Shown one piece after another: positions 1-64,000 of a stretch of DNA of 64,000 bases. The notes below the pieces were generated by a model. That model did no database searches, was not told the DNA's origin, and saw only the letters and a list, made by a program, of their open reading frames with translations. The first letter of the stretch is position 1, and every line of letters begins with the position of its first letter. The position numbers and the translations under genes are program-made. The stretch is from NCBI RefSeq assembly GCF_014205225.1, contig NZ_JACHNB010000001.1, positions 7,917,501-7,981,500 on the forward strand, given 5' to 3'. Source of the stretch: Actinoplanes octamycinicus (lineage in GTDB: Bacteria > Actinomycetota > Actinomycetes > Mycobacteriales > Micromonosporaceae).

Positions 1-64
1 CTGGAGTGCCTGGCCCGGACACAGCATCCGGAATGATTAGTCCGGCCCGGCATCGACGCTCGCC

Positions 65-328
65 GATCGTGGCGGAAGTCGGCACGGTTCGATGCGACGT
101 CCCGCCCCGAGGGCGATCTCCGGCGGCGCGGCGCGGCCTATGGTCGGCCCAGCGGATCGTGGCGGCTCCGCACTCGCGCCGGAGAGGCCGCGACGACCGA
201 AGCAGGTCGTGGCGGCTCGGCACCCGCGCCGCAGGCGCCATCACGGTCGCAGCGAATCGTGGCGGCTCGGCACCGCGCCGGAGGCGCCACCACAGTCGGA
301 ACGGATCGTGGCGGCTCGGCACCGCGCC
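65..328. repeat. Degenerate direct-repeat array upstream of an unknown gene
   Basis: Five copies of a roughly 25-bp unit with core TCGTGGCGGCTCGGCACC begin at about 65, 155, 205, 255 and 304. The last four are spaced 50, 50 and 49 bp apart; the first is more diverged. The array ends about 30 bp before the start codon at 360. It has open frames but no conserved protein, so it reads as non-coding tandem repeat. Function unknown. Confidence 0.7.
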
Positions 329-359
329 TGGGCCGCCGCGACGGGCGAAAGGGTGGAGC

Positions 360-776
360 ATGCCTCTCTTCGTTAAGCGCAAGTCAGCGCAGGTGCCGCA
401 ACAGCAGCAAGTGGTCGACCAGCGGGCTCTTGAGGAGGCGCAGAACGACTTCTCCAGCCGATTCAAGGCATGGCTGGAATCGCTCGGCGAGGCCCAGGCG
501 CATAGCGGGGCGGACGCGCCGACCGACGCCGTCGTGGAACGGGTGGGCGGTGTCCCCCAGCCGCAGGCGACCGAGACACTCAACCGCACGCAGATCATCT
601 TCCTGCGGTCGTACGCCCGCAGCTACGGCGTCCGCCTGGTGGAGAACCGCAAGATGCAGGCCGTGGTCGCCACAGCCCGCCCGGACAGCAGCAACCCGGA
701 GCGCAGCCGGCAACTCCAGGCCGCGGCCGACTTCTGGCAGGCCGTCGAGCTGTGGGTGGACCAAAGCCTCAGGTGA
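360..776 (+). CDS. Hypothetical protein, 138 aa
   Basis: I do not recognise the family. The ATG at 360 is preceded by GAAAGGGTGGAG, a good ribosome-binding site, and excludes the repeat array from the protein. The product is soluble with no signal peptide or membrane segment. It has a Gln-rich N-terminus (residues 10-20), a charged helical stretch, a Pro/Gln/Thr linker near residue 70, and a basic region (around 75-105, LRSYARSYGVRLVENRKMQ) before a C-terminal helix. A longer frame opens at position 6, but its first 118 residues are Arg/Ala-rich low-complexity translation of the repeats and are unlikely to be real. Confidence 0.65.
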   Translation: MPLFVKRKSAQVPQQQQVVDQRALEEAQNDFSSRFKAWLESLGEAQAHSGADAPTDAVVERVGGVPQPQATETLNRTQIIFLRSYARSYGVRLVENRKMQAVVATARPDSSNPERSRQLQAAADFWQAVELWVDQSLR

Positions 777-834
777 CGGATCAACGCTGGTCCCCGAGAC
801 CGCTTCACCACTGCGGGGCGCCAGACGTGGCGGG

Positions 835-1116
835 TCAGGGCGTGGGGCGCCAGGGGTGCTTGGCGTCCGTGGGGGTGGCGTCCGGGGTGACCTCGACGGC
901 GTAGGTGGGGCGGTCGCCGGGGACCGGACCGAGGTAGCTGTGGCCGGTGAGGTGGCACCAGGCGGGCAGGTCCAGGGGCGCGGCCGGGTCGGTGGCGATC
1001 AGGTGGACCAGGGCGCCGGGCGGCAGGGTGGCGATCAGCTTCCGCAGCTCGATCAGCAACACCACGCAACGCCGGTCGCCGCCGTCCAGCACGACCGGGC
1101 TCACCTGGGCATCCAC
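835..1116 (-). CDS. TusA-like sulfurtransferase-fold protein
   Basis: The 93-residue protein matches the TusA/SirA/YeeD fold: an N-terminal strand, a Cys at the usual active-site position, a helix (LLIELRKLIATLPPG), then strand and DPAAPLDLPAWCHLTGH, which matches the family's DPGAxxDIPAWC motif. Family members relay sulfur through a CPxP cysteine. Here the site reads RRCVVLL, so the Cys remains but both prolines are missing. It is the last gene of a minus-strand run. The substrate cannot be inferred; no thiolase or molybdenum-cofactor gene lies nearby. Confidence 0.7.
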   Translation of the reverse strand: MDAQVSPVVLDGGDRRCVVLLIELRKLIATLPPGALVHLIATDPAAPLDLPAWCHLTGHSYLGPVPGDRPTYAVEVTPDATPTDAKHPWRPTP

Positions 1117-1293
1117 CTGACCACTCCCTCCGATTCCGTTAGATCATCCCGAACGCGCAACCGACCCATGCCGGCTCCCCCGCCCGTACGCACCCGAGCC
1201 GGGCCGGCGGCGCTGAAAGGAAATAGCGGTGGAAGCGTCGGCGCAGAAGATGCGGCGCGAGCGGATCGGCGGCGTGGGCGGGTGGAGCGGGCG

Positions 1294-1734
1294 TCACGAC
1301 GCGCGGAGGCGGCGGGCGGCGGTGCGGACGCGGCGGGAGGCGCCGGGCATCTCGATCAGGGCGCGGATCTCGGCGTCGGTCAGCTCCGGGCGGGCGGCCA
1401 GTTCCAGGACCGCGGCGTACGGGCGGCTGTCGAGGTCTTCGAGCAGGGCCCTGGTCCGCCCCAGCACGGTCAGCAGGAGCGGGCGGTCGGCGTTCGGGTG
1501 CCGGGCCAGGTCGCGCAGCACGCTGTTGCGCGTCCACCGGTCCAGGTCGTCGACGGGCACCGCGGCCAGCGTCGCCGCGTCGGCCCGCGGGCAGGTGACC
1601 ACCGCGGACCGCACGAACGGGTACGGGCTGCGAGCCAACTCCCGCAACCCTTCCCGGTCGAGCCGCGGATCCGCGACCACGTCCCGATAGTGGACCGGCG
1701 TCCGCTCCCGGGGCAGCAGCTCGTCGAGGTTCAC
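1294..1734 (-). CDS. Leucine-rich-repeat-variant (LRV) protein
   Basis: This 146-residue protein is a short alpha-solenoid of LRV/HEAT-like repeats with units such as LDREGLRELARSPYPFVRSAVV and ADRPLLLTVLGRTRALLEDL. LRV repeats alternate helices in a right-handed superhelix and usually serve as binding scaffolds; no enzyme motif is visible. It follows the SMI1 gene by 55 bp on the same strand. A larger LRV protein at 56453-57286 shows that the family occurs twice in the window. The partner is unknown. Confidence 0.7.
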   Translation of the reverse strand: MNLDELLPRERTPVHYRDVVADPRLDREGLRELARSPYPFVRSAVVTCPRADAATLAAVPVDDLDRWTRNSVLRDLARHPNADRPLLLTVLGRTRALLEDLDSRPYAAVLELAARPELTDAEIRALIEMPGASRRVRTAARRLRAS

Positions 1735-1789
1735 CGCGGCACCGGACCTGGCCCGGCGGAGGTGCGCCGCCCCGGCAGCCGAGGGGCGG

Positions 1790-3133
1790 TCATTCCAGCG
1801 TCACCCGGGTGATCAGCGGGCGGTCCCGGAGGGCGAGCAGCTCGTTCGCCAGGTCCATCGTGGTGAACGGATGGCGCTCGCCGTGCACCACGATCTCGGC
1901 CGCGGCCAGGCCACCCGGAACGGCCCCGGCGTCCAGCAGCGTGCGCCACTCCGCGGGCCCGAGTTCGAGATACTCCAGGTCGGTCAGCGACCCGATCTCG
2001 CGCGGGTCGGCGAGCGTCCCCGGGTAGGCGCTCAGCGTCCGCAGCCGCGGCAGCCCCAGCACCGGCGCCAGGCTGACCGGCGCCTCCTCCCAGACACCGA
2101 TGCTCAGCACTTCCAGGTCGGGGTGGGCCGCCGCCTCGACGCTGCGCACGCTCCGCGCGTTGACGTAGGCCACCAGCGGCGCCTCGTCCGCCCGGCCGAA
2201 CGCGTCCGGGCGCTTCCGGCCGTGCACGATCAGGTCGGTGAGGCTGTCGGCGACCAGGCCGGCCCCGGCGTACTGCTCGTGGTCCAGCATGATCACCTGG
2301 CCGAGGTGGCCGCCCGGCCCGGGTGTCAGGTCGATGGTGAACTCGTCGCCGCCGCCGTTGCCGGCGAAGGCGATCCAGCCGGGCGACCCGGCCAGCCCCT
2401 GCACCGCGGCGCCGGGCGGCGTGCGCACCGCGGTCATCGCGGCCGCGCTCCACGGCGCCGGCCGGGCCGCCGCGGACATCACCCGCAGCCCGTCGAGCGG
2501 GTACAGCTCGACGCCGAGCGCCTCGCCGGCGGCTGCCATCGCCTCGTAGTCGCCGTCGAAGTCCGCCCAGCGCCCCCGGATCACCCGGTAGATCGCCTTG
2601 AGTTCGGCCGGCAGCGCGACGCCGAGACGGGCCTCGGCCTCGGCGATCTCCTCCTCGGTGGCGCCGACCGCCTCCGGCAGCCGCTCCCGCAGGGTGTGCT
2701 CCAGCAGTGCCGGGTCCGCGGACGGCGCCGCCGTCACCCCGGGGACCGGCTCCGGCAGCCGCCGCCACGGTGCCGGAACGGCGTCCTCGTCCAGGATCAG
2801 CGCGCCCGGGTGCGCGCCCAGGCCGTGCTCGACGGCCGGACCGAAGGTGATCAGGTGCAGCGCCGTCCGCTCCACGACGAAGGCGATCCGGTCCAGGCCC
2901 TCGGCGGCGAGCACGTCGCGGACCCGCTGCACCGCGTCCCACTCGTCCTGCATGTCCTCGACCTGCATGGCCTGTCCGGGTGGCGGCGTCCGCCGCGGCA
3001 CCGGCACACTCCACGAGCCCTGCCCGATGGCGCCGGCCAGGTAGCCGCCCGGCGCGGCGAGGGCCTCCACGTTGGCCGCCCGCACCACCCGCAGCAACGG
3101 TTCCCACGTCGTCAAGTCAGCGATCGAAGACAC
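1790..3133 (-). CDS. SMI1/KNR4 domain protein with C-terminal leucine-rich repeats
   Basis: A 447-residue protein. The N-terminal 130 residues are unassigned. An SMI1/KNR4-like domain follows (about 170-320: ATEEEIAEAEARLGVALPAE, then WADFDGDYE and GWIAFAGNGGGDEFTIDL). The last 120 residues contain LRR-like units (LPRLRTLSAYPG, LTDLEYLELG). The SMI1 superfamily is common among bacterial toxin immunity proteins, but no toxin gene is adjacent. GTG at 3133 was chosen because the sequence upstream becomes an antisense-like translation of the CMD gene. That gene lies 29 bp upstream, so the two may be co-transcribed. Confidence 0.75.
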   Translation of the reverse strand: MSSIADLTTWEPLLRVVRAANVEALAAPGGYLAGAIGQGSWSVPVPRRTPPPGQAMQVEDMQDEWDAVQRVRDVLAAEGLDRIAFVVERTALHLITFGPAVEHGLGAHPGALILDEDAVPAPWRRLPEPVPGVTAAPSADPALLEHTLRERLPEAVGATEEEIAEAEARLGVALPAELKAIYRVIRGRWADFDGDYEAMAAAGEALGVELYPLDGLRVMSAAARPAPWSAAAMTAVRTPPGAAVQGLAGSPGWIAFAGNGGGDEFTIDLTPGPGGHLGQVIMLDHEQYAGAGLVADSLTDLIVHGRKRPDAFGRADEAPLVAYVNARSVRSVEAAAHPDLEVLSIGVWEEAPVSLAPVLGLPRLRTLSAYPGTLADPREIGSLTDLEYLELGPAEWRTLLDAGAVPGGLAAAEIVVHGERHPFTTMDLANELLALRDRPLITRVTLE

Positions 3134-3162
3134 CGACGCAGTATCCCCGACGTGGTCCCGGC

Positions 3163-3645
3163 CTACTCGGTCCGGTAGTTCTTGCCGAGCGGCGCTCCCG
3201 GGATCGGCTTGGCGATCAGCGCCACCGGCACGAAGAACATCATCTGGGCGATGACCAGGGTCAGCGTCCACAGTGCCTGGTCGTCGTAGTGCCGGGTGGC
3301 CCGCAGGTACAGCTCGTCCGGCACCCGTTCCCCGGACGGATTCGGCGTGAGCACCGCCTCGGCCAGCTCCAACGCGATCCGCTCGGCGTCGGTGAAGTAC
3401 GGCGCGTCCCGCCACGACGCCACCGCGGTGATCCGGTCCGGGCTCTCCCCGGCCTTGCGCAGCATCCCGGTCTGACGCACGGTGTGATACGTGTTGCCGA
3501 CGAGCTGCCCCACCCGCAGGTGCACGAGCCCGATGGTGGCCGGCGGGATCGTCCCGTTGAGCGTGGCCTTGGTCAGACTGGCCGCCCACCCGCCCAGCTC
3601 CGGGAAGAAGGCGGCGGGGTCGGGCAGGCGCGATGTGGTCTCCAT
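3163..3645 (-). CDS. AhpD/carboxymuconolactone-decarboxylase-fold protein lacking the catalytic Cys-xx-Cys
   Basis: The 160-residue all-helical protein resembles actinobacterial CMD/AhpD family members over its full length, including the conserved ITAVASWRDAPYFTDAERIALELAEA block. The active-site segment that normally reads CxxC-x3-H is VGNTYHTVRQTG, so the cysteines are Asn51 and His54 and the His is Gln58. Peroxidase chemistry is therefore unlikely. It is divergently transcribed from an ECF41 sigma factor; ECF41 sigmas characteristically control one neighbouring CMD, oxidoreductase or epimerase gene. ATG at 3645 fits the family length. Confidence 0.8.
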   Translation of the reverse strand: METTSRLPDPAAFFPELGGWAASLTKATLNGTIPPATIGLVHLRVGQLVGNTYHTVRQTGMLRKAGESPDRITAVASWRDAPYFTDAERIALELAEAVLTPNPSGERVPDELYLRATRHYDDQALWTLTLVIAQMMFFVPVALIAKPIPGAPLGKNYRTE

Positions 3646-3654
3646 GCTGTCCCC

Positions 3655-3679
3655 GACGACGCAGCACGCGAGAATGTCA
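3655..3679 (-). promoter_or_regulatory. Possible ECF41-dependent promoter of the CMD-like gene
   Basis: Read on the minus strand, TGACA (3679-3675) is followed after 13 bp by CGTC (3661-3658), about 12 bp before the CMD-like ATG. The known ECF41 consensus is a TGTCA-type -35 and CGTC -10. The -35 is imperfect and the leader would be very short, so this is tentative. Confidence 0.3.
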
Positions 3680-3717
3680 GGCCCTCACGTTCCGCCCCGC
3701 TGCCTCGTCGGGTTGTC

Positions 3718-4593
3718 ATGAACCCGGAGAACGAACGCGGCCAGCTGATCAACGTCGCCTACCGCCTGCTCGGTTCCCTGGCCGACGCCGAGGACGTGGT
3801 GCAGGAGACGTACGCGCGCTGGTTTGCCATGTCCGCAGCGGATCAGGCGGCGATCGACGTGCCCGGCGCCTGGCTGACCAAGGTGGCCAGCCGGATCTGC
3901 CTGGACCAGCTGCGCTCGGCCCGGGTCCGCCGGGAGCGCTATGTCGGCGAGTGGATCCCGGAGCCGGTGCCGGAGCCGGACGGCGCCGACCCGGCCGACC
4001 GGATCACCCTGGACGAGTCGGTCAGCATGGCGTTCCTGGTGGTGCTGGACGCGATGACCCCGGCCGAGCGGGTGGCGTTCGTCCTGCACGACGTGTTCCG
4101 CTTCGCGTTCGCCGAGGTGGCCGAGGTGACCGGCCGCAGTGCGGCGGCCTGCCGCCAGCTGGCGTCGTCGGCCCGCCGCCGGGTCGCCGCCGCCCGTCCG
4201 GCCGCCGCACCGGCCGCTGGGATCGCCGCCGGGAAGGCCGCCGAGCAGGCCCGGGTGGTCCGCGACTTCAAGCTGGCCTGGGAGGCCAAGAACATCGAGG
4301 CGCTGGTCGGCCTGCTCGACCCGGACGCCACGGTGGTCGCGGACGGCGGCGGCCTGGTCACCGCGGCGCTGCACCCGATCGAGGGCCGCGAGCAGGTGGC
4401 CCGCTTCGCGGTGGCGCTAGCCGAGCGCGTGCCGGGCCTGCGCCTGGTGGAGGGCGCCGTCAACGGCGAGCCCGGCCTGATCACCCAGCACGACGGCGTC
4501 ACCACCGGCGTGATCGCCTTCGAGGTCGACGGCCCGCGCATCACCCGCATCTGGGCGGTCCGCAACCCGGAGAAGCTGCGCCCCTGGATCTGA
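3718..4593 (+). CDS. ECF41-family RNA polymerase sigma factor (SigJ-like)
   Basis: The 291-residue protein has sigma region 2 (about 5-75: AYRLLGSLADAEDVVQETYARW), region 4 (about 105-155: MTPAERVAFVLHDVFRFAFAEVAEVTGRSAAACRQ) and a C-terminal SnoaL-like domain (about 170-291). In ECF41 sigmas the SnoaL domain acts as a built-in regulator in place of an anti-sigma factor. The linker motif appears as DGGGL at about residue 209 (family DGGGK) and the C-terminal NPDKL motif as NPEKL. It is divergent from the CMD-like gene, the family's usual target. ATG at 3718 starts right at region 2. Confidence 0.9.
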   Translation: MNPENERGQLINVAYRLLGSLADAEDVVQETYARWFAMSAADQAAIDVPGAWLTKVASRICLDQLRSARVRRERYVGEWIPEPVPEPDGADPADRITLDESVSMAFLVVLDAMTPAERVAFVLHDVFRFAFAEVAEVTGRSAAACRQLASSARRRVAAARPAAAPAAGIAAGKAAEQARVVRDFKLAWEAKNIEALVGLLDPDATVVADGGGLVTAALHPIEGREQVARFAVALAERVPGLRLVEGAVNGEPGLITQHDGVTTGVIAFEVDGPRITRIWAVRNPEKLRPWI

Positions 4594-4666
4594 TCGGCAC
4601 CAGGTTGGCCGGCACCACGCCGGACAGGTGGCCGGCGAAGCGGCACACCTTGGCGCCGACCGCGGC

Positions 4667-7459
4667 TCAGCCGATCGGTTCGGGCAGGGGCAGCGACGTG
4701 GCCAGCTGGGCGCGGTTGCTCACCGACAGCTTCTGGAAGATGTGGGTCAGGTGGGTCTCCACCGTGCGGCGGGTTACATAGAGCTGGTCGGCGATCTCCC
4801 GGTTGCTGTGCCCGAGCGCGGCCAGCACCGCCACCCGGTGTTCGGCCGGGGTGAGCGCACCCGGACCGGTCGACACGCTGCGCCGCGGCCGCCCGCCGGC
4901 CGCCAGCAGCTCCTGCCGGGCGCGGGACGCGATCAGCCGCATGCCGCCGCGGTCGGCCAGGTCCAGCGCCCGGACCAGCGGGTCGCGGGCGGCCGCGCGC
5001 TGGTTGGCGCGGCGCAGCGCGGCGCCGAGTTCGACCAGGACCCGGGCGTGTTCCAGCCGGGCCGGGGAGCCGGCCAGCAGGTGCGCGGCCTGGGTGAGCA
5101 GCGGGACCGCGTCGGCCGGGGACACCGTGTGGGCCAGCGCGCGCAGGCCGGCGCCCCGCGCGCCGGGCAGGCCGACCCGGGCGGCCAGGTCCAGGTGTTC
5201 CTCGGCGAGGCGGCGGGCCGCGGTCAGGTCGCCCAGCGCGGCCAGGGCCGTGCTGTCATCGACCCGCCAGCAGGCGAAGGCCGGGTTGTGGACGTCCAGC
5301 GCCCGCCACGTCTCGGCCGCCGCGAGCAGATCCCGGTGCGCGTCGGCCGCCCGGTGCCGGGCCAGCCACAGCCGGGCCCGGCGCTCCAGCAGCATGGCGG
5401 TGCGCAGCTTGCCGGGCACCGCCTCGCCCGCCCCGAACCGGCCGGCCGACGCCAGCGCCGCCTCGGCCGCGTCCAGCTCGTCCGCCTCGACCAGCGCCTC
5501 CAGCAGCGGGAACAGCGTCCACACCAGGCCCGGCGCGGGCGGGTTCGCCAGTTTGAACTCGAAGGCGAACCGGGCGTCGGTGACCGCCTCCCGGACCCGG
5601 CCGAGCTGCACCAGCGCGTGCGCCCGGATGAAACTGCCGTGCGCGAGAGCGGTCATCCAGCCGCGCGGCCGGGCCACGTCGATCAGCGCGTCGCAGAGCG
5701 CCCGGACGGTGTCCAGTTCCTCCACCACCACCAGGTCGAACTTGAGGAACGTGGCGAGCAGCGAGTCGGTGTCCGCGTCCAGCACGGCGCGCAGGGCCGC
5801 GGTCGCCTCGGCGGCCGGGCGGCCGTCGCAGATCGCCCGGTGGGCGCGGTGCACCTGCCACAGCGGCAACCGGCCGGCCCGCTCGGTCCGGTCCCGGGCG
5901 TCGGCCACCTCGTCGGCGTCCAGCCAGGCGTTGCAGACCAGCTCGCCCTCCAGCCGTTCGAGCAGCTCCGGGTCGGCGCCGGCGCCGCGGTCCAGCACCG
6001 CGCGGGACAGCTTCAACGCCTCCTCGGGATATCCGGCCATGCCGAGAGCGCGGGTGCCGGCCAGCCCGAGCCGGGCCCGCTGATCCGGGTCGGTGGCCAG
6101 CCCGACCGCGTCGGCGAGCAGGTCGTACGCGTGCGGTTTCTCCTGCTCGGCGGTGACCAGGCCGAGCCGGCCGAGCAGCTCCGCCTCGTCGTGGGTGGCG
6201 ATCGGCGGCTCGGCCAGCGCCCGCCGCAGGAAGGTGGCGGCGCTCTGCGGGGCGCCGCGCCGCCAGGCCCGGTCGGCGGCGGTGCGCAGCGCGGTGATCG
6301 TCGCCGGCTCGCCGGCCGGTTCGGTCCGCAGCAGGTGCAGCGCCACCGTCTCCGGGTCGGCCCGTTCCCGCTCCAGCATCCGCGCCGCCCGGGCGTGCCA
6401 CAGCGCCCGCTCGCCGGCCGGCAGCCCGGTGTAGAGGGCCGCCTCGACCAGCGGGTGCACCAACGCGTAGCCGTCCGCGCCGCCCTGGATCAGCCCGGCG
6501 TCGCGCAGCCGGTCGGCCAGCCGGCAGGCCCGCGGGTGGTCCAGGTCGGCCAGGTCGCGGGCGTGCCGCAGCGGTGTCCCGCGGCCGAGCACGGCGAACG
6601 CCCGGGCCAGCTCGGCGGTCCCGGCCGGCAGCCGGGCCAGCTGCCGGTCGACCGCCCGGGCCACCTGCTCCGGGCCGAAGCCGCTGAGCCCGGCCGCGAC
6701 GTCGTCGGTCGGCGTCACCCGTTCCGCGACCAGGTGGTCGAGCAGCGCGCCGAGCAGGAACGGGTTGCCGGCGGTGGCGGCGTGGCAGGCTCCGGCGAAC
6801 GCCGGGCCGGCGGCCGGCAGCCGGTCCTGGACGATGGCCCGCACGGTGTCCGGTTCCAGCGGGCTGGGCCGCACCGGCGCCCCGGCCGCGGCGAGTAGCT
6901 CGGCGAGCAGGTCGGGTTCGGCGGGCGGCTCGCCGGAGCGGACCGCGCACAGGATGCCGAGCGGCAGCCCGGCCAGCCGCCGGGTGAGCTGGCCGAGCCA
7001 GCGCAGCGACGGCGCGTCCGCCCAGTGCACGTCGTCGACCAGCAGCAGGGTGGCGGCCCGGGCGGCGAGTCCGCAGGTCAGCCAGGTGAGCCCGTGCGCG
7101 GCGGCGTGCATGGCGTCGCCGGTCGGCGCGTGGGTGGCGGCGTCGCCGTCGAGCGCCCGGCGGGCCGGGGCGGCCGCGCCGACCGCGAGGGTGTCCCACT
7201 CCGGGCTCTGCCGCAGCGGGGCGAACAGCTGCCGGGCGATCCCCCAGCCGGCGTCGCGGTCCAGCGGGCCGCCCCACGCGGACAGCACCCGCAGGCCGGC
7301 GGCGGACGCGTCGGTGCCGGCCGCGGCCAGCAGGCTGGACTTGCCGATCCCGGCCGGGCCTTCCACGACGATCACGGCGCCGGTGCCGGAGCGCACCTGG
7401 GCGAGCCGGTGGTCGAGCATCGCCAGCTCCGCATCGCGTTGCAGTAACACGCGCGGCAT
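4667..7459 (-). CDS. LAL-type LuxR-family transcriptional regulator (AAA plus HTH)
   Basis: A 930-residue large ATP-binding LuxR regulator. The N-terminal AAA/NACHT-like ATPase has Walker A GPAGIGKSS (about 30-38) and Walker B LLLVDDVHWAD. A long TPR-like helical middle follows. The C-terminal LuxR HTH is the last 60 residues (LTPAEHRVAVLAALGHSNRE, then a VETHLTHIFQKL recognition helix). Such proteins activate catabolic or secondary-metabolite genes in response to an unknown ligand. ATG at 7459 (MPRVLLQRDAEL) is the family start; a start at 7519 would add 20 unmatched residues. It is divergent from a methyltransferase, the likeliest local target. Confidence 0.88.
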   Translation of the reverse strand: MPRVLLQRDAELAMLDHRLAQVRSGTGAVIVVEGPAGIGKSSLLAAAGTDASAAGLRVLSAWGGPLDRDAGWGIARQLFAPLRQSPEWDTLAVGAAAPARRALDGDAATHAPTGDAMHAAAHGLTWLTCGLAARAATLLLVDDVHWADAPSLRWLGQLTRRLAGLPLGILCAVRSGEPPAEPDLLAELLAAAGAPVRPSPLEPDTVRAIVQDRLPAAGPAFAGACHAATAGNPFLLGALLDHLVAERVTPTDDVAAGLSGFGPEQVARAVDRQLARLPAGTAELARAFAVLGRGTPLRHARDLADLDHPRACRLADRLRDAGLIQGGADGYALVHPLVEAALYTGLPAGERALWHARAARMLERERADPETVALHLLRTEPAGEPATITALRTAADRAWRRGAPQSAATFLRRALAEPPIATHDEAELLGRLGLVTAEQEKPHAYDLLADAVGLATDPDQRARLGLAGTRALGMAGYPEEALKLSRAVLDRGAGADPELLERLEGELVCNAWLDADEVADARDRTERAGRLPLWQVHRAHRAICDGRPAAEATAALRAVLDADTDSLLATFLKFDLVVVEELDTVRALCDALIDVARPRGWMTALAHGSFIRAHALVQLGRVREAVTDARFAFEFKLANPPAPGLVWTLFPLLEALVEADELDAAEAALASAGRFGAGEAVPGKLRTAMLLERRARLWLARHRAADAHRDLLAAAETWRALDVHNPAFACWRVDDSTALAALGDLTAARRLAEEHLDLAARVGLPGARGAGLRALAHTVSPADAVPLLTQAAHLLAGSPARLEHARVLVELGAALRRANQRAAARDPLVRALDLADRGGMRLIASRARQELLAAGGRPRRSVSTGPGALTPAEHRVAVLAALGHSNREIADQLYVTRRTVETHLTHIFQKLSVSNRAQLATSLPLPEPIG

Positions 7460-7497
7460 CCGCCGACCGTACGTCGTGGTGCCGACACAGGAAACCT

Positions 7498-7529
7498 CGT
7501 GGTCGGATCCACGATTCAACGCATCGTGG
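7498..7529. promoter_or_regulatory. Inverted repeats between LAL regulator and methyltransferase
   Basis: CCACGAT (7509-7515) and ATCGTGG (7523-7529) form a perfect 7-bp inverted repeat around TCAACGC. A preceding CGTGG (7498-7502) pairs with the same left arm, giving alternating dyads. The site lies 20 bp before the methyltransferase start, so it is a plausible operator for the divergent LAL regulator. Confidence 0.4.
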
Positions 7530-7548
7530 AAATCCGCAGGATCAGGAC

Positions 7549-8343
7549 ATGGAAACCACCGAGTACGCCTTGGGCCGCACGCCCGAGGAATATGAACGGG
7601 TCCGGGCGCAGGCCCGGCTCTGGGAGCCGGACACCGCCCGGCTGCTCGACCGCCTCGGCGTCGGCGCCGGGGCCCGCTGCCTGGACGCCGGGTGCGGGCC
7701 GGGCGAGACGATGCGCGGGCTCAAGGATCGGGTCGGCCCGCACGGCACGGTGACCGGGCTCGACCTGGACACCGGGATGGCGGCGGCTGCCGAGTCGTAC
7801 ACCGGCTGCCGGGTGCTGATCCACGACGTCACCAAGGACGAGCCGATCCCGGGCGGTCCCTACGACCTGGTCTACGCCCGGTTGCTGCTGTTCCACACGC
7901 CGGATCAGGTGGCCGCGCTGCGCCGGCTGTGGCAGGCGGTCGCGCCCGGCGGGCACCTGCTGGTGCAGGACTACGACCTGCGTACGGTCGGGGTGATGCC
8001 GCCGCTGGAGATCGGCGAGCGGATGACCGCCGTGGTGCTCCAGGCGTTCGGCGCGGCCGGATGTGACGTGCGGGCCGGCACCCGGCTGCCGCATATCATG
8101 GCGCGGGCCGGGATCGGCGCGCCGGACGGCACCGACGTGGCCGGCCGGCTGATCCCGGTGGCGGCCGGGACCCCGATCCTGGAGAGCGTCTACCGCAGCC
8201 TGCTGCCGGTCGCCTACGCCAACGACCTGGTCACCCCGGCGGAGGCGGAGCGGTCGATCGAGATCCTGCACGCCGAGACCGCCGCGCACCCGGACCGGTC
8301 GGTGCTGCTGCCGCTGCTCAACGGCGCCTGGAAGAAGAAATGA
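7549..8343 (+). CDS. Class I SAM-dependent methyltransferase
   Basis: A 264-residue Rossmann-fold methyltransferase. Motif I is CLDAGCGPGE (about 45-54), followed by the acidic end of strand 2 (VTGLDLD), motif II/III-like PYDLVYARLLLFH, and the post-motif VAPGGHLLVQDYD. The C-terminal half has the substrate-side cap typical of small-molecule or quinone-type methyltransferases; the acceptor is not predictable. AGGATCAGG precedes the ATG. A strong hairpin follows the stop. It is divergent from the LAL regulator, with inverted repeats between. Confidence 0.85.
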   Translation: METTEYALGRTPEEYERVRAQARLWEPDTARLLDRLGVGAGARCLDAGCGPGETMRGLKDRVGPHGTVTGLDLDTGMAAAAESYTGCRVLIHDVTKDEPIPGGPYDLVYARLLLFHTPDQVAALRRLWQAVAPGGHLLVQDYDLRTVGVMPPLEIGERMTAVVLQAFGAAGCDVRAGTRLPHIMARAGIGAPDGTDVAGRLIPVAAGTPILESVYRSLLPVAYANDLVTPAEAERSIEILHAETAAHPDRSVLLPLLNGAWKKK

Positions 8344-8353
8344 GCGTGGCACG

Positions 8354-8382
8354 GGTCCGCGCACTTCGACTTCGCGCGGACC
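8354..8382. terminator. Hairpin terminator between convergent genes
   Basis: GGTCCGCGC (8354-8362) and GCGCGGACC (8374-8382) form a perfect 9-bp stem with an 11-nt loop just after the methyltransferase stop. There is no U-tract, as is common in actinomycetes. It can serve both convergent genes. Confidence 0.65.
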
Positions 8383-8429
8383 GGGCGGGTGGTCACCAAC
8401 AACGCGGCCAGCACCCAGCCGCCGCGGGG

Positions 8430-9158
8430 TCAGTCGAGCTGGACGCGGTCCGCCAGCCCGGCCGCGGTGAACGCCTCGACTAGCGCGTCGTGCCCCTCGG
8501 TGAAGTGCGCCCAGCTGTTGAAGTGCACCAGCACGATCTGCTGGGCGCCGAGGATCCGGGCCGCCTCGGCGGCCTGCGCGCTGTCCAGGGTGAGCAGCGC
8601 GCCGTCGAACAGGCCGGTGCGCACCGCGCCCGCGAAGATCAGCGCGGTGCCGACCGGGCCGAACTTGGCGGCGATCTCCTCGACCCGCTCCAGCGACGCG
8701 TTGTCGCCGCTGACGTAGACCGGCGGCTGGTCGTCGCTGGTGAGAACAAAACCGGTCACCTCGCCGGTGATCGGCTCGCAGCCCTCCGGGCCGTGCCGGG
8801 CCGGGACGGCGGTCACCGTCACCGCGCCCAGCGTGATCGACTCCCACGGGGCCAGGCCGCGGGCGGTGCCGCCGAGCCGCTGCGCGCCGTCCGGGGTGGT
8901 CAGGGTCAGCGGCACCTCGGCGAGCAGGGCACGGCCGGAGTCGTCCAGGTTGTCGGCGTGCTGGTCGTGGGAGAGCAGGACCGCGTCGATCGGGCCCAGT
9001 TCGTCCGGCTTCCCCGCTGACGGGGCGAGCTTGGTCAGTGTGGTGCCGCTCGGGGAGACGTAGTCGCCCGGCTCGTCGAACGTGGGGTCGGTGAGAAAGC
9101 GCAGGCCACCGTACTCGAAGAGGGCGGTCGGTCCACCGAACGTCTGCACAGAGATCAT
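8430..9158 (-). CDS. Metallo-beta-lactamase-fold hydrolase (UlaG/YtnP-like)
   Basis: A 242-residue MBL-fold protein. The metal-binding SHDQHADN motif (HxxxxD) lies near residue 65, then a second His (PARHGPEG), the Asp of VYVSGDN, and a C-terminal His (VLVHFNSWAHF). This is the small cytoplasmic Zn-hydrolase arrangement of UlaG-like proteins; the substrate is unknown. ATG at 9158 is preceded by GTGAGG. Upstream frames extend into the promoter region and the CGNR gene and were rejected. It is divergent from the CGNR regulator, which probably controls it. Confidence 0.82.
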   Translation of the reverse strand: MISVQTFGGPTALFEYGGLRFLTDPTFDEPGDYVSPSGTTLTKLAPSAGKPDELGPIDAVLLSHDQHADNLDDSGRALLAEVPLTLTTPDGAQRLGGTARGLAPWESITLGAVTVTAVPARHGPEGCEPITGEVTGFVLTSDDQPPVYVSGDNASLERVEEIAAKFGPVGTALIFAGAVRTGLFDGALLTLDSAQAAEAARILGAQQIVLVHFNSWAHFTEGHDALVEAFTAAGLADRVQLD

Positions 9159-9165
9159 CGTCAAC

Positions 9166-9215
9166 CTCACGGATAGATGTGCTGTCATCCGTGAGGCTAG
9201 ACGTTTGTCACGGAT
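9166..9215. promoter_or_regulatory. Phased CACGGAT half-sites between MBL hydrolase and CGNR regulator
   Basis: CTCACGGAT (9166-9174) and ATCCGTGAG (9187-9195) form a perfect 9-bp inverted repeat, and a third half-site TCACGGAT lies at 9208-9215. Centres are about 19-21 bp apart, two helical turns, so all face one side of the helix. A -35 TTGTCA (9205-9210) and -10 TACCGT (9228-9233) with a 17-bp spacer overlap the third half-site and point into the CGNR gene. This is probably an autoregulatory operator. Confidence 0.6.
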
Positions 9216-9240
9216 AAAAGCAAGCAGTACCGTGAGGATC

Positions 9241-9801
9241 GTGATCGACGCGGCACCCGGAGCGGACCTGCATCCCGGCCTCGACCTGGCCAACAGCCGG
9301 CTCGCCGTGCCCGGGCAGCCGCCACTCGACTTGCTGGACAGTCCGGCGGCGGCCGGCCGGTGGCTGATCGATCGCGGACTCGCGCCGGCCGACGCGGTGC
9401 TGCACGAGGTCTGCGCGGGGCGGCTGCGCGCACTGCGGTCGCAGATCCGGGAGCTGTTCACGGCGTACGTCGGTGAGGTCGCGCCGCCGCCGGAGGCGCT
9501 CGCGGCGGTCAACGCGGCGATGACCCGGGTGCCGACCGCCGCCGAGCTGCGCTGGGACGCCTCGCGCGGCCTGCACCGGGCGACGCCGCACCCCACCGAC
9601 CAGGTCGTCGACCGGGCGCTCGGGGTGCTCGCCGCCGACGTCGCCGACCTGCTGACCAGCGCGGACGCCTCGCGGCTCGCAGCCTGCGACTCGCATCCGT
9701 GCGTGCGCTTCCTGCTGCGCAGCGGCCGCCGCCAGTGGTGCTCGATCCGCTGCGGCGACCGCGCCCGAGCCGCCCGCGCCTACGCCCGGAGAACCCAATA
9801 A
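9241..9801 (+). CDS. CGNR zinc-finger (ABATE domain) transcriptional regulator
   Basis: A 186-residue protein. The N-terminal ABATE domain (about 10-125) opens with DLANSRLAVPGQPP, typical of the family. The C-terminal zinc-binding CGNR region has Cys at CDSHPC and WCSIRC, followed by GDRARAARAYARR (CGNR as CGDR). Members are presumed DNA-binding regulators of stress or detoxification genes. GTG at 9241 lies 8 bp after a predicted -10 box, implying a leaderless transcript; an in-frame GTG at 9232 is the alternative. Confidence 0.83.
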   Translation: MIDAAPGADLHPGLDLANSRLAVPGQPPLDLLDSPAAAGRWLIDRGLAPADAVLHEVCAGRLRALRSQIRELFTAYVGEVAPPPEALAAVNAAMTRVPTAAELRWDASRGLHRATPHPTDQVVDRALGVLAADVADLLTSADASRLAACDSHPCVRFLLRSGRRQWCSIRCGDRARAARAYARRTQ

Positions 9802-9835
9802 ATCAAATTTGTACGACTAAAGGCTCCGTGCCTGG

Positions 9836-10624
9836 TCAGTGCGGGCCGCGCGGAAGGTGGCGCTTGTGGGCGGTCTGCTGGAAGCGCTGCTCGATGGCCG
9901 CGGCGACCTCCGGCGGGACGCCCTTGCCCTCCAGGTAGTCGTCGATCTGGTCGTAGGAGAAGCCGAGGACCTCCTCATCCGCGATCCCCGGCCGCAACGT
10001 CTCCAGGTCCGCCGTCGGCATCTTCTTCACCAGCGAATCCGGCGCACCCAGAGCCGCCGCCACCGCCCGGACCCGCCGCTTCGTCAGGCCCTCCAGCGGG
10101 ACCAGGTCCGCCGCCCCGTCGCCGTGCTTGGTGAAGAAACCGGTCAGCGCCTCCGCCGCGTGATCCGTGCCGATCACCAGGCCGCGGACGGCGGAGGCGA
10201 CCGCGTACTGCGCGATCATCCGCTCGCGAGCCTTGATGTTGCCCAGGATGAAGTCCTGCTCGGCCTCGTCCCGGGTGGTCAGCCCGCCGGCGAGCAGCGA
10301 CTGCAGCGCGGCGTCGGCGGCCGGCTTGACGTCCACGGTCAGCACTCGGTCCGGCTGGATGAAGGCGAGCGCCGCCTGCGCGTCGTGCTCGTCGTGCTGC
10401 ACCCCATAAGGGAGACGCATCGCGATGAACTCGGCACCCGGCACGCGGCCGACAGCCAGTTGGCAGAGCCGGCCGGCGGTGGACGAGTCGACGCCGCCGC
10501 TGATCCCGAGAACCAGCGCCCGGGTGCCGGTGCTGGTCAGCGCGTCGGCGAGGAACGCGACCCGGCGTTCGATCTCGCGCTCGGCGTCGAAGTCGGCGGC
10601 GACGTGCAATTCCTGAGCGATCAT
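9836..10624 (-). CDS. nadE: Ammonia-dependent NAD+ synthetase
   Basis: A 262-residue N-type ATP pyrophosphatase. It converts nicotinic acid adenine dinucleotide to NAD+ with ATP and ammonia in the cytoplasm. The P-loop SGGVDSS lies near residue 40; further family blocks are [46 protein letters not shown] and [22 protein letters not shown]. No glutaminase domain is present and the length fits the short bacterial form. Its ATG overlaps the stop of the upstream SMP-30 gene by one base (TGATG), so translation is coupled. Confidence 0.95.
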
Positions 10625-11517
10625 CAGCGGGCTCCGTTGAAGGTCACCCGCAGGGCGTATATCGAGGTCCCCGCGGTGATGTACAGGTGGTTCAGAGCCG
10701 GGCCGCCGAACGTGAGGTTGGCGACCGACTCCGGTAACAGCAGCTTCCCGATCAGCGTGCCATCGGTGGCGAAGCAGTGCACGCCGTCCCACGCCGCCGC
10801 CCAGATCCGGCCCTCCGAGTCGGCGCGCAGCCCGTCGAACCGGCCGTGGTCACAGGTCGCGAAGATCTCCCCGCCGGCCAGCGTGCCGTCCCCGAGGACG
10901 TCGAAGACGCGCAGGTGGCTGGGCTCCTGCCGGGTGTCGGCGATGTAGAGACGCTGCTCGTCGGGAGAGAAGGCCAGCCCGTTCGGCCGGCTGAAGTCGT
11001 CGGCGACGATCCGCAGGTCGCCGGTGGCCGGGTCGAGCCGGAAGACGTGGCAGGCCCCGCCGAACTCGTTGACGCCGCGATGCCCCTCGTAGTCGCTGTC
11101 GATCCCGTAGGACGGGTCGGTGAACCAGACGGTGCCGTCCGAGCGGACCACCACGTCGTTCGGACTGTTCAGTCGTTTGCCCTGGTAGGAGTCGGCGAGC
11201 ACGGTGATCGTCCCGTGGTGCTCGGTGCGGGTGACCCGGCGGTTGCCCTGCTCGCAGGTGATCAGGCGGCCCTGCCGGTCGACGGTGTTGCCGTTGGCGT
11301 GACCGGAGTCGGCGCGGAAGACCCCGACCGCGCCGGTGGTCTCGTCCCAGCGCATCAGCCGGTTGTTGGGGATGTCGCTCCAGACCAGGTAGCGCCCGGC
11401 TGGGAACCATGCGGGACCCTCGGTCTTGCGGTCGCCGGTGTGCAGCCGCTCGACGAAGAAGTCGCCGTCGAGGTAGCGGAAGCGGTCGTCGAGCATCCGG
11501 AAATCCGTAGGGATCAT
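10624..11517 (-). CDS. SMP-30/gluconolactonase/LRE family lactonase
   Basis: A 297-residue six-bladed beta-propeller. Metal-site segments are the N-terminal Glu in TEGPAWFP, the Asn in [12 protein letters not shown], the [12 protein letters not shown] block and the [15 protein letters not shown]sp. The family hydrolyses sugar lactones or related esters using one divalent metal. It is the first gene of a two-gene unit with nadE. It is divergent from the Lrp-type regulator, which probably controls it. Confidence 0.9.
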
Positions 11518-11535
11518 GGCATCACCCTAGTACTG

Positions 11536-11550
11536 CCTAACTTGGTAAGG
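11536..11550. promoter_or_regulatory. Possible Lrp/AsnC operator
   Basis: CCTAACTTGGTAAGG is an imperfect dyad (5 of 6 positions) in an AT-richer stretch between the divergent lactonase and Lrp genes, where an autoregulatory Lrp site would be expected. Confidence 0.35.
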
Positions 11551-11588
11551 TCAAGCGCAAGAAACGCCGAATTTCATCAGGAGCGCGG

Positions 11589-12032
11589 ATGGACGACATC
11601 GATCGGCAGCTGCTCGGGCAGTTGCAGGAGGACGCCACCCGGTCGTATGCGGAGCTCGGCCGCGCCGTCGGCCTGTCCGCGGCGTCGGCGCACGACCGGG
11701 TGCGCAAGCTGCGGGACCGCGGCGTGATCCGCCGGACCACGGTGGAGATCGATCCGGCCGCCGTCGACCGGGGCGTCTCGGCCTACGTGATGATCGACGC
11801 GAACGCCTGGATGGGCGACGCGCCGACCCGGGAGGCACTGCTCGCCATCCCGGCGATCCAGGAGGCACACGTGGTCGCCGGCACGTCGTCACTGCTCGTC
11901 AAGATCCGCACCGCCACGACGGAGCAGCTCCAGGCCGCGCTCCGCGAGATCTACGCCGTCGACGGCGTCACCGGCACCCAGACCGTGGTCGTCCTGGAGA
12001 CCTTCTTCGAGCGCCCGATCAACATCATTTAA
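11589..12032 (+). CDS. Lrp/AsnC-family transcriptional regulator
   Basis: A 147-residue protein with an N-terminal winged HTH (DDIDRQLLGQLQEDATRSYA, then GLSAASAHDRVRKLRDRGVI) and a C-terminal RAM/ligand domain (about 65-147, including VVAGTSSLLVKIRT). Family members form dimers and octamers that respond to amino acids or similar ligands. ATG at 11589 follows TCAGGAGCG. It is divergent from the SMP-30/nadE unit. Confidence 0.9.
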   Translation: MDDIDRQLLGQLQEDATRSYAELGRAVGLSAASAHDRVRKLRDRGVIRRTTVEIDPAAVDRGVSAYVMIDANAWMGDAPTREALLAIPAIQEAHVVAGTSSLLVKIRTATTEQLQAALREIYAVDGVTGTQTVVVLETFFERPINII

Positions 12033-12185
12033 ACCATTTTCCTGTACGACTTGCCTCCCCGTGCGTGGTCAGTGCGCCAGGCCGCCCCGCCACCGGACCG
12101 TGGCGCGGCCCACGGCGCGCTGACCCTTGCGGCCGTCTCGAACGCCCCGAGACACCCGTCAAGACCAGCTGGCGGCCCGATCCGC

Positions 12186-12272
12186 CACTTTCCTCCCCGC
12201 ATTCCCGGGGCCAGCGGCACTTTCCTCGCGGCATTGCCGAGGCCAGCACCACTCCCCTCGCGGCGAGGAACC
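12186..12272. repeat. 32-bp tandem repeat, about 2.6 copies
   Basis: Units starting CACTTTCCTC at 12186, CACTTTCCTC at 12218 and CACTCCCCTC at 12250 repeat with an exact 32-bp period, each with an internal CGGGG/CGAGG arm. The array lies in a 250-bp gap after the Lrp gene with no convincing gene of its own. Confidence 0.65.
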
Positions 12273-12284
12273 GACGTTCGTTGC

Positions 12285-12473
12285 GGGCTCGCAAGATCCC
12301 GCACACGATCCCGGAACGCGATGACGTCATCGCGGGCCTGGCGGCGACTTGGCCTCGACGAGATACCGGGCGCCGGCCAGGGTGAAGGCCACATCGAGCT
12401 CGCCCTTGCCGCACACGTTCGACGTCGCGGTGAGGAAGGCATGCGAGATGTGCAGGTATCCGGAGGCGTCGTA
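12285..12473 (-). pseudogene. Remnant of a PD-(D/E)xK restriction-endonuclease-like protein
   Basis: The minus strand reads GKGELDVAFTLAGARYLVEA then K, matching the 'GEQIDGAF...YLVEAKW' core of restriction-endonuclease-like nucleases (Asp and ExK active site). Just after the catalytic Lys the frame closes, but skipping one base (near 12360) continues as RRQARDDVIAFRDRVRD, the expected next helix. The N-terminal half of the protein is absent. I call it a truncated, frameshifted remnant downstream of the CYTH gene; the family assignment is from memory of the motif. Confidence 0.45.
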
Positions 12474-12499
12474 TGAACGTTGCGCCGGTATGGGACGCA

Positions 12500-13111
12500 T
12501 TACCGAAATTTCAGCACCCGGGTACGGTCTGGTGCTGCGCACGCGGCACGTTCATGCTCAAGCACCAGATCACGGTAGGGCAGATCAACCATCGTGTGGT
12601 CGATGAGTCCCAGGTGTCGTTCTACTTGACTGAGCAGCGTCGCGGCGGCGTCCTTGTCGATGGCCATGACCTCGGTCTCCGCGAATGCTCCCACGCCGGC
12701 GAGGCGATCGATGGAAACCGTCACACTGTCACGGCCGGGATGGCGGAACGTCGTGCGGGTCTTCTCCACCCTGCACAGCCGGACCATGCCGAGAGCAGCC
12801 ATCAGTTCTTCGGCCGCGATGGCCTGTTCCTGCCCCGCGAGGACGACGTTGGTTTCGCGTTTGGCGATCACGCCCGACGTTGAGCGCGTGCTGCTGGTGG
12901 AGGCGGGCTTGTAGGTGATCTCAGCGAATCCGTCTCGTTGCCGGACTCGCAGGCATTCGACGGTGACCATGAAGTCGATGTCGGGCCGGCTGTAGTAGGT
13001 GTCGACCTCGACGCTGGTACCCGTCTGCTGGTAGCCCTGCGCTGTCATACGCTTCGTCAGGGCAGCGACATCGGTCAGTGCTCGTTTGCGTTCGACCTCG
13101 ATCAGGCTCAT
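12500..13111 (-). CDS. CYTH-domain triphosphate tunnel enzyme (CyaB/ThTPase-like)
   Basis: A 203-residue CYTH protein with intact tunnel residues: ExExK as EVERK (residues 5-9), then RVRQR, ITYKPA, AKRET, VEKTRTTF and SIDRLAGVGAFAETEV. The family hydrolyses inorganic or thiamine triphosphate, or makes cAMP, within an eight-strand tunnel; the substrate cannot be read from sequence. ATG at 13111 overlaps the stop of the upstream unknown gene (ATGA), so the two are translationally coupled. Confidence 0.85.
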   Translation of the reverse strand: MSLIEVERKRALTDVAALTKRMTAQGYQQTGTSVEVDTYYSRPDIDFMVTVECLRVRQRDGFAEITYKPASTSSTRSTSGVIAKRETNVVLAGQEQAIAAEELMAALGMVRLCRVEKTRTTFRHPGRDSVTVSIDRLAGVGAFAETEVMAIDKDAAATLLSQVERHLGLIDHTMVDLPYRDLVLEHERAACAAPDRTRVLKFR

Positions 13112-13869
13112 AGCGCAGCGTTGTCTCCCTTGGTGATGGCCGTGTACGTGCGGGCCAGGTTCGGTTTGCTGCACCGCTCGGCCAGCACACCGAGGCCGTT
13201 GCGCAGGGTGTCCGTGTCGCTGCGCGGCACGTTACAGAACAACACCAGCTGTTTCGCGTCTCGCAGCGGATTGGCGAGTTGCTTGGCCAAGAACCGGTTG
13301 TAGTAGTGCCGGTCGACCCGGCCGACGTCGCCGGCCATGACGGGCATCAAAACGGTATCGCAGTCGGCTCCCGCTGAATGCACGACGAACGCCGTGAGCA
13401 ACTGGTCGGCAGTCATGTACGCGTAGGTCTCACGGCCTTCCCGGAGCAGCCACGCCTCCCACGCCGTCCGGCAGGCGGCATCCCCGACGGTGACGGCGTT
13501 CAAAAATGCCAGCAGCGCCACTTCGGTGGTGGAGTCGAAGATGTCGCTGTCGATGGTGCGGTGGTCGCGATAGGGCTCGCTCATCGCGGCCAGCATCATC
13601 GTCTGCGGTTGGGGAAGCCAGTCCACCTCGCCGCCGATCTGAAAGTGCACCCGTTTGTGGCCGGCGTGCAGGTCGACCCAGTCGTCTGCCTGGTCGCCGT
13701 CGAGCACGGGGGTGAAGCCGAGCAAGCCGGAACGCCACACGTGGTCGCGGAAGGTGAGGTAGTGGCGTTGGACTTCGCGGAACAGTCCGATGGGTGCGCT
13801 GATCACCGCGCAGATCCGCGGGTCAAGGTCGGTCAGCGGCACGATCCGCGAGTTCTGGCGAGCCACCAC
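13108..13869 (-). CDS. Unknown protein coupled to the CYTH enzyme
   Basis: A 253-residue soluble protein of unrecognised family. Visible features are an early segment DPRICAVISAPIGLFREVQR, a WVDLHAGHKRVHFQIGG stretch with two His, an Asp/Glu-rich TIDSDIFDSTTEVALLAFLN segment, and a basic C-terminal half (RVDRHYYNRFLAKQL, QLVLFCNVPRSDTDTLRNG). It has no signal peptide or membrane helix. It ends in a 4-bp overlap with the CYTH gene, implying a shared pathway or complex. The GTG start at 13869 follows GACGAG; GTG at 13866 is equally possible. Confidence 0.7.
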   Translation of the reverse strand: MVARQNSRIVPLTDLDPRICAVISAPIGLFREVQRHYLTFRDHVWRSGLLGFTPVLDGDQADDWVDLHAGHKRVHFQIGGEVDWLPQPQTMMLAAMSEPYRDHRTIDSDIFDSTTEVALLAFLNAVTVGDAACRTAWEAWLLREGRETYAYMTADQLLTAFVVHSAGADCDTVLMPVMAGDVGRVDRHYYNRFLAKQLANPLRDAKQLVLFCNVPRSDTDTLRNGLGVLAERCSKPNLARTYTAITKGDNAAL

Positions 13870-14405
13870 CTCGTCGGTGCAGCCTGAAACTGCCGGGTGG
13901 ATGAATATCCCTGACGGGTGGCTGAGGTTACAACATCTAATTCACGAATTTCTTGCAGCTTGCGACGTGGAAATCAGGAAGGCCGGGTCGACTTAGTTAA
14001 ATGCGTTCTTGTGCCCGCAGCCGCTCAGGAGCGCACGATCAGGAGGTGGCCTGGAGTCGGGACACAACCGCGACCGACCGACGCGGCCCCTGGACCAAGG
14101 CGGGTCCGTGGAAGGGAGACGCAACCAGAGACGCCTCCTGGAGCGGAGACGCGAACTAGAGGCGACCGCAACGTGGCCGGACCGGGATCGGAACTCGACC
14201 GGACCGGGCGCGCGGCGAAACGCGACCGGACAGCGGCGCGCGGCGGGACGTGGGCTGATCGGGGCGCGCGGCGAAACGTGGGCGGACCGCACGGTGCGGC
14301 GGGACCTGGGTGGCTCGGGCGCGGGCGGGGCCTGGGCGGCTCCGGCGCGGGGCGGGAAATGTGGGAGGCGCTCACGGTTTCCGGGGAGGTGCCGATGGGT
14401 TCGAT
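13870..14405. repeat. Intergenic stretch with a degenerate GC-rich array
   Basis: The first 140 bp are AT-richer (13925-14010) and probably carry the promoters of the divergent neighbours. From about 14100 to 14370 the sequence is a degenerate tandem array with core GCGGCGAAACGTGGGCGGAC; units near 14210, 14240, 14267, 14298 and 14325 are spaced about 27-31 bp. Several open frames cross it but only yield Arg/Gly-rich low-complexity protein. No gene is called. Confidence 0.55.
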
Positions 14406-17400
14406 ATGAGTGTCGGGTTCCGGGAGCGGCTGGATGGGCAGTCGCTGGAGCTGCTCGCGCACGCGTTTGGGCGTAGTCCGGTGCCCAAGCTTGTGCTCAG
14501 CCTGGAACCGGAGGAGTACGGGCGGTTCATCACCGTCAACGACGCTTTCTGTGAGTTGGTGGGGTATGCAGCGGAGGAGTTGATCGGGGAGTCCTGCCTG
14601 GTTCTGCTGGACGAGGACGGGCTTGGGCCGGTGATGGCGGCCTTCGAGGCGATGGTTCGTGGGGAGCGGACCGTGGTCGCGATGGAGCGCGTGCTGGTCC
14701 GGCGGGACGGGTCACGGGTCTGGGTGGTCAGCCAGAACGTGATGGTGCGGGATCAGGCCGGGCGGCCGTTCCTGGTGGCTGAGGTGGTGGAGAGCAGCAG
14801 CCAACTGGCGCTCGCGGAGAGTGAGGCGCGGTTCCGGACGCTGGTGGACTCCTCCCCGATCGGGATGGCGGTGCTGAACACCGACGGGGCCTGGCTGCGG
14901 GTGAATCCGGCGGTTGCGGCGTTGCTCGGGTACACCGGGGCGGAGTTGACCGGGCTCAGCCTCAGCGCGGTCACCCATCCGGATGACCGGGCCGCCTGCG
15001 TGGCGATGCTGCGGGACCTGGCGAGCGGGGCGGCCGCCGGGTTCGACGGGCATGTGCGGTACCTGTGCAAGGACGGGCAGGTCATCTGGTGCCGGTTGAC
15101 CGTCACCCCGCTCAGGTCGGAGGTCGGCGCGCCGCTGCAGCTGCTCGCCCAGCTTGCCGACGTGACCGCGGAGCGCCGCAGTCAGGAGATGATCGCGGCC
15201 GCCCAGCAGCGTCTGGAACGCAGTGAGCGGCAGTTCGCCGAGGTGGCGGACAACAGCCCGATCGCTCGGATCGTGCTCGGGCTGCGGGATGAGAAGCGCG
15301 GGCGGATCGTGCTGGCCAATCCGGCGTTCTGCCGGCTGTTCGGCTTCACCGACGCGGAGGTGCTCGGCATGCACTTCGCCGAACTGCAGCGCGGACTCGC
15401 GGCACAAAAGCATGGATCAGCCGAGGGACAAGCACACGGGCACGCGGCGACACGAGAGAGCGGACAGGCTGCGGGACAGGAGAGCGGGCACGCGGCCGAA
15501 CAAGACAGCGGACATGCGGCCGAACAAGACAGCGGGCACGCGACGGAACAAGACACCGGGCACGCGGCGGAACAGGACAGCGGGCACGCGGCGGCCCAGA
15601 GGCGGGAGTGGGAGCAGGCCGCGGAGCTGGAGCGGGGGCTGGGCCTCATGGCTTCCGGGGAACGGACCCGGGGGCAGCGGGAGCTGACGCTGCGGCGGAA
15701 GGACGGGACGGCGATCACCGTGGTCGCGCACACGTCGGTGATCACTGATGAGCAGGGGCCGGCGACCGCGGTGGTGCAACTGCTCGACGTCACCGCCGAG
15801 CGGGCCGCGGGGCGGGCTGCCGAGGAGGCCGCCGACCGGGAGGTGCGCCGGCTGCGCGGGACGCTCGCCGTGCAGCGGGCGGTCACCGCCGCCGCCACCG
15901 ACCGCGAGTCGGCGGTGCGGGCGGTCGCGGACCGGGCCGTCGAGCTCTTCCCGGCCGCCGACGGGGCCGCCGTCGAGCTGGTCGAGGGCGACCAGCTGGC
16001 CTATGTGGCGACCGCCGGGACACTGTCCGCCTTCACCGGCACCCGGATCCCGCGGACCGGGTCACTGAGCGGGATCGCGCTGGCCACCGACGCCCCGGCG
16101 CACTGCCCGGACACCGGCCACGACCCTCGGGTCAACCAGAGCATGTGCGAGCGGCTGGGGATCGGCGCCATGCTGATCGCGCCGCTGCACGCGGAGAACG
16201 ACGTGATCGGCGTGCTGAAGGTGTCGGCCGGCGCCGCGAACGTCTTCGACGACACCGATGAGCAGCAGCTCGCCCTGCTCGCCGACAGTCTGAGCGCGGC
16301 CCTGCAGCACGCCGACGACGCCACCCGCAACGCCGAGCTGCTCGCGGAGCGGACCCGGGCACTGGCCGAGCTGTCGATCAGCGAGCAGCGGTTCCGGCTG
16401 ACCTTCGACAACTCGCCGCTCGGGCTCACCCTGTGCAGTCTGCGACCGGCGGACTTCGGGCGTTATCTGCAGGCCAGCCCGGCGATGACCACGATCACCG
16501 GGTACACCCCGCAGGAGCTGGCCGGGATGACCTTCGCCGACCTGACGTACCCGGACGACTTGGCGAGCACCCACGATTACGCCCGCCGGTTCGTCGCCGG
16601 TGAGCTGGACGCGGTCAGCCTGGAGCGGCGCTACCTGCACAAGGACGGCCACCTGATCTGGGTCACGCTGCGCGTCGCGGTGGTCCGCGACGAGCACGGC
16701 CGGGCACAGTACGCGGTGGTCCAGGTCGAGGATGTCACCGCGGCCCGCGAGGCGGACGCCCAGCTGCGCCGTTCGGCCCGGCTCTTCGAGCTGATCCCGG
16801 CCGCCGTGATCGTCCGGGATCTGGACGGCACGATCCGCTGGTGGAACGACGGCGCCACGCGCCTGTACGGCTGGCCGCTGGCAGCCGCCGCCGGCAAGTC
16901 CGCGCACCGGTTGCTGCACACCACTTTCCCGTACGAGGGAGGCGCCGCCGAGCAGGAGGAGTCGCTGCGCCGCGACGGCTACTGGAACGGTCACCTGGAT
17001 CACATCACCGCGGACGGCCGTACCGTCAATGTCCTGAGCCGTCAGGTGCTGCACCACCCGGATCCGGACAACGCGCAGGTCCTCGAGGTGAACTCGGACG
17101 TGACCGCGGCCCGGGCCGCGGAGCAGGCCCTGGCGGAGAGCGAGGAGCGGTTGCGCGCCCAGTTCGCCAACACCGGCGTCGGCCAGGTGATCTCGACGCT
17201 GGACGGCATGGTGATCAGCGTGAACCGGGCCTACGCCGCGATGATCGGCCGGTCGCCCGAGGAGCTGCCCGGGCTGCACGACCACGACCTGGTGCACCCG
17301 GATGATCTGGTGGCGCACCGGCGGCTGCTGGCCGGCCTGTTCGCCGGGGAGAGCGAGTCGTACACCACGGAGGCGCGGATCGCGCACGCCGACGGCCACT

Positions 17401-18236
17401 GGGTGCCGGTCGAGTCGACGATCTCGCTGGTCCGCGACCCGGCCGGGCACCCGAAGCTGCTGATCGGGGTGCTCACCGACATCACCGCGCGGCGCGGCGC
17501 CGAGCAGGCCCGGGATGCCGCCGCGGCCGCGCTGGCCGAGCGCAACGTCCAGCTGGAGGCCGCCAACCAGCTCAAGCTCGACATCATCGGGATGCTCGGG
17601 CACGAGATCGGCAACCCGCTGACCTCGATCCGCGGCAACGCGGAGATCCTCACCGACGACTGGCCGGCGCTCTCCGACGAGCGCCGGGGGCGGGCCATCG
17701 ACGCGATCGCCCGGCAGGCCGGCACGCTGGACGAGATCGTCCAGGAGGTGCTGGCCATGGTCACCATCGAGACCGGCACGATCCGCGCGGATCGGCGGCT
17801 GCTGCACGCGCGCGAGGAGATCGGCCGGGCGCTGTGGGCGGTCGACGGCGCCGAGTCGATCCCGGTCGAGGGCCCGGACGCCGCGCTGCTCTGCCACCCC
17901 GGGCACCTGCAGCAGATCCTGGTGAACCTGCTGTCCAACGCCCGCAAGTACGGTGGCGGCGCGACCGCGGTCCGGGTGTCTGCGGCGGCCGGGCTCGTGG
18001 AGATCACCGTGGAGGACGACGGTCCCGGTGTCCCGGAGGAGTTCCGGGACCGTCTCTTCGAGCGGCTGGCCCGCGCCGACCGGGACGCCGCCGCGGTCAA
18101 GGGCACCGGCCTGGGCCTTTACATCGTGCGCGGCCTAGCCCAGGCCAACCACGGCGACATCCGGCACGAGCCGAACCCGGCCGGCGGCTCCCGGTTCATC
18201 CTTTCGCTGGAAGCACCAGGATCTGGCCCGGGATGA
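14406..18236 (+). CDS. Multi-PAS/GAF hybrid sensor histidine kinase
   Basis: A 1276-residue cytoplasmic sensor with no transmembrane helix. By sequence it has PAS domains at about 20-125, 140-255 and 275-475 (the last with a repeat insertion), a GAF domain at about 490-650, further PAS domains at about 660-780, 795-905 and 915-1030, then HisKA with LGHEIGNPLTSIRG (His1066) and HATPase (N box LVNLLSNARK, G1 DDGPGVP, G2 KGTGLGLYIV). No receiver domain or response regulator is adjacent, so the partner is unknown. ATG at 14406 precedes the first PAS; an in-frame GTG at 14361 is the alternative. The 3' end overlaps the convergent peroxidase gene by 41 bp. Confidence 0.88.
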   Translation: MSVGFRERLDGQSLELLAHAFGRSPVPKLVLSLEPEEYGRFITVNDAFCELVGYAAEELIGESCLVLLDEDGLGPVMAAFEAMVRGERTVVAMERVLVRRDGSRVWVVSQNVMVRDQAGRPFLVAEVVESSSQLALAESEARFRTLVDSSPIGMAVLNTDGAWLRVNPAVAALLGYTGAELTGLSLSAVTHPDDRAACVAMLRDLASGAAAGFDGHVRYLCKDGQVIWCRLTVTPLRSEVGAPLQLLAQLADVTAERRSQEMIAAAQQRLERSERQFAEVADNSPIARIVLGLRDEKRGRIVLANPAFCRLFGFTDAEVLGMHFAELQRGLAAQKHGSAEGQAHGHAATRESGQAAGQESGHAAEQDSGHAAEQDSGHATEQDTGHAAEQDSGHAAAQRREWEQAAELERGLGLMASGERTRGQRELTLRRKDGTAITVVAHTSVITDEQGPATAVVQLLDVTAERAAGRAAEEAADREVRRLRGTLAVQRAVTAAATDRESAVRAVADRAVELFPAADGAAVELVEGDQLAYVATAGTLSAFTGTRIPRTGSLSGIALATDAPAHCPDTGHDPRVNQSMCERLGIGAMLIAPLHAENDVIGVLKVSAGAANVFDDTDEQQLALLADSLSAALQHADDATRNAELLAERTRALAELSISEQRFRLTFDNSPLGLTLCSLRPADFGRYLQASPAMTTITGYTPQELAGMTFADLTYPDDLASTHDYARRFVAGELDAVSLERRYLHKDGHLIWVTLRVAVVRDEHGRAQYAVVQVEDVTAAREADAQLRRSARLFELIPAAVIVRDLDGTIRWWNDGATRLYGWPLAAAAGKSAHRLLHTTFPYEGGAAEQEESLRRDGYWNGHLDHITADGRTVNVLSRQVLHHPDPDNAQVLEVNSDVTAARAAEQALAESEERLRAQFANTGVGQVISTLDGMVISVNRAYAAMIGRSPEELPGLHDHDLVHPDDLVAHRRLLAGLFAGESESYTTEARIAHADGHWVPVESTISLVRDPAGHPKLLIGVLTDITARRGAEQARDAAAAALAERNVQLEAANQLKLDIIGMLGHEIGNPLTSIRGNAEILTDDWPALSDERRGRAIDAIARQAGTLDEIVQEVLAMVTIETGTIRADRRLLHAREEIGRALWAVDGAESIPVEGPDAALLCHPGHLQQILVNLLSNARKYGGGATAVRVSAAAGLVEITVEDDGPGVPEEFRDRLFERLARADRDAAAVKGTGLGLYIVRGLAQANHGDIRHEPNPAGGSRFILSLEAPGSGPG
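15415..15600 (+). repeat. In-frame 24-bp minisatellite inside a PAS domain
   Basis: About seven imperfect copies of a 24-bp unit encode GHAAEQDS-type octapeptides (roughly residues 337-398). They sit between two halves of a PAS domain, after EVLGMHFAELQRGLA and before the RGQRELTLRRKDG strand. Every unit keeps the frame. Confidence 0.85.
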
Positions 18237-20136
18237 TCCGGTCCGGGTCGGCGATCACGTCCCGGTTCAGCTTGAAGATCTCCGGCCACCGGTTCGCGTT
18301 GCCGAGCTGGGCCTTCGCGATGCTGGTCAGGCTGTCGCCCTTCTTGACCGTGTAGAGCTTCGGGATCGTCCCGACCGGCGTCTTCGGCGGCAGGTGCAGC
18401 ACCTGGCCGGGGAAGATCTGGTTCGGGTTGCGGATTGTCGCCCGGTTCAGCAGGTAGATCTGCGGCCACCGGTCGGCGTTGCCGAGCTGCGACTTGGCGA
18501 TCCCGGCGAGCGTGTCGCCCTTCTTCACCTTGTAGGTCCGCGGCGGTGTCACCGTGCCGCCCAGCACCCCGGCGAAGCGCAGCAGGTCGGCCAGTTCGAA
18601 GGTGCCGGCCTTGGCGGACGGCAGATGCGGTTTCCACCCGGCCTGCCGCAGGATCGAGTCCTGGCTGCGCCGGACCAGGCCGATCAGCACCTCGGCGACC
18701 AGGGTGCTGCCGACCGGGCCGAGCCGCTGCCCGTTGTGGAAGTGCGCGGCTTCGGCCAGCACGTAGTACCAGAGCGGGGTGCGCGACTCGAAGCCGCCGG
18801 CGGTCACCGCGGCGGCCTGGGCGGGTCCGACCGCGGCGATGATCTCGTCCTTGCTGAGCACCGGCAGGTCGAGCAGTTGGGCCACGGCCTGGCCGGTGGG
18901 CAGCCGCATCAGGTAGCCGCGCAGCAGGTTGCGCACCGGCAGCCGGGCCGCGTCCGGCGGGGTCTCGGTGTCCCCGGTCAGCGTGCGCAGCCCGAACAGC
19001 GCCTCGTCGTCCTTGGTGGCGATGTTGGTGTCCAGCCGGCGGGCGTTCGACACGTTCGGCCCGGTGCCGATCACGTTCTCCCACTCGATGATCCAGTTCT
19101 CCGGGACCGACTTGTTGCCCGGTCCGCCCACCTCGCCGCTGAGCGCGGTGAAGGTGAACAGCAGCCCCAGCGTGGCCGGCACGCCGCCGTGCAGGTTGAA
19201 GTTGAGGTTGAAGTTGTAGGCGGCGCGGACCATCGTGTGCCCGATCCGGTAGCCGGCGAAGGAGAACTCCAGCGGCATCCGGAACGGCTCGGCCGCCGGG
19301 TTGAACCACCGGTTGCCGTGGCTGACGATGTCGTCGACGACGGCCGGTTCGGCGATCCGTTTGAGGAAGTCGTGCACCACGATGTGCTGGTAGTGCTGGC
19401 GCAGGGTCCGGCTCGCGTCGTTGAACGACAGACCCTGGCTGACCAGGGCGTTGTGTGCCTTGAGGAAGGCGACGTGCAGCTGGGCGACGATCAGGTTCTC
19501 GTCGTTGCGCGGGTCGCCGATCAGCGCCGCCCGGTCGTGCTCGATGTTGCCGGGGGCGGGCGCCTCGCGCGGCAGGTCGTTGTCGTCGCCCTTGCCCGGC
19601 GGCCGCTTGAACGGCGGCTGCGTGTTGTTGGCCAGCGTGGTGACGGTGCCCAGCTTCATCTTCGCCGGGTTCTTCGGGTCGCGCGGCGCCGGCGAGCCGT
19701 AGACGCTGTCCAGGTCGAGGTTGCCGGTCCGGATGTTGCGGACCGCGCCGCGGATGTCGGCGAGCGACAGCGGGGTCAGCGTGTCGGCGAGCAGCTGGGC
19801 GATCGTCGCGGAGCCGGACTCCAGCGTGATGTCGTGGTCGATGAACTGGCCGAGATAGGTGTATGCCGCCGGGATCGGGCTGTCCTGCCCGGCCACGTCG
19901 GCGTCGACCATGCTGGCCCCAAGCTTCTTCAGCAGCTCGGGCATGGTCGCGGTCTGCGGCAACAGGTTCGCGTCGTCGTCCTGCAGCGTCGGGAACAGGA
20001 AGTCGAAGCTGTGTTTGTCGGTCTGCTTGGTGAGTGCGAATCGGGCTGGTGACTGTGCGGCGAACTCGGCGAGATCCCCGGTGGCCTGGTTCAGTTCCTC
20101 TTCGGTGACCATCCGTCCGTGCAGGAGACGTGGCAT
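18196..20136 (-). CDS. Animal-type haem peroxidase with two C-terminal LysM domains
   Basis: A 646-residue protein of the peroxidase-cyclooxygenase superfamily. The distal site is LGQFIDHDIT (Asp100, His101), the Arg/Glu motif is GDPRNDENLIVAQLH (Arg210, Glu213) and the proximal His is in YRIGHTMVRAAYNF (His300). Two LysM modules follow at about 532-582 and 593-643 (TYKVKKGDTLAGIAKSQLGN and LYTVKKGDSLTSIAKAQLGN). LysM binds peptidoglycan-type glycans, yet no signal peptide is visible. Function is inferred as H2O2-dependent oxidation near or of glycan. The ATG is preceded by GGGGAAC. It is convergent and overlapping with the PAS kinase. Confidence 0.88.
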   Translation of the reverse strand: MPRLLHGRMVTEEELNQATGDLAEFAAQSPARFALTKQTDKHSFDFLFPTLQDDDANLLPQTATMPELLKKLGASMVDADVAGQDSPIPAAYTYLGQFIDHDITLESGSATIAQLLADTLTPLSLADIRGAVRNIRTGNLDLDSVYGSPAPRDPKNPAKMKLGTVTTLANNTQPPFKRPPGKGDDNDLPREAPAPGNIEHDRAALIGDPRNDENLIVAQLHVAFLKAHNALVSQGLSFNDASRTLRQHYQHIVVHDFLKRIAEPAVVDDIVSHGNRWFNPAAEPFRMPLEFSFAGYRIGHTMVRAAYNFNLNFNLHGGVPATLGLLFTFTALSGEVGGPGNKSVPENWIIEWENVIGTGPNVSNARRLDTNIATKDDEALFGLRTLTGDTETPPDAARLPVRNLLRGYLMRLPTGQAVAQLLDLPVLSKDEIIAAVGPAQAAAVTAGGFESRTPLWYYVLAEAAHFHNGQRLGPVGSTLVAEVLIGLVRRSQDSILRQAGWKPHLPSAKAGTFELADLLRFAGVLGGTVTPPRTYKVKKGDTLAGIAKSQLGNADRWPQIYLLNRATIRNPNQIFPGQVLHLPPKTPVGTIPKLYTVKKGDSLTSIAKAQLGNANRWPEIFKLNRDVIADPDRIIPGQILVLPAKG

Positions 20137-20440
20137 GGCCGTTCCCCTTCCCCGTTGATGTCATCGCATTGATCTGCGGCGATCCTGGCCACGATAGGCC
20201 GGTCGTCCGAACGGGTGAGTCAGAAACCAGACAAAAACCATGATCAGGAGATTCGCGACGATCCGCCTGCCCGGCGATTCTGCAACAAACCTGCAAATGA
20301 GAATCGTTGACGCGCCTCTCACAGCGGTGAGAGATTCGAATGCGTCCCCGAAACCGCCGGCACGCCATCCCCATTTGTCGCCGCGAACAATGCGGCCCGC
20401 GAATTGCCGGCGGGATCTCTTTCTGCAAGGAGAGAATCGC
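20137..20440. promoter_or_regulatory. Divergent promoter region of peroxidase and pectate lyase
   Basis: A 300-bp gap. It contains TTGACG (20307-20312) directly before a perfect hairpin CTCTCAC-AGCG-GTGAGAG (20316-20333), followed by AGATTCGAAT. The dyad sits where a repressor would block a promoter for the pectate lyase. The other open frames in the gap are unsupported. Confidence 0.45.
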
Positions 20441-22234
20441 ATGGCACCATCCGTACGCGCGCGCCGCCTGGCCGGGGCGGGCGCGCTGGTCACGCTGGTC
20501 ACCGCGGGTCTCGCCGTGGCCGTGGGCACCGCCGAGGCGGCCACCCTGTTCAGCGCCGATTTCGAGTCCGGATCGACCGGTGGCTGGTCGAAATCGGGTG
20601 GCACCTGGTCGGTCGTCACCGACGGCAGCAAGGTGCTGCAACAATCCGACACCGCAACTGAGCGGGCCCGCGAATTCGGCGGCAGCACCGCCTGGACGAA
20701 CTACTCGGTGCAGGCCCGGGTCAAGGCGACCGCTTTCGGCTCCAGCACCGGGGTGGTGGCGCTGACCGCCCGGGCCGCCGGGGCCACCAAGATGTACCGG
20801 CTGTCGCTGACCGGCGCCGGCCGGGTGCAGCTGGAGATGATGAACGGCAGCAGCGTGACGGTCCTGGCCGGCCGCGGCCAGACCGTCTCCACCAGCACGT
20901 TCTACACGCTCCGGCTGACCGTGAGCGGCAGCACGATCAGCGGCTCGGTCGACGGGACCAGCGTCGGCTCGGCCACCGACGCGACGATCGGCTCCGGGCG
21001 GATCGGGCTGCTCACCGAGCGCGCCGCCGGCCGCTTCGACGACATCGTGGTGGACGACGGCGGCGGCACGACGCCGACCAGCTCGCCGACCGCCGGCCCG
21101 AGCTCGACCAGCCCGTCCCCGTCCGCCTCGACCAGCACGCCGCCGGTCACCGGGGCGCTCTACGTGGCGCCGGGCGGCACCGACGGCGCGGCCGGCACCC
21201 CGTCGGCGCCGACCACGCTCCCCTCGGCGATCACCCGGATCGGTGCGGGCGGCACCATCTACCTGCGGGGCGGGACCTACGCGTACGCGCAGACGGTCAC
21301 CATCGCGGCGGGCAACAACGGTGCCGCGGGTGCGGCGAAGACCATCACGGCGTACCCCGGAGAAGTCCCGGTCTTGAACTTCTCGGCGCAGAGCGAGGAC
21401 CCGGCGGCCCGCGGGCTGGCGGTGAACGGCAACTACTGGCGCCTGTCCGGGCTGGTGGTGGAACGCGCCGGCGACAACGGCATCTTCGTCGGTGGCAGCA
21501 ACAACGTCATCGAGCGCACGGTGACCCGGTTCAACCGGGACAGCGGCCTGCAGATCTCCCGGATCGCCTCGGACACGCCGAAGGCGCAGTGGCCGTCGAA
21601 CAACCTGATCCTCAGCTCGGAGTCGCACGACAACGCGGACTCCGACGGGGAGAACGCCGACGGTTTCGCGGCGAAACTGACCGTGGGCACCGGCAACGTG
21701 TTCCGCTACACGGTCTCGCACCACAACATCGACGACGGCTGGGACCTCTACACCAAGACCGACACCGGGGCGATCGGGCCGGTGACGATCGAGGACTCGC
21801 TCGCCTACGACAACGGCACGCTGACCGACGGCTCGCAGGCCGGCGCCGGCGACCGCAACGGGTACAAGCTCGGCGGCGAGGACATCGCGGTCAACCACAT
21901 CGTGCGGCGCAGCATCGCCTACCGCAACGGCAAGCACGGGTTCACCTACAACAGCAACCCGGGCTCGCTGACCGTGTCGAACAACCTGAGCATCGACAAC
22001 GGCCAGCGCAACGTCAACTTCGACGCGGGCACGTCGGTGTTCCGCGGCAACACGTCCTGCCGGTTCAGCAGCGGCACCAATGACCGGATCATCGGCGACG
22101 CGGACAGCTCCAACCAGTTCTGGTCGGGCACGAACGGCTCCCGCTGCGCGACCTACAGCGGCGCGCTGGCCTGGTCGTTCTCCGCCACCGGCACGCTGGT
22201 GGTGACGATCGGCGGCAGGACCGTGTCGCTCTGA
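20441..22234 (+). CDS. Secreted PL9-type pectate lyase with N-terminal jelly-roll domain
   Basis: A 597-residue exported protein. A signal peptide covers residues 1-34, ending in GTAEAA. A concanavalin-like/DUF1080-type domain (about 35-205) is followed by a Ser/Thr/Pro linker and a right-handed beta-helix (about 240-590). PL9 hallmarks are NADGFAAK and HHNIDDGWDLYTK (calcium ligands) and DRNGYKLGGE with the likely catalytic Lys476. PL9 enzymes cleave polygalacturonan by beta-elimination. AAGGAGAG precedes ATG 20441. A terminator hairpin follows. Confidence 0.88.
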   Translation: MAPSVRARRLAGAGALVTLVTAGLAVAVGTAEAATLFSADFESGSTGGWSKSGGTWSVVTDGSKVLQQSDTATERAREFGGSTAWTNYSVQARVKATAFGSSTGVVALTARAAGATKMYRLSLTGAGRVQLEMMNGSSVTVLAGRGQTVSTSTFYTLRLTVSGSTISGSVDGTSVGSATDATIGSGRIGLLTERAAGRFDDIVVDDGGGTTPTSSPTAGPSSTSPSPSASTSTPPVTGALYVAPGGTDGAAGTPSAPTTLPSAITRIGAGGTIYLRGGTYAYAQTVTIAAGNNGAAGAAKTITAYPGEVPVLNFSAQSEDPAARGLAVNGNYWRLSGLVVERAGDNGIFVGGSNNVIERTVTRFNRDSGLQISRIASDTPKAQWPSNNLILSSESHDNADSDGENADGFAAKLTVGTGNVFRYTVSHHNIDDGWDLYTKTDTGAIGPVTIEDSLAYDNGTLTDGSQAGAGDRNGYKLGGEDIAVNHIVRRSIAYRNGKHGFTYNSNPGSLTVSNNLSIDNGQRNVNFDAGTSVFRGNTSCRFSSGTNDRIIGDADSSNQFWSGTNGSRCATYSGALAWSFSATGTLVVTIGGRTVSL

Positions 22235-22240
22235 CACCGC

Positions 22241-22274
22241 GACGGGCCGGTGCGGAGCTCCGCGCCGGCCCGTC
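22241..22274. terminator. Bidirectional hairpin terminator
   Basis: GACGGGCCGG (22241-22250) pairs with CCGGCCCGTC (22265-22274), and the centre GCGGAGCTCCGC is itself palindromic, giving about 16 bp of stem with one mismatch. It lies between the convergent pectate lyase and lipoprotein genes. Confidence 0.8.
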
Positions 22275-22280
22275 CGCCGG

Positions 22281-23015
22281 TCAGGCCTTCCTGGTCTTCT
22301 CCGGAACGGCGACCACGTCCGCGGGCGCCGGTTCCTTGATCTCCGGGAAGGCCTCGCCGAACTTGGCGAACGTGATCGAGCTGCCGCTCGCGTCACCGAT
22401 CTTCAGCGGATAGGGCTCCCCGGTCGTCGCCACGTAGACCGAGGCGCCCTCGAACCGGTTGGTCACCAGCAGCGCCTCGCCGTCCCCGAACTTGATGACG
22501 GTGCCGTTCTCCGCGCCGAGTCCCTGGCTCAGCACCCGGTCGATGTCGCGGTCGATGGCGTCGAACCATTTGGACAGCTGCGGATTGTCCTTGGTGGCCT
22601 TGGTCCAGCGGCCGCGCATCACGGCGGCCATCTGCTTGGCGCCCTTCGGCCCGAGGAATGCGGCCCAGAACGCCTGGTCGGCCCGGACGTACTGGTTGCC
22701 GCCGGCGGCGAGCAGCTCGATGGTGCCGTCGCCGACCCGGATGGTGCCGGTCCGGTTCGCGTCGACCACGGTCATGTCGAACCGGATGGTCATGCCGTCC
22801 TCGGACATGCTCCCGGCCATGGAGTACGACGCGGCGGCGTGCAACGCGCCGGAGCTCCGCTTGAGCACCTCCCGCGCGGGGAGCCGGGTGATCCCGTTGC
22901 CGGGCGGCGCCCAGGCACGGACCTGCGCCACCGGCGCCGGCCGGTCGGGCGCGCATCCGCCGAGCAGCAGCGTGCCGGCGGCCGCCGCGACGGCGACCGA
23001 TTTCTTCATCTTCAC
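22281..23015 (-). CDS. LppX/LprAFG-like lipoprotein (copy 1)
   Basis: A 244-residue lipoprotein. The signal peptide MKMKKSVAVAAAAGTLLLGG ends in lipobox LLGGC with Cys21. The mature part has the LppX_LprAFG-type half-barrel pattern: a SYSMAGSMSEDGMTIRFDMTV strand pair, GTIELLAAGGNQYVRAD, then a long helix and SVYVATTGEPYPLKIG. Mycobacterial relatives carry lipids across the cell envelope. A second gene of this type lies directly upstream (23102-23818) with the same architecture and a similar promoter block, so they are tandem duplicates. Confidence 0.85.
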   Translation of the reverse strand: MKMKKSVAVAAAAGTLLLGGCAPDRPAPVAQVRAWAPPGNGITRLPAREVLKRSSGALHAAASYSMAGSMSEDGMTIRFDMTVVDANRTGTIRVGDGTIELLAAGGNQYVRADQAFWAAFLGPKGAKQMAAVMRGRWTKATKDNPQLSKWFDAIDRDIDRVLSQGLGAENGTVIKFGDGEALLVTNRFEGASVYVATTGEPYPLKIGDASGSSITFAKFGEAFPEIKEPAPADVVAVPEKTRKA

Positions 23016-23053
23016 GTGTGCTTCTTCCCCCGCGAGCAGCGATCCAGCGACGG

Positions 23054-23080
23054 CACTCTATCGACCTGTTGATCTTGTCG
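23054..23080 (-). promoter_or_regulatory. Conserved promoter block of lipoprotein copy 1
   Basis: The block CACTCTATCGACCTGTTGAT (plus strand) and following bases match 23856-23881 upstream of lipoprotein copy 2 at about 23 of 26 positions. The coding regions have diverged far more, so the block is probably a functional promoter or operator. Confidence 0.5.
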
Positions 23081-23101
23081 CATCCGGGATACGCGGGCGG
23101 T

Positions 23102-23818
23102 TCAGCCCTTCTTCGCCGGCAGGTCGACGACCTCGGTGGCCGGCGGCGCCTGAATCTCCGGGAAGCTCGCGCCGAACTGGGTGAACAGCACGGTGTCGAT
23201 GCCCTTGCCGCCCACCTTCAGCGGCAACGGCTGACCGGTCGTCGCGATGAAGAGGGCGCCGTCGGACTTCGAGTCGATCAGCTGGATCACCGGGCGGCCG
23301 TTGGAGACTGAGGTGGCACCCTTGGTCAGCTTGCCGGTCGGGGTGAGGAAACCCGCGCCGTTCATGCCCTCGAACAGATCAGCGGTGGACTTGTCGCCAG
23401 GCGCGGACTTGAGCCACTTCGACGCGGTCAGTTTCGCACCGAGCTTCTCCACCGCCGAGTCACCGAGGACCAGGCCCATCAGGCTCTCGTCCATCCGCAG
23501 GTACTTCGCGCCGTCGACGGCGAGCAGCTCCATCGTGCCGCCGGCCACGCTCATGCTGCCCAGCAGGTTGTCGCCGGAGATCTTGAAGTCGATCTTGGTG
23601 GCCTCGTCGTCCGCCACGAACGCCCCGGCCATCCGGTACGACTTCACGTCGACCAGCGCCTGCTTGGCCCGGGCGAGGATCTCCTCGGCGGAGAGCGCGG
23701 CGACCCCGTTGTCGGCCGGGGCGGACGAGGCGGCCGGCTCCGGCATTCGCGGCGCCTCCTCGGCGCATCCGGCGAGCAGCAGGACAGAAGCGGTCATCGC
23801 GACAGCGATGGCTTTCAT
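23102..23818 (-). CDS. LppX/LprAFG-like lipoprotein (copy 2)
   Basis: A 238-residue lipoprotein. Signal peptide MKAIAVAMTASVLLLAG with lipobox LLAGC (Cys18). The mature domain repeats the copy 1 pattern: VKSYRMAGAFVADDEATKID, GTMELLAVDGAKYLRMDES, LFIATTGQPLPLKVGG and a C-terminal FPEIQAPPATEVVDLP tail. ATG at 23818 was chosen because it places the lipobox correctly; the frame upstream is unrelated. Expected location is the outer face of the membrane. Neither copy has an adjacent MFS (P55-like) partner gene, unlike mycobacterial LprG. Confidence 0.85.
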   Translation of the reverse strand: MKAIAVAMTASVLLLAGCAEEAPRMPEPAASSAPADNGVAALSAEEILARAKQALVDVKSYRMAGAFVADDEATKIDFKISGDNLLGSMSVAGGTMELLAVDGAKYLRMDESLMGLVLGDSAVEKLGAKLTASKWLKSAPGDKSTADLFEGMNGAGFLTPTGKLTKGATSVSNGRPVIQLIDSKSDGALFIATTGQPLPLKVGGKGIDTVLFTQFGASFPEIQAPPATEVVDLPAKKG

Positions 23819-23855
23819 ATGGGTTGTTCCCCCGGATATCGAGATCGAAGGGTGC

Positions 23856-23881
23856 CACTGTATCGCCTGTTGATCTTGACG
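23856..23881 (-). promoter_or_regulatory. Conserved promoter block of lipoprotein copy 2
   Basis: CACTGTATCGCCTGTTGATC and following bases match the block upstream of copy 1. On the minus strand it contains a GATACAGT -10-like element preceded by TCAAGATCAA. Confidence 0.5.
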
Positions 23882-23909
23882 GGCGACCGGGACCGGATAT
23901 CTTGCTCGG

Positions 23910-24707
23910 ATGGAGCGCACCGCCCTCGTCACCGGAGCATCGTCGGGCATCGGCCTGGCCACCGCCCGGGCCCTGGCCGCCCGGGGCTACCGGGTCCTCG
24001 GCACCAGCCGGCACCCGGCGTCCGTCGCGCAGCCGCTGCCGGGCGTCGAGTACCTCGCCCTGGACCTCACCGACGACCAGTCGATCGAGGCCCTGGCCCC
24101 GGTGCTGCAGACCGTCGACGTGCTGGTCAACAACGCCGGGGAGAGCCAGTCCGGGCCGTTCGAGGAGCTGCCGATGGACGCGCTGCGCCGGCTCTTCCAG
24201 GTGAACGTGCTCGGCCCGGTGCGGCTCGCCCAGCTGGCGCTGCCCGGGATGCGCGAGCGCCGGTACGGCCGGGTGGTGATGGTCGGCTCGATGCTGGCGT
24301 CGTTCCCGCTCGCCTACCGCTCGTCCTACGTCGCCACCAAGGCCGCGATCAAGGGCTTCGCGAACGGCGCCCGGCACGAGTACTCGCCGTACGGCGTGTG
24401 GCTGACCACCGTCGAACCCGGCTCGATCAACACCGGGATCAGCGAGCGCCGCACCACGTACGTCGCCGACGACTCGCCGCACCGGGCCGAGTTCGACCGG
24501 ATGCTGACCGCGCTCAACCGCAACGAGAAGGCGGGCGTCTCCGCCGACCGGGTCGCGGCCACCGTCGTCACCGCGATCGAGGCGGACCGGCCCCGGCAGC
24601 GGTACGCGGTGGGCAGCAACGCCCCGTTCGTCTTCGCGCTGCGCCGGGTGGTGCCGGCCGGACTGGTGGAGAAGATCACTCACCGTAAGCACGACCTGAA
24701 CCGCTAA
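23910..24707 (+). CDS. Short-chain dehydrogenase/reductase
   Basis: A 265-residue classical SDR. Cofactor motif TGASSGIG (9-16), DLTDD for the adenine pocket, NNAG (75-78), catalytic Ser in VGSMLASF and YVATK (Tyr and Lys). The Arg at the end of strand 2 (GTSRHP) suggests NADP(H). The substrate is unknown. It is divergent from the lipoprotein genes and followed 10 bp later by an exonuclease gene on the same strand. Confidence 0.9.
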   Translation: MERTALVTGASSGIGLATARALAARGYRVLGTSRHPASVAQPLPGVEYLALDLTDDQSIEALAPVLQTVDVLVNNAGESQSGPFEELPMDALRRLFQVNVLGPVRLAQLALPGMRERRYGRVVMVGSMLASFPLAYRSSYVATKAAIKGFANGARHEYSPYGVWLTTVEPGSINTGISERRTTYVADDSPHRAEFDRMLTALNRNEKAGVSADRVAATVVTAIEADRPRQRYAVGSNAPFVFALRRVVPAGLVEKITHRKHDLNR

Positions 24708-24716
24708 GCTTCTCGG

Positions 24717-25733
24717 GTGCTGCGTACGGGTGGGTTGTTGCTGGTCCTCGACGGGAACAGCCTGCTGCACCGGGCGTACCACGCCAGCGACGGCTCGCTC
24801 GAGCCGTCGCCCGCGCTGCGCGGCCTCTTCGGTTACCTGGCCCGCGCCGCCGCCCACCTGCGACCGGACGCCGTGCTGGTCGGCTTCGACTGCCCGCGGG
24901 ACTCGGCCCGGCGCACCGACCACCCGGACTACAAGGCCCACCGCCCGGCGAAACCGGCCGAGCTGACCCGCCAGCTGGCGCTCGCCCCGGACCTGCTGCG
25001 CGCCGCCGGGATCGGCACCGTCGTCCCGCCCGCCTACGAGGCGGACGACGTGCTGGCCAGCAGCGCCGCGCTGGCCCGCCGCTCGGGCTGGCGGTCGGTG
25101 CTGATGACCAGCGACCGGGACGCGTTCGCGCTGATCGACGACTGCACCTCGGTGCTGCGGGTGCGCAACGGCGGCTTCGACCGGTCGATGCTGATCGACC
25201 ACGAGTCGCTGCCGTCGCTCTACGGGGTGCGCCCCGAGCAGTACACCGACTTCGCCGCGCTGCGCGGGGACCCGTCGGACAACCTGCCCGGGGTGCGGCG
25301 CTTCGGGGCACGGACGGCGGCGCGCTTGCTGGCGGCGTTCGGGACGGTGGACGCGGCGTTCGAGGCGGGTGCGGAGGCCGTACGCGACGTGGTGGGTGAT
25401 CTTGCCGCGGCGGCCCTGGCCGAGCCCGCGGCCCGCACCACCGTCGAGCGCAACCGCAGCCTGATGCGGATGCGGCGGGACCTGCCGGTGCCCAGCCCGG
25501 ACTCGGCCCGGCTGCCGCTGGACTACCTGGTGATCCGCCGCGCCCTGCGCGAGCACGGGATCAACCTGGGCCCGTCGCTGTGGGCGCTGACCGGCGGCGA
25601 CGCGCCGATCATCCCGGCCCAGGCGGAACCGGAGCCGGAACCGGCCTGGGCCGCCGTCCTGCAGCCGCGCGTGCTGCGCGGCGGGATGTCCGGGCGCCGC
25701 GACCCCACGCCCGGCCAGACCGCCCTCTTCTGA
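24717..25733 (+). CDS. 5'-3' exonuclease (PolA-like FEN domain)
   Basis: A 338-residue stand-alone FEN/5'-3' exonuclease. Metal-binding acidic residues are in VLDGNSLLHRAYHA, VGFDCPRDSARR, AYEADDVLASSAALAR, VLMTSDRDAFALID and the helix-hairpin-helix region RGDPSDNLPGVRRFGARTA. It lacks the polymerase domain. The last 60 residues are Pro-rich. It probably removes RNA primers or flaps in replication and repair. The GTG at 24717 begins the conserved LLVLDGNSLLHR strand almost immediately. Confidence 0.9.
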   Translation: MLRTGGLLLVLDGNSLLHRAYHASDGSLEPSPALRGLFGYLARAAAHLRPDAVLVGFDCPRDSARRTDHPDYKAHRPAKPAELTRQLALAPDLLRAAGIGTVVPPAYEADDVLASSAALARRSGWRSVLMTSDRDAFALIDDCTSVLRVRNGGFDRSMLIDHESLPSLYGVRPEQYTDFAALRGDPSDNLPGVRRFGARTAARLLAAFGTVDAAFEAGAEAVRDVVGDLAAAALAEPAARTTVERNRSLMRMRRDLPVPSPDSARLPLDYLVIRRALREHGINLGPSLWALTGGDAPIIPAQAEPEPEPAWAAVLQPRVLRGGMSGRRDPTPGQTALF

Positions 25734-25737
25734 GCCC

Positions 25738-26118
25738 TCAGCCGGCGTTGAAGTTGTCGCTGACGTCGCTGCGCAGGTTCCGCACAGTCTCGTCGAGCAG
25801 CTCCCGGGCCGCCTGCTCGCCGACCGGCGCGGTCACCTCGGCGTGCAGGACGCTGCCGCCGGCCGGCGCGTCCTCGACCCGGGCCTGGCCGTGCGTGCCG
25901 CCCTCGCCCCAGCTGACCCGCAGCCGGTCCGGCTCGATGGTCACCGGATAGTCCCGGCCGCCCGCCACGGTGACCCGCGACGTGCTGACCGACTCGGTCC
26001 CCAGCGCGGCCGGCAGCCAGCGCGCCGCCCGATCGGGATCGGTCAGCACGCCGAACACCACCTCGGCCGGTCCGGTGAACTCGTAGGTGCCGCTGACCCG
26101 GCTCGTCTGATCGGTCAC
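25738..26118 (-). CDS. SRPBCC-family protein
   Basis: A 126-residue START/AHSA-like fold. It has the typical VSGTYEFTGPAEVVFGVLTD opening, then DPDRAARWLP, central strands and a long C-terminal helix (ELLDETVRNLRSDV). Such proteins bind hydrophobic ligands; here it is probably soluble. GTG at 26118 follows GAAGGA and lies 13 bp after the YbdK stop on the same strand, so the two form an operon. It is convergent with the exonuclease gene. Confidence 0.8.
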   Translation of the reverse strand: MTDQTSRVSGTYEFTGPAEVVFGVLTDPDRAARWLPAALGTESVSTSRVTVAGGRDYPVTIEPDRLRVSWGEGGTHGQARVEDAPAGGSVLHAEVTAPVGEQAARELLDETVRNLRSDVSDNFNAG

Positions 26119-26131
26119 TCCGTGGTCCTTC

Positions 26132-27235
26132 CTAGTCGGTGGCCTCGGCTGCCAGCCGGGCCAGTGTTCCGGGCAGGCCGGTGGCGGCCAGCAGGCGGCG
26201 CTGCCGGGCGGCGCCGGTGCCCTCCCGGCGGACCCGGTCCAGCCCGGCGGTGACCAGGTCGAGGTCACCGTGCCGGCGCAGCGCCGGGCCGATCCGGTCG
26301 ACCAGTTCGGCGACCGCGTCCCAGGCGGGCCGGGCCCGGCCGGTGACCGGGTCCAGCAGGGTGCCGTCCAGTCCGGTCCGGGCGGCGTTCCAGTGCGCCG
26401 CGCCGACCAGCGCGTCGGGCAGCTCCGGCGCGGACCGGCCGTCGGCCGCCGCCCGCGCCGCCGTGTCGACCAGGCCCCGGATCAGCGCCGCGACCAGCAC
26501 GGTGTCGGCCGCCCGCGGGCAGACGTCGGCGATCCGCACCTCCACGGTCGGGAACGACGCCGACGGGCGGGCCCACCAGAGCACCATGGTGTCGTCCATC
26601 ATCGCGCCGGAGGCGATCAGAGCGTCGACGGTACGGCGGTAGTCGCTCGCCGACTCCAGGTGCGGCCACGCGCCCAGGCTCGGCCAGCGGTCCAGCTGGA
26701 CGCACCGCCAGCTGGCACAGCCGGTGTCGGCGCCCTCGAAGACCGGCGAGTTCGCGGCGAGCGCCTGGATGACCGGCAGGTCGCCGCGCAGCCGGGTGCA
26801 GACCCGCACGGCGAGTTCCTCGTCCGGCACGCCGACGTGCACGTGGCAGCCGCACACCGAGGGGTCGCCGGCGATCGGTCCGTAGTGCCCGGTGATCGCC
26901 CGGAACCGCGGGTCGTCGGCCGGCTCCGGGAACCGCTCGGCGACCGGGGTGGCGCCGGCCGGGGTCAGCGCCGCGCCGGCCGCGGACGCCGTCTCGGCCC
27001 CGGCGCGCCGGTTCGCCAGCAGCTGCCCGGTGAGTTCGCCGGCCTCGGTGCAGACGTCGGTGACCAGCTCGACCATGCTCGGCCGGAACTCGCGCCGGCT
27101 GCGCCGACGGATCGGCTCGGGCAGCCCGGCGAGTACCTTCTCGGCGACCGGGATGTTCTCCCCGGTGCCTGGATCGAGCAGCAGGAACTCCTCCTCGACG
27201 CCGACGGTCAGCCGGTCGGGCAGGGCCGCGGTCAC
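26132..27235 (-). CDS. YbdK-type carboxylate-amine ligase (glutamate-cysteine ligase GCS2 family)
   Basis: A 367-residue GCS2 protein. N-terminal LTVGVEEEFLLLDPGTG, ELVTDVCTEAGEL, the metal/ATP site CGCHVHVGVPDEE, ALAANSPVFEGADTG, and PTVEVRIADVCPRAADTVLVA are family blocks. Members ligate Glu to an amine (weak gamma-glutamylcysteine synthetase); in actinomycetes the role is unclear because mycothiol replaces glutathione. The GTG start at 27235 overlaps the stop of a 10-codon frame (ATG at 27264), which could act as a coupling leader. Confidence 0.85.
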   Translation of the reverse strand: MTAALPDRLTVGVEEEFLLLDPGTGENIPVAEKVLAGLPEPIRRRSRREFRPSMVELVTDVCTEAGELTGQLLANRRAGAETASAAGAALTPAGATPVAERFPEPADDPRFRAITGHYGPIAGDPSVCGCHVHVGVPDEELAVRVCTRLRGDLPVIQALAANSPVFEGADTGCASWRCVQLDRWPSLGAWPHLESASDYRRTVDALIASGAMMDDTMVLWWARPSASFPTVEVRIADVCPRAADTVLVAALIRGLVDTAARAAADGRSAPELPDALVGAAHWNAARTGLDGTLLDPVTGRARPAWDAVAELVDRIGPALRRHGDLDLVTAGLDRVRREGTGAARQRRLLAATGLPGTLARLAAEATD

Positions 27236-27337
27236 CGGGTGCGGATGGCGGTCGGCTCGGTCATGGGACCCCGGGTTCCCCGCCCGGCCCGGAATATTCC
27301 GACGTTTGCCCGGCCGCCCACCGGGAAGCCGCCACCC

Positions 27338-27541
27338 ATGAGCGATGCTCGAGAGCCGGTCGACCGGCATCCCACCGACGAACCTGACGGCACCCCGGCG
27401 TACGCCGCCTCGCTGCGCCGCCCCGGCGAGTCGGTGACCGGCGCGCCGGCCGACGAGGACGAGGCCGGGGAGGCGCCGATGGGCGCCGGCTACGACGAGA
27501 ACGCGGTCTCCGGCGACACGGACGCCTATCGACCGGACTGA
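27338..27541 (+). CDS. Small acidic hypothetical protein, 67 aa
   Basis: ATG at 27338 is preceded by GGGAAG. The product is acidic and disordered, rich in Asp, Glu, Pro and Gly (GAPADEDEAGEAPMGAGYDE). I recognise no domain. It is divergent from the ligase, has strong GC3 bias and a plausible ribosome-binding site, so I consider it real but uncertain. Confidence 0.5.
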   Translation: MSDAREPVDRHPTDEPDGTPAYAASLRRPGESVTGAPADEDEAGEAPMGAGYDENAVSGDTDAYRPD

Positions 27542-27608
27542 GCCGCGACGCCGGCCACGACTGAATACGGTCGATTCTCGAAACCGGCGGCTGGCAGGAT
27601 CAGCCCCG

Positions 27609-28466
27609 ATGACAACCGTGGACGAGGTGCGCGCGCACCACCGGAAGTACCTCAATCTGCTGTTCCGGCGCCCGGGCATGTACGGCCGGGCCGAGACGGC
27701 CGAACACATCGTGCTGGAGTTGATGGCCGCCGCCGACGGGCGCCTCGACCAGTGGCGTGCCGAGCTCGAGCGGCTGCGCAACTCCAGCGCCTTCAACTCG
27801 ATGGGAGTCAGCGGCGTCTACCGCACCGTCTTCCCCGATCACCTGCTGCGCGACGCGGTCGCCTCGCAGTACGCCACGATCGCCCACCGGCTCGGCTGGC
27901 TCGACCTCGATCGCGCTCTGCCGCCGGCCGAGTTCCAGCGGCTGTGTGCCGGGATCACCGCGGACGACCGCACCCAGGACGAGATCCTGGCGGCCTGGGG
28001 CGAGCCGTCGATCCGGATCGGCGGCCGAGGGTCCGGGACGCTCGGCTACGCGACCGGTGATCCGGCCGACGACCCGGTCTGGTTCCACCTCGACGGCGAC
28101 GACCCGGCCCGGCTGCTGGTCGTCCGGTATCGGCCCGGAGACTTCGGGCGCTACGCCGACTACACCCCGACCGGCCTGCGCCGCCGGCCCATCCGCGAGG
28201 AGCGGGACACCGTCTGGCTGTTCCACGGCGACGGGGCGCGGTTCGCCTCCGGCGTGTTCGCGAACGCCGAGGACGGCCGGGACTGGGCGCGGCGGCACCG
28301 GGTGAGTGGCACTTTGGCCGAATACGCGATGGGTGGCGCTTACGACGTCGCGGTCGCCGAGGGCCGGTTCACCCGGACCCGCGACCATCACGGCACGCCA
28401 GGGCACGTCGCCGGGTTCAGCGCCGGCCTCGATCACCTGCACATCGTGGACGGTGCGATCGACTAA
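27609..28466 (+). CDS. Hypothetical protein with C-terminal DUF7710-like domain
   Basis: A 285-residue soluble protein. The N-terminal 170 residues are unrecognised (MTTVDEVRAHHRKYLNLLFR onward, helical). The C-terminal part, VWLFHGDGARFASGVFANAE to AYDVAVAEGRF, resembles the small DUF7710 module found in actinomycete proteins next to immunity-like families. The start at 27609 has no strong Shine-Dalgarno. An alpha/beta hydrolase gene begins 28 bp downstream on the same strand. Confidence 0.7.
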   Translation: MTTVDEVRAHHRKYLNLLFRRPGMYGRAETAEHIVLELMAAADGRLDQWRAELERLRNSSAFNSMGVSGVYRTVFPDHLLRDAVASQYATIAHRLGWLDLDRALPPAEFQRLCAGITADDRTQDEILAAWGEPSIRIGGRGSGTLGYATGDPADDPVWFHLDGDDPARLLVVRYRPGDFGRYADYTPTGLRRRPIREERDTVWLFHGDGARFASGVFANAEDGRDWARRHRVSGTLAEYAMGGAYDVAVAEGRFTRTRDHHGTPGHVAGFSAGLDHLHIVDGAID

Positions 28467-28494
28467 CTTGGTCGATGACGAACGGGGGTTCCGG

Positions 28495-29328
28495 ATGCGC
28501 CATGTCACGCTCTCCGCCGGCACCGTCGACTTTGACGACACCGGCGGCGACGGGCCGACCCTGGTCTTCCTCACCGGCATCTTCGTCGGGGTGACCCTGT
28601 GGCGGCACGTGATCGCCGACCTGCGCGCCGATCATCGCTGTGTCGCGCTGGAGCTGCCGCTCGGCGCGCACCGCCGCCCGATGAACCCGGACGCCGACCT
28701 CAGCTCCCCCGGCCTGACCCGGCTGGTCGCCGAGTTCCTCGACCGGCTCGACCTGCGCGACGTGACACTGATCGGCTGCGACTGGGGTGGCGCGCAGCTG
28801 GTCGCCGCGCACGGCCTCGGCCACCGGCTGGCCCGGCTGGTGCTGCTGCCGCAGGAGTCGTTCGAGAACTTCCCGCCCGGCCTGCCCGGCCGCGCGCTGT
28901 ACCTGTCGTCCAAGGTGCCCGGCGCGACCTTCCTGGCGCTGCAGCCGCTGCGGATTCGCGGCTTGCGCCGCGCTCCGCTCAATTTCGGGCTGATGGCGAA
29001 GCGCCCGGTGCCGGACGACATCATGGACGCCTGGTTGCGGCCGTCCCTCACCTCCGGCGCGATCCGGCGGGACCTGAAGAAATATTTGCGTACGACCAGA
29101 CGCGCCGAATACACGGAGGCTGCCGCCCGCCTGTCCGGCTTCGACCGCCCGGCCCTGGTCCTGTGGGCTCCGGAAGCCACGATGATGGTCCCGGCCAACG
29201 GCGCCCGGCTGGCGCAGGCGCTGCCGCGAGGGCGGCTGGTCGAGGTGCCGGACAGCTACACGCTGATCCCGGAGGACCAGCCGGGGGCGTGCGCGACCCA
29301 CCTGCGGGAGTTCGTCGCGAGCAGCTGA
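28495..29328 (+). CDS. Alpha/beta hydrolase with Asp-type nucleophile elbow
   Basis: A 277-residue alpha/beta-hydrolase. The nucleophile elbow is LIGCDWGGAQ, so the nucleophile is Asp, as in epoxide hydrolases and haloalkane dehalogenases. The usual HGxP oxyanion motif is TGIFVG, and the region where the catalytic His is expected reads VPDSYTLIPEDQP with no His. The enzyme may therefore be a divergent subgroup or inactive. ATG 28495 is preceded by CGGGGGTT. Confidence 0.8.
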   Translation: MRHVTLSAGTVDFDDTGGDGPTLVFLTGIFVGVTLWRHVIADLRADHRCVALELPLGAHRRPMNPDADLSSPGLTRLVAEFLDRLDLRDVTLIGCDWGGAQLVAAHGLGHRLARLVLLPQESFENFPPGLPGRALYLSSKVPGATFLALQPLRIRGLRRAPLNFGLMAKRPVPDDIMDAWLRPSLTSGAIRRDLKKYLRTTRRAEYTEAAARLSGFDRPALVLWAPEATMMVPANGARLAQALPRGRLVEVPDSYTLIPEDQPGACATHLREFVASS

Positions 29329-29471
29329 GCAAGTGCTTCGGCGACGCCACCGGTGCGCCAGGATCGCTCGTCGAGGCCAGCACGTGTCCACTGCCCGGCG
29401 CTGGACTCCGGCGAGGTCCGCCTCGACCCGCCCGCTATTCAGGATGACCACGGCGGCGAGGCTGCGGCAGA

Positions 29472-30578
29472 ATGCTCGCCGTGCGGGAGAAACCGGCCGG
29501 ACTGGCCGAAAGCGACCTGGTCACGGCGCTGCGCTCCGGGTGGGGCATCGAGACGGTCACCATCGACTACCTGCCGGTCGGGGCGGGCAGCTACCACTGG
29601 TCGGTGACCGAGCCCAGCGGCCGGTCCTGGTTCGTGAAGGTCGACCGGGACGATCCGGATCTGCGCCGGTCACTCGCGACCGCGCTGGCGTTGCATCGGG
29701 CCGGCCTCGACTTCGTCGTCGCCCCGGTGCCGGCCCTCGACGGCGAGGTGTCGCACACCCTGCCGCACGACTCCACTTCTGCGGCGCCGCAGTCCTTGCC
29801 GCGCGACTCGACCGACGCGGCGTCGCAGTCCCTCCCGCACGACTCGACCGGCACGGCGTCGCGGTCCCTGCCGCACGACTCCACCGGCGCGGCGACGCAG
29901 TCCTTGCCGCGCGACTCGACAGGCGCGCCCTCCCACTCACTGCGCCACGACTACACCGTCGCGGTCTTTCCGTTGCTCGACGGCGCTGCGGGCCACTTCG
30001 GACCACACCCACTCGCTGACATTTCGGAAATGTCGGAGATGCTTGGGGCGCTGCACCGAACCACCCCGGCTGTCGCGACCCTCGCCCCCCGCACCGACCT
30101 GCGCCTCATCGGCCGCACCGACCTGGAGACCGCCCTGGGCGACCTCGACCACCCATGGACCAGTGGCCCGCACGCCGAACCCGCCCGCGCCCTCCTCCGC
30201 CACCACGCCACCCGCGTCCACGACTGGTTGACCGAATTCGACCACCTCGCCGGCGTCGTCCGCGACACCGCCGCCGACTGGGTCGTCACGCACGGCGAGC
30301 CCCACCCGGGCAACGTCCTGCGCACCCCGTCCGGCCTGCGCCTGATCGACTGGACCACGGTTCAGATCGCCCCGCCCGAGCGCGACTTCTGGATGCTCAC
30401 CGACATGTTCGGCACCACCCCGACCGGTGCCGGCCGGTCGCCCGCCACCGCTTTCTACCGCCTCGGGTGGATCCTCGCCGACGTGGCCGCGTACACCACC
30501 GACCTGCGCACCCCGCACCAGGACGACGCCGACAGCGCCGCAGCCCTGACCTACCTGGCCGCCAACCTCGACTCCTGA
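29472..30578 (+). CDS. APH-family phosphotransferase with internal repeat insertion
   Basis: A 368-residue aminoglycoside/homoserine-kinase-like phosphotransferase. N-lobe Lys in RSWFVKVDRDD, catalytic loop WVVTHGEPHPGNVLRTP (His274), and metal Asp in GLRLIDWTTVQIAPPE. Residues about 96-157 are a 12-residue repeat array (SLPHDSTGAATQ-like) inserted in the N-lobe before the YTVAVFPLLDG hinge strand. The rest has normal family spacing. The natural substrate is unknown; resistance should not be assumed. The stop codon is the first base triplet of the 3' repeat array. Confidence 0.85.
   Translation: MLAVREKPAGLAESDLVTALRSGWGIETVTIDYLPVGAGSYHWSVTEPSGRSWFVKVDRDDPDLRRSLATALALHRAGLDFVVAPVPALDGEVSHTLPHDSTSAAPQSLPRDSTDAASQSLPHDSTGTASRSLPHDSTGAATQSLPRDSTGAPSHSLRHDYTVAVFPLLDGAAGHFGPHPLADISEMSEMLGALHRTTPAVATLAPRTDLRLIGRTDLETALGDLDHPWTSGPHAEPARALLRHHATRVHDWLTEFDHLAGVVRDTAADWVVTHGEPHPGNVLRTPSGLRLIDWTTVQIAPPERDFWMLTDMFGTTPTGAGRSPATAFYRLGWILADVAAYTTDLRTPHQDDADSAAALTYLAANLDS
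29755..29945 (+). repeat. In-frame 36-bp minisatellite in the phosphotransferase
   Basis: Five 36-bp units and a partial sixth, encoding (S/T)LP(H/R)DSTxxAxx, run without a frame break. Unit differences are mostly single-base, so the expansion looks recent. Confidence 0.9.
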
Positions 30579-30765
30579 ATCGCGGCGTCCGGAGGCACGG
30601 TCTCCTGGAGGCCGGCCGCGTGACGCCGTGAAGCGAGACCACCCATGAATCGCGGGCCCGGAGGCGCGATCTCATCCAGGCCGACCGCGTAGCGCCGTGA
30701 ACATGAATCGCGGCGTCCGGAGGAGCGATCTCATCGAGCCCGGCCGCGTGGCGCCGTGAAGCGGA
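30576..30765. repeat. Three-copy 58-70-bp direct repeat after the phosphotransferase
   Basis: Copies start at 30576, 30646 and 30704 with TGAATCGCGGCGTCCGGAGG or a close variant, and end near GCGCCGTGAA. The first includes the phosphotransferase stop codon. It fills the gap between two convergent genes and might serve as a terminator or be a non-coding satellite. Confidence 0.8.
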
Positions 30766-30777
30766 ACCACGGTGGCG

Positions 30778-31761
30778 TCACCGCGACGCCGGGGTGTCCG
30801 GCGCGCTGGACCGGTCCAGCAGTTGGTCGGCCAGGTCCGAGCGCCGGTAGAGCACCGACCGCCCGTGCCGCGCGCTGACCAGCAGCCCGGCCGCCCGGAG
30901 CGCCCGCAGGTGCTGGTTGACCGCGGTGGTGGTGACGCCGAGCCGGGCGGCCAGCTCGGTCGACGACGCCGGGGTGGCCAGCTGCACGAGCAGGCCGGCC
31001 CGGTGGGCGCCGAGCAGCCCGGCGAGCGCGCCCGGGGCGGGCAGTGGCTGCGGCTCCCAGAGCGTGCCCAGCCCGCGCGCCCGGTAGATGATCATCGGCG
31101 GTTCGTCGGGCAGGATCGGCGCGGAGGCGCTGCTCGTCCACATCGACGGGACCAGGGTGAGTCCGCCGGTCGCCGGTCGCGTGTAGTGGACCTGCGACCG
31201 TACGGAAACCTCCACCGTGTCCCCCGCCATCCGCACCCGGCCGGCGAGCCCGGCGAACATCGCGGCCAGCCCGTGCTGCGCGATCTCCCGCCCGCGATGG
31301 GTGACGTCGCCCTCCAGCAGCGCCCGCATCCGGGGCCAGTGCGGCGCGAAGCAGACCTCCCAGTATCCGGTCAACGCGTCCAGGATGCGGTCGAGCACGT
31401 CCGGGCCGCGCAGCGGTGTCGGCACTCGCCCGGGTCCGTGCAGCAGCCGCAGGTCACGATCGACAACAGCACTTCCGGTACGCCGCACCGCCGCCATCTC
31501 GTCCTCCAGCCGGGTCAGCGGGGACCACGGCCGTGGCGTGAGGAAGTCCGGCGTCCACAGATCGTCGTTGACCAGCGCGTCCAGCACCCCGGCCGCGAGC
31601 CGCCCCTGGGCCTGCCGCATCTGCTGGATCCACGGCAGGTGCAGCGGATAGCGCCCCGGATCCCGCCACGCGTGCAGCGACAGCACCAGCTCGTTGAGCG
31701 GCGAGATGGCGAACCGCACCCCGCCCAGGTCCTGTCCGACGAGCTGATACCGCACGACCAT
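30778..31761 (-). CDS. DUF5937 / ArsR-type transcriptional regulator
   Basis: A 327-residue regulator. The N-terminal 240 residues are DUF5937-like (RYQLVGQDLGGVRFAISPLN, LVLSLHAWRDPGRYPLHLPW). The C-terminal winged HTH is ArsR type (LATPASSTELAARLGVTTTA, NQHLRALRAAGLL, GRSVLYRRSDL). This arrangement is common in actinomycetes beside MFS exporters. It is divergent from an MFS gene 56 bp away, which it probably represses. Confidence 0.88.
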   Translation of the reverse strand: MVVRYQLVGQDLGGVRFAISPLNELVLSLHAWRDPGRYPLHLPWIQQMRQAQGRLAAGVLDALVNDDLWTPDFLTPRPWSPLTRLEDEMAAVRRTGSAVVDRDLRLLHGPGRVPTPLRGPDVLDRILDALTGYWEVCFAPHWPRMRALLEGDVTHRGREIAQHGLAAMFAGLAGRVRMAGDTVEVSVRSQVHYTRPATGGLTLVPSMWTSSASAPILPDEPPMIIYRARGLGTLWEPQPLPAPGALAGLLGAHRAGLLVQLATPASSTELAARLGVTTTAVNQHLRALRAAGLLVSARHGRSVLYRRSDLADQLLDRSSAPDTPASR

Positions 31762-31817
31762 GAAGCAGGACGCTACATCGTTCGCCCGGCTCCGGGGCCG
31801 GCTGGCAGAACCGACGC

Positions 31818-33101
31818 GTGACCCTCACTGATCGACGGCTCACCGGCCGCAGCCCGGTCGAGCGTGCCCTGACCCTGTCCATCGCCGCGGCCTCACTGGC
31901 CAAGGGGGTGTTGTTCGGGGTCAGCGCGCTCTTCTTCACCACCGTGATCGGCCTGTCCCCGGCCACCGTCGGCGCTGGGCTGACCGTGGCCGGCGCGGCC
32001 GGGATGGCCGCCGCCTTCGGGTGCGGCTACCTGTCCGACCGGATCGGCGCGCAACGGGTGCTGGCCGGCGCGACGCTCACCCAGGCGGCGGCGCTGGCCG
32101 CGTACTGCGCGGCCGGTTCGGCGCTCACCTTCACGCTGATCGCCTGCGCCGCGGTCGGCGCGCAGGGCGGCCAGCGGACGGCCCAGGCGACCTTGCTGGC
32201 CCTGCACTTCACCGGTCCGGACCGGGTCACCGTGCGGGCCCGCCTCCGGGTGGTCACCAACGTGTTCGTGGGGCTCGGCTCGGCGCTCGCCACCGCGGCC
32301 CTGGCCACCGGCACTCCGGCCGCCTACGTGATCGCGATGCTGGCCGCGTCCGCCCTGGTCCTGGCCTCGGCCCTGCCGCTGCGCGCCCTCCCGACGGCCG
32401 CTTCCCCCGCGCGGCCCGGCGCTCCCGCACGGTCCGCTGCGGCCTCCCCGGCCGCTTCCCCCGCGCGGCCCGGCCCTCCCGCACGGTCCGCTGCCGCGCC
32501 GGTGGGCCGCTCTCCGTTGCGCGATTTCCGGTACGTCGGGATCGCCGCCCTCTACGGCCTGCTCACCATCCAGTTCGGTCTGCTCACCGTCGGGATGCCA
32601 CTCTGGGTCACGCTGCACACCCGGGCGCCGGCGACCACCGTCGCGCTGCTGCTCGTGCTGAACACGGTGCTGGTCGCGGTCTTCCAACTGCCCGCGGCGC
32701 GACTGGTCACCGACGTGCGCGCGGCCGGCCGTACGGTAGCCGTGTCCTCGGTCTTCCTGGTGTTGACCTGCCTTCTCTATGCGGCCGCGGCACCCCTGCC
32801 GGCGCTCGCCGCGATCGGCGTCCTGCTGCTCGCGGTGGTGGCGGCGAGCGCGGCCGAGGTGCTCTCCGAAGCCGGCGCCTGGTCGCTCGCCTTCGAACTG
32901 GCCGACCCCGGCAACCCTGGCGCCTACCAGGGCGTCAGCCAGACCGGTTTCGCGGCCGGCACGATGCTCGCCCCGGTGGTGGTCACCTCCACCGCGGTCG
33001 CCCACGGCACGCCCGGCTGGCTGCTGCTCGGCGCGATGTTCCTGGCCGCCGGAGTCACGACTCAGCGGCTGTCCCGATCACCTCGTGGAAGCGCCCGATG
33101 A
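31818..33101 (+). CDS. Major facilitator superfamily transporter
   Basis: A 427-residue integral membrane protein with about 12 predicted helices. The A-motif-like loop GYLSDRIGAQRVLAG sits between helices 2 and 3. The central cytoplasmic loop (about 190-235) is expanded by a Pro/Ala/Arg repeat. The C-half begins with DFRYVGIAALYGLLTIQFGL. Probably a drug/metabolite efflux pump; the substrate is unknown. GTG at 31818. Regulation by the divergent DUF5937-ArsR protein is inferred from context. Confidence 0.87.
   Translation: MTLTDRRLTGRSPVERALTLSIAAASLAKGVLFGVSALFFTTVIGLSPATVGAGLTVAGAAGMAAAFGCGYLSDRIGAQRVLAGATLTQAAALAAYCAAGSALTFTLIACAAVGAQGGQRTAQATLLALHFTGPDRVTVRARLRVVTNVFVGLGSALATAALATGTPAAYVIAMLAASALVLASALPLRALPTAASPARPGAPARSAAASPAASPARPGPPARSAAAPVGRSPLRDFRYVGIAALYGLLTIQFGLLTVGMPLWVTLHTRAPATTVALLLVLNTVLVAVFQLPAARLVTDVRAAGRTVAVSSVFLVLTCLLYAAAAPLPALAAIGVLLLAVVAASAAEVLSEAGAWSLAFELADPGNPGAYQGVSQTGFAAGTMLAPVVVTSTAVAHGTPGWLLLGAMFLAAGVTTQRLSRSPRGSAR
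32397..32504 (+). repeat. In-frame 54-bp direct repeat in the MFS loop
   Basis: Two near-identical 54-bp units begin at 32397 and 32451 and encode AASPARPGxPARSAAASP-type residues. They lengthen the cytoplasmic loop between the two MFS halves. Confidence 0.88.
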
Positions 33102-33170
33102 GTGCGGCGCCCGGACGCCGGACGAGCACCATGCGGTTCACGAGGTCCGCCTCACCACGACCTGCGGTCA

Positions 33171-34046
33171 TTACGCTTCGTGGCCGGGAGAGTCTGCGCG
33201 ACCCGCGGACGGCTCCAGGGCCCATTCCACCGTCACGGTCACCGTGAGCTGCTGCAGACCGGGTTCGATCGGCGCGGCCGCGCCGGACATGGCCACGCTG
33301 TCCGACGAGTAGGAGTCCCGGTAGTAGCTCGGCGTCTCCTCGGTGATCTTGAGGACGCGGCCGAGCGGGCGGCCGGCCTCGCGGGCGTACAGCGCGGCCT
33401 TCGCGCGGGCGTCGGCGAAGGCTCGCTTGCGGGCCTCGGCCAGCAGGGCGGCGTCGTCCTCGATGGCGAACGAGACGCCGTTGAGCCGGGCCGCGTCACC
33501 GCCGGCCGCGATCGCCGCGGTCAGGGTCGCGCCGGCCTTCGGAAGGTTCCGGAGCTTCGCGGTGAGGCCCTGGTTCACGGTGTAGCCGGTGATCTTGTTG
33601 GCGTTGTTCCGCTGGGCGTTGACGCTGACGTCCGCGGTCTGCAGGTCGGCCTTGACCACCCCGGCGCGGAGCAGGGCGTCCCGCACCCGGGTCGCGGCCG
33701 CGCTCGCCCGGTCCAGGGCTTCGCTGACCGTGGCGCCGGTGACCTCCACCGCGAAGGAAGCGGTCAGGACGTCCGGCTCGCCGGACGCCTTGCCGGTGCC
33801 GGTGACCAGGACGCTCTCCCGGTTCTGGTCGTCGGAGGAGGCGGTCGCGGCGGCCCCGGATGCGGTCGTCCGCGCAGGTGCCGCCGCGCCGGTTCCGCCT
33901 GCCGCACCGGTTGCGGACGCCGGACTGGGGGTGGCCGCCGCCGGGCCGGCGAGCAGCAGCGAGGACGAGGGCACAGCCAGGGTCATCAGGGCGACGAGGG
34001 CCGGCACGGTGACGCGTGGTTTGCTCATTCCTCCCATTAGAGACAC
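33171..34046 (-). CDS. Secreted SIMPL-domain (DUF541) protein
   Basis: A 291-residue exported protein. A signal peptide (about 1-38, LMTLAVPSSSLLLAGPAAA) is followed by a low-complexity Ala/Thr/Ser linker and then the SIMPL domain (about 75-280: VTGTGKASGEPDVLTASFAV, DLQTADVSVNAQ, a conserved AFADARAKAALYARE helix). SIMPL/YggE-like proteins form periplasmic oligomers; function is poorly defined. GTG at 34046 follows CAGGA. Downstream ATGs at 34037 and 34028 are alternatives, the latter with GGAGGA immediately adjacent. Confidence 0.85.
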   Translation of the reverse strand: MSLMGGMSKPRVTVPALVALMTLAVPSSSLLLAGPAAATPSPASATGAAGGTGAAAPARTTASGAAATASSDDQNRESVLVTGTGKASGEPDVLTASFAVEVTGATVSEALDRASAAATRVRDALLRAGVVKADLQTADVSVNAQRNNANKITGYTVNQGLTAKLRNLPKAGATLTAAIAAGGDAARLNGVSFAIEDDAALLAEARKRAFADARAKAALYAREAGRPLGRVLKITEETPSYYRDSYSSDSVAMSGAAAPIEPGLQQLTVTVTVEWALEPSAGRADSPGHEA

Positions 34047-34079
34047 TTTTCCTGGGATTTTTGCTATCTTCCCGGAATC

Positions 34080-34496
34080 TCACCAGGCCGGGCCGCGAGC
34101 CAGACGCACCGGGCCGGTAGCGGTGGTCACGTCGACCTCGGCGCCCTTCTGCCGCACGACGACGGTGCCCTCCCCCGAGAGCTCGGCGGCCACCTCCCGG
34201 ACCACGTCCATCAGGTCCCGCCACGACTCCCCGCCGGCCACCCGGGCCGCTTCACTCGGGCAGATGCTGCTGTCCGCCGCCCGGTGCCGCAGCAGCACCC
34301 GGATCGCCGCGGCCACCCGCTCGCGCCGCCCCGCGGCCGTCGGCTCCCACCACGGGTCGCCCCGCTCCCCCAGCGCCACCTTGGCGTCCTGCACCCGCGG
34401 CCGGGCCGTGCCCGGGTCAGTGCGCACCAGCCGGCGGGCCGCCATCAGCTCGTCGACGAGCTCCTGCCGCAGCCCCCGTCCGGGATGTTCGGATCG
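34080..34496 (-). pseudogene. 3' part of a DUF3253 gene interrupted by an IS605-type element
   Basis: The reading resumes as DPNIPDG then LRQELVDELMAARRLVRTDP, ARPRVQDAKVALGERGDPWW and the winged-helix DUF3253 domain (SSICPSEAARVAGGESWRDL, VDVTTATGPVRLARG). The matching N-terminus lies beyond the IS element at 36269-36366. Joining 36269 to 34496 restores the codon ACC GAT. The joined frame is one base short of a multiple of three; the slip is at a run of five C (34473-34477), so a second lesion, or a sequencing error, is present. An ATG at 34445 could still express a shortened 121-aa protein with the whole DUF3253 domain. Confidence 0.8.
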
Positions 34497-34610
34497 TTGA
34501 CATCCTCGCCGTCCTAAAGGACGGCGATTCCAGCCACGCTGCGCGTGGCACGCGCGGCGTTCTGGCGGGTTACCGCTTCACTGCGCGGTGCCGGGACAAG
34601 TCCCGGTCTT
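34477..34610 (-). ncRNA. Predicted TnpB omega-RNA (reRNA) with guide
   Basis: The 3' end of tnpB and the right end carry three perfect hairpins: CCGGGAC/GTCCCGG (34591-34606), GCCACGC/GCGTGGC (34533-34549) and CGCCGTCC/GGACGGCG (34507-34526, holding the tnpB stop). The element ends with TCAA at 34500-34497. By analogy with known IS200/IS605 omega-RNAs, the guide is the following flank on the minus strand, CGATCCGAACATCCCGGACG (34496-34477). The 5' limit is a guess. Confidence 0.5.
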
Positions 34611-35752
34611 ACCTGCGCTCGACGGTCGTTGAAGTCCGCCTGCCCGGCGGCCTTGATGTTGATGGCGGCGTTGACGTCCCGGTCATAGTGACTGCCGCAC
34701 GCGCAGTCCCACGCCCGAACGTTCAGCGTCATCTTGTCGTTGATCCGGCCACAGTCGCAGCACATCCGGGTGGATGGGAAGAACCGGTCCACCCGGGCGA
34801 ATGTGCGCCCGTATCGGGCCGCTTTGTACTCCAGCATGGTGGTGAAGCTGGCCCAGCCCGCGTCGTGCACGCTCTTGGCGAGCCGGGTCCGGCCGAGACC
34901 GGTCACGCACAGGTCCTCGACGTACACCGCTTGGTTGTCGCGGATGATCGCCGTGGACAGTTTGTGCTGCCAGTCGCGCCGGGTGTCAGCCACCCGGGCG
35001 TGCGCCCTGGCGACCTTGATGACAGCCTTCTTGCGGCGGTTGCTGCCCTTGCGCTTACGCGAGAGGGCTTGCTGCAACCGTTTGAGTTTGCGGGCCGCAC
35101 GCCGCAGGAACTTCGGCGCGGTCACCTTCGTGCCGTCGGACATGACCGCGAAGTGGGTCAGCCCGAGGTCGATGCCGATCTCCGGCTCGACCGGCGGCAG
35201 CATCTCGTCCTCGCCGACGGTCACGACGAAGGAGGCGAAGTACCGGTTTGCCGCGTCTTTGATGATCGTGACGCTGGACGGGTCCGATGGCAGGGTCCGC
35301 GACCAGCGGACCGGTAGGTCGCCGATCTTCGGCAGCCGCAGGCGGCCGTTGTCCAGGACCTTGAACCTGCTGTTCTTGGTGAACCGGATCGCCTGCCGGT
35401 TGTCCTTGCGCGACCGGAACCGGGGCGGGGCGACCTTGCGGCCCTTGCGCTTTCCGGTGACCGAGGCGAAGAAGTTGCGGTACGCGGTGTTCAGGTCCGC
35501 GAGGGCTTGCTGCAACACCACCGCCGATACCTCGCCCAGCCACGCCCGGTCCTCGGTGGCCTTGGCCTGGGTGATGACCAGCTTCGACAGGTCGCCGTCG
35601 GAGAGGTACTTCTCGCCTGCCTCGCGGGCCTGTTGACGCAGCCTGAGTCCGTCGTTGAAAACCACGCGGGCACACCCGAACGCCTGCGCCAGCGCGGTGC
35701 GCTGGGCGGCGTCCGGGGTGACCCGGAAGTTGTAACGGAGCTGCACGACCAT
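34514..35752 (-). CDS. tnpB: TnpB, RNA-guided endonuclease of IS605-type element
   Basis: A 412-residue TnpB. The RuvC triad is intact: Asp195 (IGIDLGLTHFA), Glu279 (VYVEDLCV) and Asp359 (HYDRDVNAAINI); ISDra2 TnpB has D191, E278 and D361. The zinc finger uses CCDCG and CACG. N-terminal WED-like YNFRVTPDAAQRTALAQAFG and the QQALADLNTAYRNFFASV helix are typical. TnpB cuts target DNA next to the transposon-associated motif using omega-RNA. Its stop lies inside the right-end hairpin. ATG 35752 chosen; a GTG immediately before (35755) is possible. Confidence 0.93.
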   Translation of the reverse strand: MVVQLRYNFRVTPDAAQRTALAQAFGCARVVFNDGLRLRQQAREAGEKYLSDGDLSKLVITQAKATEDRAWLGEVSAVVLQQALADLNTAYRNFFASVTGKRKGRKVAPPRFRSRKDNRQAIRFTKNSRFKVLDNGRLRLPKIGDLPVRWSRTLPSDPSSVTIIKDAANRYFASFVVTVGEDEMLPPVEPEIGIDLGLTHFAVMSDGTKVTAPKFLRRAARKLKRLQQALSRKRKGSNRRKKAVIKVARAHARVADTRRDWQHKLSTAIIRDNQAVYVEDLCVTGLGRTRLAKSVHDAGWASFTTMLEYKAARYGRTFARVDRFFPSTRMCCDCGRINDKMTLNVRAWDCACGSHYDRDVNAAINIKAAGQADFNDRRAQVRPGLVPAPRSEAVTRQNAARATRSVAGIAVL

Positions 35753-35771
35753 CACTGTCCCATGCTGGCTT

Positions 35772-36206
35772 ATGGCCGAGCCTCAAGGTATCCGCACTGG
35801 CAGGCACTGTGTCTTTGCGATGCACGTTCACTTGGTTTTCGTGACGAAGTTCCGGCACAAGGTGTTCACCGACCAGCACCTGGTCCGGAGGCAGGCGATC
35901 ATGCGCGACATCTGCGCCGACTTCGAGGCAGAGCTGGTCGAGTTCAACGGCGAGAACAATCACGTGCACCTGCTGGTCAACTTCCCACCCAAGGTCGCTG
36001 TCGCTCGGCTGGTCAACTCGCTCAAGGGCGTCTCCTCCCGTCGCCTGCGCCAAGAGTTCCCCGACCTGGTACCCCACTACTACCAGGCCAACAAACTCTG
36101 CTCCGGCTCGTACTTCGCAGGCTCCGCCGGCGGCGCACCGCTGAACGTCATCAAGCAGTACATCGAGCAGCAGAACCGCCCCGGTCAAGGTACTGCTCGG
36201 GCCTAG
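35772..36206 (+). CDS. tnpA: TnpA, Y1 HUH transposase of IS200/IS605 family
   Basis: A 144-residue single-strand transposase. The HUH motif is NHVHLLV (His64, His66) and the nucleophile Tyr130 is in NVIKQYIEQQ. The core FAMHVHLVFVTKFRHKVF and SRRLRQEFPDL blocks are intact. It is divergent from tnpB with 19 bp between them, so transcripts of both must start in or near the gene ends. It reads toward the left end. The enzyme looks full-length, so the element may be mobile. Confidence 0.93.
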   Translation: MAEPQGIRTGRHCVFAMHVHLVFVTKFRHKVFTDQHLVRRQAIMRDICADFEAELVEFNGENNHVHLLVNFPPKVAVARLVNSLKGVSSRRLRQEFPDLVPHYYQANKLCSGSYFAGSAGGAPLNVIKQYIEQQNRPGQGTARA

Positions 36207-36233
36207 CGGCCCTCCCAGCGCGGGCCTTCACCC

Positions 36234-36249
36234 CCGGGCTGAAGCCCGG
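36234..36249. repeat. Left-end hairpin of the IS605-type element
   Basis: CCGGGCT (36234-36240) and AGCCCGG (36243-36249) form a perfect 7-bp stem 19 bp inside the left boundary, as required for TnpA recognition. Confidence 0.75.
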
Positions 36250-36268
36250 AGCACTGGCCCGCATTCCG

Positions 36269-36366
36269 GTAGCCCGCCACCGCCGGCCGGAAACGATCAG
36301 GTACCGCCCGTCCGCCGTCAGCGTGGCGTCATCCCGTGAGCCCATGGGCCTATGGTCCCCGTTCAT
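36269..36366 (-). pseudogene. 5' part of the interrupted DUF3253 gene
   Basis: ATG at 36366 overlaps the stop of the upstream SMI1 gene (ATGA). The 32 codons read MNGDHRPMGSRDDATLTADG then RYLIVSGRRWRAT, the expected N-terminus of DUF3253 proteins, and stop at the IS left end. The remainder is at 34080-34496. Translation into the IS would add about 20 foreign residues. Confidence 0.8.
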
Positions 36367-36893
36367 CCGCTCCAGGGAAACAACTCCTCGTCGCGCAGGA
36401 GCAGCACCTCCGGGTCCTCGGCGCTGACATGCCCGGCCCGGAACGGCCACCGCCGCTCGCCGAGCTCGCCCTCCAGCAGAAACCTGAGGAAGCGCAGGAA
36501 GCTGCTCGCCACGAGGTAGGTCAACCCTTCGCCGGCCATCGTGTCGACGAAGTAAACGGCGTCCCGGTCGATGTGCTCGCGCGACAGGTCCAGCACGTAG
36601 TAGTTGCCACACCCGTCACCCGCGACCGGGAGCCAGCCCCGGCCGGCCCAGTCGGGGTGGAAGCCGAGGACGTCGAGCGCGTCGCGCACGCCGAAGATCC
36701 CGCCCGGCCCGGCATACGAGCCGTCGCAGACGCGCAACCAGCGGACGTACTCCTCGGGAAGCTGCCGGTCGTATCTCGCCGCGATCGCCGCCACCCGGGA
36801 GTCGTCAGCGCCGGTGAGGTCGCGGAGTTCCGGAGGGAGCGGGATCTGCCGCACCAGCCGCAGCAGGCCGGCGACGTCCGGCCCGGAGGTCAC
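36363..36893 (-). CDS. SMI1/KNR4-family protein
   Basis: A 176-residue SMI1/KNR4 domain protein: the N-terminal helix SRVAAIAARYDRQLPEEYVR, then WLRVCDGSYAGPGGIFGV, WLPVAGDGCGNYYVLDLS and YFVDTMAGEGLTYLVASS. It is the middle gene of a three-gene unit: its GTG start overlaps the MerR-Prx stop (GTGA) and its stop overlaps the DUF3253 start (ATGA). SMI1 proteins are often immunity or adaptor proteins; in this operon an adaptor or regulatory role is as likely. Confidence 0.85.
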   Translation of the reverse strand: MTSGPDVAGLLRLVRQIPLPPELRDLTGADDSRVAAIAARYDRQLPEEYVRWLRVCDGSYAGPGGIFGVRDALDVLGFHPDWAGRGWLPVAGDGCGNYYVLDLSREHIDRDAVYFVDTMAGEGLTYLVASSFLRFLRFLLEGELGERRWPFRAGHVSAEDPEVLLLRDEELFPWSG

Positions 36894-37789
36894 CGCAGGC
36901 TTCCGGTCTTGGTCCTGGTCAGCCAGGACATCACGTCCATGGCGTGCGAGGCCGGGTCCGGGATCGGGTGGAAGACGTGCTCCACCACGTCGTCGCAGAC
37001 GATCAGGGTGAGGCGCTGGTAGAGGGCCAGGTCGCCGGAGGCCAGGGTGGGCAGGCCGGTGGCGGCGGCCAGGGTCAGCTTCGGGTCCGGGATCAACGGG
37101 TACGGCAGCCGGAGCCGATGTGCCAGCTCCCGCTGGTACCCGGTCGACTGGGCGGACAGCCCGTAGACCCGGGACGCCCCCGCGGCGAGCAGCTCGGCGT
37201 GGTGGTCGCGCACCCAGATCGCCTGGTCGGTGCTGCCCCGCGCGCCGTGCACCTCGAGCAGCCCGCGCGGCAGGTCGACGCCGGGCCGCCCGGTCAGTGG
37301 GTAGACGAAGATCACCGTCCGGCCCGGCCCGAGGGCGGCCAGGTCGACCGGCCGCCCGTCGCTGGCGTAGAACTGCAGCGCCGGCAGCCGGGTGCCGACC
37401 AGCTCGGCCGGGCTGCTGTCACCGGCCGGAACGCCGGTGACCACCGACCGGGCCGCCTCGTCGATCCGGGCGTTGAGCGCGTCCCGCTGGGCGGTCAGCT
37501 CCCCGATCCGCCGCTGCAGCCCGGTCACCGTGCTGCGGAAGGTGGCCAGCGCCGCGGCGCACACGTCCTCGGTGCCGTCCGCGATCGACTCGACGAACGG
37601 GCGGGTCTCCTCGACCGCCAGCCCGAGCGTCATCAGCTCGCGGATCTGGGCGACCTGGCGCTCGGCGATCGGGTCGTACTCCCGGTAGCCGTTGCTCAGC
37701 CGCCGGGGCACGACCAGGCCGACCGACTCGTAGTACCGCAGCGCCCGGATCGTCGTCCCGGTCCGGCGCGCCAGCTCACCCACCCGCAT
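36890..37789 (-). CDS. MerR-family regulator fused to a cysteine-less peroxiredoxin-like domain
   Basis: A 299-residue fusion. Residues 1-70 are a MerR HTH (RVGELARRTGTTIRALRYYE, LSNGYREYD) and 75-115 form the coiled coil. Residues 130-299 match a redoxin/AhpC-TSA domain (RTVIFVYPLTGRPGVDLPRG, DHHAELLAAGASRVYGLSAQ, LTLIVCDDVVEHVF). The peroxidatic site, normally GARGCTPQxC, is GARGSTDQAI, so Cys is Ser186 and the resolving Cys is gone. It could sense a ligand or protein via the redoxin fold rather than catalyse. Its promoter, overlapping the eno stop, matches the eno promoter. Confidence 0.88.
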   Translation of the reverse strand: MRVGELARRTGTTIRALRYYESVGLVVPRRLSNGYREYDPIAERQVAQIRELMTLGLAVEETRPFVESIADGTEDVCAAALATFRSTVTGLQRRIGELTAQRDALNARIDEAARSVVTGVPAGDSSPAELVGTRLPALQFYASDGRPVDLAALGPGRTVIFVYPLTGRPGVDLPRGLLEVHGARGSTDQAIWVRDHHAELLAAGASRVYGLSAQSTGYQRELAHRLRLPYPLIPDPKLTLAAATGLPTLASGDLALYQRLTLIVCDDVVEHVFHPIPDPASHAMDVMSWLTRTKTGSLR

Positions 37790-37796
37790 GCGACAG

Positions 37797-39526
<1,730 letters not shown>

Positions 39527-39567
39527 ATCTGTCGCCAAGTCCCTTCCCTCGACCGGTATTCCAGAGT

Positions 39568-39969
39568 TCACCGCTCGCCGCGCGGTTCCAGCACCGGCTT
39601 GACGTCCAGGACCGGCGTCCCGTCGAGCGCCTCCAGGTCGGCGACCCGGACGCGGAGCCCGTCGACGGCGAGCACCCGGACCCGGTGCAGCCCGATCGGG
39701 TTCGGCCGGTCCGGCGACCGGGTGCTGAACACCCCGGTGAGCGGACGGCTCGCGTCACCCCGCGGCCGCACCCGCAGCACGCTCCGGTCGGCCCGGTCCA
39801 GCCAGGTGAGGACCAGCAGCTCAACACCGGCCTCCAGGTCCCCGAGCGCGTCCGCGTAAGCGCCGTCGAAGACCAGCCAGGCCGGCGGCGCCCCCTCGTC
39901 ACCCTGCTTGGGCGCGGCCGCCGCGTCGGTCAGCGGCGACTCGACCCATCCGACCGGCACCAGCTCCAT
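39568..39969 (-). CDS. TrmO/TsaA-like tRNA methyltransferase family protein
   Basis: A 133-residue UPF0066/TrmO-fold protein. Motifs: VPVGWVESPL at the start, LEAGVELLVLTWLDRADRSV, the signature FSTRSPDRPNPIGLHRVRVL, and LEALDGTPVLDVKPVL. E. coli TrmO N6-methylates threonylcarbamoyladenosine 37 in tRNA using SAM; this short form lacks the C-terminal extension, so exact substrate identity is uncertain. Confidence 0.85.
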   Translation of the reverse strand: MELVPVGWVESPLTDAAAAPKQGDEGAPPAWLVFDGAYADALGDLEAGVELLVLTWLDRADRSVLRVRPRGDASRPLTGVFSTRSPDRPNPIGLHRVRVLAVDGLRVRVADLEALDGTPVLDVKPVLEPRGER

Positions 39970-40073
39970 GCCGACCGACCCTACGGCATGAAGGCAGTGA
40001 CGACGGGGAATGTGCCGTGGCCGAACCGCGATTCCGGCGGCGCGGCGGACCGGGCGCCGATAGCCTCGGGCGG

Positions 40074-41021
40074 GTGTACTTCGTCTATCGGTCGCACTAC
40101 GCGGGTCCGCTGAGCAAGCTGGTGCGGCGGCTGCCCGACGCGACTGTGCTCGACTGGTTCCGCCGGCACTGGACCCGCCCCGATCCGCACGCCTGGATCG
40201 AGGCCGAGCTGGGCGCCGACGTCTACGGGTTGCACACGATCTTCGACGCGGCCCGCGAGCACCGGCTGCCGGCGCCGGAGACCACTGATCAGCTGCGGAC
40301 CCTGCTGCACCGGCACCTGTATGTCGAGGGCGACGCCGACTTCATCCGGCTGGACGAGCACAGCCTGCGGGTGCGGACCGACGACGACGAGGTAGAGCTG
40401 GCCTACTTCTTCCTCGACGACCGGGCGGTGGCCGCGGCCCCGGACCGGCTCGCCTACCTGCTGCACGAGTCGTGGCCGCTGCCGGACGACGCGGAGCGGG
40501 AGCCGCCCGGCCCGCCCACCACCTACGCGACCTTCCTGACCTACTACGACGGCGCCAGCCTGGAGTGCCCCGACCAGGTGGTCTTCCCCGGCATCGAGCT
40601 GGCCGAGCTGGCCGCCCACCTGCCCGGCGCGGACCGCACCGGCTGGCCGCCGGAGCTGAAGGTGCTCGCCGGGCTGCTCGCGCCGGGCGAGAGATCCCTG
40701 GTCCCGGCGCTGCGCCGGGCCAACCTGTGGCCGGGCTTCGGCCTGGACGCCGACGAGCCGTGGCCGGACGCCTTGGACGCCCTCGACAACCCGTACCACG
40801 CGGCGATGTCGCTGATCGACGAGCACGTGTTCGACAACGGCCGCCGCCCGGACACCTCGCTGATCGAGGTCAGCGGCCACCTGGCCCAGATGGCGATGCA
40901 CTGCAGCGGCGCCTTCGGCTTCCAGCAGTGGTACCTGTTCGACAGCCTCTGGGTCGCCTCCCACCCCGACCTCGCCGCCTCCCTCACCCACTACGCCACC
41001 GACTGGGATCCGCTTTCCTAG
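40074..41021 (+). CDS. Hypothetical protein, 315 aa
   Basis: I do not recognise the family. The GTG at 40074 gives MYFVYRSHYAGPLSKLVRRL, a plausible start; a GTG at 40017 adds 19 Arg/Gly-rich residues. The protein is soluble, with many acidic and aromatic segments (VELAYFFLDDRAVAAAPDRL, TYATFLTYYDGASLECPDQV, GFGLDADEPWPDALDALDNP) and no catalytic signature. It is convergent with an SDR gene. Confidence 0.75.
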   Translation: MYFVYRSHYAGPLSKLVRRLPDATVLDWFRRHWTRPDPHAWIEAELGADVYGLHTIFDAAREHRLPAPETTDQLRTLLHRHLYVEGDADFIRLDEHSLRVRTDDDEVELAYFFLDDRAVAAAPDRLAYLLHESWPLPDDAEREPPGPPTTYATFLTYYDGASLECPDQVVFPGIELAELAAHLPGADRTGWPPELKVLAGLLAPGERSLVPALRRANLWPGFGLDADEPWPDALDALDNPYHAAMSLIDEHVFDNGRRPDTSLIEVSGHLAQMAMHCSGAFGFQQWYLFDSLWVASHPDLAASLTHYATDWDPLS

Positions 41022-41077
41022 ACCTTTTCCGGTACGCGACGCGAGACCGCTTCCGGCCGGGGCGCGCCGGCGCGGGT

Positions 41078-41884
41078 TCAGTAGTGGATGGGGCCGACCA
41101 GTCCGCCGCCGACCGTGACCGCGTCGCCGGTGATGGCCACGCTGCGCGGCGACGCGAGGAAGGCCACCACGTCGGCGACCTCCTCGGCGGTCACCTCGCG
41201 GCCGATCGCGGTCCGCTCGGCCCGGCGCCGCTCGGCCTCCTCCAGGGTGACACCCCACTGTTCGGCGGCGGCCGCGATCAGCGCGGGGGTGCGCTCGGTG
41301 ACCGTGGCGCCCGGGTGCACGACGGTGACGTTGACGCCGTGCCGGCCGAGCTCGTCGGCGAGGTTCTTGGTGAGCGCGACCACGCCGATGTTGCGGGCGG
41401 TCGCCACGAAGTCGCCGCTGAGCCGGGCGGCCAGGCCGGAGATGTTGATGATCCGGCCCCAGCCCTGGGCGATCAGGTCGGGCGCCACCGCCCGGGAGGT
41501 GCGCAGGTAGCCCAGCACCTTGACGTTGACCGCGTCGACGAACTGCTGGTCGGTGGTCTGCGAGGGCGTGATCGGGCCGCCCTGGCCACCGCCCGGCACC
41601 GCCGCGTTGTTCACCAGGATGTCGATACCGCCGAGCTGCTCGCGGACCCGCTGCACGCCGGCCCGCACCGACGCGTCGTCGCCGGTGTCGAGCTGCGCGC
41701 TGACGATCCGCCCCGGATGGCCTGCCGCCGCCAGCTCGGCGGCGGCCTTGGCCAGCCGTTCACCGTCCCGCGCGGCGATCGCCACGTGGGCGCCCTCGGC
41801 GAGCAGCGACCGCGCGATGCGCAGTCCGATCCCGCGGCTGCCCCCGGTCACCAGGGCCCTCTTACCGACGAGTTGCAGATCCAT
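41078..41884 (-). CDS. SDR-family protein with a non-canonical active site
   Basis: A 268-residue Rossmann SDR: TGGSRGIG cofactor motif, NNAA, IINISGLAARLSGDF. Where classical SDRs have YxxxK, this reads FVATARN, so Tyr and Lys are both missing. The C-terminal GDAVTVGGGLV is typical of the family. ATG 41884 follows GAGGAGG at a 6-bp distance. A GTAAA/TTTAC dyad lies in its promoter. Confidence 0.85.
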   Translation of the reverse strand: MDLQLVGKRALVTGGSRGIGLRIARSLLAEGAHVAIAARDGERLAKAAAELAAAGHPGRIVSAQLDTGDDASVRAGVQRVREQLGGIDILVNNAAVPGGGQGGPITPSQTTDQQFVDAVNVKVLGYLRTSRAVAPDLIAQGWGRIINISGLAARLSGDFVATARNIGVVALTKNLADELGRHGVNVTVVHPGATVTERTPALIAAAAEQWGVTLEEAERRRAERTAIGREVTAEEVADVVAFLASPRSVAITGDAVTVGGGLVGPIHY

Positions 41885-41924
41885 CGACACCCTCCTCAGG
41901 TCGGCTGAACCATATCGCCCATAG

Positions 41925-41950
41925 GTAAAGTGGGTTTACGAGGGCGTCAA
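41925..41950 (-). promoter_or_regulatory. Operator-like dyad and promoter of the SDR gene
   Basis: GTAAAGTGGGTTTAC (41925-41939) is a perfect 5-bp dyad with a 5-bp centre. On the minus strand TTGACG (41950-41945) lies just upstream, with TACCTA about 17 bp further, so the dyad covers the spacer. A repressor of TetR or similar type is plausible; no such gene is adjacent. Confidence 0.45.
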
Positions 41951-42072
41951 CGATCAGTGCTCGCCCACCGCCGTCGCCGCGGCGCGCGGATGACGCGGGC
42001 GACTGAGTCCCCGGTGCTTCGGCCCAGCCCCGGAGGCACGGGCGGAGGCCGTACCGAAAGAATCGTGGGGTG

Positions 42073-42408
42073 ATGGTGTTGATCGATGATCTGCGGTCGT
42101 TCGTGGACGGGCGGGCGGCGGAGGTGGCGCGGACCAGCGCGGCCGGGGTGGCGCTGCTCGACCGGCTCCGGGAGCGGCGGATCGACGAGCTGTGGCTGGA
42201 CCACGACCTCGGGGACGACGACACGATCTGGCCGGTGGTGGAGGTGCTGGAGCGGGCCGCCTTCGAGGAGCGGCCGTTCGACGTCGGCCTGATCCTGATC
42301 CACTCGGCGAACCCGAGCGGGGCGGCGAAGATGAGCCAGGCGCTGCGCCGGTGGGGCTACCCGGTCCGGGCGGCGACCGGCTCGGCGGCGGTCGGCTATC
42401 TGGGCTGA
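42073..42408 (+). CDS. Cyclic-phosphate processing receiver-domain protein
   Basis: A 111-residue protein similar to the receiver-like domain predicted to process cyclic phosphates (cREC). It has DDLRSFVDG, WLDHDLGDDDTIWPVVEVLE and LILIHSANPSGAAKMSQAL. The DHDLGDD and HSANPxG signatures distinguish it from phosphorelay receivers. It is a lone gene with its own start (ATG 42073, or GTG 42070). A strong terminator lies before the next convergent gene. Its partner nuclease or ligand is unknown. Confidence 0.75.
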   Translation: MVLIDDLRSFVDGRAAEVARTSAAGVALLDRLRERRIDELWLDHDLGDDDTIWPVVEVLERAAFEERPFDVGLILIHSANPSGAAKMSQALRRWGYPVRAATGSAAVGYLG

Positions 42409-42543
42409 GCGCATGCGGATCGCAGCGTGCGGCCCCGGCTGGTTGGCGGGGTCGCGGGGTTGGGCACGTCCACGACCCGGCGGTCACCGTGCGGACTGGG
42501 GCGGCTGGCGGGTCGCGGAGAGCTTGCCAACCTGCATGGCCCA

Positions 42544-42574
42544 GCGGGCGCCGGGTGGAAGGCCCGGCGCCCGC
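42544..42574. terminator. Perfect 12-bp hairpin terminator
   Basis: GCGGGCGCCGGG (42544-42555) and CCCGGCGCCCGC (42563-42574) with a 7-nt loop, directly before the stop of the convergent debranching gene. Confidence 0.82.
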
Positions 42575-42578
42575 GTTG

Positions 42579-44519
42579 TCAGCTAATGGTCAGGCCGTCG
42601 GGCAGGCCGTGCAGTGTCGTCCCGTCGAAGTCGACGGGGTGTCCGGCGATCCGCAGCCCGGTGACCGCGGGGGCGTCCGGCATGGGGCGCAGCAGCACCC
42701 GCCCGCCTGGCACGTCCGGCTCCAGGCCCATCCACGCCTGCAGGATCAGCACGGCTGCGGCCGCCGACCACGCCTGCGGGTGGCACGACGCGGGGTAGGG
42801 CACCGGCCGGCTCATCTCGGTGCGGGCGTCGCCGCCGTACAGCTCGGGGATCCGGAAGCCGAACGCCTCGCCGGCGGTGAGCAGGCCGTCGATGAGCTTC
42901 GCCGCCTCGGCGGCGAAGCCGGCGCGGGCGAGACCCGCGGCGACGATCGCGGTGTCGTGTGCCCAGATCGAGCCGCAGTGGTACGACAGGGGCGCGAAGC
43001 CCCGGTCGCCGGCGGACATCGTGCGCAGCCCGTAGCCGCCGGACATCGCCTCGGACGCCAGCGCGGCGGCGACCCGGCGTTCCTCGTCGGCGTTCAGCAG
43101 ACCGGTGCCGAGCAGGTGGCCGATGTTGCTGGTCAGCGCGTCGACCGGCCGCTTGTCGCGGTCCAGGGCAAGCGCCGGGTACGCGCCGTCGCGCACCCAG
43201 AAGGAGGCTCGGAAGCGGTCGGCGAGCCGGGCCGCGTACGTCCGCCAGCGGTCGCCGCCCGGGCGCCCGAACGCGTCGAGCAGGGCGGCGCCGTCCAGGG
43301 CCGCACGGTACGCGTACCCCTGCACCTCGGCCAGCGCGATCGGCGCCTGCGCGATGCGCCCGTCGTGGAAGCGCACGGCGTCACCGGAGTCCTTCCAGCC
43401 CTGGTTGGCCAGCCCGCGCCCGGTGGTGTCCAGGTATTCCAGGAAGCCGTCGCCGTCGGGGTCGGCGTGCTCGGCCAGCCAGTCGAGAGCCGCCTCCAGG
43501 TGCGGCAGCAGCGCCACGATGTCGGCCGGGGCGTGGCCCCAGCGCCACGCGTCGTGCAGCAGGCTGATCCAGAGCGGGGTGGCGTCGATCGTGCCGTAGT
43601 AGACGGCCGGCAGCCGCAGTCCCTGCTCGGGGAGCGCGAAGTCGGCTCGGCGCAGTTCGTGCATGATCTTGCCAGGGGCCTCGCCGGTCTCCGGGTCGGC
43701 CTTGGCGCCCTGCCGGCGGGCGAGCGCCCGCAGCGTGCCGATCGCCAGCTCGGTGCCGAGCGGCAGCAGCATGCGCGCCGCCCACAGGCTGTCGCGGCCG
43801 AACAGCGTGAGGTACCACGGCACACCGGCGCCGAGGAACGTGTCGCCCTCGTCGGTCGTGGTGGTCAGCTTCAGCGCCGTCAGGTCGTCGAGCGACTGGG
43901 TGACCAGCCGCTGGAGCCGGTGGTCGCGCGCCCGCACCACGGGCCTGGAGAACGCGCCGCCGGTGCCGGGCCGCATCACCGCCGCGGGGTCGTCCACCGT
44001 CAGCCGCCAGCGCAGCACTGTGCTCTCGCCGGGTGCGATCGTGATCGTGCGGCGCAGGTCGCCATCGATGCGCACCGCGATGCCTTCGCGCTCCCACGTC
44101 GCGCCCCCGGCCCGGCCCGACTTGACCACCTCGATCGGCGCCAGGTCACTCGCCGTCTCCACGGTGACCTCGGTGGTGACCGGCTCGCTCGCGGTCGAGC
44201 TGATGATGATCTCCTCGTCCAGGCCGCCGGGCCGGACCCGGCGGATGCGGTCGACCCGCACGGTGGGGTCGGGGGTGCGGTCGCCGAGCCAGCGGGCCAG
44301 TCCGACGAATCGGGTCGCGCCCGGGCCGGCGGGGGCGTGCCCGATCGGCTCGGGTTCGCGGCCGTCGAGCCGCAGCACACCGGTCGAGAGCACCCGCGCG
44401 TCGGCGTGGAACAGGCCCTGCACGCCGCTCGCCCGGATCTGGCCGTCGGTGCCGGACAGGGCCGCGGTCGGCGCCGCCAGCGTCGGGACCAGGTCGTGCA
44501 ACAGCGGTTGCAGAGTCAT
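42579..44519 (-). CDS. Glycogen-debranching-like amylo-alpha-1,6-glucosidase
   Basis: A 646-residue cytoplasmic enzyme. The N-terminal glycogen-debranching beta domain (about 15-225) includes RASGVQGLFHADARVLSTGV and FVGLARWLGDRTPDPT. The (alpha/alpha)6 barrel (about 255-620) includes GAGVPWYLTLFGRDSLWAAR, PGKIMHELRRADFALPEQGL, GWKDSGDAVRFHDGR and YHCGSIWAHDTAIVAAGLAR, with Asp/Glu in FGRDS and WKDSGD likely involved. It could act on alpha-glucan or oligosaccharide imported by the neighbouring ABC system. It is divergent from a LacI regulator with two operators between. Confidence 0.87.
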   Translation of the reverse strand: MTLQPLLHDLVPTLAAPTAALSGTDGQIRASGVQGLFHADARVLSTGVLRLDGREPEPIGHAPAGPGATRFVGLARWLGDRTPDPTVRVDRIRRVRPGGLDEEIIISSTASEPVTTEVTVETASDLAPIEVVKSGRAGGATWEREGIAVRIDGDLRRTITIAPGESTVLRWRLTVDDPAAVMRPGTGGAFSRPVVRARDHRLQRLVTQSLDDLTALKLTTTTDEGDTFLGAGVPWYLTLFGRDSLWAARMLLPLGTELAIGTLRALARRQGAKADPETGEAPGKIMHELRRADFALPEQGLRLPAVYYGTIDATPLWISLLHDAWRWGHAPADIVALLPHLEAALDWLAEHADPDGDGFLEYLDTTGRGLANQGWKDSGDAVRFHDGRIAQAPIALAEVQGYAYRAALDGAALLDAFGRPGGDRWRTYAARLADRFRASFWVRDGAYPALALDRDKRPVDALTSNIGHLLGTGLLNADEERRVAAALASEAMSGGYGLRTMSAGDRGFAPLSYHCGSIWAHDTAIVAAGLARAGFAAEAAKLIDGLLTAGEAFGFRIPELYGGDARTEMSRPVPYPASCHPQAWSAAAAVLILQAWMGLEPDVPGGRVLLRPMPDAPAVTGLRIAGHPVDFDGTTLHGLPDGLTIS

Positions 44520-44589
44520 GGGGACACCTCTCGTATTGCCGTCTTGACAGCTTGTCGCCGGGCGGGCAAAGTGCGAAACACTCCCGCAA

Positions 44590-44633
44590 CTTGAACGATC
44601 CAATCCTGCCGCATCGGAATTTGATCGTTCAAG
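44590..44633. promoter_or_regulatory. Two LacI-type operators
   Basis: CTTGAACGATC (44590-44600) and GATCGTTCAAG (44623-44633) are perfect inverted copies. Each lies in a near-palindromic LacI site, TTGAACGATCCAA and TTTGATCGTTCAA, centred on CG. The centres are 30 bp apart. They sit between the debranching gene and lacI-type gene, and probably control both. Confidence 0.72.
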
Positions 44634-44651
44634 ACCTAGGAAGGCAATCCG

Positions 44652-45656
44652 GTGGAAAAGGTTACGATCGACACGGTCGCCCGGCGAGCCGGCGTGTCCC
44701 GCCAAACAGTGTCCAATGTGATCAATACGCCCGACATCGTGCGCGCCGAGACCCGTGCGCGGGTGCGCGAGGCGATCACCGCCCTCGGCTACCGGGTCAA
44801 CCGGGCGGCCCGGCAGATGCGTACCGGCCGTTCCCGGCTGATCGCAGTCCGCATCGAGCCGGCCCGCGACGGCATCAACGGCTCCGTGCTCGACCGCTTC
44901 CTGCACGGCCTCACCGATGCCGCGGCACCCGCCGGTTACCGGGTCATGCTTTACACCGCGGCGGACGACGCCGAGGAGATCGCCACCTACGACGACCTCC
45001 TCACGGCGCACGACCTGGACGGATTCGTGCTGACCAGCACCCACCACGGCGACCCGCGCACGTCCTGGCTCGCGGCGCGTGACGTGCCGTTCGTGACGTT
45101 CGGCCGCCCCTGGGGCGCCCCCGAGACGCACGCCTGGGTCGACGTGGACAACGCGGCCGGCACCGAAGCCGCCACCAGCCGGCTGCTCGCCACCGGGCAC
45201 CGGCGCATCGGTTTCGTGGGCTGGCCCGCCGGCTCCGGCGTCGGCGACGCCCGCCGCGAGGGCTGGGCCCGCACCCTGGCGTCGTCCGGGCCGGACGCGC
45301 CGGCTTGCCTCGACGACCTCGCGGTCGCCACCGTGGACGGCATCGACACCGGCGCGGCAGCCGCTCGTGACCTGCTCACCCGTCCCGTCCCGCCGACGGC
45401 CCTGGTCTGCGCCAGCGACTCGCTCGCCCTCGGCGCCCTCGCCGCCGCGCGCGAGCTCGGCCGCTACTGCGCGGTGGTTGGCTTCGACGACACCGCCGTT
45501 GCGCAGGCCGTCGGCCTGACCAGCGTCAGTCAGCCGCTCGCCGCCGCCGCCGCCCGCTGTATGGATCTGCTGGCCGAGATCCTCGACGGCGGCGGCCCGG
45601 CAACACCGGCACGCGCCCTACTCCAGCCGTCTTTGGTGCTTCGTCAGACGGCCTGA
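44652..45656 (+). CDS. LacI-family transcriptional regulator
   Basis: A 334-residue repressor. HTH: VTIDTVARRAGVSRQTVSNV, IVRAETRARVREAITALGY and a hinge ARQMRTGRSRL. The periplasmic-binding-like ligand domain follows (about 62-330), including LDGFVLTSTHHGD and VVGFDDTAVAQAVGLTSVSQ. GTG 44652 follows AGGAAGG. It is followed 33 bp downstream by the sugar ABC importer genes; the inducer is probably the transported sugar. Confidence 0.93.
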   Translation: MEKVTIDTVARRAGVSRQTVSNVINTPDIVRAETRARVREAITALGYRVNRAARQMRTGRSRLIAVRIEPARDGINGSVLDRFLHGLTDAAAPAGYRVMLYTAADDAEEIATYDDLLTAHDLDGFVLTSTHHGDPRTSWLAARDVPFVTFGRPWGAPETHAWVDVDNAAGTEAATSRLLATGHRRIGFVGWPAGSGVGDARREGWARTLASSGPDAPACLDDLAVATVDGIDTGAAAARDLLTRPVPPTALVCASDSLALGALAAARELGRYCAVVGFDDTAVAQAVGLTSVSQPLAAAAARCMDLLAEILDGGGPATPARALLQPSLVLRQTA

Positions 45657-45689
45657 ACCGCTCCCTTCACCGCTTCCCAGGAGACAACC

Positions 45690-46940
45690 ATGACCAGAGA
45701 CAGACTGCGCGCCGTCGCCTTGGCCGCGTTCACGGCCGGTTCGCTCGTCGCCGCGTCGGCGTGCGGCAGCGGCTTCGACGACCAGAGCGCTGACACCACC
45801 CAGCAGAAGAGCGGGCCCGCCGATCTCCAGATCATGATCGGCTCGTCCGGCGACGCGGAGACCAAGGCAGTGCGGGACGCCGCCGCGAAGTGGGCCACCG
45901 CCAGCGGCAACAAGGCCACCGTGACCCCGGCGCAGGACATCGTCCAGCAGCTCGGCCAGGCGCTCGCCGGCAGCACCCCGCCGGACGTCTTCTACGTGGA
46001 CGCCGCCCGGTTCGCCGACTACGCCAGCGTCGGCGCGCTCGAGCCGTACGCGCAGGACATGGCCGGCGCCGACGCCTTCCTGCCCAACCTGCGTCAGTCG
46101 TTCACCCGCGACGGCAAGCTGTACTGCCTGCCCAAGGACACCTCGACCCTGGCGCTGCAGATCAACACCGACCTGTGGAACAAGGCCGGCCTGACCGACG
46201 CCGACATCCCCACCACCTGGGCCCAGCTCACCGCCGCGGCGCAGAAGCTGAAGGCGTCCGGCGTCACCCCGCTGGCCATCGGTGACACCCGCGACCGGAT
46301 CGGCGCGTTCCTGGTGCAGAGCGGCGGCTGGTGGGTCAGCGCGGACGGCAAGCAGCCCACCGCCGACACGCCGCAGAACGAGCAGGCGCTGGCGTACGTG
46401 CAGAAGCTGCTCAAGGACGGCCTCGCCGCGTACCCCAAGGCGCTTGACGCCGGCTGGGCCGGCGAGGCCTTCGGCAAGGGCAAGGCGGCCATGACCATCG
46501 AGGGCAACTGGATCAAAGGCGCACTGAAGAGCGACTTCCCGAACATCAAGTACACGGTCCGGGAGCTGCCGGCCGGCCCGAAAGGCCAGGGCACCCTGTC
46601 GTTCACCCAGTGCTGGGGCATCGCGGCGAAGAGCAAGTTCAAGGACCAGGCGGTCAAGTTCGTCGAGGCGATGACCACCACCGATCAGCAGATGGCTTTC
46701 GCCACCGCCTTCGGCGTGATGCCGTCGCGGCAGGACGCCCAGACCACCTACCAGCAGCAGTACGCAGAGGATGCCGCCTACATCGCCGGCGCGAAATACG
46801 CGCAGGGCCCGGTCAACGCGCCGAAGATGGACAGTGTATTGGCCGATCTCGACGCGGGTCTGCAGGGCCTTGCCGCCGGCGACCCGAAGGCGGTCCTGCA
46901 GCGCTTCGACAAGAACGCCAAGACCGCCCTCGGCGGCTGA
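45690..46940 (+). CDS. ABC sugar-transporter solute-binding lipoprotein
   Basis: A 416-residue family-1 extracellular solute-binding protein. The signal peptide ends at VAASAC (lipobox, Cys25). The mature domain has TPPDVFYVDAARFADYASVG, KLYCLPKDTSTLALQINTDL and FGKGKAAMTIEGNWIKGALK, typical of CUT1 systems for oligosaccharides. AGGAGACAACC precedes the ATG. It is the first gene of a three-gene transporter unit after lacI. Confidence 0.93.
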   Translation: MTRDRLRAVALAAFTAGSLVAASACGSGFDDQSADTTQQKSGPADLQIMIGSSGDAETKAVRDAAAKWATASGNKATVTPAQDIVQQLGQALAGSTPPDVFYVDAARFADYASVGALEPYAQDMAGADAFLPNLRQSFTRDGKLYCLPKDTSTLALQINTDLWNKAGLTDADIPTTWAQLTAAAQKLKASGVTPLAIGDTRDRIGAFLVQSGGWWVSADGKQPTADTPQNEQALAYVQKLLKDGLAAYPKALDAGWAGEAFGKGKAAMTIEGNWIKGALKSDFPNIKYTVRELPAGPKGQGTLSFTQCWGIAAKSKFKDQAVKFVEAMTTTDQQMAFATAFGVMPSRQDAQTTYQQQYAEDAAYIAGAKYAQGPVNAPKMDSVLADLDAGLQGLAAGDPKAVLQRFDKNAKTALGG

Positions 46941-46946
46941 GCACTC

Positions 46947-48023
46947 GTGACGACCACCGCGAACCGCGGGGCGCGGGGTGACGAACGCCGGGCAGGCTGG
47001 TTCTTCGTCACCCCGATCGTCCTCATCCTCGGCCTCTTCATGCTGCTGCCCATCCTCATGGCGCTGTGGACGAGCCTGACCGACTGGAACGGCCAGGGCA
47101 GCCCGTTCGCCGGCGACGTGCCGTTCGTCGGCCTGGACAACTACACGCAGCTGTTCGCCACCGACGACCTGGCCCGGCTCGACTTCATGACCAGTCTGCG
47201 CAACAACGCCTACTACGTGCTGTTCGTGGTGCCGATCCAGACCGCGCTGGCTCTCGGCCTGGCCCTGGTCGTCAACAACCGGCTGCTGCGCGGCAAGGGC
47301 TTCTTCCGTACGGCCTTCTACTTCCCCTCGGTGACCAGCTCGGTCGCGATCAGCGTGGTGTTCCTGTTCATGTTCGCCAACGGCGGCGCGATCAACGCGG
47401 TGCTCTCCGCCTTCGGCGTCAGCGGCCCGCAGTGGTTCTCCGACTCGCGCGGCGTGCTGCACCTGCTCCTCGGCCGGATCGGCGTGGTCGATCCGACGGC
47501 GCCGCCATCGGTTCTGACCGAGCACGGCATCCTCGGCCTGAGCTGGTGGGACTGGGCCTCCGGCCCGAGCGTGGCGATGTGCGCGATCATCGCGCTCGTC
47601 GTCTGGACCACCTCGGGAACCTTCATGCTGATGTTCCTCGCGGCGCTGCAGAACGTCCCGGTTCAGCTCGACGAGGCCGGGATGATCGACGGAGCCAGCC
47701 GCTGGCAGCGCTTCATCTACATCACCCTGCCGCAGTTGCGGCCGACCACCTTCCTGGTGATGACGCTCGGCCTGATCGGAACGTGGCAGGTCTTCGACCA
47801 GATCTACGTGATGAGCCAGGGCAACCCGGCGAAGACCACGCTCACGCCCGCGTTCCTGTCCTACCGGACCGCGTTCCGCGATTTCGACTACGGCTCCGGC
47901 GCGGCGATCTCATTCGTCCTGTTCCTCATCATCGTGCTGCTGACCCTGCTGCAGCGCCGGGTGATGCGCGAGCGCAACGAACCGGGCGGCCGCGGGGCCG
48001 GCCCGGCCCGAAGGAGGGTTTGA
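46947..48023 (+). CDS. ABC sugar-transporter permease (MalF type)
   Basis: A 358-residue membrane protein with six predicted helices plus an N-terminal cytoplasmic tail. The EAA loop is EAGMIDGASRWQRFIYITLP. The periplasmic loop between helices 3 and 4 is enlarged (about 150-205). It works with the next permease and the binding protein; no ATPase is encoded here, so a shared MsiK-like ATPase is probably used, as in Streptomyces CUT1 systems. Start GTG 46947; stop overlaps the next ATG (TGATG). Confidence 0.93.
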   Translation: MTTTANRGARGDERRAGWFFVTPIVLILGLFMLLPILMALWTSLTDWNGQGSPFAGDVPFVGLDNYTQLFATDDLARLDFMTSLRNNAYYVLFVVPIQTALALGLALVVNNRLLRGKGFFRTAFYFPSVTSSVAISVVFLFMFANGGAINAVLSAFGVSGPQWFSDSRGVLHLLLGRIGVVDPTAPPSVLTEHGILGLSWWDWASGPSVAMCAIIALVVWTTSGTFMLMFLAALQNVPVQLDEAGMIDGASRWQRFIYITLPQLRPTTFLVMTLGLIGTWQVFDQIYVMSQGNPAKTTLTPAFLSYRTAFRDFDYGSGAAISFVLFLIIVLLTLLQRRVMRERNEPGGRGAGPARRRV

Positions 48024-48928
48024 TGGCAGTCTCCACCGCCACCCGCACGGCGCCGGCCCCGCCGGCGGGCCCGACCCGGCGGGCCGGCGAGGGCTCCGGG
48101 CGCGTGCTGGCCTCGCGGTTCGCGGGGTACACGATCCTCGTCTTCTTCTCGCTGGTCTTCCTCTACCCGTTCGTCATCCAGATCGCGAACTCGTTCAAGA
48201 CCGAGGCCGACGCGGCCGCGCACCCGCTATCGCCGGTGCCGGAGCCGTTCACCGCCGAGTCGATGACCCGGATCTTCGAGGGCACCGCGTTCCCCACCTG
48301 GCTGGGCAACTCGGTGCTGGTCACCGTGGTCGTCACGCTGTCGCGGGTGCTGCTCGACTCGATGGCCGGCTACGCGCTGTCGCGGCTGCGGTTCCGCGGC
48401 CGCGGTCCGCTCTTCGCCGCCGTCATCGCGCTCATGGCCGTGCCGCCGGTCGTGCTGCTCATCCCGAAGTTCCTGGTCCTCAACCAGCTCGGCATCTACA
48501 ACAGCTACGCCGCGCTGATCGTGCCGCTCATGGCGGACGCGGCCGGTGTGTTCATCATGAAGCAGTTCTTCGACTCGGTGCCGGCCGGCGTGGAGGAGGC
48601 GGCCCGCATCGACGGCGCGGGCCCGTTCCGGACCTACTGGTCAGTGGTGCTGCCGATGGCCAGACCGGCCCTCATCACGCTGACCATCCTGTCCTTCCAA
48701 GGCTCGTGGAACGAGTTCCCGCACACCCTCGTGGCCGTGCAGAACCCCGGGCTGTTCACCCTGCCGCGCGGACTCGCCGACCTGGTCAGCGGCTCGCTCG
48801 GGGCCGGCACCCAGTACCCGCTCAAACTCGGCGCGGCACTGCTGGCCACGATCCCCGTCGCGATCATCTTCGTGGCCTTCCAGCGGTACTTCGTCCGGGA
48901 CGCCAACGAGGGAGCCGACAAGGGTTGA
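48023..48928 (+). CDS. ABC sugar-transporter permease (MalG type)
   Basis: A 301-residue permease with six predicted helices. FAGYTILVFFSLVFLYPFVI is helix 1 and the EAA loop is EEAARIDGAGPFRTYWSVVL. AAGGAGGG precedes the ATG, which overlaps the upstream stop by one base. It ends the operon. No ATP-binding subunit follows. Confidence 0.93.
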   Translation: MAVSTATRTAPAPPAGPTRRAGEGSGRVLASRFAGYTILVFFSLVFLYPFVIQIANSFKTEADAAAHPLSPVPEPFTAESMTRIFEGTAFPTWLGNSVLVTVVVTLSRVLLDSMAGYALSRLRFRGRGPLFAAVIALMAVPPVVLLIPKFLVLNQLGIYNSYAALIVPLMADAAGVFIMKQFFDSVPAGVEEAARIDGAGPFRTYWSVVLPMARPALITLTILSFQGSWNEFPHTLVAVQNPGLFTLPRGLADLVSGSLGAGTQYPLKLGAALLATIPVAIIFVAFQRYFVRDANEGADKG

Positions 48929-49219
48929 GGCATGGCCCGGCGGTCGTCGTCGCCGCCGTCTCCATCGGGATTCGTCAGGTCTGTAGGTGGCGGAGCCCCG
49001 GACGATCCGACCTTTCGGAGCCGTCTCGGCCGCGCCTGTTCCGCACACTTTCCACCATCGACCGCCACCTTGGATCAGAAGCAAAGGCTCGAAGGCGTCA
49101 ATCAGACGGCAGGGATTGTCACCTCGATCCATGCCGTGCGCTGCGGGTATGCCCGGTTGCCCGGGGAAGCGGCGACTCAGCTAGTGCGTTGGCCACGAAC
49201 GTTCACCGGGTCTGATCCG

Positions 49220-49430
49220 TCAGGCGGCCTTCGTTCGGGGCCGGCCCCAGCGTTGTTGTCGTTCGCTGCGGACCCGGGCTCGTTCGCGGCGTTGCGCGGC
49301 GAGGACGTCGGGGTGTCGGGCGTTGGCGTTGCGCCATCGCAGGTATTTCTGCAGTGCGCGGGCCAGGACGGTGTGGTTCGGGTGGTTGGTCCTCGCCCTG
49401 CCCAGACGAACCAATGCCGGGGCAGATTGC
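49220..49430 (-). pseudogene. C-terminal remnant of a transposase
   Basis: The minus strand encodes NHTVLARALQKYLRWRNANA, then RHPDVLAAQRRERARVRSER and RWGRPRTKAA before a stop at 49220. I recall this tail from actinomycete IS630-type transposases. The catalytic DDE core is absent and the upstream frame is unrelated, so only the 3' end remains. Family assignment is tentative. Confidence 0.45.
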
Positions 49431-49478
49431 GTTGTTCTGACCCAGTCCGATCGGATCGCGGCATGAGAGTGAAGCTGC

Positions 49479-49720
49479 CTATTGGACCTGACCGGCCACG
49501 GCCAGCGGCGATAGCCGGTACAGCGCCTTGCCGGCCGCGACATCCTCGGCCGTGAGGTCCAGCAAACCCGGCTGCCCGTCGACGTAGTCGACGGCGGTCG
49601 CTGTCACACCGTCAGAGACAGCGGCGAAGTAGTCGGTCAGTACAGACCTCGGAGCACTGCACGCGAGCGAACATCGCCTCGTCGGCACGACCGCCCACTA
49701 ACCGCCATCCCCAGACGTCA
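49479..49720 (-). pseudogene. Frameshifted fragment of an unknown gene
   Basis: The C-terminal part reads DYFAAVSDGVTATAVDYVDG then QPGLLDLTAEDVAAGKALYR and LSPLAVAGQVQ, ending at 49479. Upstream of about 49640 the same protein seems to continue in another frame (ADEAMFARVQCSEV), suggesting a frameshift. Codon use is coding-like but no family is recognised. Confidence 0.4.
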
Positions 49721-49808
49721 CGGACGCGTAGCGAGCACCGGCCGGCAAGAGGATGCCTCTGAGATGGGCTCGCCTCTCCAATGACCGTGCGCTAACGTCC
49801 TTCCGCGC

Positions 49809-49914
49809 GCCGGGCAAAGGCACATGGGAAGGGTGCGTCATATTCAATTATGTTGCCCAAGATGCAGGCTGTCGCCTGCGGAGGCATGAGCCGGTTCGAG
49901 TCCGGTAGCCCGGC
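49809..49914 (+). tRNA. tRNA-like element, possible unusual tRNA(UCA)
   Basis: The ends pair perfectly: GCCGGGC (49809-49815) with GCCCGGC (49908-49914). A T-arm CCGG-TTCGAGT-CCGG (49891-49905) precedes the 3' strand. Between them are a D-like arm GCAC/GTGC (49820-49836), a stem CATA/TATG around TTCAAT (49839-49852; UCA anticodon in loop) and a long variable-type arm GCAGGC-TGTC-GCCTGC (49864-49879). The 106-nt length and long arm recall tRNA-Sec or allo-tRNAs, but the anticodon stem is short. It could be a decayed or unusual tRNA. No CCA is encoded. Confidence 0.4.
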
Positions 49915-50003
49915 GCGCCTGCTCAGCGGCAAAACAATGCGTTGCCGGAATCTGCGCGGAGGCACCACGGCAGCTCGTCGTGGCGGGGTCATACGATTTC
50001 GCC

Positions 50004-50927
50004 ATGACATCGCGCGATGATGCCCTGGGCATCATGACAGAGCGGTTCCCGCTGGTCGCGGAGAGGATTCAGCGGCTCTGGGGACTGCGACTGCCACGTC
50101 ATGTCGCGGTATTCGCGGCTCTCGCGGCCAGCGACGGCGGTGCCCTTAACGAGATGGGCATCTCGCCCTGGGGAGTCACCGACTATTTCCGTGACGACGG
50201 CCTCGACCGGCGCGGCCGTGACGGGCTCGACCCGCGGTTGCACGCCCGCTTTCGCTGCGACCCGGCCGAATTCGTGACGGTAATGAGCGGTGGCTCCGAC
50301 GGGCTGCACTATGGGCTCTGGTTCGACGACCCAGCCGAGTTACCCACGGTTATCGCCCGCAACTACGCCCGCGACTCGGCCGAGACCTGGGCGTCTACCG
50401 CGCCGACGCTGCTCCGCGTAGTGCGCGAGGAGGTGGACAGGTTCCTGAGCGACTACGGCGATGAGCGGGAGGAAGCCGAGCGCGTCACTCCGCTGATCGA
50501 TGCCCTCGGGTGGTATGCGGCTGCCGACGAAGCGGCACTACGGCAAGACGGACCGCCCCGCTTGGTGTCGGCGCCACGGTCCTACCTCGCCGTATCTCTG
50601 ATGCCCCTGTTACCGCAGGGCAGCGGGGACCCGCAGGTAGCCGCATCTGGTTCCCGCCTCGACGCCTTTCAGAAAGATCCGGCCCAGGCCGCTGAGTGGA
50701 TCGCCCAGGCCCGCCGCCAGCTCGCCGCGGGGCAGCCCGCGCTTGCGCTCGCTGTCGGCAGTGAACTGCACTGGCTTGACCTCGACGTGCACCGGCAGGC
50801 CGGCCTGGACCTGCTCCTCGGCGCCTACCATGCGCTCGGCCGTGACGCCTTAGCCGAGATCGCCACGGTCCACGCCGCTCACCGCGACCTCCGCTCGGTC
50901 GAGGTGCTGATCACCGATGGATTCTGA
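50004..50927 (+). CDS. HPF1-like (DUF2228) ADP-ribosylation-family protein
   Basis: A 307-residue protein. The segment FPLVAERIQRLWGLRLPRHV, GISPWGVTDYFRDDGLDRRG, LHARFRCDPAEFVTVMSGGS, HYGLWFDDPAELP and ARNYARDSAETW resembles bacterial members of the family of histone PARylation factor 1, annotated as 'ADP-ribosylation family protein'. Eukaryotic HPF1 completes the PARP active site. No PARP-like gene is adjacent. ATG 50004 is used; an ATG at 50034 and a GTG at 49980 are alternatives. Confidence 0.65.
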   Translation: MTSRDDALGIMTERFPLVAERIQRLWGLRLPRHVAVFAALAASDGGALNEMGISPWGVTDYFRDDGLDRRGRDGLDPRLHARFRCDPAEFVTVMSGGSDGLHYGLWFDDPAELPTVIARNYARDSAETWASTAPTLLRVVREEVDRFLSDYGDEREEAERVTPLIDALGWYAAADEAALRQDGPPRLVSAPRSYLAVSLMPLLPQGSGDPQVAASGSRLDAFQKDPAQAAEWIAQARRQLAAGQPALALAVGSELHWLDLDVHRQAGLDLLLGAYHALGRDALAEIATVHAAHRDLRSVEVLITDGF

Positions 50928-51028
50928 GAAAGCCGCACGAGACTGGACAGACACAGCCTCTCACCCGCCGCGCACTATCAGCGGCAGTTGAGTGCACGTG
51001 ATCAGGTCAGTCCGGCCGTCTCAAAGGC

Positions 51029-51397
51029 TCAGTCGCCAACCAGCCGCAGCGCCAGGTTCTGGTCATTGCTGCACCGTTCCGCAAGGTTACGTACTGCCTC
51101 GATCACCTTGCGTTCCCCTTGGTCCACGGCCGCAGTAAGCATCTGGTCGAGCTCACTCAGGAACTGCGGCATCTCACCCGACGACAGCTCCATGGCTCCG
51201 TAAGGGTCGATACGGTCAAGCATCGGCGTCGACCTGCGGCGCTGCGCACGTTCGACAGCCTGGGCGAATCGGAAGCCCGTGTCGCCGACGGTCGCCAGCT
51301 CGACGGACCGGCGTCGCTGAAAGCTCGTGCCCTCCTGCTCGAACATGAAAAGCTCAACATCAAGGCCCACGCGGGCGAGAGTACCGCTGCGCGCCAT
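51029..51397 (-). CDS. Hypothetical protein, 122 aa
   Basis: An unrecognised soluble protein. Segments are MARSGTLARVGLDVELFMFE, a helical block with RFAQAVERAQRRR, then MLDRIDPYGAMELSSGEMPQ and a C-terminal helix (RKVIEAVRNLAERC). It stands alone between the HPF1-like and DUF6928-like genes in the accessory region. Coding potential is fair. Confidence 0.6.
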   Translation of the reverse strand: MARSGTLARVGLDVELFMFEQEGTSFQRRRSVELATVGDTGFRFAQAVERAQRRRSTPMLDRIDPYGAMELSSGEMPQFLSELDQMLTAAVDQGERKVIEAVRNLAERCSNDQNLALRLVGD

Positions 51398-51505
51398 CGC
51401 CGCCTTGTCCCCATCGGCATGAGTTCGAGACCGTACTTACCGGTCCAAGCCGTCGTGCTGTCAGCGGCAGATCCGTAAGTTGGCCCCGGGCATGTCGAGG
51501 CGGGG

Positions 51506-52258
51506 TCACGCCTCAGCGTTGCGGATCTCCTCGAACGTGCCGTCGGACTTCATGCGGTAACGGCGTGGCGGTCCCATCTGTCGCAGTAGCTGCTTCACCT
51601 TGGCCTCGCGCTCCGCCTGTTCCTGGCCTGTCGGGTCAGCGACGCGGAATCCCCGCAACGGAACTTCGTACGGATCGACATCGCTCGGGTCGGGACGACC
51701 TTCCAAGATGAAGCCGAACAACGCGCGCAAGGCCCCCTCACCCAGCTCCAACGGATGAAACGGCAGCGGGTACGGATCTCCTGACAACGTCGCCCCGACC
51801 GGCCGCTCGCCCGCCCAATACGGCTGCTCGAAGTCATACGGCTCGCCGATGTTCTCCACGATGCCGCCATCGGGAGAAAGGCTCAGCGAGCGGACCAGCG
51901 AACCGTTCTCCCACACCGCGAAGCACAGCCAATCAGAGACCGAGTGCATCCCGTGCATGATGATCCGACGGCCATTTCCAGCCTGAAGCAGGCGGGCCGG
52001 CAGCTGCGACGGGCGGTCGCAGATGAGGCGGCGATCGCAGAACAACTCCGCCCCGGCCAGCACCGTCGCGTAGCTGGTGTCATCCGGCGGATAGGTGTCG
52101 TCCCCCAGCACGCCGTCGGCGATCGGTGTCACGTCGTAGCCGGGGTGTATTTCGTGCACCAGCGCAAGGACTTCGACGAGGTCGGCTTCAACGGCCTCCC
52201 GCAGAGCGGAGCGTAGATCGCCCTTGGTGAAAGCAAGCAGTGCGGTCTTCGCGCCCAT
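51506..52258 (-). CDS. DUF6928-like protein
   Basis: A 250-residue soluble protein that starts MGAKTALLAFTKGDLRSALR, as do actinomycete DUF6928 proteins. Other blocks are RIIMHGMHSVSDWLCFAVWE, LSLSPDGGIVENIGEPYDFE and FHPLELGEGALRALFGFILE. The function is unknown. The family often appears singly near immunity-like genes. The last 40 residues are charged and helical. Confidence 0.75.
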   Translation of the reverse strand: MGAKTALLAFTKGDLRSALREAVEADLVEVLALVHEIHPGYDVTPIADGVLGDDTYPPDDTSYATVLAGAELFCDRRLICDRPSQLPARLLQAGNGRRIIMHGMHSVSDWLCFAVWENGSLVRSLSLSPDGGIVENIGEPYDFEQPYWAGERPVGATLSGDPYPLPFHPLELGEGALRALFGFILEGRPDPSDVDPYEVPLRGFRVADPTGQEQAEREAKVKQLLRQMGPPRRYRMKSDGTFEEIRNAEA

Positions 52259-52411
52259 CGAACCCTTCGCCTCCCACCGAGATGATCAAGCAGACTACGG
52301 CCAGCCTGCTTTCTCAGGCATGGGGGCTGAACGCACTCTCCTCGACATGACAAGACCCAGAACGGTGACATGTCGCTGACAGCAAATCTGTGTCGGTCCC
52401 GGGGCAAGAAC

Positions 52412-52714
52412 TCAGTCCTCGTCGTCGCCTTGGACTCGTCCACCCAGTGATGCGGCAAGTTGGTTGGCGACTCGTTCAGCGCGATCAGAGAAGTAACCCT
52501 CGATCATCACCTCTCCTCGACGCCAGGAGAAGTTGGCCGACTCGCCCGGTACCGCATATACGCGCTGCGAGCCAATGTCGGTCCACTCCACGTGCCCCGC
52601 GAGCACTAGATCCGACGTGCTGTCGGCGAGTTGTTCCCACTCTTCTTTGCCAATGGGCACCTCCTCGCTCTCCCAGAAGTTCGGCGCTCTCGTTATATGG
52701 AAGTTGTAGCCCAT
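52412..52714 (-). CDS. Hypothetical immunity-like protein, 100 aa
   Basis: The N-terminus MGYNFHITRAPNFWESEEVP and the IGKEEWEQLADSTSDL segment resemble a small family ('HITR..W') common near polymorphic-toxin immunity genes. It is acidic, with no signal peptide. Function is inferred only from similarity to that pattern. Confidence 0.6.
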   Translation of the reverse strand: MGYNFHITRAPNFWESEEVPIGKEEWEQLADSTSDLVLAGHVEWTDIGSQRVYAVPGESANFSWRRGEVMIEGYFSDRAERVANQLAASLGGRVQGDDED

Positions 52715-52940
52715 CTCATCTTCTTTGTCCGACCATCAGCAGATACGCGAGTATCGCAAGACCCGGTCCGCCGCGAGACGCCCTCTCATCAGCAAAGTCG
52801 CGCGTCGGCTCCTGACTCGGCGACCCTCGTGGTGGTGAAGATCCGACCGTGTGCCGGTCAAGGTTCCGGCGGGCGTTCTGGTCGATGGGCTACCCGTTCC
52901 GTCAGACGGCCCTTTCGGGTCAGGAGGATAGGGTGCGTCG

Positions 52941-54800
52941 GTGATCGACGACATCGACTGGGCGGCGTTGGAGCACGCCGAAGGCCGCGCCGACGACCTG
53001 CCGGGCCTGCTGCGGGACGCCGAATTCGACGCGATCGCCGATCTGATTTTTCCGCAGGGCACGCTCTACTCCGCTACGGTCGCGGCCGTTCCGTTCCTTG
53101 CCGGCCTGGCTCACCACGCACCTGCCCGGCGCGACGAATTCACATGGCTTCTCGGCATGCTCGCCGACCGCAGCCACGCCTACGGGGAGCTGTCCGACGA
53201 GGTCCGAGCCGCGGTCGCCGCCCAATCGCTGCCGCCGCTCGACGACCCTGATCCTCGAGTTCGAGCCGCAGCGGCGTACGTCGTGGCCCGAGCCGACGGC
53301 CCGGTCACGCTGTTGCACGAGCGCTTCGCGATCGAGACCGACCCGACGGTACGGAGTTCGCTGCTGCTCGCACTCGGCGAACTGGACCCGGCCGGTGCTG
53401 CCGCCCGGTTCCCGTCCAACGGGACCGCTGACGAACGCTACGCCGCCGGTCTCGCCGCAGTCCGTGCCGGGGTGCCGCTACCCGCCGGCGTCCCAGCCGC
53501 GGTCACCGCCGCGCTGGACGACGGTGTCGATCTGCATTACGCCTGGATACGACGCGAGCCGGTGGAGGAACTCCTGCTGTCCGCCACCGACGAGGGCGCC
53601 GCCGAACTGATCGATACGCTCATCCTCAGCGCCGAGCCGGCCACCCGACGGGCTGCTGTCTTCGCCGTGGCGGAACGCTCGAGGTACCACCGGTCAGCGC
53701 CCGCGGACCTGGTCCCGAAGATCGCCCGGCTGCTGGCGGACCCGGACGCAGGCGTTCGCGACGAAGTGATCAGCACGTTGCGCAGCACCGGTTCGATCGC
53801 CGGACGCTATCGCGATCAACTCGCTGCAATAGCCATCGACCACGCCGCCACCCCGAGACGTCCGGGGATCACACCAGCGCGACCGGCATGGGAAACCCTC
53901 CAGCGGCTCGGCGACCCGCGCTGGGTCGAGTCGGCTCCGACGCTGCGCATCCGGGAACCGCGCTGGGTGCCGTACACCTGCGAGGTCCTCGACGTAGTCC
54001 GCCGCCACTTGCCGAACTGCCACCACCTCGTTGACCTGCTCGGTCTCTGGGGACCACAGGCGGCGGCCGCGGTACCCGACCTGATCGCCCTGCTCCCGCA
54101 GACCGGAGCCCTCGCCGCCAGAGCGCTCGCCCGCATCGGCTACACCAGTCCCGAGGCCCTACCTCACCTCGGGCCGCTCGCCGCCGACGGCGACCTGGAC
54201 GCAGCCGCCGCGATCCGTCGACTCACCGGCGATCCCCAGCCCCTACTCACGGCCCTGACCGCATGGTTCGACCCGCCGCCCCCACCCGCCGTCGGCTTCG
54301 GGCTGACCGCACTGCTGCAAGCCCGTCACGCACCGCGCCACGACCCTTGGATGAGCACCCGGTTGCCGCTGCTCCACCCCGGCTCCGACCTGATGCCTGT
54401 GGTCCCGGCCGCCCGCACCTATCTCACCGGTGTATGCCATCCCACCTATGCCGAGCGGGTCCGGCAGATGGTCGCGGCGCTCGTGGTCGTGGCCGCCACC
54501 GGTGAAACCGCCGAAGTCCTGCCTACCTTGCGGTCGCTGATCGTCCGCGACTTCTACGGCGTCGCAGACACCGCGGAACTGCTCGCGGACCTCGCCGGCC
54601 CCGACGACGAACTCCTGCACCGCATCGACCTGTTACTCACCGGCGAGCGCATCATCCGCACCGGCCCGGCCGTTGACATCATCTGGATCGACGAGGCAAT
54701 CAGCGCCCGCCTGCAAGCGGTACATGACCGACTCCGGCCCGCGGTTCCCGCGGCAGCTCAGTGCGTCAACCGATCAGGAACTCACATGCGACGAGGCTGA
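52941..54800 (+). CDS. HEAT-repeat protein
   Basis: A 619-residue alpha-solenoid of HEAT/Armadillo-like repeats: for example LPPLDDPDPRVRAAAAYVVA, LVPKIARLLADPDAGVRDEV and PDLIALLPQTGALAARALAR. The N-terminus (IDDIDWAALEHAEGRADDLP) is typical of actinomycete PBS-lyase/HEAT orphan proteins. It probably scaffolds protein contacts. GTG 52941 lies 12 bp after GGAGG. The last 25 residues are low-similarity. Confidence 0.8.
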   Translation: MIDDIDWAALEHAEGRADDLPGLLRDAEFDAIADLIFPQGTLYSATVAAVPFLAGLAHHAPARRDEFTWLLGMLADRSHAYGELSDEVRAAVAAQSLPPLDDPDPRVRAAAAYVVARADGPVTLLHERFAIETDPTVRSSLLLALGELDPAGAAARFPSNGTADERYAAGLAAVRAGVPLPAGVPAAVTAALDDGVDLHYAWIRREPVEELLLSATDEGAAELIDTLILSAEPATRRAAVFAVAERSRYHRSAPADLVPKIARLLADPDAGVRDEVISTLRSTGSIAGRYRDQLAAIAIDHAATPRRPGITPARPAWETLQRLGDPRWVESAPTLRIREPRWVPYTCEVLDVVRRHLPNCHHLVDLLGLWGPQAAAAVPDLIALLPQTGALAARALARIGYTSPEALPHLGPLAADGDLDAAAAIRRLTGDPQPLLTALTAWFDPPPPPAVGFGLTALLQARHAPRHDPWMSTRLPLLHPGSDLMPVVPAARTYLTGVCHPTYAERVRQMVAALVVVAATGETAEVLPTLRSLIVRDFYGVADTAELLADLAGPDDELLHRIDLLLTGERIIRTGPAVDIIWIDEAISARLQAVHDRLRPAVPAAAQCVNRSGTHMRRG

Positions 54801-54870
54801 CGCTGTCGCTATCTTCCGTCGACGCGCGGGATAACTGGTTCCGGCGACTACCGGGCCCTGAGGAGCTGAA

Positions 54871-55173
54871 GTGGAAGCCTCATTAGTGCGAGAGAACCGC
54901 GTGGTTCTCGATCTCGTCCAAGCCGCTCTCGGCCTTATCTCGCCTGAAATGTGGGCCATCTCGGTTCACGCGGAGCCTGACCGGATCCTCCTGTACGTCG
55001 CCGTGCATGAGCACACCGCGCAGGTAGCAGAAGACGTTGACGATCTGGTATTCGAGCTGGAAGCACTACAAGACAGGGCGATTGCGATCGAGGCAGCCGT
55101 TCATGTGGGTGATCCCGGTGCGGCCTGGCCGGGAGACCTCGGACGCCGTGTCTACCTGGCGAAGCCGACATGA
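54871..55173 (+). CDS. Hypothetical protein, 100 aa
   Basis: GTG at 54871 is preceded by GAGGAGCTGAA, a good site. The product has a helical N-terminus (RENRVVLDLVQAALGLISPE), a strand-rich centre (RILLYVAVHEHTAQVAEDVD) and VFELEALQDRAIAIEAAVHV. It resembles small colicin-immunity-like orphans but I cannot name a family. Confidence 0.6.
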   Translation: MEASLVRENRVVLDLVQAALGLISPEMWAISVHAEPDRILLYVAVHEHTAQVAEDVDDLVFELEALQDRAIAIEAAVHVGDPGAAWPGDLGRRVYLAKPT

Positions 55174-55304
55174 TCTGCCGCCGAGACTTCGCCGTCACGG
55201 ATCGCGGCTAGATGAGGACGTTCTGAAGTCAGCCGCTACTGGATCCGGCTGGCCGTTACTCCGACCGGATCCTGCTCGGGGCGCAGCACTATCCAGCCGA
55301 GGTC

Positions 55305-55607
55305 ATGGTCTACGAGGACGGCAGCGAGTCGCCGGAGAACCGTCTGAAGTTCCTCGACTCCGGTCGACACTTCGACATCCAGATGCCAACGCCCAGATCC
55401 GGAGCCCGCGCCCGTAACCTCGCCGTCTTTGCCCAATGCGACTACGAGGAGGTCCTCGACGTCGTCCCGATCGACGTCGTCCGGCAACGGCCGTGGGCCC
55501 ATGACCTCTACAAACACGAGCGTGATCGTAACGGCTACCGAGGATGGCCATCTTACACTCTCGACCGCCCACTGACAGAGAGCGCACGATACGCGGCAAA
55601 TGAGTAA
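55305..55607 (+). CDS. Hypothetical protein, possibly 5'-truncated
   Basis: From ATG 55305 the product is 100 residues (MVYEDGSESPENRLKFLDSG onward). Coding-like sequence extends upstream in the same frame (LLDPAGRYSDRILLGAQHYP from about 55228) but runs into a TGA with no ATG, GTG or TTG start. The gene may have lost its 5' end, or be expressed from 55305. Family unknown. Confidence 0.5.
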   Translation: MVYEDGSESPENRLKFLDSGRHFDIQMPTPRSGARARNLAVFAQCDYEEVLDVVPIDVVRQRPWAHDLYKHERDRNGYRGWPSYTLDRPLTESARYAANE

Positions 55608-55693
55608 GCACGCTGGCGGGCTGGCAGCGTGCTTACCGATGTAATACCGCGATCTTCGAGATCAACTCCTCCGGCTTCGGAGATGCTAGCCAC

Positions 55694-56296
55694 ATGGGGC
55701 AATTACCGGATGTGGAACGCTCATGGAGCAAGATCGTCAAATGGCTCGCAGACAACTGCCCAGATGATCTTGTGAGCCTTCAGGGTCCCGCTTCCGCTGA
55801 GCAGCTCGACGTTATCGAGCATGTCTTGGGAAGGCCGCTGCCGGCTGATCAGCGGGCGTGGTGGCAGCTCGCAGATGGAACTGACGAAGGCGGCACCGCT
55901 GTCTGGCTCATACCCGTCGTTTGGACACCGCTCTCCACGAGAGACGCCCTGGCCCGCTACCAAGTTATGTTGAAGTTCGTCGCCGACGAGCCCGAACTCG
56001 CTCAACGGCGCGCCGAGCCAGCCGGTTCTCCGCTCTCCTGGACTTGGCTGCCGGAGTGGTTTCCGATAGCCCACAATCTCGGAGGGGACTACCTCTTCCT
56101 CGATCTACGTCCCGGACCAAAATCCGGATGCGTGGGAAGGCACCGTAAAGATGAATGGAACTATAGCGGACCGGTCTGGCTGAACGTGAAAGCAATGTTG
56201 TCGGACGTTGCTGATGCAATGATAGATGGCACCGAAATTGAGAGAAGGCGCCCCATCGTCGAAGACGGTCGGCTCAACTGGTCGCTGACTGGTTGA
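55694..56296 (+). CDS. SMI1/KNR4-family protein
   Basis: A 200-residue SMI1/KNR4 protein: PASAEQLDVIEHVLGRPLPA, DQRAWWQLADGTDEGG, WLPEWFPIAHNLGGDYLFLD, LRPGPKSGCVGRHRKDEWNY, and a C-terminal helix. It is a typical immunity-like orphan and the third SMI1 gene in the window. GC content is lower than in the flanking core genes, in keeping with an accessory region. Confidence 0.83.
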   Translation: MGQLPDVERSWSKIVKWLADNCPDDLVSLQGPASAEQLDVIEHVLGRPLPADQRAWWQLADGTDEGGTAVWLIPVVWTPLSTRDALARYQVMLKFVADEPELAQRRAEPAGSPLSWTWLPEWFPIAHNLGGDYLFLDLRPGPKSGCVGRHRKDEWNYSGPVWLNVKAMLSDVADAMIDGTEIERRRPIVEDGRLNWSLTG

Positions 56297-56452
56297 GGTC
56301 CCACCTCGACGCCGCCGAGGCAGCATTTTACCTGATGTTCTTTCACCGGAATCGAACAAGCGCGCACTCACATCGGCAGTTGATAGTGCCGAGGATAGGA
56401 ACGGTGGGCAGGGAACAGGCGGCGCCGTCTGCCGATGCGCCGGCGAGGCGAT

Positions 56453-57286
56453 TCAGTAGGAAGGGTCCTCCGCCTGCGAGCGGACTGAGGCGTCAGGGTC
56501 CTGTCTGAGGATGTCGCGGATGTGTCGTGGGGTAATGAGCGCGGTGGCCATCCACCACCGGACCTCTACTGATCGATCTCGGGCGAGCCGCTGGAGGTCT
56601 TCCTCCTCCAGGGTGACGGCGCGAACGAGTGCGGACCGGACCAGCGCTGAGCGATCCCTGGCGAGGACGCGGCGTTGCTCGGCCGTCGTGCGGGTGTTTA
56701 TTGCCGCGCCGGCTCGGACTTTGGCGACGGAGTCGGCGCTCAAGGTGGCCAAGGCGACCGAATCAGCCGTTTCGAAGGCAAGTTCACTGCGGAGGTTGAC
56801 GGAGCTGTCGGCAACGAGCGCCGCTACTACGTCGGGGGCGAGGTCTTTGCGGTAGACGAGCTTGAAGCGAAGATCCTCGTCGGGTGACGCACAGATGGCG
56901 CGCTGCACGTGTTCGTCGCACCCGGGATTGTCTGCTACCTTCCAGCGGACGTGGGGGTGCGGATCGCCGACGAGCCGGATCAGGTCTTCTCGGGATGTTG
57001 CCGGGTGGGCTGCCACCGCTTCCCGCACGTTCCTGTCATCGTCCGATGCGAGCGTGTTGAGCACCGTTCGTGTCAGATCCGAGCGAACGGCAACGGCCCG
57101 GCGAATTCTCGTCGATGGGTCGACGGCCAGACGAGCGATGATCTCGGGTGGCGTCTTCCGATCCTCCGCCAGGGCAAGCCGCGTCGCGACACGCTTACTC
57201 GTGGCATCCCTGAGCAGGTTTTCTTGGTGCACAACCGCTTCGTTATCCGTGTTCCTCACCCCGTCACGTCTACCATTTGGGTCCAC
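56453..57286 (-). CDS. Leucine-rich-repeat-variant (LRV) solenoid protein
   Basis: A 277-residue protein of about nine repeats such as TPPEIIARLAVDPSTRIRRA, SREDLIRLVGDPHPHVRWKV and APDVVAALVADSSVNLRSEL. The pattern matches LRV repeats (helix plus 3-10 helix). No N-terminal [4Fe-4S] cysteine cluster is seen. The GTG start at 57286 is uncertain; an in-frame start further in is possible. Confidence 0.72.
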   Translation of the reverse strand: MDPNGRRDGVRNTDNEAVVHQENLLRDATSKRVATRLALAEDRKTPPEIIARLAVDPSTRIRRAVAVRSDLTRTVLNTLASDDDRNVREAVAAHPATSREDLIRLVGDPHPHVRWKVADNPGCDEHVQRAICASPDEDLRFKLVYRKDLAPDVVAALVADSSVNLRSELAFETADSVALATLSADSVAKVRAGAAINTRTTAEQRRVLARDRSALVRSALVRAVTLEEEDLQRLARDRSVEVRWWMATALITPRHIRDILRQDPDASVRSQAEDPSY

Positions 57287-57475
57287 CTGGCCGCGGGTGG
57301 GTCAGCGGTTCTCTTGAAGCGGCCAACGCGAAACAGGTAGTGGCCCACTCGGCGGTCAGACGCACTCAACTCGGCATGTGAGCTCGGCGTCGAGAGGGTG
57401 CGTCGACCCGACCTCAGATGAACCAGGTCGGCGTGGCTTCACCGCTGGTCCCTGCGGCTTCACGCACGAGTGGCT

Positions 57476-57727
57476 TCACTTTCCAAAGCAGGCCGGTGTC
57501 ACGGGCAGCATGCGTGTGATGAGCAGCCTCCTGAGCGCGGCGACCTCGATCTGGCCGAAGGCTTCCGCGAGCCGTCGGTAGGTGACGAAGTCGATGCCTC
57601 GGCGCCGGGCCGCCTGTTCCCATTTCGGCAGGGCTACGAGGGTGTCGGTGGAGGGAGGCTGATGCCGTCGGGATTTGGCTGCCTTGGTGCGTTCGGCTTT
57701 GAGTTCGGTGGCTCCCATGGTTTGCAT
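57476..57727 (-). CDS. Hypothetical protein, 83 aa
   Basis: ATG at 57727 is preceded by GGGGAGGAACTCGCG, the best ribosome-binding site in this region. The product is basic: MQTMGATELKAERTKAAKSR, LVALPKWEQAARRRGIDFVT and YRRLAEAFGQIEVAALRRLL. Family unknown. It might be a small DNA-binding or mobile-element protein. Confidence 0.55.
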   Translation of the reverse strand: MQTMGATELKAERTKAAKSRRHQPPSTDTLVALPKWEQAARRRGIDFVTYRRLAEAFGQIEVAALRRLLITRMLPVTPACFGK

Positions 57728-57880
57728 CGCGAGTTCCTCCCCCCTCAGCCATGGATGTGGTGCCGGCCAGAGCGGGAAGGAGCGGGTTGATATCTGCGAT
57801 GGCAGCCAGGTCGACGTCAAGGGCGGTACGGCCGGTCGACGGACACGATCGTGCAGCTCCCACCGGCAAGCCCCGTCGCC

Positions 57881-58147
57881 TCACGGTTTCGGCACCGAAC
57901 ACCTGGCTCGTGGTCTCCAATGGTGCAGGATCCACAGCTCCACCTCTGGGGCCAGCCAGATCCGGCCGAGGCTCAACTGCGCGTACGGCTGCGGGAAGTC
58001 TTCGCGGCATGCCAGCTGCTGCACCCGCTGCCGGCTGACTCCGAGCCGCTTGGTGATCTCCGCTGCGGCCATCAGCCGGGGCCCCTCACCCTGAGCCCAG
58101 CAACGCGCACAACCCGACTCGCCGTCGGTGGCTTCTCGGCTGGTCAT
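57881..58147 (-). CDS. Excisionase/AlpA-like HTH protein with N-terminal CxxC
   Basis: An 88-residue protein with an HTH of the MerR/excisionase class: AAAEITKRLGVSRQRVQQLA, REDFPQPYAQLSLGRIWLAP, EVELWILHHW. An N-terminal CARCW pair may bind metal. Such proteins regulate mobile elements or act as excisionases. No integrase is nearby. Confidence 0.7.
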   Translation of the reverse strand: MTSREATDGESGCARCWAQGEGPRLMAAAEITKRLGVSRQRVQQLACREDFPQPYAQLSLGRIWLAPEVELWILHHWRPRARCSVPKP

Positions 58148-58239
58148 CGCGCCGCCTCCGCTGGAGCTTTGTGGTCGTCATAGTCCCGGCTCTCGTGGCC
58201 GGTACGCCTGGGCAGCAGTGATAGGGCTGCGAAGCCGAA

Positions 58240-58497
58240 TCAGGTCCGAGGTGGCGGATCTTCTGCCGGTTGAGCGACCCGGACCTTCGCGGCGGTGATC
58301 GTGTCGAGGACGAGATCCTCGACAGCGACCTCCAACTCTGCGGAGTCCAGTTCCAGGACCGCGTGAGTTTCGTTCACGCTGATCCGGCTGATCCTGACCA
58401 ACGTGGTACCGACCCTGACCACGACCGGCATGCCGAAGACGTCTAGGAGCAGGTTGAGCAAGCCGCTCCCCTGCTCCAGCGGGCCGTGCGGCGTCAT
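58240..58497 (-). CDS. Hypothetical protein, 85 aa
   Basis: ATG at 58497 overlaps the stop of the upstream gene (ATGA). The protein has HGPLEQGSGLLNLLLDVFGM, PVVVRVGTTLVRISRISVNE and LELDSAELEVAVEDLVLDTI, suggesting a small beta-rich fold. Unknown family. It is the last of three small overlapping genes. Confidence 0.62.
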   Translation of the reverse strand: MTPHGPLEQGSGLLNLLLDVFGMPVVVRVGTTLVRISRISVNETHAVLELDSAELEVAVEDLVLDTITAAKVRVAQPAEDPPPRT

Positions 58498-58751
58498 GCC
58501 GCGAGCCCCGGCTCCTCGCACCAACCGAGAAACCGCTCGTAGAGGTCAGGCGGTGACCCGCCAGAACCGGCAGCCCAGTCGTCGATCGCTTCGATCAGGT
58601 AGGAGCCGAGCAGGACCGCCAGGCCGTGCGGGAAGCGTTGGTATTGCTCGGCGAGCTCGACCTTGGCCACGGCGCAGGGCCACGGTTCCCCGCAAGCCTT
58701 GCAGTCCCAGCTGGGGCGCTCGCCCTGGTGGTTCGTCCGAGGGATCAGCAT
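58494..58751 (-). CDS. Small WPC-motif protein (often annotated 'flavin reductase')
   Basis: An 85-residue protein with WDCKACGEPWPCAVAKVELA, a CxxC-x4-C arrangement, then GLAVLLGSYLIEAIDDW. Similar actinomycete proteins are annotated as flavin reductase without evidence; the length is too small for that. The Cys set suggests metal binding. It overlaps both neighbours. Confidence 0.68.
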   Translation of the reverse strand: MLIPRTNHQGERPSWDCKACGEPWPCAVAKVELAEQYQRFPHGLAVLLGSYLIEAIDDWAAGSGGSPPDLYERFLGWCEEPGLAA

Positions 58752-58996
58752 CGCCGGTCTCCATTAGCCCGCCGAGTCTGCGCCGAGGTCAACGAACCGG
58801 CTCGGCCGATCTGACGGAATGCTCGTGTTGGCTCGGTTGACCATCGCGGCGTGTTCGGCGGTGTCCCGGTCGCGTGTTGACGGATCTGCTGAAGGTGCAA
58901 TTCCATACAGGGCCAGGCCAGACCGCATACGCACTTGCGGCGCCGCAGAAAGAACACACGGTGCCACCAATCGCGCTGTTCCTTCCGATGTTCCAT
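58745..58996 (-). CDS. Small Cys-containing protein, first of a three-gene unit
   Basis: An 83-residue protein: HRVFFLRRRKCVCGLAWPCM, then TPRWSTEPTRAFRQIGRAGS and LTSAQTRRANGD. The CxC-x5-C and the GRAGxLTxAQxxRANG tail recur in actinomycete proteins encoded near WPC-motif genes. ATG at 58996. Its stop overlaps the next start by 7 bp. Confidence 0.65.
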   Translation of the reverse strand: MEHRKEQRDWWHRVFFLRRRKCVCGLAWPCMELHLQQIRQHATGTPPNTPRWSTEPTRAFRQIGRAGSLTSAQTRRANGDRRC

Positions 58997-59075
58997 GACG
59001 CCTCCCGTCGCTGCCGGTAACCAATCCCTCGTTGGCTTGGCACAGACGATCCCGTGCCGGAGGCGTCAATTGATA

Positions 59076-59112
59076 GATCACGGTGGGGGTGCAGCCCGAA
59101 CCCCCATCACGG
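59076..59112. promoter_or_regulatory. Hairpin flanked by ATCACGG direct repeats
   Basis: TGGGGGT (59084-59090) pairs with ACCCCCA (59100-59106) around a 9-nt loop. The stem is flanked by direct repeats ATCACGG at 59077-59083 and 59106-59112. It lies 80-115 bp upstream of the small-protein operon (minus strand). It may be an operator or attenuator. Confidence 0.4.
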
Positions 59113-59240
59113 GTGTTTTCAACGGTCGATAGATACGGGGGGATCAGGCACGTCGAGTTCCGTGCTGACCAAACGGGTCTTTCGTGCCGCAAGAAGGGCC
59201 GTGCCGGGCCGCGCCGCTGTAACGTGTGCGGATCCGGCAG

Positions 59241-60116
59241 TCAGAGGATGTTCCATGTCATCACGGCGTGCGGGTCCGCGCGCAGACCGGCGATGCGGCG
59301 GGCGACCTCGGCGGCAGCTGGGCTGCCGGGTGCCGACTTGCGGGCGTTAGTGGCGATCATCTGGAGCTCACGGAGCCGACAGAGGTCCTCGAAGCGGTCC
59401 CAGCCGCGGGGATCGCGTCCGTAGGCGGTGACGAAGTCGTCGAAGTCGTGGCTGCCGAACCGGCGGCAGTGCACCGCAACGGTCGCGACGTCCCACATAC
59501 GGGGGCCGTCGGAGGCGCTGTCCCAGTCGGCCAGCACCGGGATGCCGTCGTCGCGGCGCAGGGCGTTGCGGACCTGCGGGTCGGACTGGATGAGGCCGCT
59601 GTCCCACGGCATAGCGGCCGCCCAGACCGGGGCCAGTTCGCCGAGGCGGTGGGCCAGCAATTCTTGGTCGGCCGGGGCGAGGATTGCCGAGGCATCGACG
59701 GAGCGCCGGATTCCGTTGATCGGGTCGAGGACGGTGGGCACGCCCGCCGGCGGCAGTGGCAGGGCGTGTAACTGCCGTAGCAGCTGCCCGAGCTCGCCGG
59801 TGGTGATCGGCTGGGCAACGGACGCGTCGAGGCGTCGCCACAAGGTGACGGCATGACCGTCGACCTCGATCGGCTGCGAGATGCCAGGGTGAAGGGCCAC
59901 GGTCAGGAAGTCGCGCGCCTGCAGCCAGGCGACGAGGTCGACGACCCGCCGCACCCGTTCGAGCGGGACCGACAACGGGCTGATCTTGACCACCACGTCA
60001 CCCACCGCGTAGACCGCGTTCGTGTGGTGACGCAGCAGGACGGCCTCTGCCGGGGAACGATCCAGGATGAGGCAGACCTCGTCGAGTATCGGCCGGGTCC
60101 GCTCCTCGACGAACAT
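59241..60116 (-). CDS. APH-like phosphotransferase family protein
   Basis: A 291-residue kinase-like protein. N-lobe: HHTNAVYAVGDVVVKISPLS with the Lys. Catalytic region: GLIQSDPQVRNALRRDDGIP, where the usual HGDxxxxN is SDPQVRN, and metal motif VLADWDSASDGP. It resembles actinomycete phosphotransferases next to XRE-TPR genes. ATG 60116 follows AGGGAGCG. It is 38 bp downstream of the XRE gene and in the same direction. Confidence 0.8.
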   Translation of the reverse strand: MFVEERTRPILDEVCLILDRSPAEAVLLRHHTNAVYAVGDVVVKISPLSVPLERVRRVVDLVAWLQARDFLTVALHPGISQPIEVDGHAVTLWRRLDASVAQPITTGELGQLLRQLHALPLPPAGVPTVLDPINGIRRSVDASAILAPADQELLAHRLGELAPVWAAAMPWDSGLIQSDPQVRNALRRDDGIPVLADWDSASDGPRMWDVATVAVHCRRFGSHDFDDFVTAYGRDPRGWDRFEDLCRLRELQMIATNARKSAPGSPAAAEVARRIAGLRADPHAVMTWNIL

Positions 60117-60154
60117 GAACGCTCCCTGCGGTCGAGTGCGGTGTCCTTCCCGAT

Positions 60155-61441
60155 TCAGGGTAAGGGCGCGTGCCGTCCGCACTCGCGAAGATATTCGTCC
60201 AGTTCGAGAACGGGTCCGTGTCGCTGGCCGGTGGGGACGGCGGCGACGATGTCGCGTGCCCGCGACAGGACGATCTCGGTGCGTTGTGGCTCCGGCAGGC
60301 AGCCGACGGCCTCGCGTGCCACGGCGGCGGCCTCACCAGCGCGGTGCTCCTGGGTCAGGCACATCGATCGGTCCATCAGGATGAGTGCGGGGTCGATCGA
60401 CGGCGTGGTGTTGGCCCGGTACAGCTCGAGCGCCTCCTCCTGCAACTGGTAAGCCGTCGTGCGGTCGCCGGCCCAGGCGGCAGTCCCGGACAGATAGAAC
60501 AGCAGGCGTCGTGCCGGGAACTCGAAGGCGGCGTTGTTGTCAGCGCCCTCGACCTGGTCGAAGAGCTGCCGGGCCTGTCGCATAGCGATCCGCGCCTGCT
60601 CGGCGGCGCCGGTGCGGGCCAGCGCACGAGCACGGGCTGCCGCGGCCAGCGCAGTCAGCGGGCACGGCGTCGTGGACATCGCCAGCGCATGTTCGGCCAG
60701 CGTGATCGTCTGCTGAGGGTCACCGAAGTAGTAGGGAAGCATCGCCGCGTGTGCCCGCACCAGCACCCGCAACCGGCTCTGTCCGCTGTCGTCGGAGGCG
60801 GCGGCCGCCGTCCGGTACCACAGCCGGGCATTGGTGGCGTCTCCGAGTCGCATCAGTGCGTCCGCGGACAGGGTCGCGAGCAGAGCTGCGGCACCCGACA
60901 GCCGTGCCTGGACCGCGGCCGGCTGCCGCCGCCGGGACAGCGCGAGCACCTCGGCACATTCGGCAGTGACCTGCTTCAACACCACCGACGGCGCGGTAGA
61001 CAGATAACCACGAACGTGATCATGAGTCGCTTCCTCGATCATCTCCAGCTGGTAAGCCGTGACCGAGGACGCGGCCAACGCCTCGTCCAGTTGCACGCGC
61101 AGCGCGGCCAGCCCACCGGAGAAGGACTCCGGTTCGACCGGAGCGGCCGGGACAACCGCACCGGTCTCGTAGCCTAGGCCCATCACCGCGCGAGGGATAC
61201 CTAGACCCTCAGCGACACGGTCAAGCACCTCGTAGGCCGTGACCTGCCGGATGTTCTTGGCGATCTCGGCGGCCCGGTTCGGCGAGATGCCGACGAGCCC
61301 GCCGATGCTGGCGTACGAGACACCCCGGGCGTGCAGGAACCGGAAGATTGCCGTGACGTCGCGTCGTTCCAAGAATTCCCGGATCGGACGGCCTTCCCAA
61401 GTGCCTGATGCCCACCAGCTCGGGTCGATCTCGACGCGCAT
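60155..61441 (-). CDS. XRE-type HTH regulator with TPR-like C-terminus
   Basis: A 428-residue regulator. HTH at about 18-75 (IREFLERRDVTAIFRFLHAR, VSYASIGGLVGISPNRAAEI). A helical TPR-like body follows (about 115-425; SADALMRLGDATNARLWYRT, LARTGAAEQARIAMRQARQL). It is a typical Streptomyces-type cytoplasmic regulator. ATG 61441 follows GAGAGGGG. A tandem 13-bp repeat upstream may be its operator. Confidence 0.85.
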   Translation of the reverse strand: MRVEIDPSWWASGTWEGRPIREFLERRDVTAIFRFLHARGVSYASIGGLVGISPNRAAEIAKNIRQVTAYEVLDRVAEGLGIPRAVMGLGYETGAVVPAAPVEPESFSGGLAALRVQLDEALAASSVTAYQLEMIEEATHDHVRGYLSTAPSVVLKQVTAECAEVLALSRRRQPAAVQARLSGAAALLATLSADALMRLGDATNARLWYRTAAAASDDSGQSRLRVLVRAHAAMLPYYFGDPQQTITLAEHALAMSTTPCPLTALAAAARARALARTGAAEQARIAMRQARQLFDQVEGADNNAAFEFPARRLLFYLSGTAAWAGDRTTAYQLQEEALELYRANTTPSIDPALILMDRSMCLTQEHRAGEAAAVAREAVGCLPEPQRTEIVLSRARDIVAAVPTGQRHGPVLELDEYLRECGRHAPLP

Positions 61442-61555
61442 CGGCACCCCTCTCGCACCCGTCGCGACTGTCGACTTCGGCGTACGCCCGATATGGCCGT
61501 ATCGGGTCAGCGTGGCATCGAACGGCAGTGATCTCAACAGCGTCGCTGCCGATCA

Positions 61556-61581
61556 CCCACCGTGGGGACCCACCGTGGGGA
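61556..61581. promoter_or_regulatory. Perfect 13-bp tandem repeat upstream of the XRE gene
   Basis: CCCACCGTGGGGA occurs twice in direct tandem (61556-61568, 61569-61581). Each unit contains the dyad CCCAC-C-GTGGG. It lies about 115 bp before the XRE start, so it is a candidate autoregulatory operator. Confidence 0.5.
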
Positions 61582-61764
61582 CCCGGGGAGGTATTGAGTA
61601 GCCTGGTACGTAGCTGTGCAGCATGGTGCCGGCGTGTTGCTGCGAGCGGAATTCCGCACCACCCACTGTGTGTACCCATCGGCGGTGACGGTGGGAGCGT
61701 GTCTCCAGACCGATGAACGGCGCTCGCGCTGACGCGGCCGCCGCAGGTCGTTGTGGCCCAGTGC

Positions 61765-62073
61765 TTATGCCGGCTCGACTTTGACCAACGTTCCGGAGGC
61801 ATCGTCCTTGACGTAGGTGCGTTTGGCGTTCTTGGTGAGCTTCTGCTCGACGGCTGACTGCAGGTCGACGCCGGTCATTTCGGCCAGTGACATGACGTAG
61901 ATGGCGATGTCGGCGAGTTCTTCGCCGAGGTTGTCACGGGTGCGGCGCCAGGCGTCGAAGGCTTCGGCGACCTCGCCTTGCAGTAGACAGAACTCCAGGG
62001 GAACTTCGCTGGTGTTGAAGCCTTTGGCCAGCTTGTTTTCCCAGGTCAGCTTCTGGGCGGACCTGATCTCCAA
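61765..62073 (-). CDS. MazG-like nucleotide pyrophosphohydrolase
   Basis: A 102-residue all-alpha NTP-PPase. Metal-binding EVAEA and EELADIAIYV helices (E..E and E..D) are present, with KNAKRTYVKDDASG at the end. Family members hydrolyse non-canonical or excess (d)NTPs to NMP and pyrophosphate. The start is TTG at 62073, preceded by GGAGGCACACC. Confidence 0.85.
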   Translation of the reverse strand: MEIRSAQKLTWENKLAKGFNTSEVPLEFCLLQGEVAEAFDAWRRTRDNLGEELADIAIYVMSLAEMTGVDLQSAVEQKLTKNAKRTYVKDDASGTLVKVEPA

Positions 62074-62262
62074 GGTGTGCCTCCGGACGTCAGCAGGCTA
62101 CAAACCGGGGCAGCTTATCGAGCCCGGCGTGCTGCGGGAAACCCACCGTTAGCGTGTCACGTGTGCTCGTCTGGGTGGTCCGTAGGGATCAGGAGGGCCT
62201 ATGTCGATCGATCAATTTTGGTCTCGCCAAGCGCCGCTCTCGAAGTACGCACCACCGCCTGT

Positions 62263-62290
62263 TTGTAATGGGAGCGCTCCCATGTAACGA
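62263..62290 (+). promoter_or_regulatory. CebR-type operator within a promoter
   Basis: TGGGAGCGCTCCCA (62269-62282) is a perfect palindrome identical to the known CebR (cellobiose repressor) box of Streptomyces. It fills the spacer between TTGTAA (62263-62268) and TAACGA (62285-62290). It should repress the GH3 gene until cello-oligosaccharide is present. The cebR gene is not in the window. Confidence 0.85.
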
Positions 62291-62325
62291 TGACGGCACA
62301 TGTTTTGCGGCGTGAGGACAGGGCT

Positions 62326-64000
62326 ATGCGCTCATCGGGTAGGGCACGGGGCCGCGTAGCGGTCGCCGTCGCCGCAGCGGCCGGACTGCTCGCCGGCGTC
62401 ATGACCGTTCCCGCCGCGCCCGCCGCGGCCGCCGGGCTGCCCTATCAGGATCCGACGTTGCCGGTGGCGACCCGGGTCGCTGATCTGCTCGGCCGGATGA
62501 GCCTCGACGACAAGGTCGGCCAGATGACGCAGTCGGAGCGCGGCACCACCACCGCCGCGGACGTCACGACATTCCGGGTCGGCTCGGTGCTGTCCGGCGG
62601 CGGCTCGGCGCCGTCGCCGAACACCCCGACCGGGTGGGCCGACATGTACGACAACTATCAGAGGGGCGCCCTCGCCACGCCGCTGCAGATCCCGATCCTC
62701 TATGGCATCGACGCCGTGCACGGGAACAACAACGTGCCGGGATCGACCATCTTCCCGCACAACATCGGGCTCGGAGCCACCCGCGACCCGGCGCTGGTCC
62801 AGCAGATCGGCCGGGCGACGGCCGAGGAGGTCACCGGCGCGGGGCTGGACTGGACGTTCGCGCCCTGCCTGTGCGTGGCCCGCAACGATCGGTGGGGCCG
62901 CACGTACGAATCGTTCGGCGAGAAACCGGAGATCGCCACGGCGATGACGACGATCGTCGACGGCCTGCAGGGCTCCCGCCTCGACGGGCCCGCCTCGGTG
63001 TTGGCCACCGCGAAGCACTACATCGGCGACGGCGGCACCACCGGCGGCACGGACCAGGGCAACACTCAGCTGACCGAGGCCGAGTTGCGCGCCATCCACC
63101 TGCCGCCGTTCGCCGCCGCTGTCGAACACGGCGTGGGCTCGGTGATGATCTCCTACAGCAGCTTCAACGGCGCCAAGCTGCACGGCCACGAATACCTCAT
63201 CACCGACGTGCTCAAAGGTGAGCTGGGCTTCACCGGCTTTGTCGTCTCGGACTGGGCCGCCATCGACCAGCTCGACGGGCAGCGCGGCTTCACACAGGCC
63301 GAGGTGGTCACCGCGGTCAACGCCGGACTCGACATGATCATGGTGCCGACCGACTGGAAGACGTTCGTCGGCTACCTGCGCGCTGCTGTGCAGGCGGGGC
63401 AGATCCCGATGACCCGAATCGACGACGCCAACCGGCGCATCCTCACCAAGAAGTTCGAACTGGGCCTCTTCGAGAAGCCGTACGCCGACCGGAGTTACGC
63501 CACGACGATCGGCAGCGCCGCGCACCGGACGCTGGCCCGACAGGCCGTACGTCAATCTCAGGTCTTGTTGAAGAACGCCGAAGGGATCCTGCCGCTCGCC
63601 AAGAGCGGCGGAAAAATCTTCGTGGCCGGCAAGAGCGCGGACGACATCGGCAATCAGAGCGGTGGATGGACGCTGAGCTGGCAGGGCGCCAGCGGCAACA
63701 CGGTGCCCGGCACGTCCGTGCTGGCCGGCATCCGCGCCATCGCGGGCAGCGGCACCACCGTCACTTATGACCGCGACGGCGCCGGGATTGACAACACCTA
63801 CCGTGCGGCGATCGCCGTGGTCGGCGAGACGCCGTACGCCGAAGGCCAGGGTGACCGCCCCGGCTCGATGAGCTTGGACGCGACGGACCTCGCCACGCTG
63901 TCCCGGCTGCGCGCCTCGGGCGTACCGGTGATCGTGGTGCTGGTCTCCGGCCGCCCGCTGGACATCGCCGCCGAGATCGGGAACTGGACGGCCCTGATCG
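62326..64000 (+). CDS. Secreted GH3 beta-glucosidase, 3' end beyond the window
   Basis: The first 558 residues are present. A signal peptide (about 1-39, ending PAAPAAAA) is followed by the GH3 (beta/alpha)8 domain: PILYGIDAVHGNNNVPGSTI, SVLATAKHYIGDGGTTGGTD and GFVVSDWAAID with nucleophile Asp309. The second domain starts at about 410 (QVLLKNAEGILPLAKSG) and contains GETPYAEGQGD with the probable acid/base Glu506. It should release glucose from beta-glucan oligosaccharides outside the cell. ATG 62326 follows GTGAGGACAGGG. Confidence 0.92.
   Translation, partial: MRSSGRARGRVAVAVAAAAGLLAGVMTVPAAPAAAAGLPYQDPTLPVATRVADLLGRMSLDDKVGQMTQSERGTTTAADVTTFRVGSVLSGGGSAPSPNTPTGWADMYDNYQRGALATPLQIPILYGIDAVHGNNNVPGSTIFPHNIGLGATRDPALVQQIGRATAEEVTGAGLDWTFAPCLCVARNDRWGRTYESFGEKPEIATAMTTIVDGLQGSRLDGPASVLATAKHYIGDGGTTGGTDQGNTQLTEAELRAIHLPPFAAAVEHGVGSVMISYSSFNGAKLHGHEYLITDVLKGELGFTGFVVSDWAAIDQLDGQRGFTQAEVVTAVNAGLDMIMVPTDWKTFVGYLRAAVQAGQIPMTRIDDANRRILTKKFELGLFEKPYADRSYATTIGSAAHRTLARQAVRQSQVLLKNAEGILPLAKSGGKIFVAGKSADDIGNQSGGWTLSWQGASGNTVPGTSVLAGIRAIAGSGTTVTYDRDGAGIDNTYRAAIAVVGETPYAEGQGDRPGSMSLDATDLATLSRLRASGVPVIVVLVSGRPLDIAAEIGNWTALI

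Follow-up and report, generated by a model that had tools for sequence, protein, structure and literature searches.

Indels clustered about 20 nucleotides beyond the right end of an IS200/IS605-family element in Actinoplanes octamycinicus and its relatives

The element and the gene it interrupts

Within the window (the whole stretch of 64,000 nucleotides of Actinoplanes octamycinicus DNA analysed here), a minus-strand DUF3253 gene is split by an element of 1772 bp (34497..36268, minus strand) that, judged by its sequence, is an ordinary member of the known IS200/IS605 family. Read on the minus strand from its left end (LE) at 36268 to its right end (RE) at 34497, it comprises LE, tnpA on the plus strand, a divergent tnpB on the minus strand, and RE. 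The tnpA gene (35772..36206, plus) encodes a Y1 transposase of 144 amino acids, which matches Pfam Y1_Tnp (PF01797) at 128.7 bits and has ISHp608 TnpA as its nearest solved relative; as originally predicted, its reading frame is intact and it retains the HxH motif and catalytic tyrosine of Y1 HUH transposases (His64, His66 and Tyr130). The tnpB gene (34514..35755, minus) encodes 413 amino acids from a GTG start, the one given by the ORF tool, or 412 from the ATG one codon later, from which residues are numbered here. TnpB contains the Pfam domains OrfB_IS605, Cas12f1-like_TNB and HTH_OrfB_IS605 together with zinc-finger cysteine motifs and, again as predicted, the RuvC-like residues Asp195, Glu279 and Asp359, and it aligns to solved TnpB; its nearest solved structures are an AI-designed nuclease (9yyg) followed by the natural TnpB chains 8h1j and 8bf8.

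LE (36221..36268, minus) contains an imperfect hairpin, judged by eye, and is conserved in the alignment of relatives; an LE profile matches 80 of 112 loci. The RE tip (34497..34530, minus), also conserved across relatives, consists of GAAT (which may serve as a TnpA guide, as in IS608), a hairpin that is present in the covariation fold described below, and the terminal sequence GATGTCAA. Both ends thus carry subterminal hairpins and no inverted repeats.

Five copies of the element are present in this genome (one contig of 10.28 Mb): the window copy and four others at 94–97% DNA identity, with 53 bp missing from one of these four. All five share the same terminal sequence and are preceded by GCTAC, and together with the empty sites found for each of them they support the predicted ends and length. 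TnpB is open in all five copies, which were found by DNA, and TnpA is apparently usable in two. Other genomes of the genus also hold the element, and a TnpB search over named genomes returned 234 relatives, of which the best 80, mainly from Actinoplanes and Micromonospora, were retained; a trend among relatives towards intact tnpB with lost tnpA was set aside and is not pressed here, because the relatives had been retrieved with a TnpB query. The copies of this genome span 6.918–7.954 Mb (window copy at 7.952 Mb), about 1.04 Mb of the 10.28-Mb chromosome, a clustering that by simple arithmetic has a probability of about 5 in 10,000 under uniform scatter on a circle. Their orientation is mixed (three plus, two minus), and all lie on one side of a putative dif-like site at 6.768 Mb (a single hit, with one mismatch); a replication-linked orientation was considered and dropped on these grounds. 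The dnaA gene is at 1.765 Mb, and twenty 20-kb samples of GC skew were too noisy to place the terminus.

The target motif, GCTAC (36269..36273, minus), lies directly 5' of LE. Of the 61 copies that differ in right flank and whose two ends could be placed, 56 have GCTAC, two have ACTAC, and GCCAC, GCTAT and CCTAC occur once each, so that the motif CTAC proposed earlier included the right bases but was one base short. The C that follows GCTAC is assigned to the element because it is lacking from the empty sites of L002, L004 and L006, the three other copies of this genome that are informative on the point.

Empty sites were obtained by searching the joined flanks of the five copies against 67 same-genus genomes. 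The fetched relatives align across every junction without target duplication (14 at DUF3253, 16 at L002, four at L003, 12 at L004 and three at L006). From our own reading of the translated joined flanks, we take L002 to lie in a cyclase-like, L004 in a cupin-like and L006 in a VOC-like gene. The interrupted DUF3253 gene consists of an N-terminal part (36269..36345, minus), recognised from the translated joined flanks and homologous empty sites, and a C-terminal part (34080..34496, minus), recognised from Pfam PF11625 and empty sites; all 14 relatives continue across CTAC|CGATCC, in agreement with the original prediction. Their four bases at the junction are CTAC in three, CCAC in nine and CCGC in two, a mixture that establishes continuity of the gene but not that each sequence is a target. 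Directly upstream of the interrupted gene lies a gene of the SUKH-1 (SMI1/KNR4) family (36363-36893, minus; Pfam).

Joining CTAC to CGATCC had been expected to restore the reading frame, and does so for about seven codons (RRWRAT|DPNIPDG), but the frame is then broken by two extra bases (34477..34478, minus; placement uncertain by a few bases) near +18..+20, positions being counted outward from the RE junction. The remainder of DUF3253 is in another frame because these two bases are lacking in all 14 relatives, which are 2 nt shorter than the window at about +18..+24; a uniform caller places the difference at +18 in 13 of the 14. At L004, an extra base at +20/21 is absent from all 12 relatives. 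In seven relatives inspected for each of the two copies, no further indel occurs up to 120 nt from the junction.

The right-end RNA and its predicted guide

A predicted omega-RNA scaffold region (34497..34671, minus) overlaps the 3' coding end of tnpB. Across 74 aligned sequences covering these 175 nt at the end of RE, standard pairs fill 2581 of the 2658 cells where pairing is predicted, a score biased in favour of the fold in that the fold was predicted from the same alignment; at one pair, 33 sequences have GC and 33 have CG. This covariation supports the RE fold, and the hairpins near the tnpB 3' end may, as suggested earlier, belong to an omega-RNA. By analogy with ISDra2, whose guide measures about 16 nt according to the accessible text of its description (PMC8612924), the predicted guide would occupy the RE flank, of which 20 nt are at 34477..34496 (minus). 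The idea of an RE-derived guide is in keeping with the family searches, the five copies, the empty sites and the conserved fold. The far end of the 20-nt guide first proposed overlaps the two-base difference between the window and its relatives.

Events in the flanks of related copies

We compared copies of the element with empty-site relatives from Actinoplanes, Micromonospora and further Micromonosporaceae, leaving aside the copies of Lentzea, Actinomadura and other genera outside that family. The uniform caller was given 58 copies and 259 relative stretches. Right-informative copies, defined by some relative aligned from +12 or nearer to +45 or beyond, numbered 43 (15 were dropped), and the mirrored rule gave 28 left-informative copies; an event was counted if shown by at least 60% of the informative relatives of a copy. 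Two copies without an indel fell outside the limits of the caller, L104 at 69% identity and L091 with an alignment starting at +14; both would otherwise have counted as unscarred. L128 was left uncounted because its left flank is missing; in its RE flank a different repeat element, present elsewhere in the same genome, starts 21 nt past the RE end.

Events touching +15..+21 occur in 10 of the 43 right-informative copies. Small changes are found in L001, the window copy (2 nt gained at +18), L004 (1 nt gained at +20 to +21), L040 (9 nt lost at +21), L041 (1 nt lost at +16 to +18), L062 (6 nt gained at +19 to +21) and L047 (1 nt lost at +17); large deletions begin at +21 in L056 (947 nt), +18 in L115 (207 nt) and +17 in L085 (593 nt); and L113 has both 1 nt gained at +20 to +21 and a 358-nt deletion from +24. 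Just outside the interval, L054 has gained 2 nt at +24. Other right-side events lie at +29 (L020), +34 (L064), +27 (L050), +80 (L040), +60 (L041), +71 (L047), and +22 and +28 (L085), with two of opposite sign at +24 and +38 in L092 and four in L052, each of these last two copies having one relative. No consistent event was found at +1..+14 among the 43 copies. About a quarter of the informative copies, the window copy among them, thus show either an indel at +16..+24 or a 207–947-nt deletion with an edge there, and the two-base frame break in the window is one case of a recurrent flank pattern. Deletions that start at the junction, in L012 (about 1.1 kb), L119 (about 0.2 kb) and L096 (about 1.0 kb), were set apart as a class separate from the events near +20. 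L085 and L096, from two species of Micromonospora, have their insertion site in common (the same left flank is seen in L347) and for that reason are not independent insertions; their right-flank deletions differ, starting at about +17/+18 in L085 and at the junction in L096.

Under a null of uniform placement, which takes no account of varying constraint along the flank, the 10 of 43 was reached in 0 of 20,000 trials; the interval +15..+21 had been noticed before these first tests. The best 7-nt interval, +18..+24, holds 11 copies (L054 and L092 enter, L047 leaves; 0 of 3000 placements), and the left-flank control gave 3 of 28 (P 0.18). Among copies with two or more relatives, the counts are 8 of 35 on the right and 1 of 23 on the left. 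The events of L041 and L085 come from one relative each and those of L062 and L050 lie within repeats; a strict set, with two or more relatives and without L041, L062, L047 and L050, still gives 6 of 32 (P 5e-5; any-window P 3e-4). For the last set the criterion, +15..+22, was fixed in advance: 10 of 18 named copies were informative and one of these (L047) fell inside, or 2 of 11 with the later-added L113, while L054 missed the interval by 2 nt, a result that points in the right direction and is weak by itself. Sequencing error in G runs could mimic changes of the size seen in the window copy and L004, but not the large deletions. Scars showed no association with the state of tnpA, which was called intact in one of the 11 scarred copies and in three of the 32 others (Fisher P 1), the call being crude because a stop near the C-terminus was scored as broken (L002, for example, looks usable).

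Origin of the flank events and closest known systems

The best explanation of the whole, and in our judgment a fairly probable one, is that TnpB cuts near the RE flank and that the cuts are healed into end-joining scars. TnpA, to go by its family, would excise the element and insert it as single-stranded DNA 3' of GCTAC; TnpB, presumably with an RE-derived RNA, would cut DNA matching the RE flank 15–21 nt from the motif; and the indels and deletion edges at +16..+24 would be the scars of end joining after breaks that TnpB may have made. ISDra2 TnpB cuts 20–21 bp from the motif on the target strand and 15 bp from it on the opposite strand, leaving 5' overhangs (PMC8612924, accessible text). On the RE side, the scar edges seen here lie within or just beyond that interval. 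In L062 the six extra bases are identical to +16..+21, a duplication such as the filling of an overhang would leave, though it is situated in a GGC repeat. Ku is present in the host genome.

A serious rival, if a rather unlikely one, holds that cutting by TnpB is confined to the empty sister site, where GCTAC is present, and that the scars stem from imprecise repair off the element-bearing sister, a 'peel, paste and copy' process whose right-hand join is faulty. It agrees with the known motif dependence and with the published model (PMC8612924, accessible text), and small right-end insertions follow from it readily, but deletions of 207–947 nt (L115, L113, L085 and L056) should have been refilled from the intact sister template, and the scarred copies L054, L056 and L062 have no recognisable tnpA within about 3 kb upstream to create an empty site in cis, unless TnpA was lost later. 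Because the four large deletions are hard to explain with an intact sister as template, cutting of the element-bearing locus is favoured. Most speculatively, the element-bearing copy itself would be cut, perhaps at a stage when the flank is single-stranded, and TnpB would shield the element-side end so that deletions extend away from the element. The accessible text reports that ISDra2 TnpB cuts matching single strands without a motif (PMC8612924); against such cutting, GTCAA rather than GCTAC precedes the guide at the element-bearing locus, which motif dependence of the ISDra2 kind should therefore protect. We put forward tentatively, at slightly less than even confidence, that in nature TnpB makes repeated cuts in the chromosome next to the transposon that encodes it, some 20 nt beyond the right end. 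End joining would heal these breaks, so that frameshifts and deletions build up in the host gene but spare the element and roughly the first 16 nt of flank.

It is improbable that the indels reflect ordinary decay of interrupted genes, or changes in the relatives, with their position due to chance: interrupted genes are free to decay, further indels are indeed seen, both from +27 to +80 and on the left side, and the last set, with 1 of 10 informative copies in +15..+22, was a weak test, but this reading leaves the clustering against uniform placement, the empty +1..+14 and the lack of a matching cluster on the left unaccounted for. Least probable is that a lesion came first or concurrently. 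On this view the element inserts where forks are damaged or stalled and DNA is single-stranded, and the lesion there also leaves an indel close by. IS608 and ISDra2 do use the template of the lagging strand as their target, via single-stranded intermediates (PMC6006769, accessible text), but a lesion would not explain why the events keep to one distance of about 20 nt and to the RE side.

If the scars are indeed TnpB cuts, the position and frequency of TnpB cutting in its own host could be read at no cost from sequenced flanks of IS605-type elements, TnpB would be shown capable of harming the locus in which it resides, and it would become clear how elements expected to excise cleanly leave permanent deletions in nearby genes. 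Self-cutting, if true, would further make transposon flanks a natural record of RNA-guided cleavage, giving cut position and motif without experiment. Comparison of scars would then make the natural activity of TnpB and its choice of substrate testable. No published report of such scars was found in the literature searched, which left most subscription papers outside and is hence no proof of novelty.

Among the closest known systems is ISDra2 of Deinococcus radiodurans (IS200/IS605), whose TnpB (8h1j, 8bf8) is homologous to that of the window over almost its full length. The two share a motif 5' of LE and an RE-derived guide (here predicted), and the cut interval of ISDra2 matches the scar edges seen here; they differ in the motif itself (TTGAT in ISDra2, GCTAC here), and flank scars are not described in the accessible text on ISDra2 (PMC8612924). 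A further difference from ISDra2 is that the tnpB stop codon of the window element is 17 nt in from the end of RE. Two Rfam families align partially to RE, HgcC over 34484-34620 (minus) through the RE hairpin (E 0.0012; 27.3 bits against a curated cut-off of 50) and sot0042 over the same hairpin (E 0.19; 16.9 bits against 88), both far under the cut-offs and so not members by that criterion; the sub-threshold match of the first suggests that HgcC, an archaeal RNA family, could itself be an omega-RNA. ISHp608/IS608 of Helicobacter pylori supplies the closest solved relative of the window TnpA, and the RE end TCAA and the preceding GAAT resemble those of IS608. The target motif of IS608 is TTAC, as against GCTAC here, and unlike IS608 the window element has GC-rich, actinobacterial ends.
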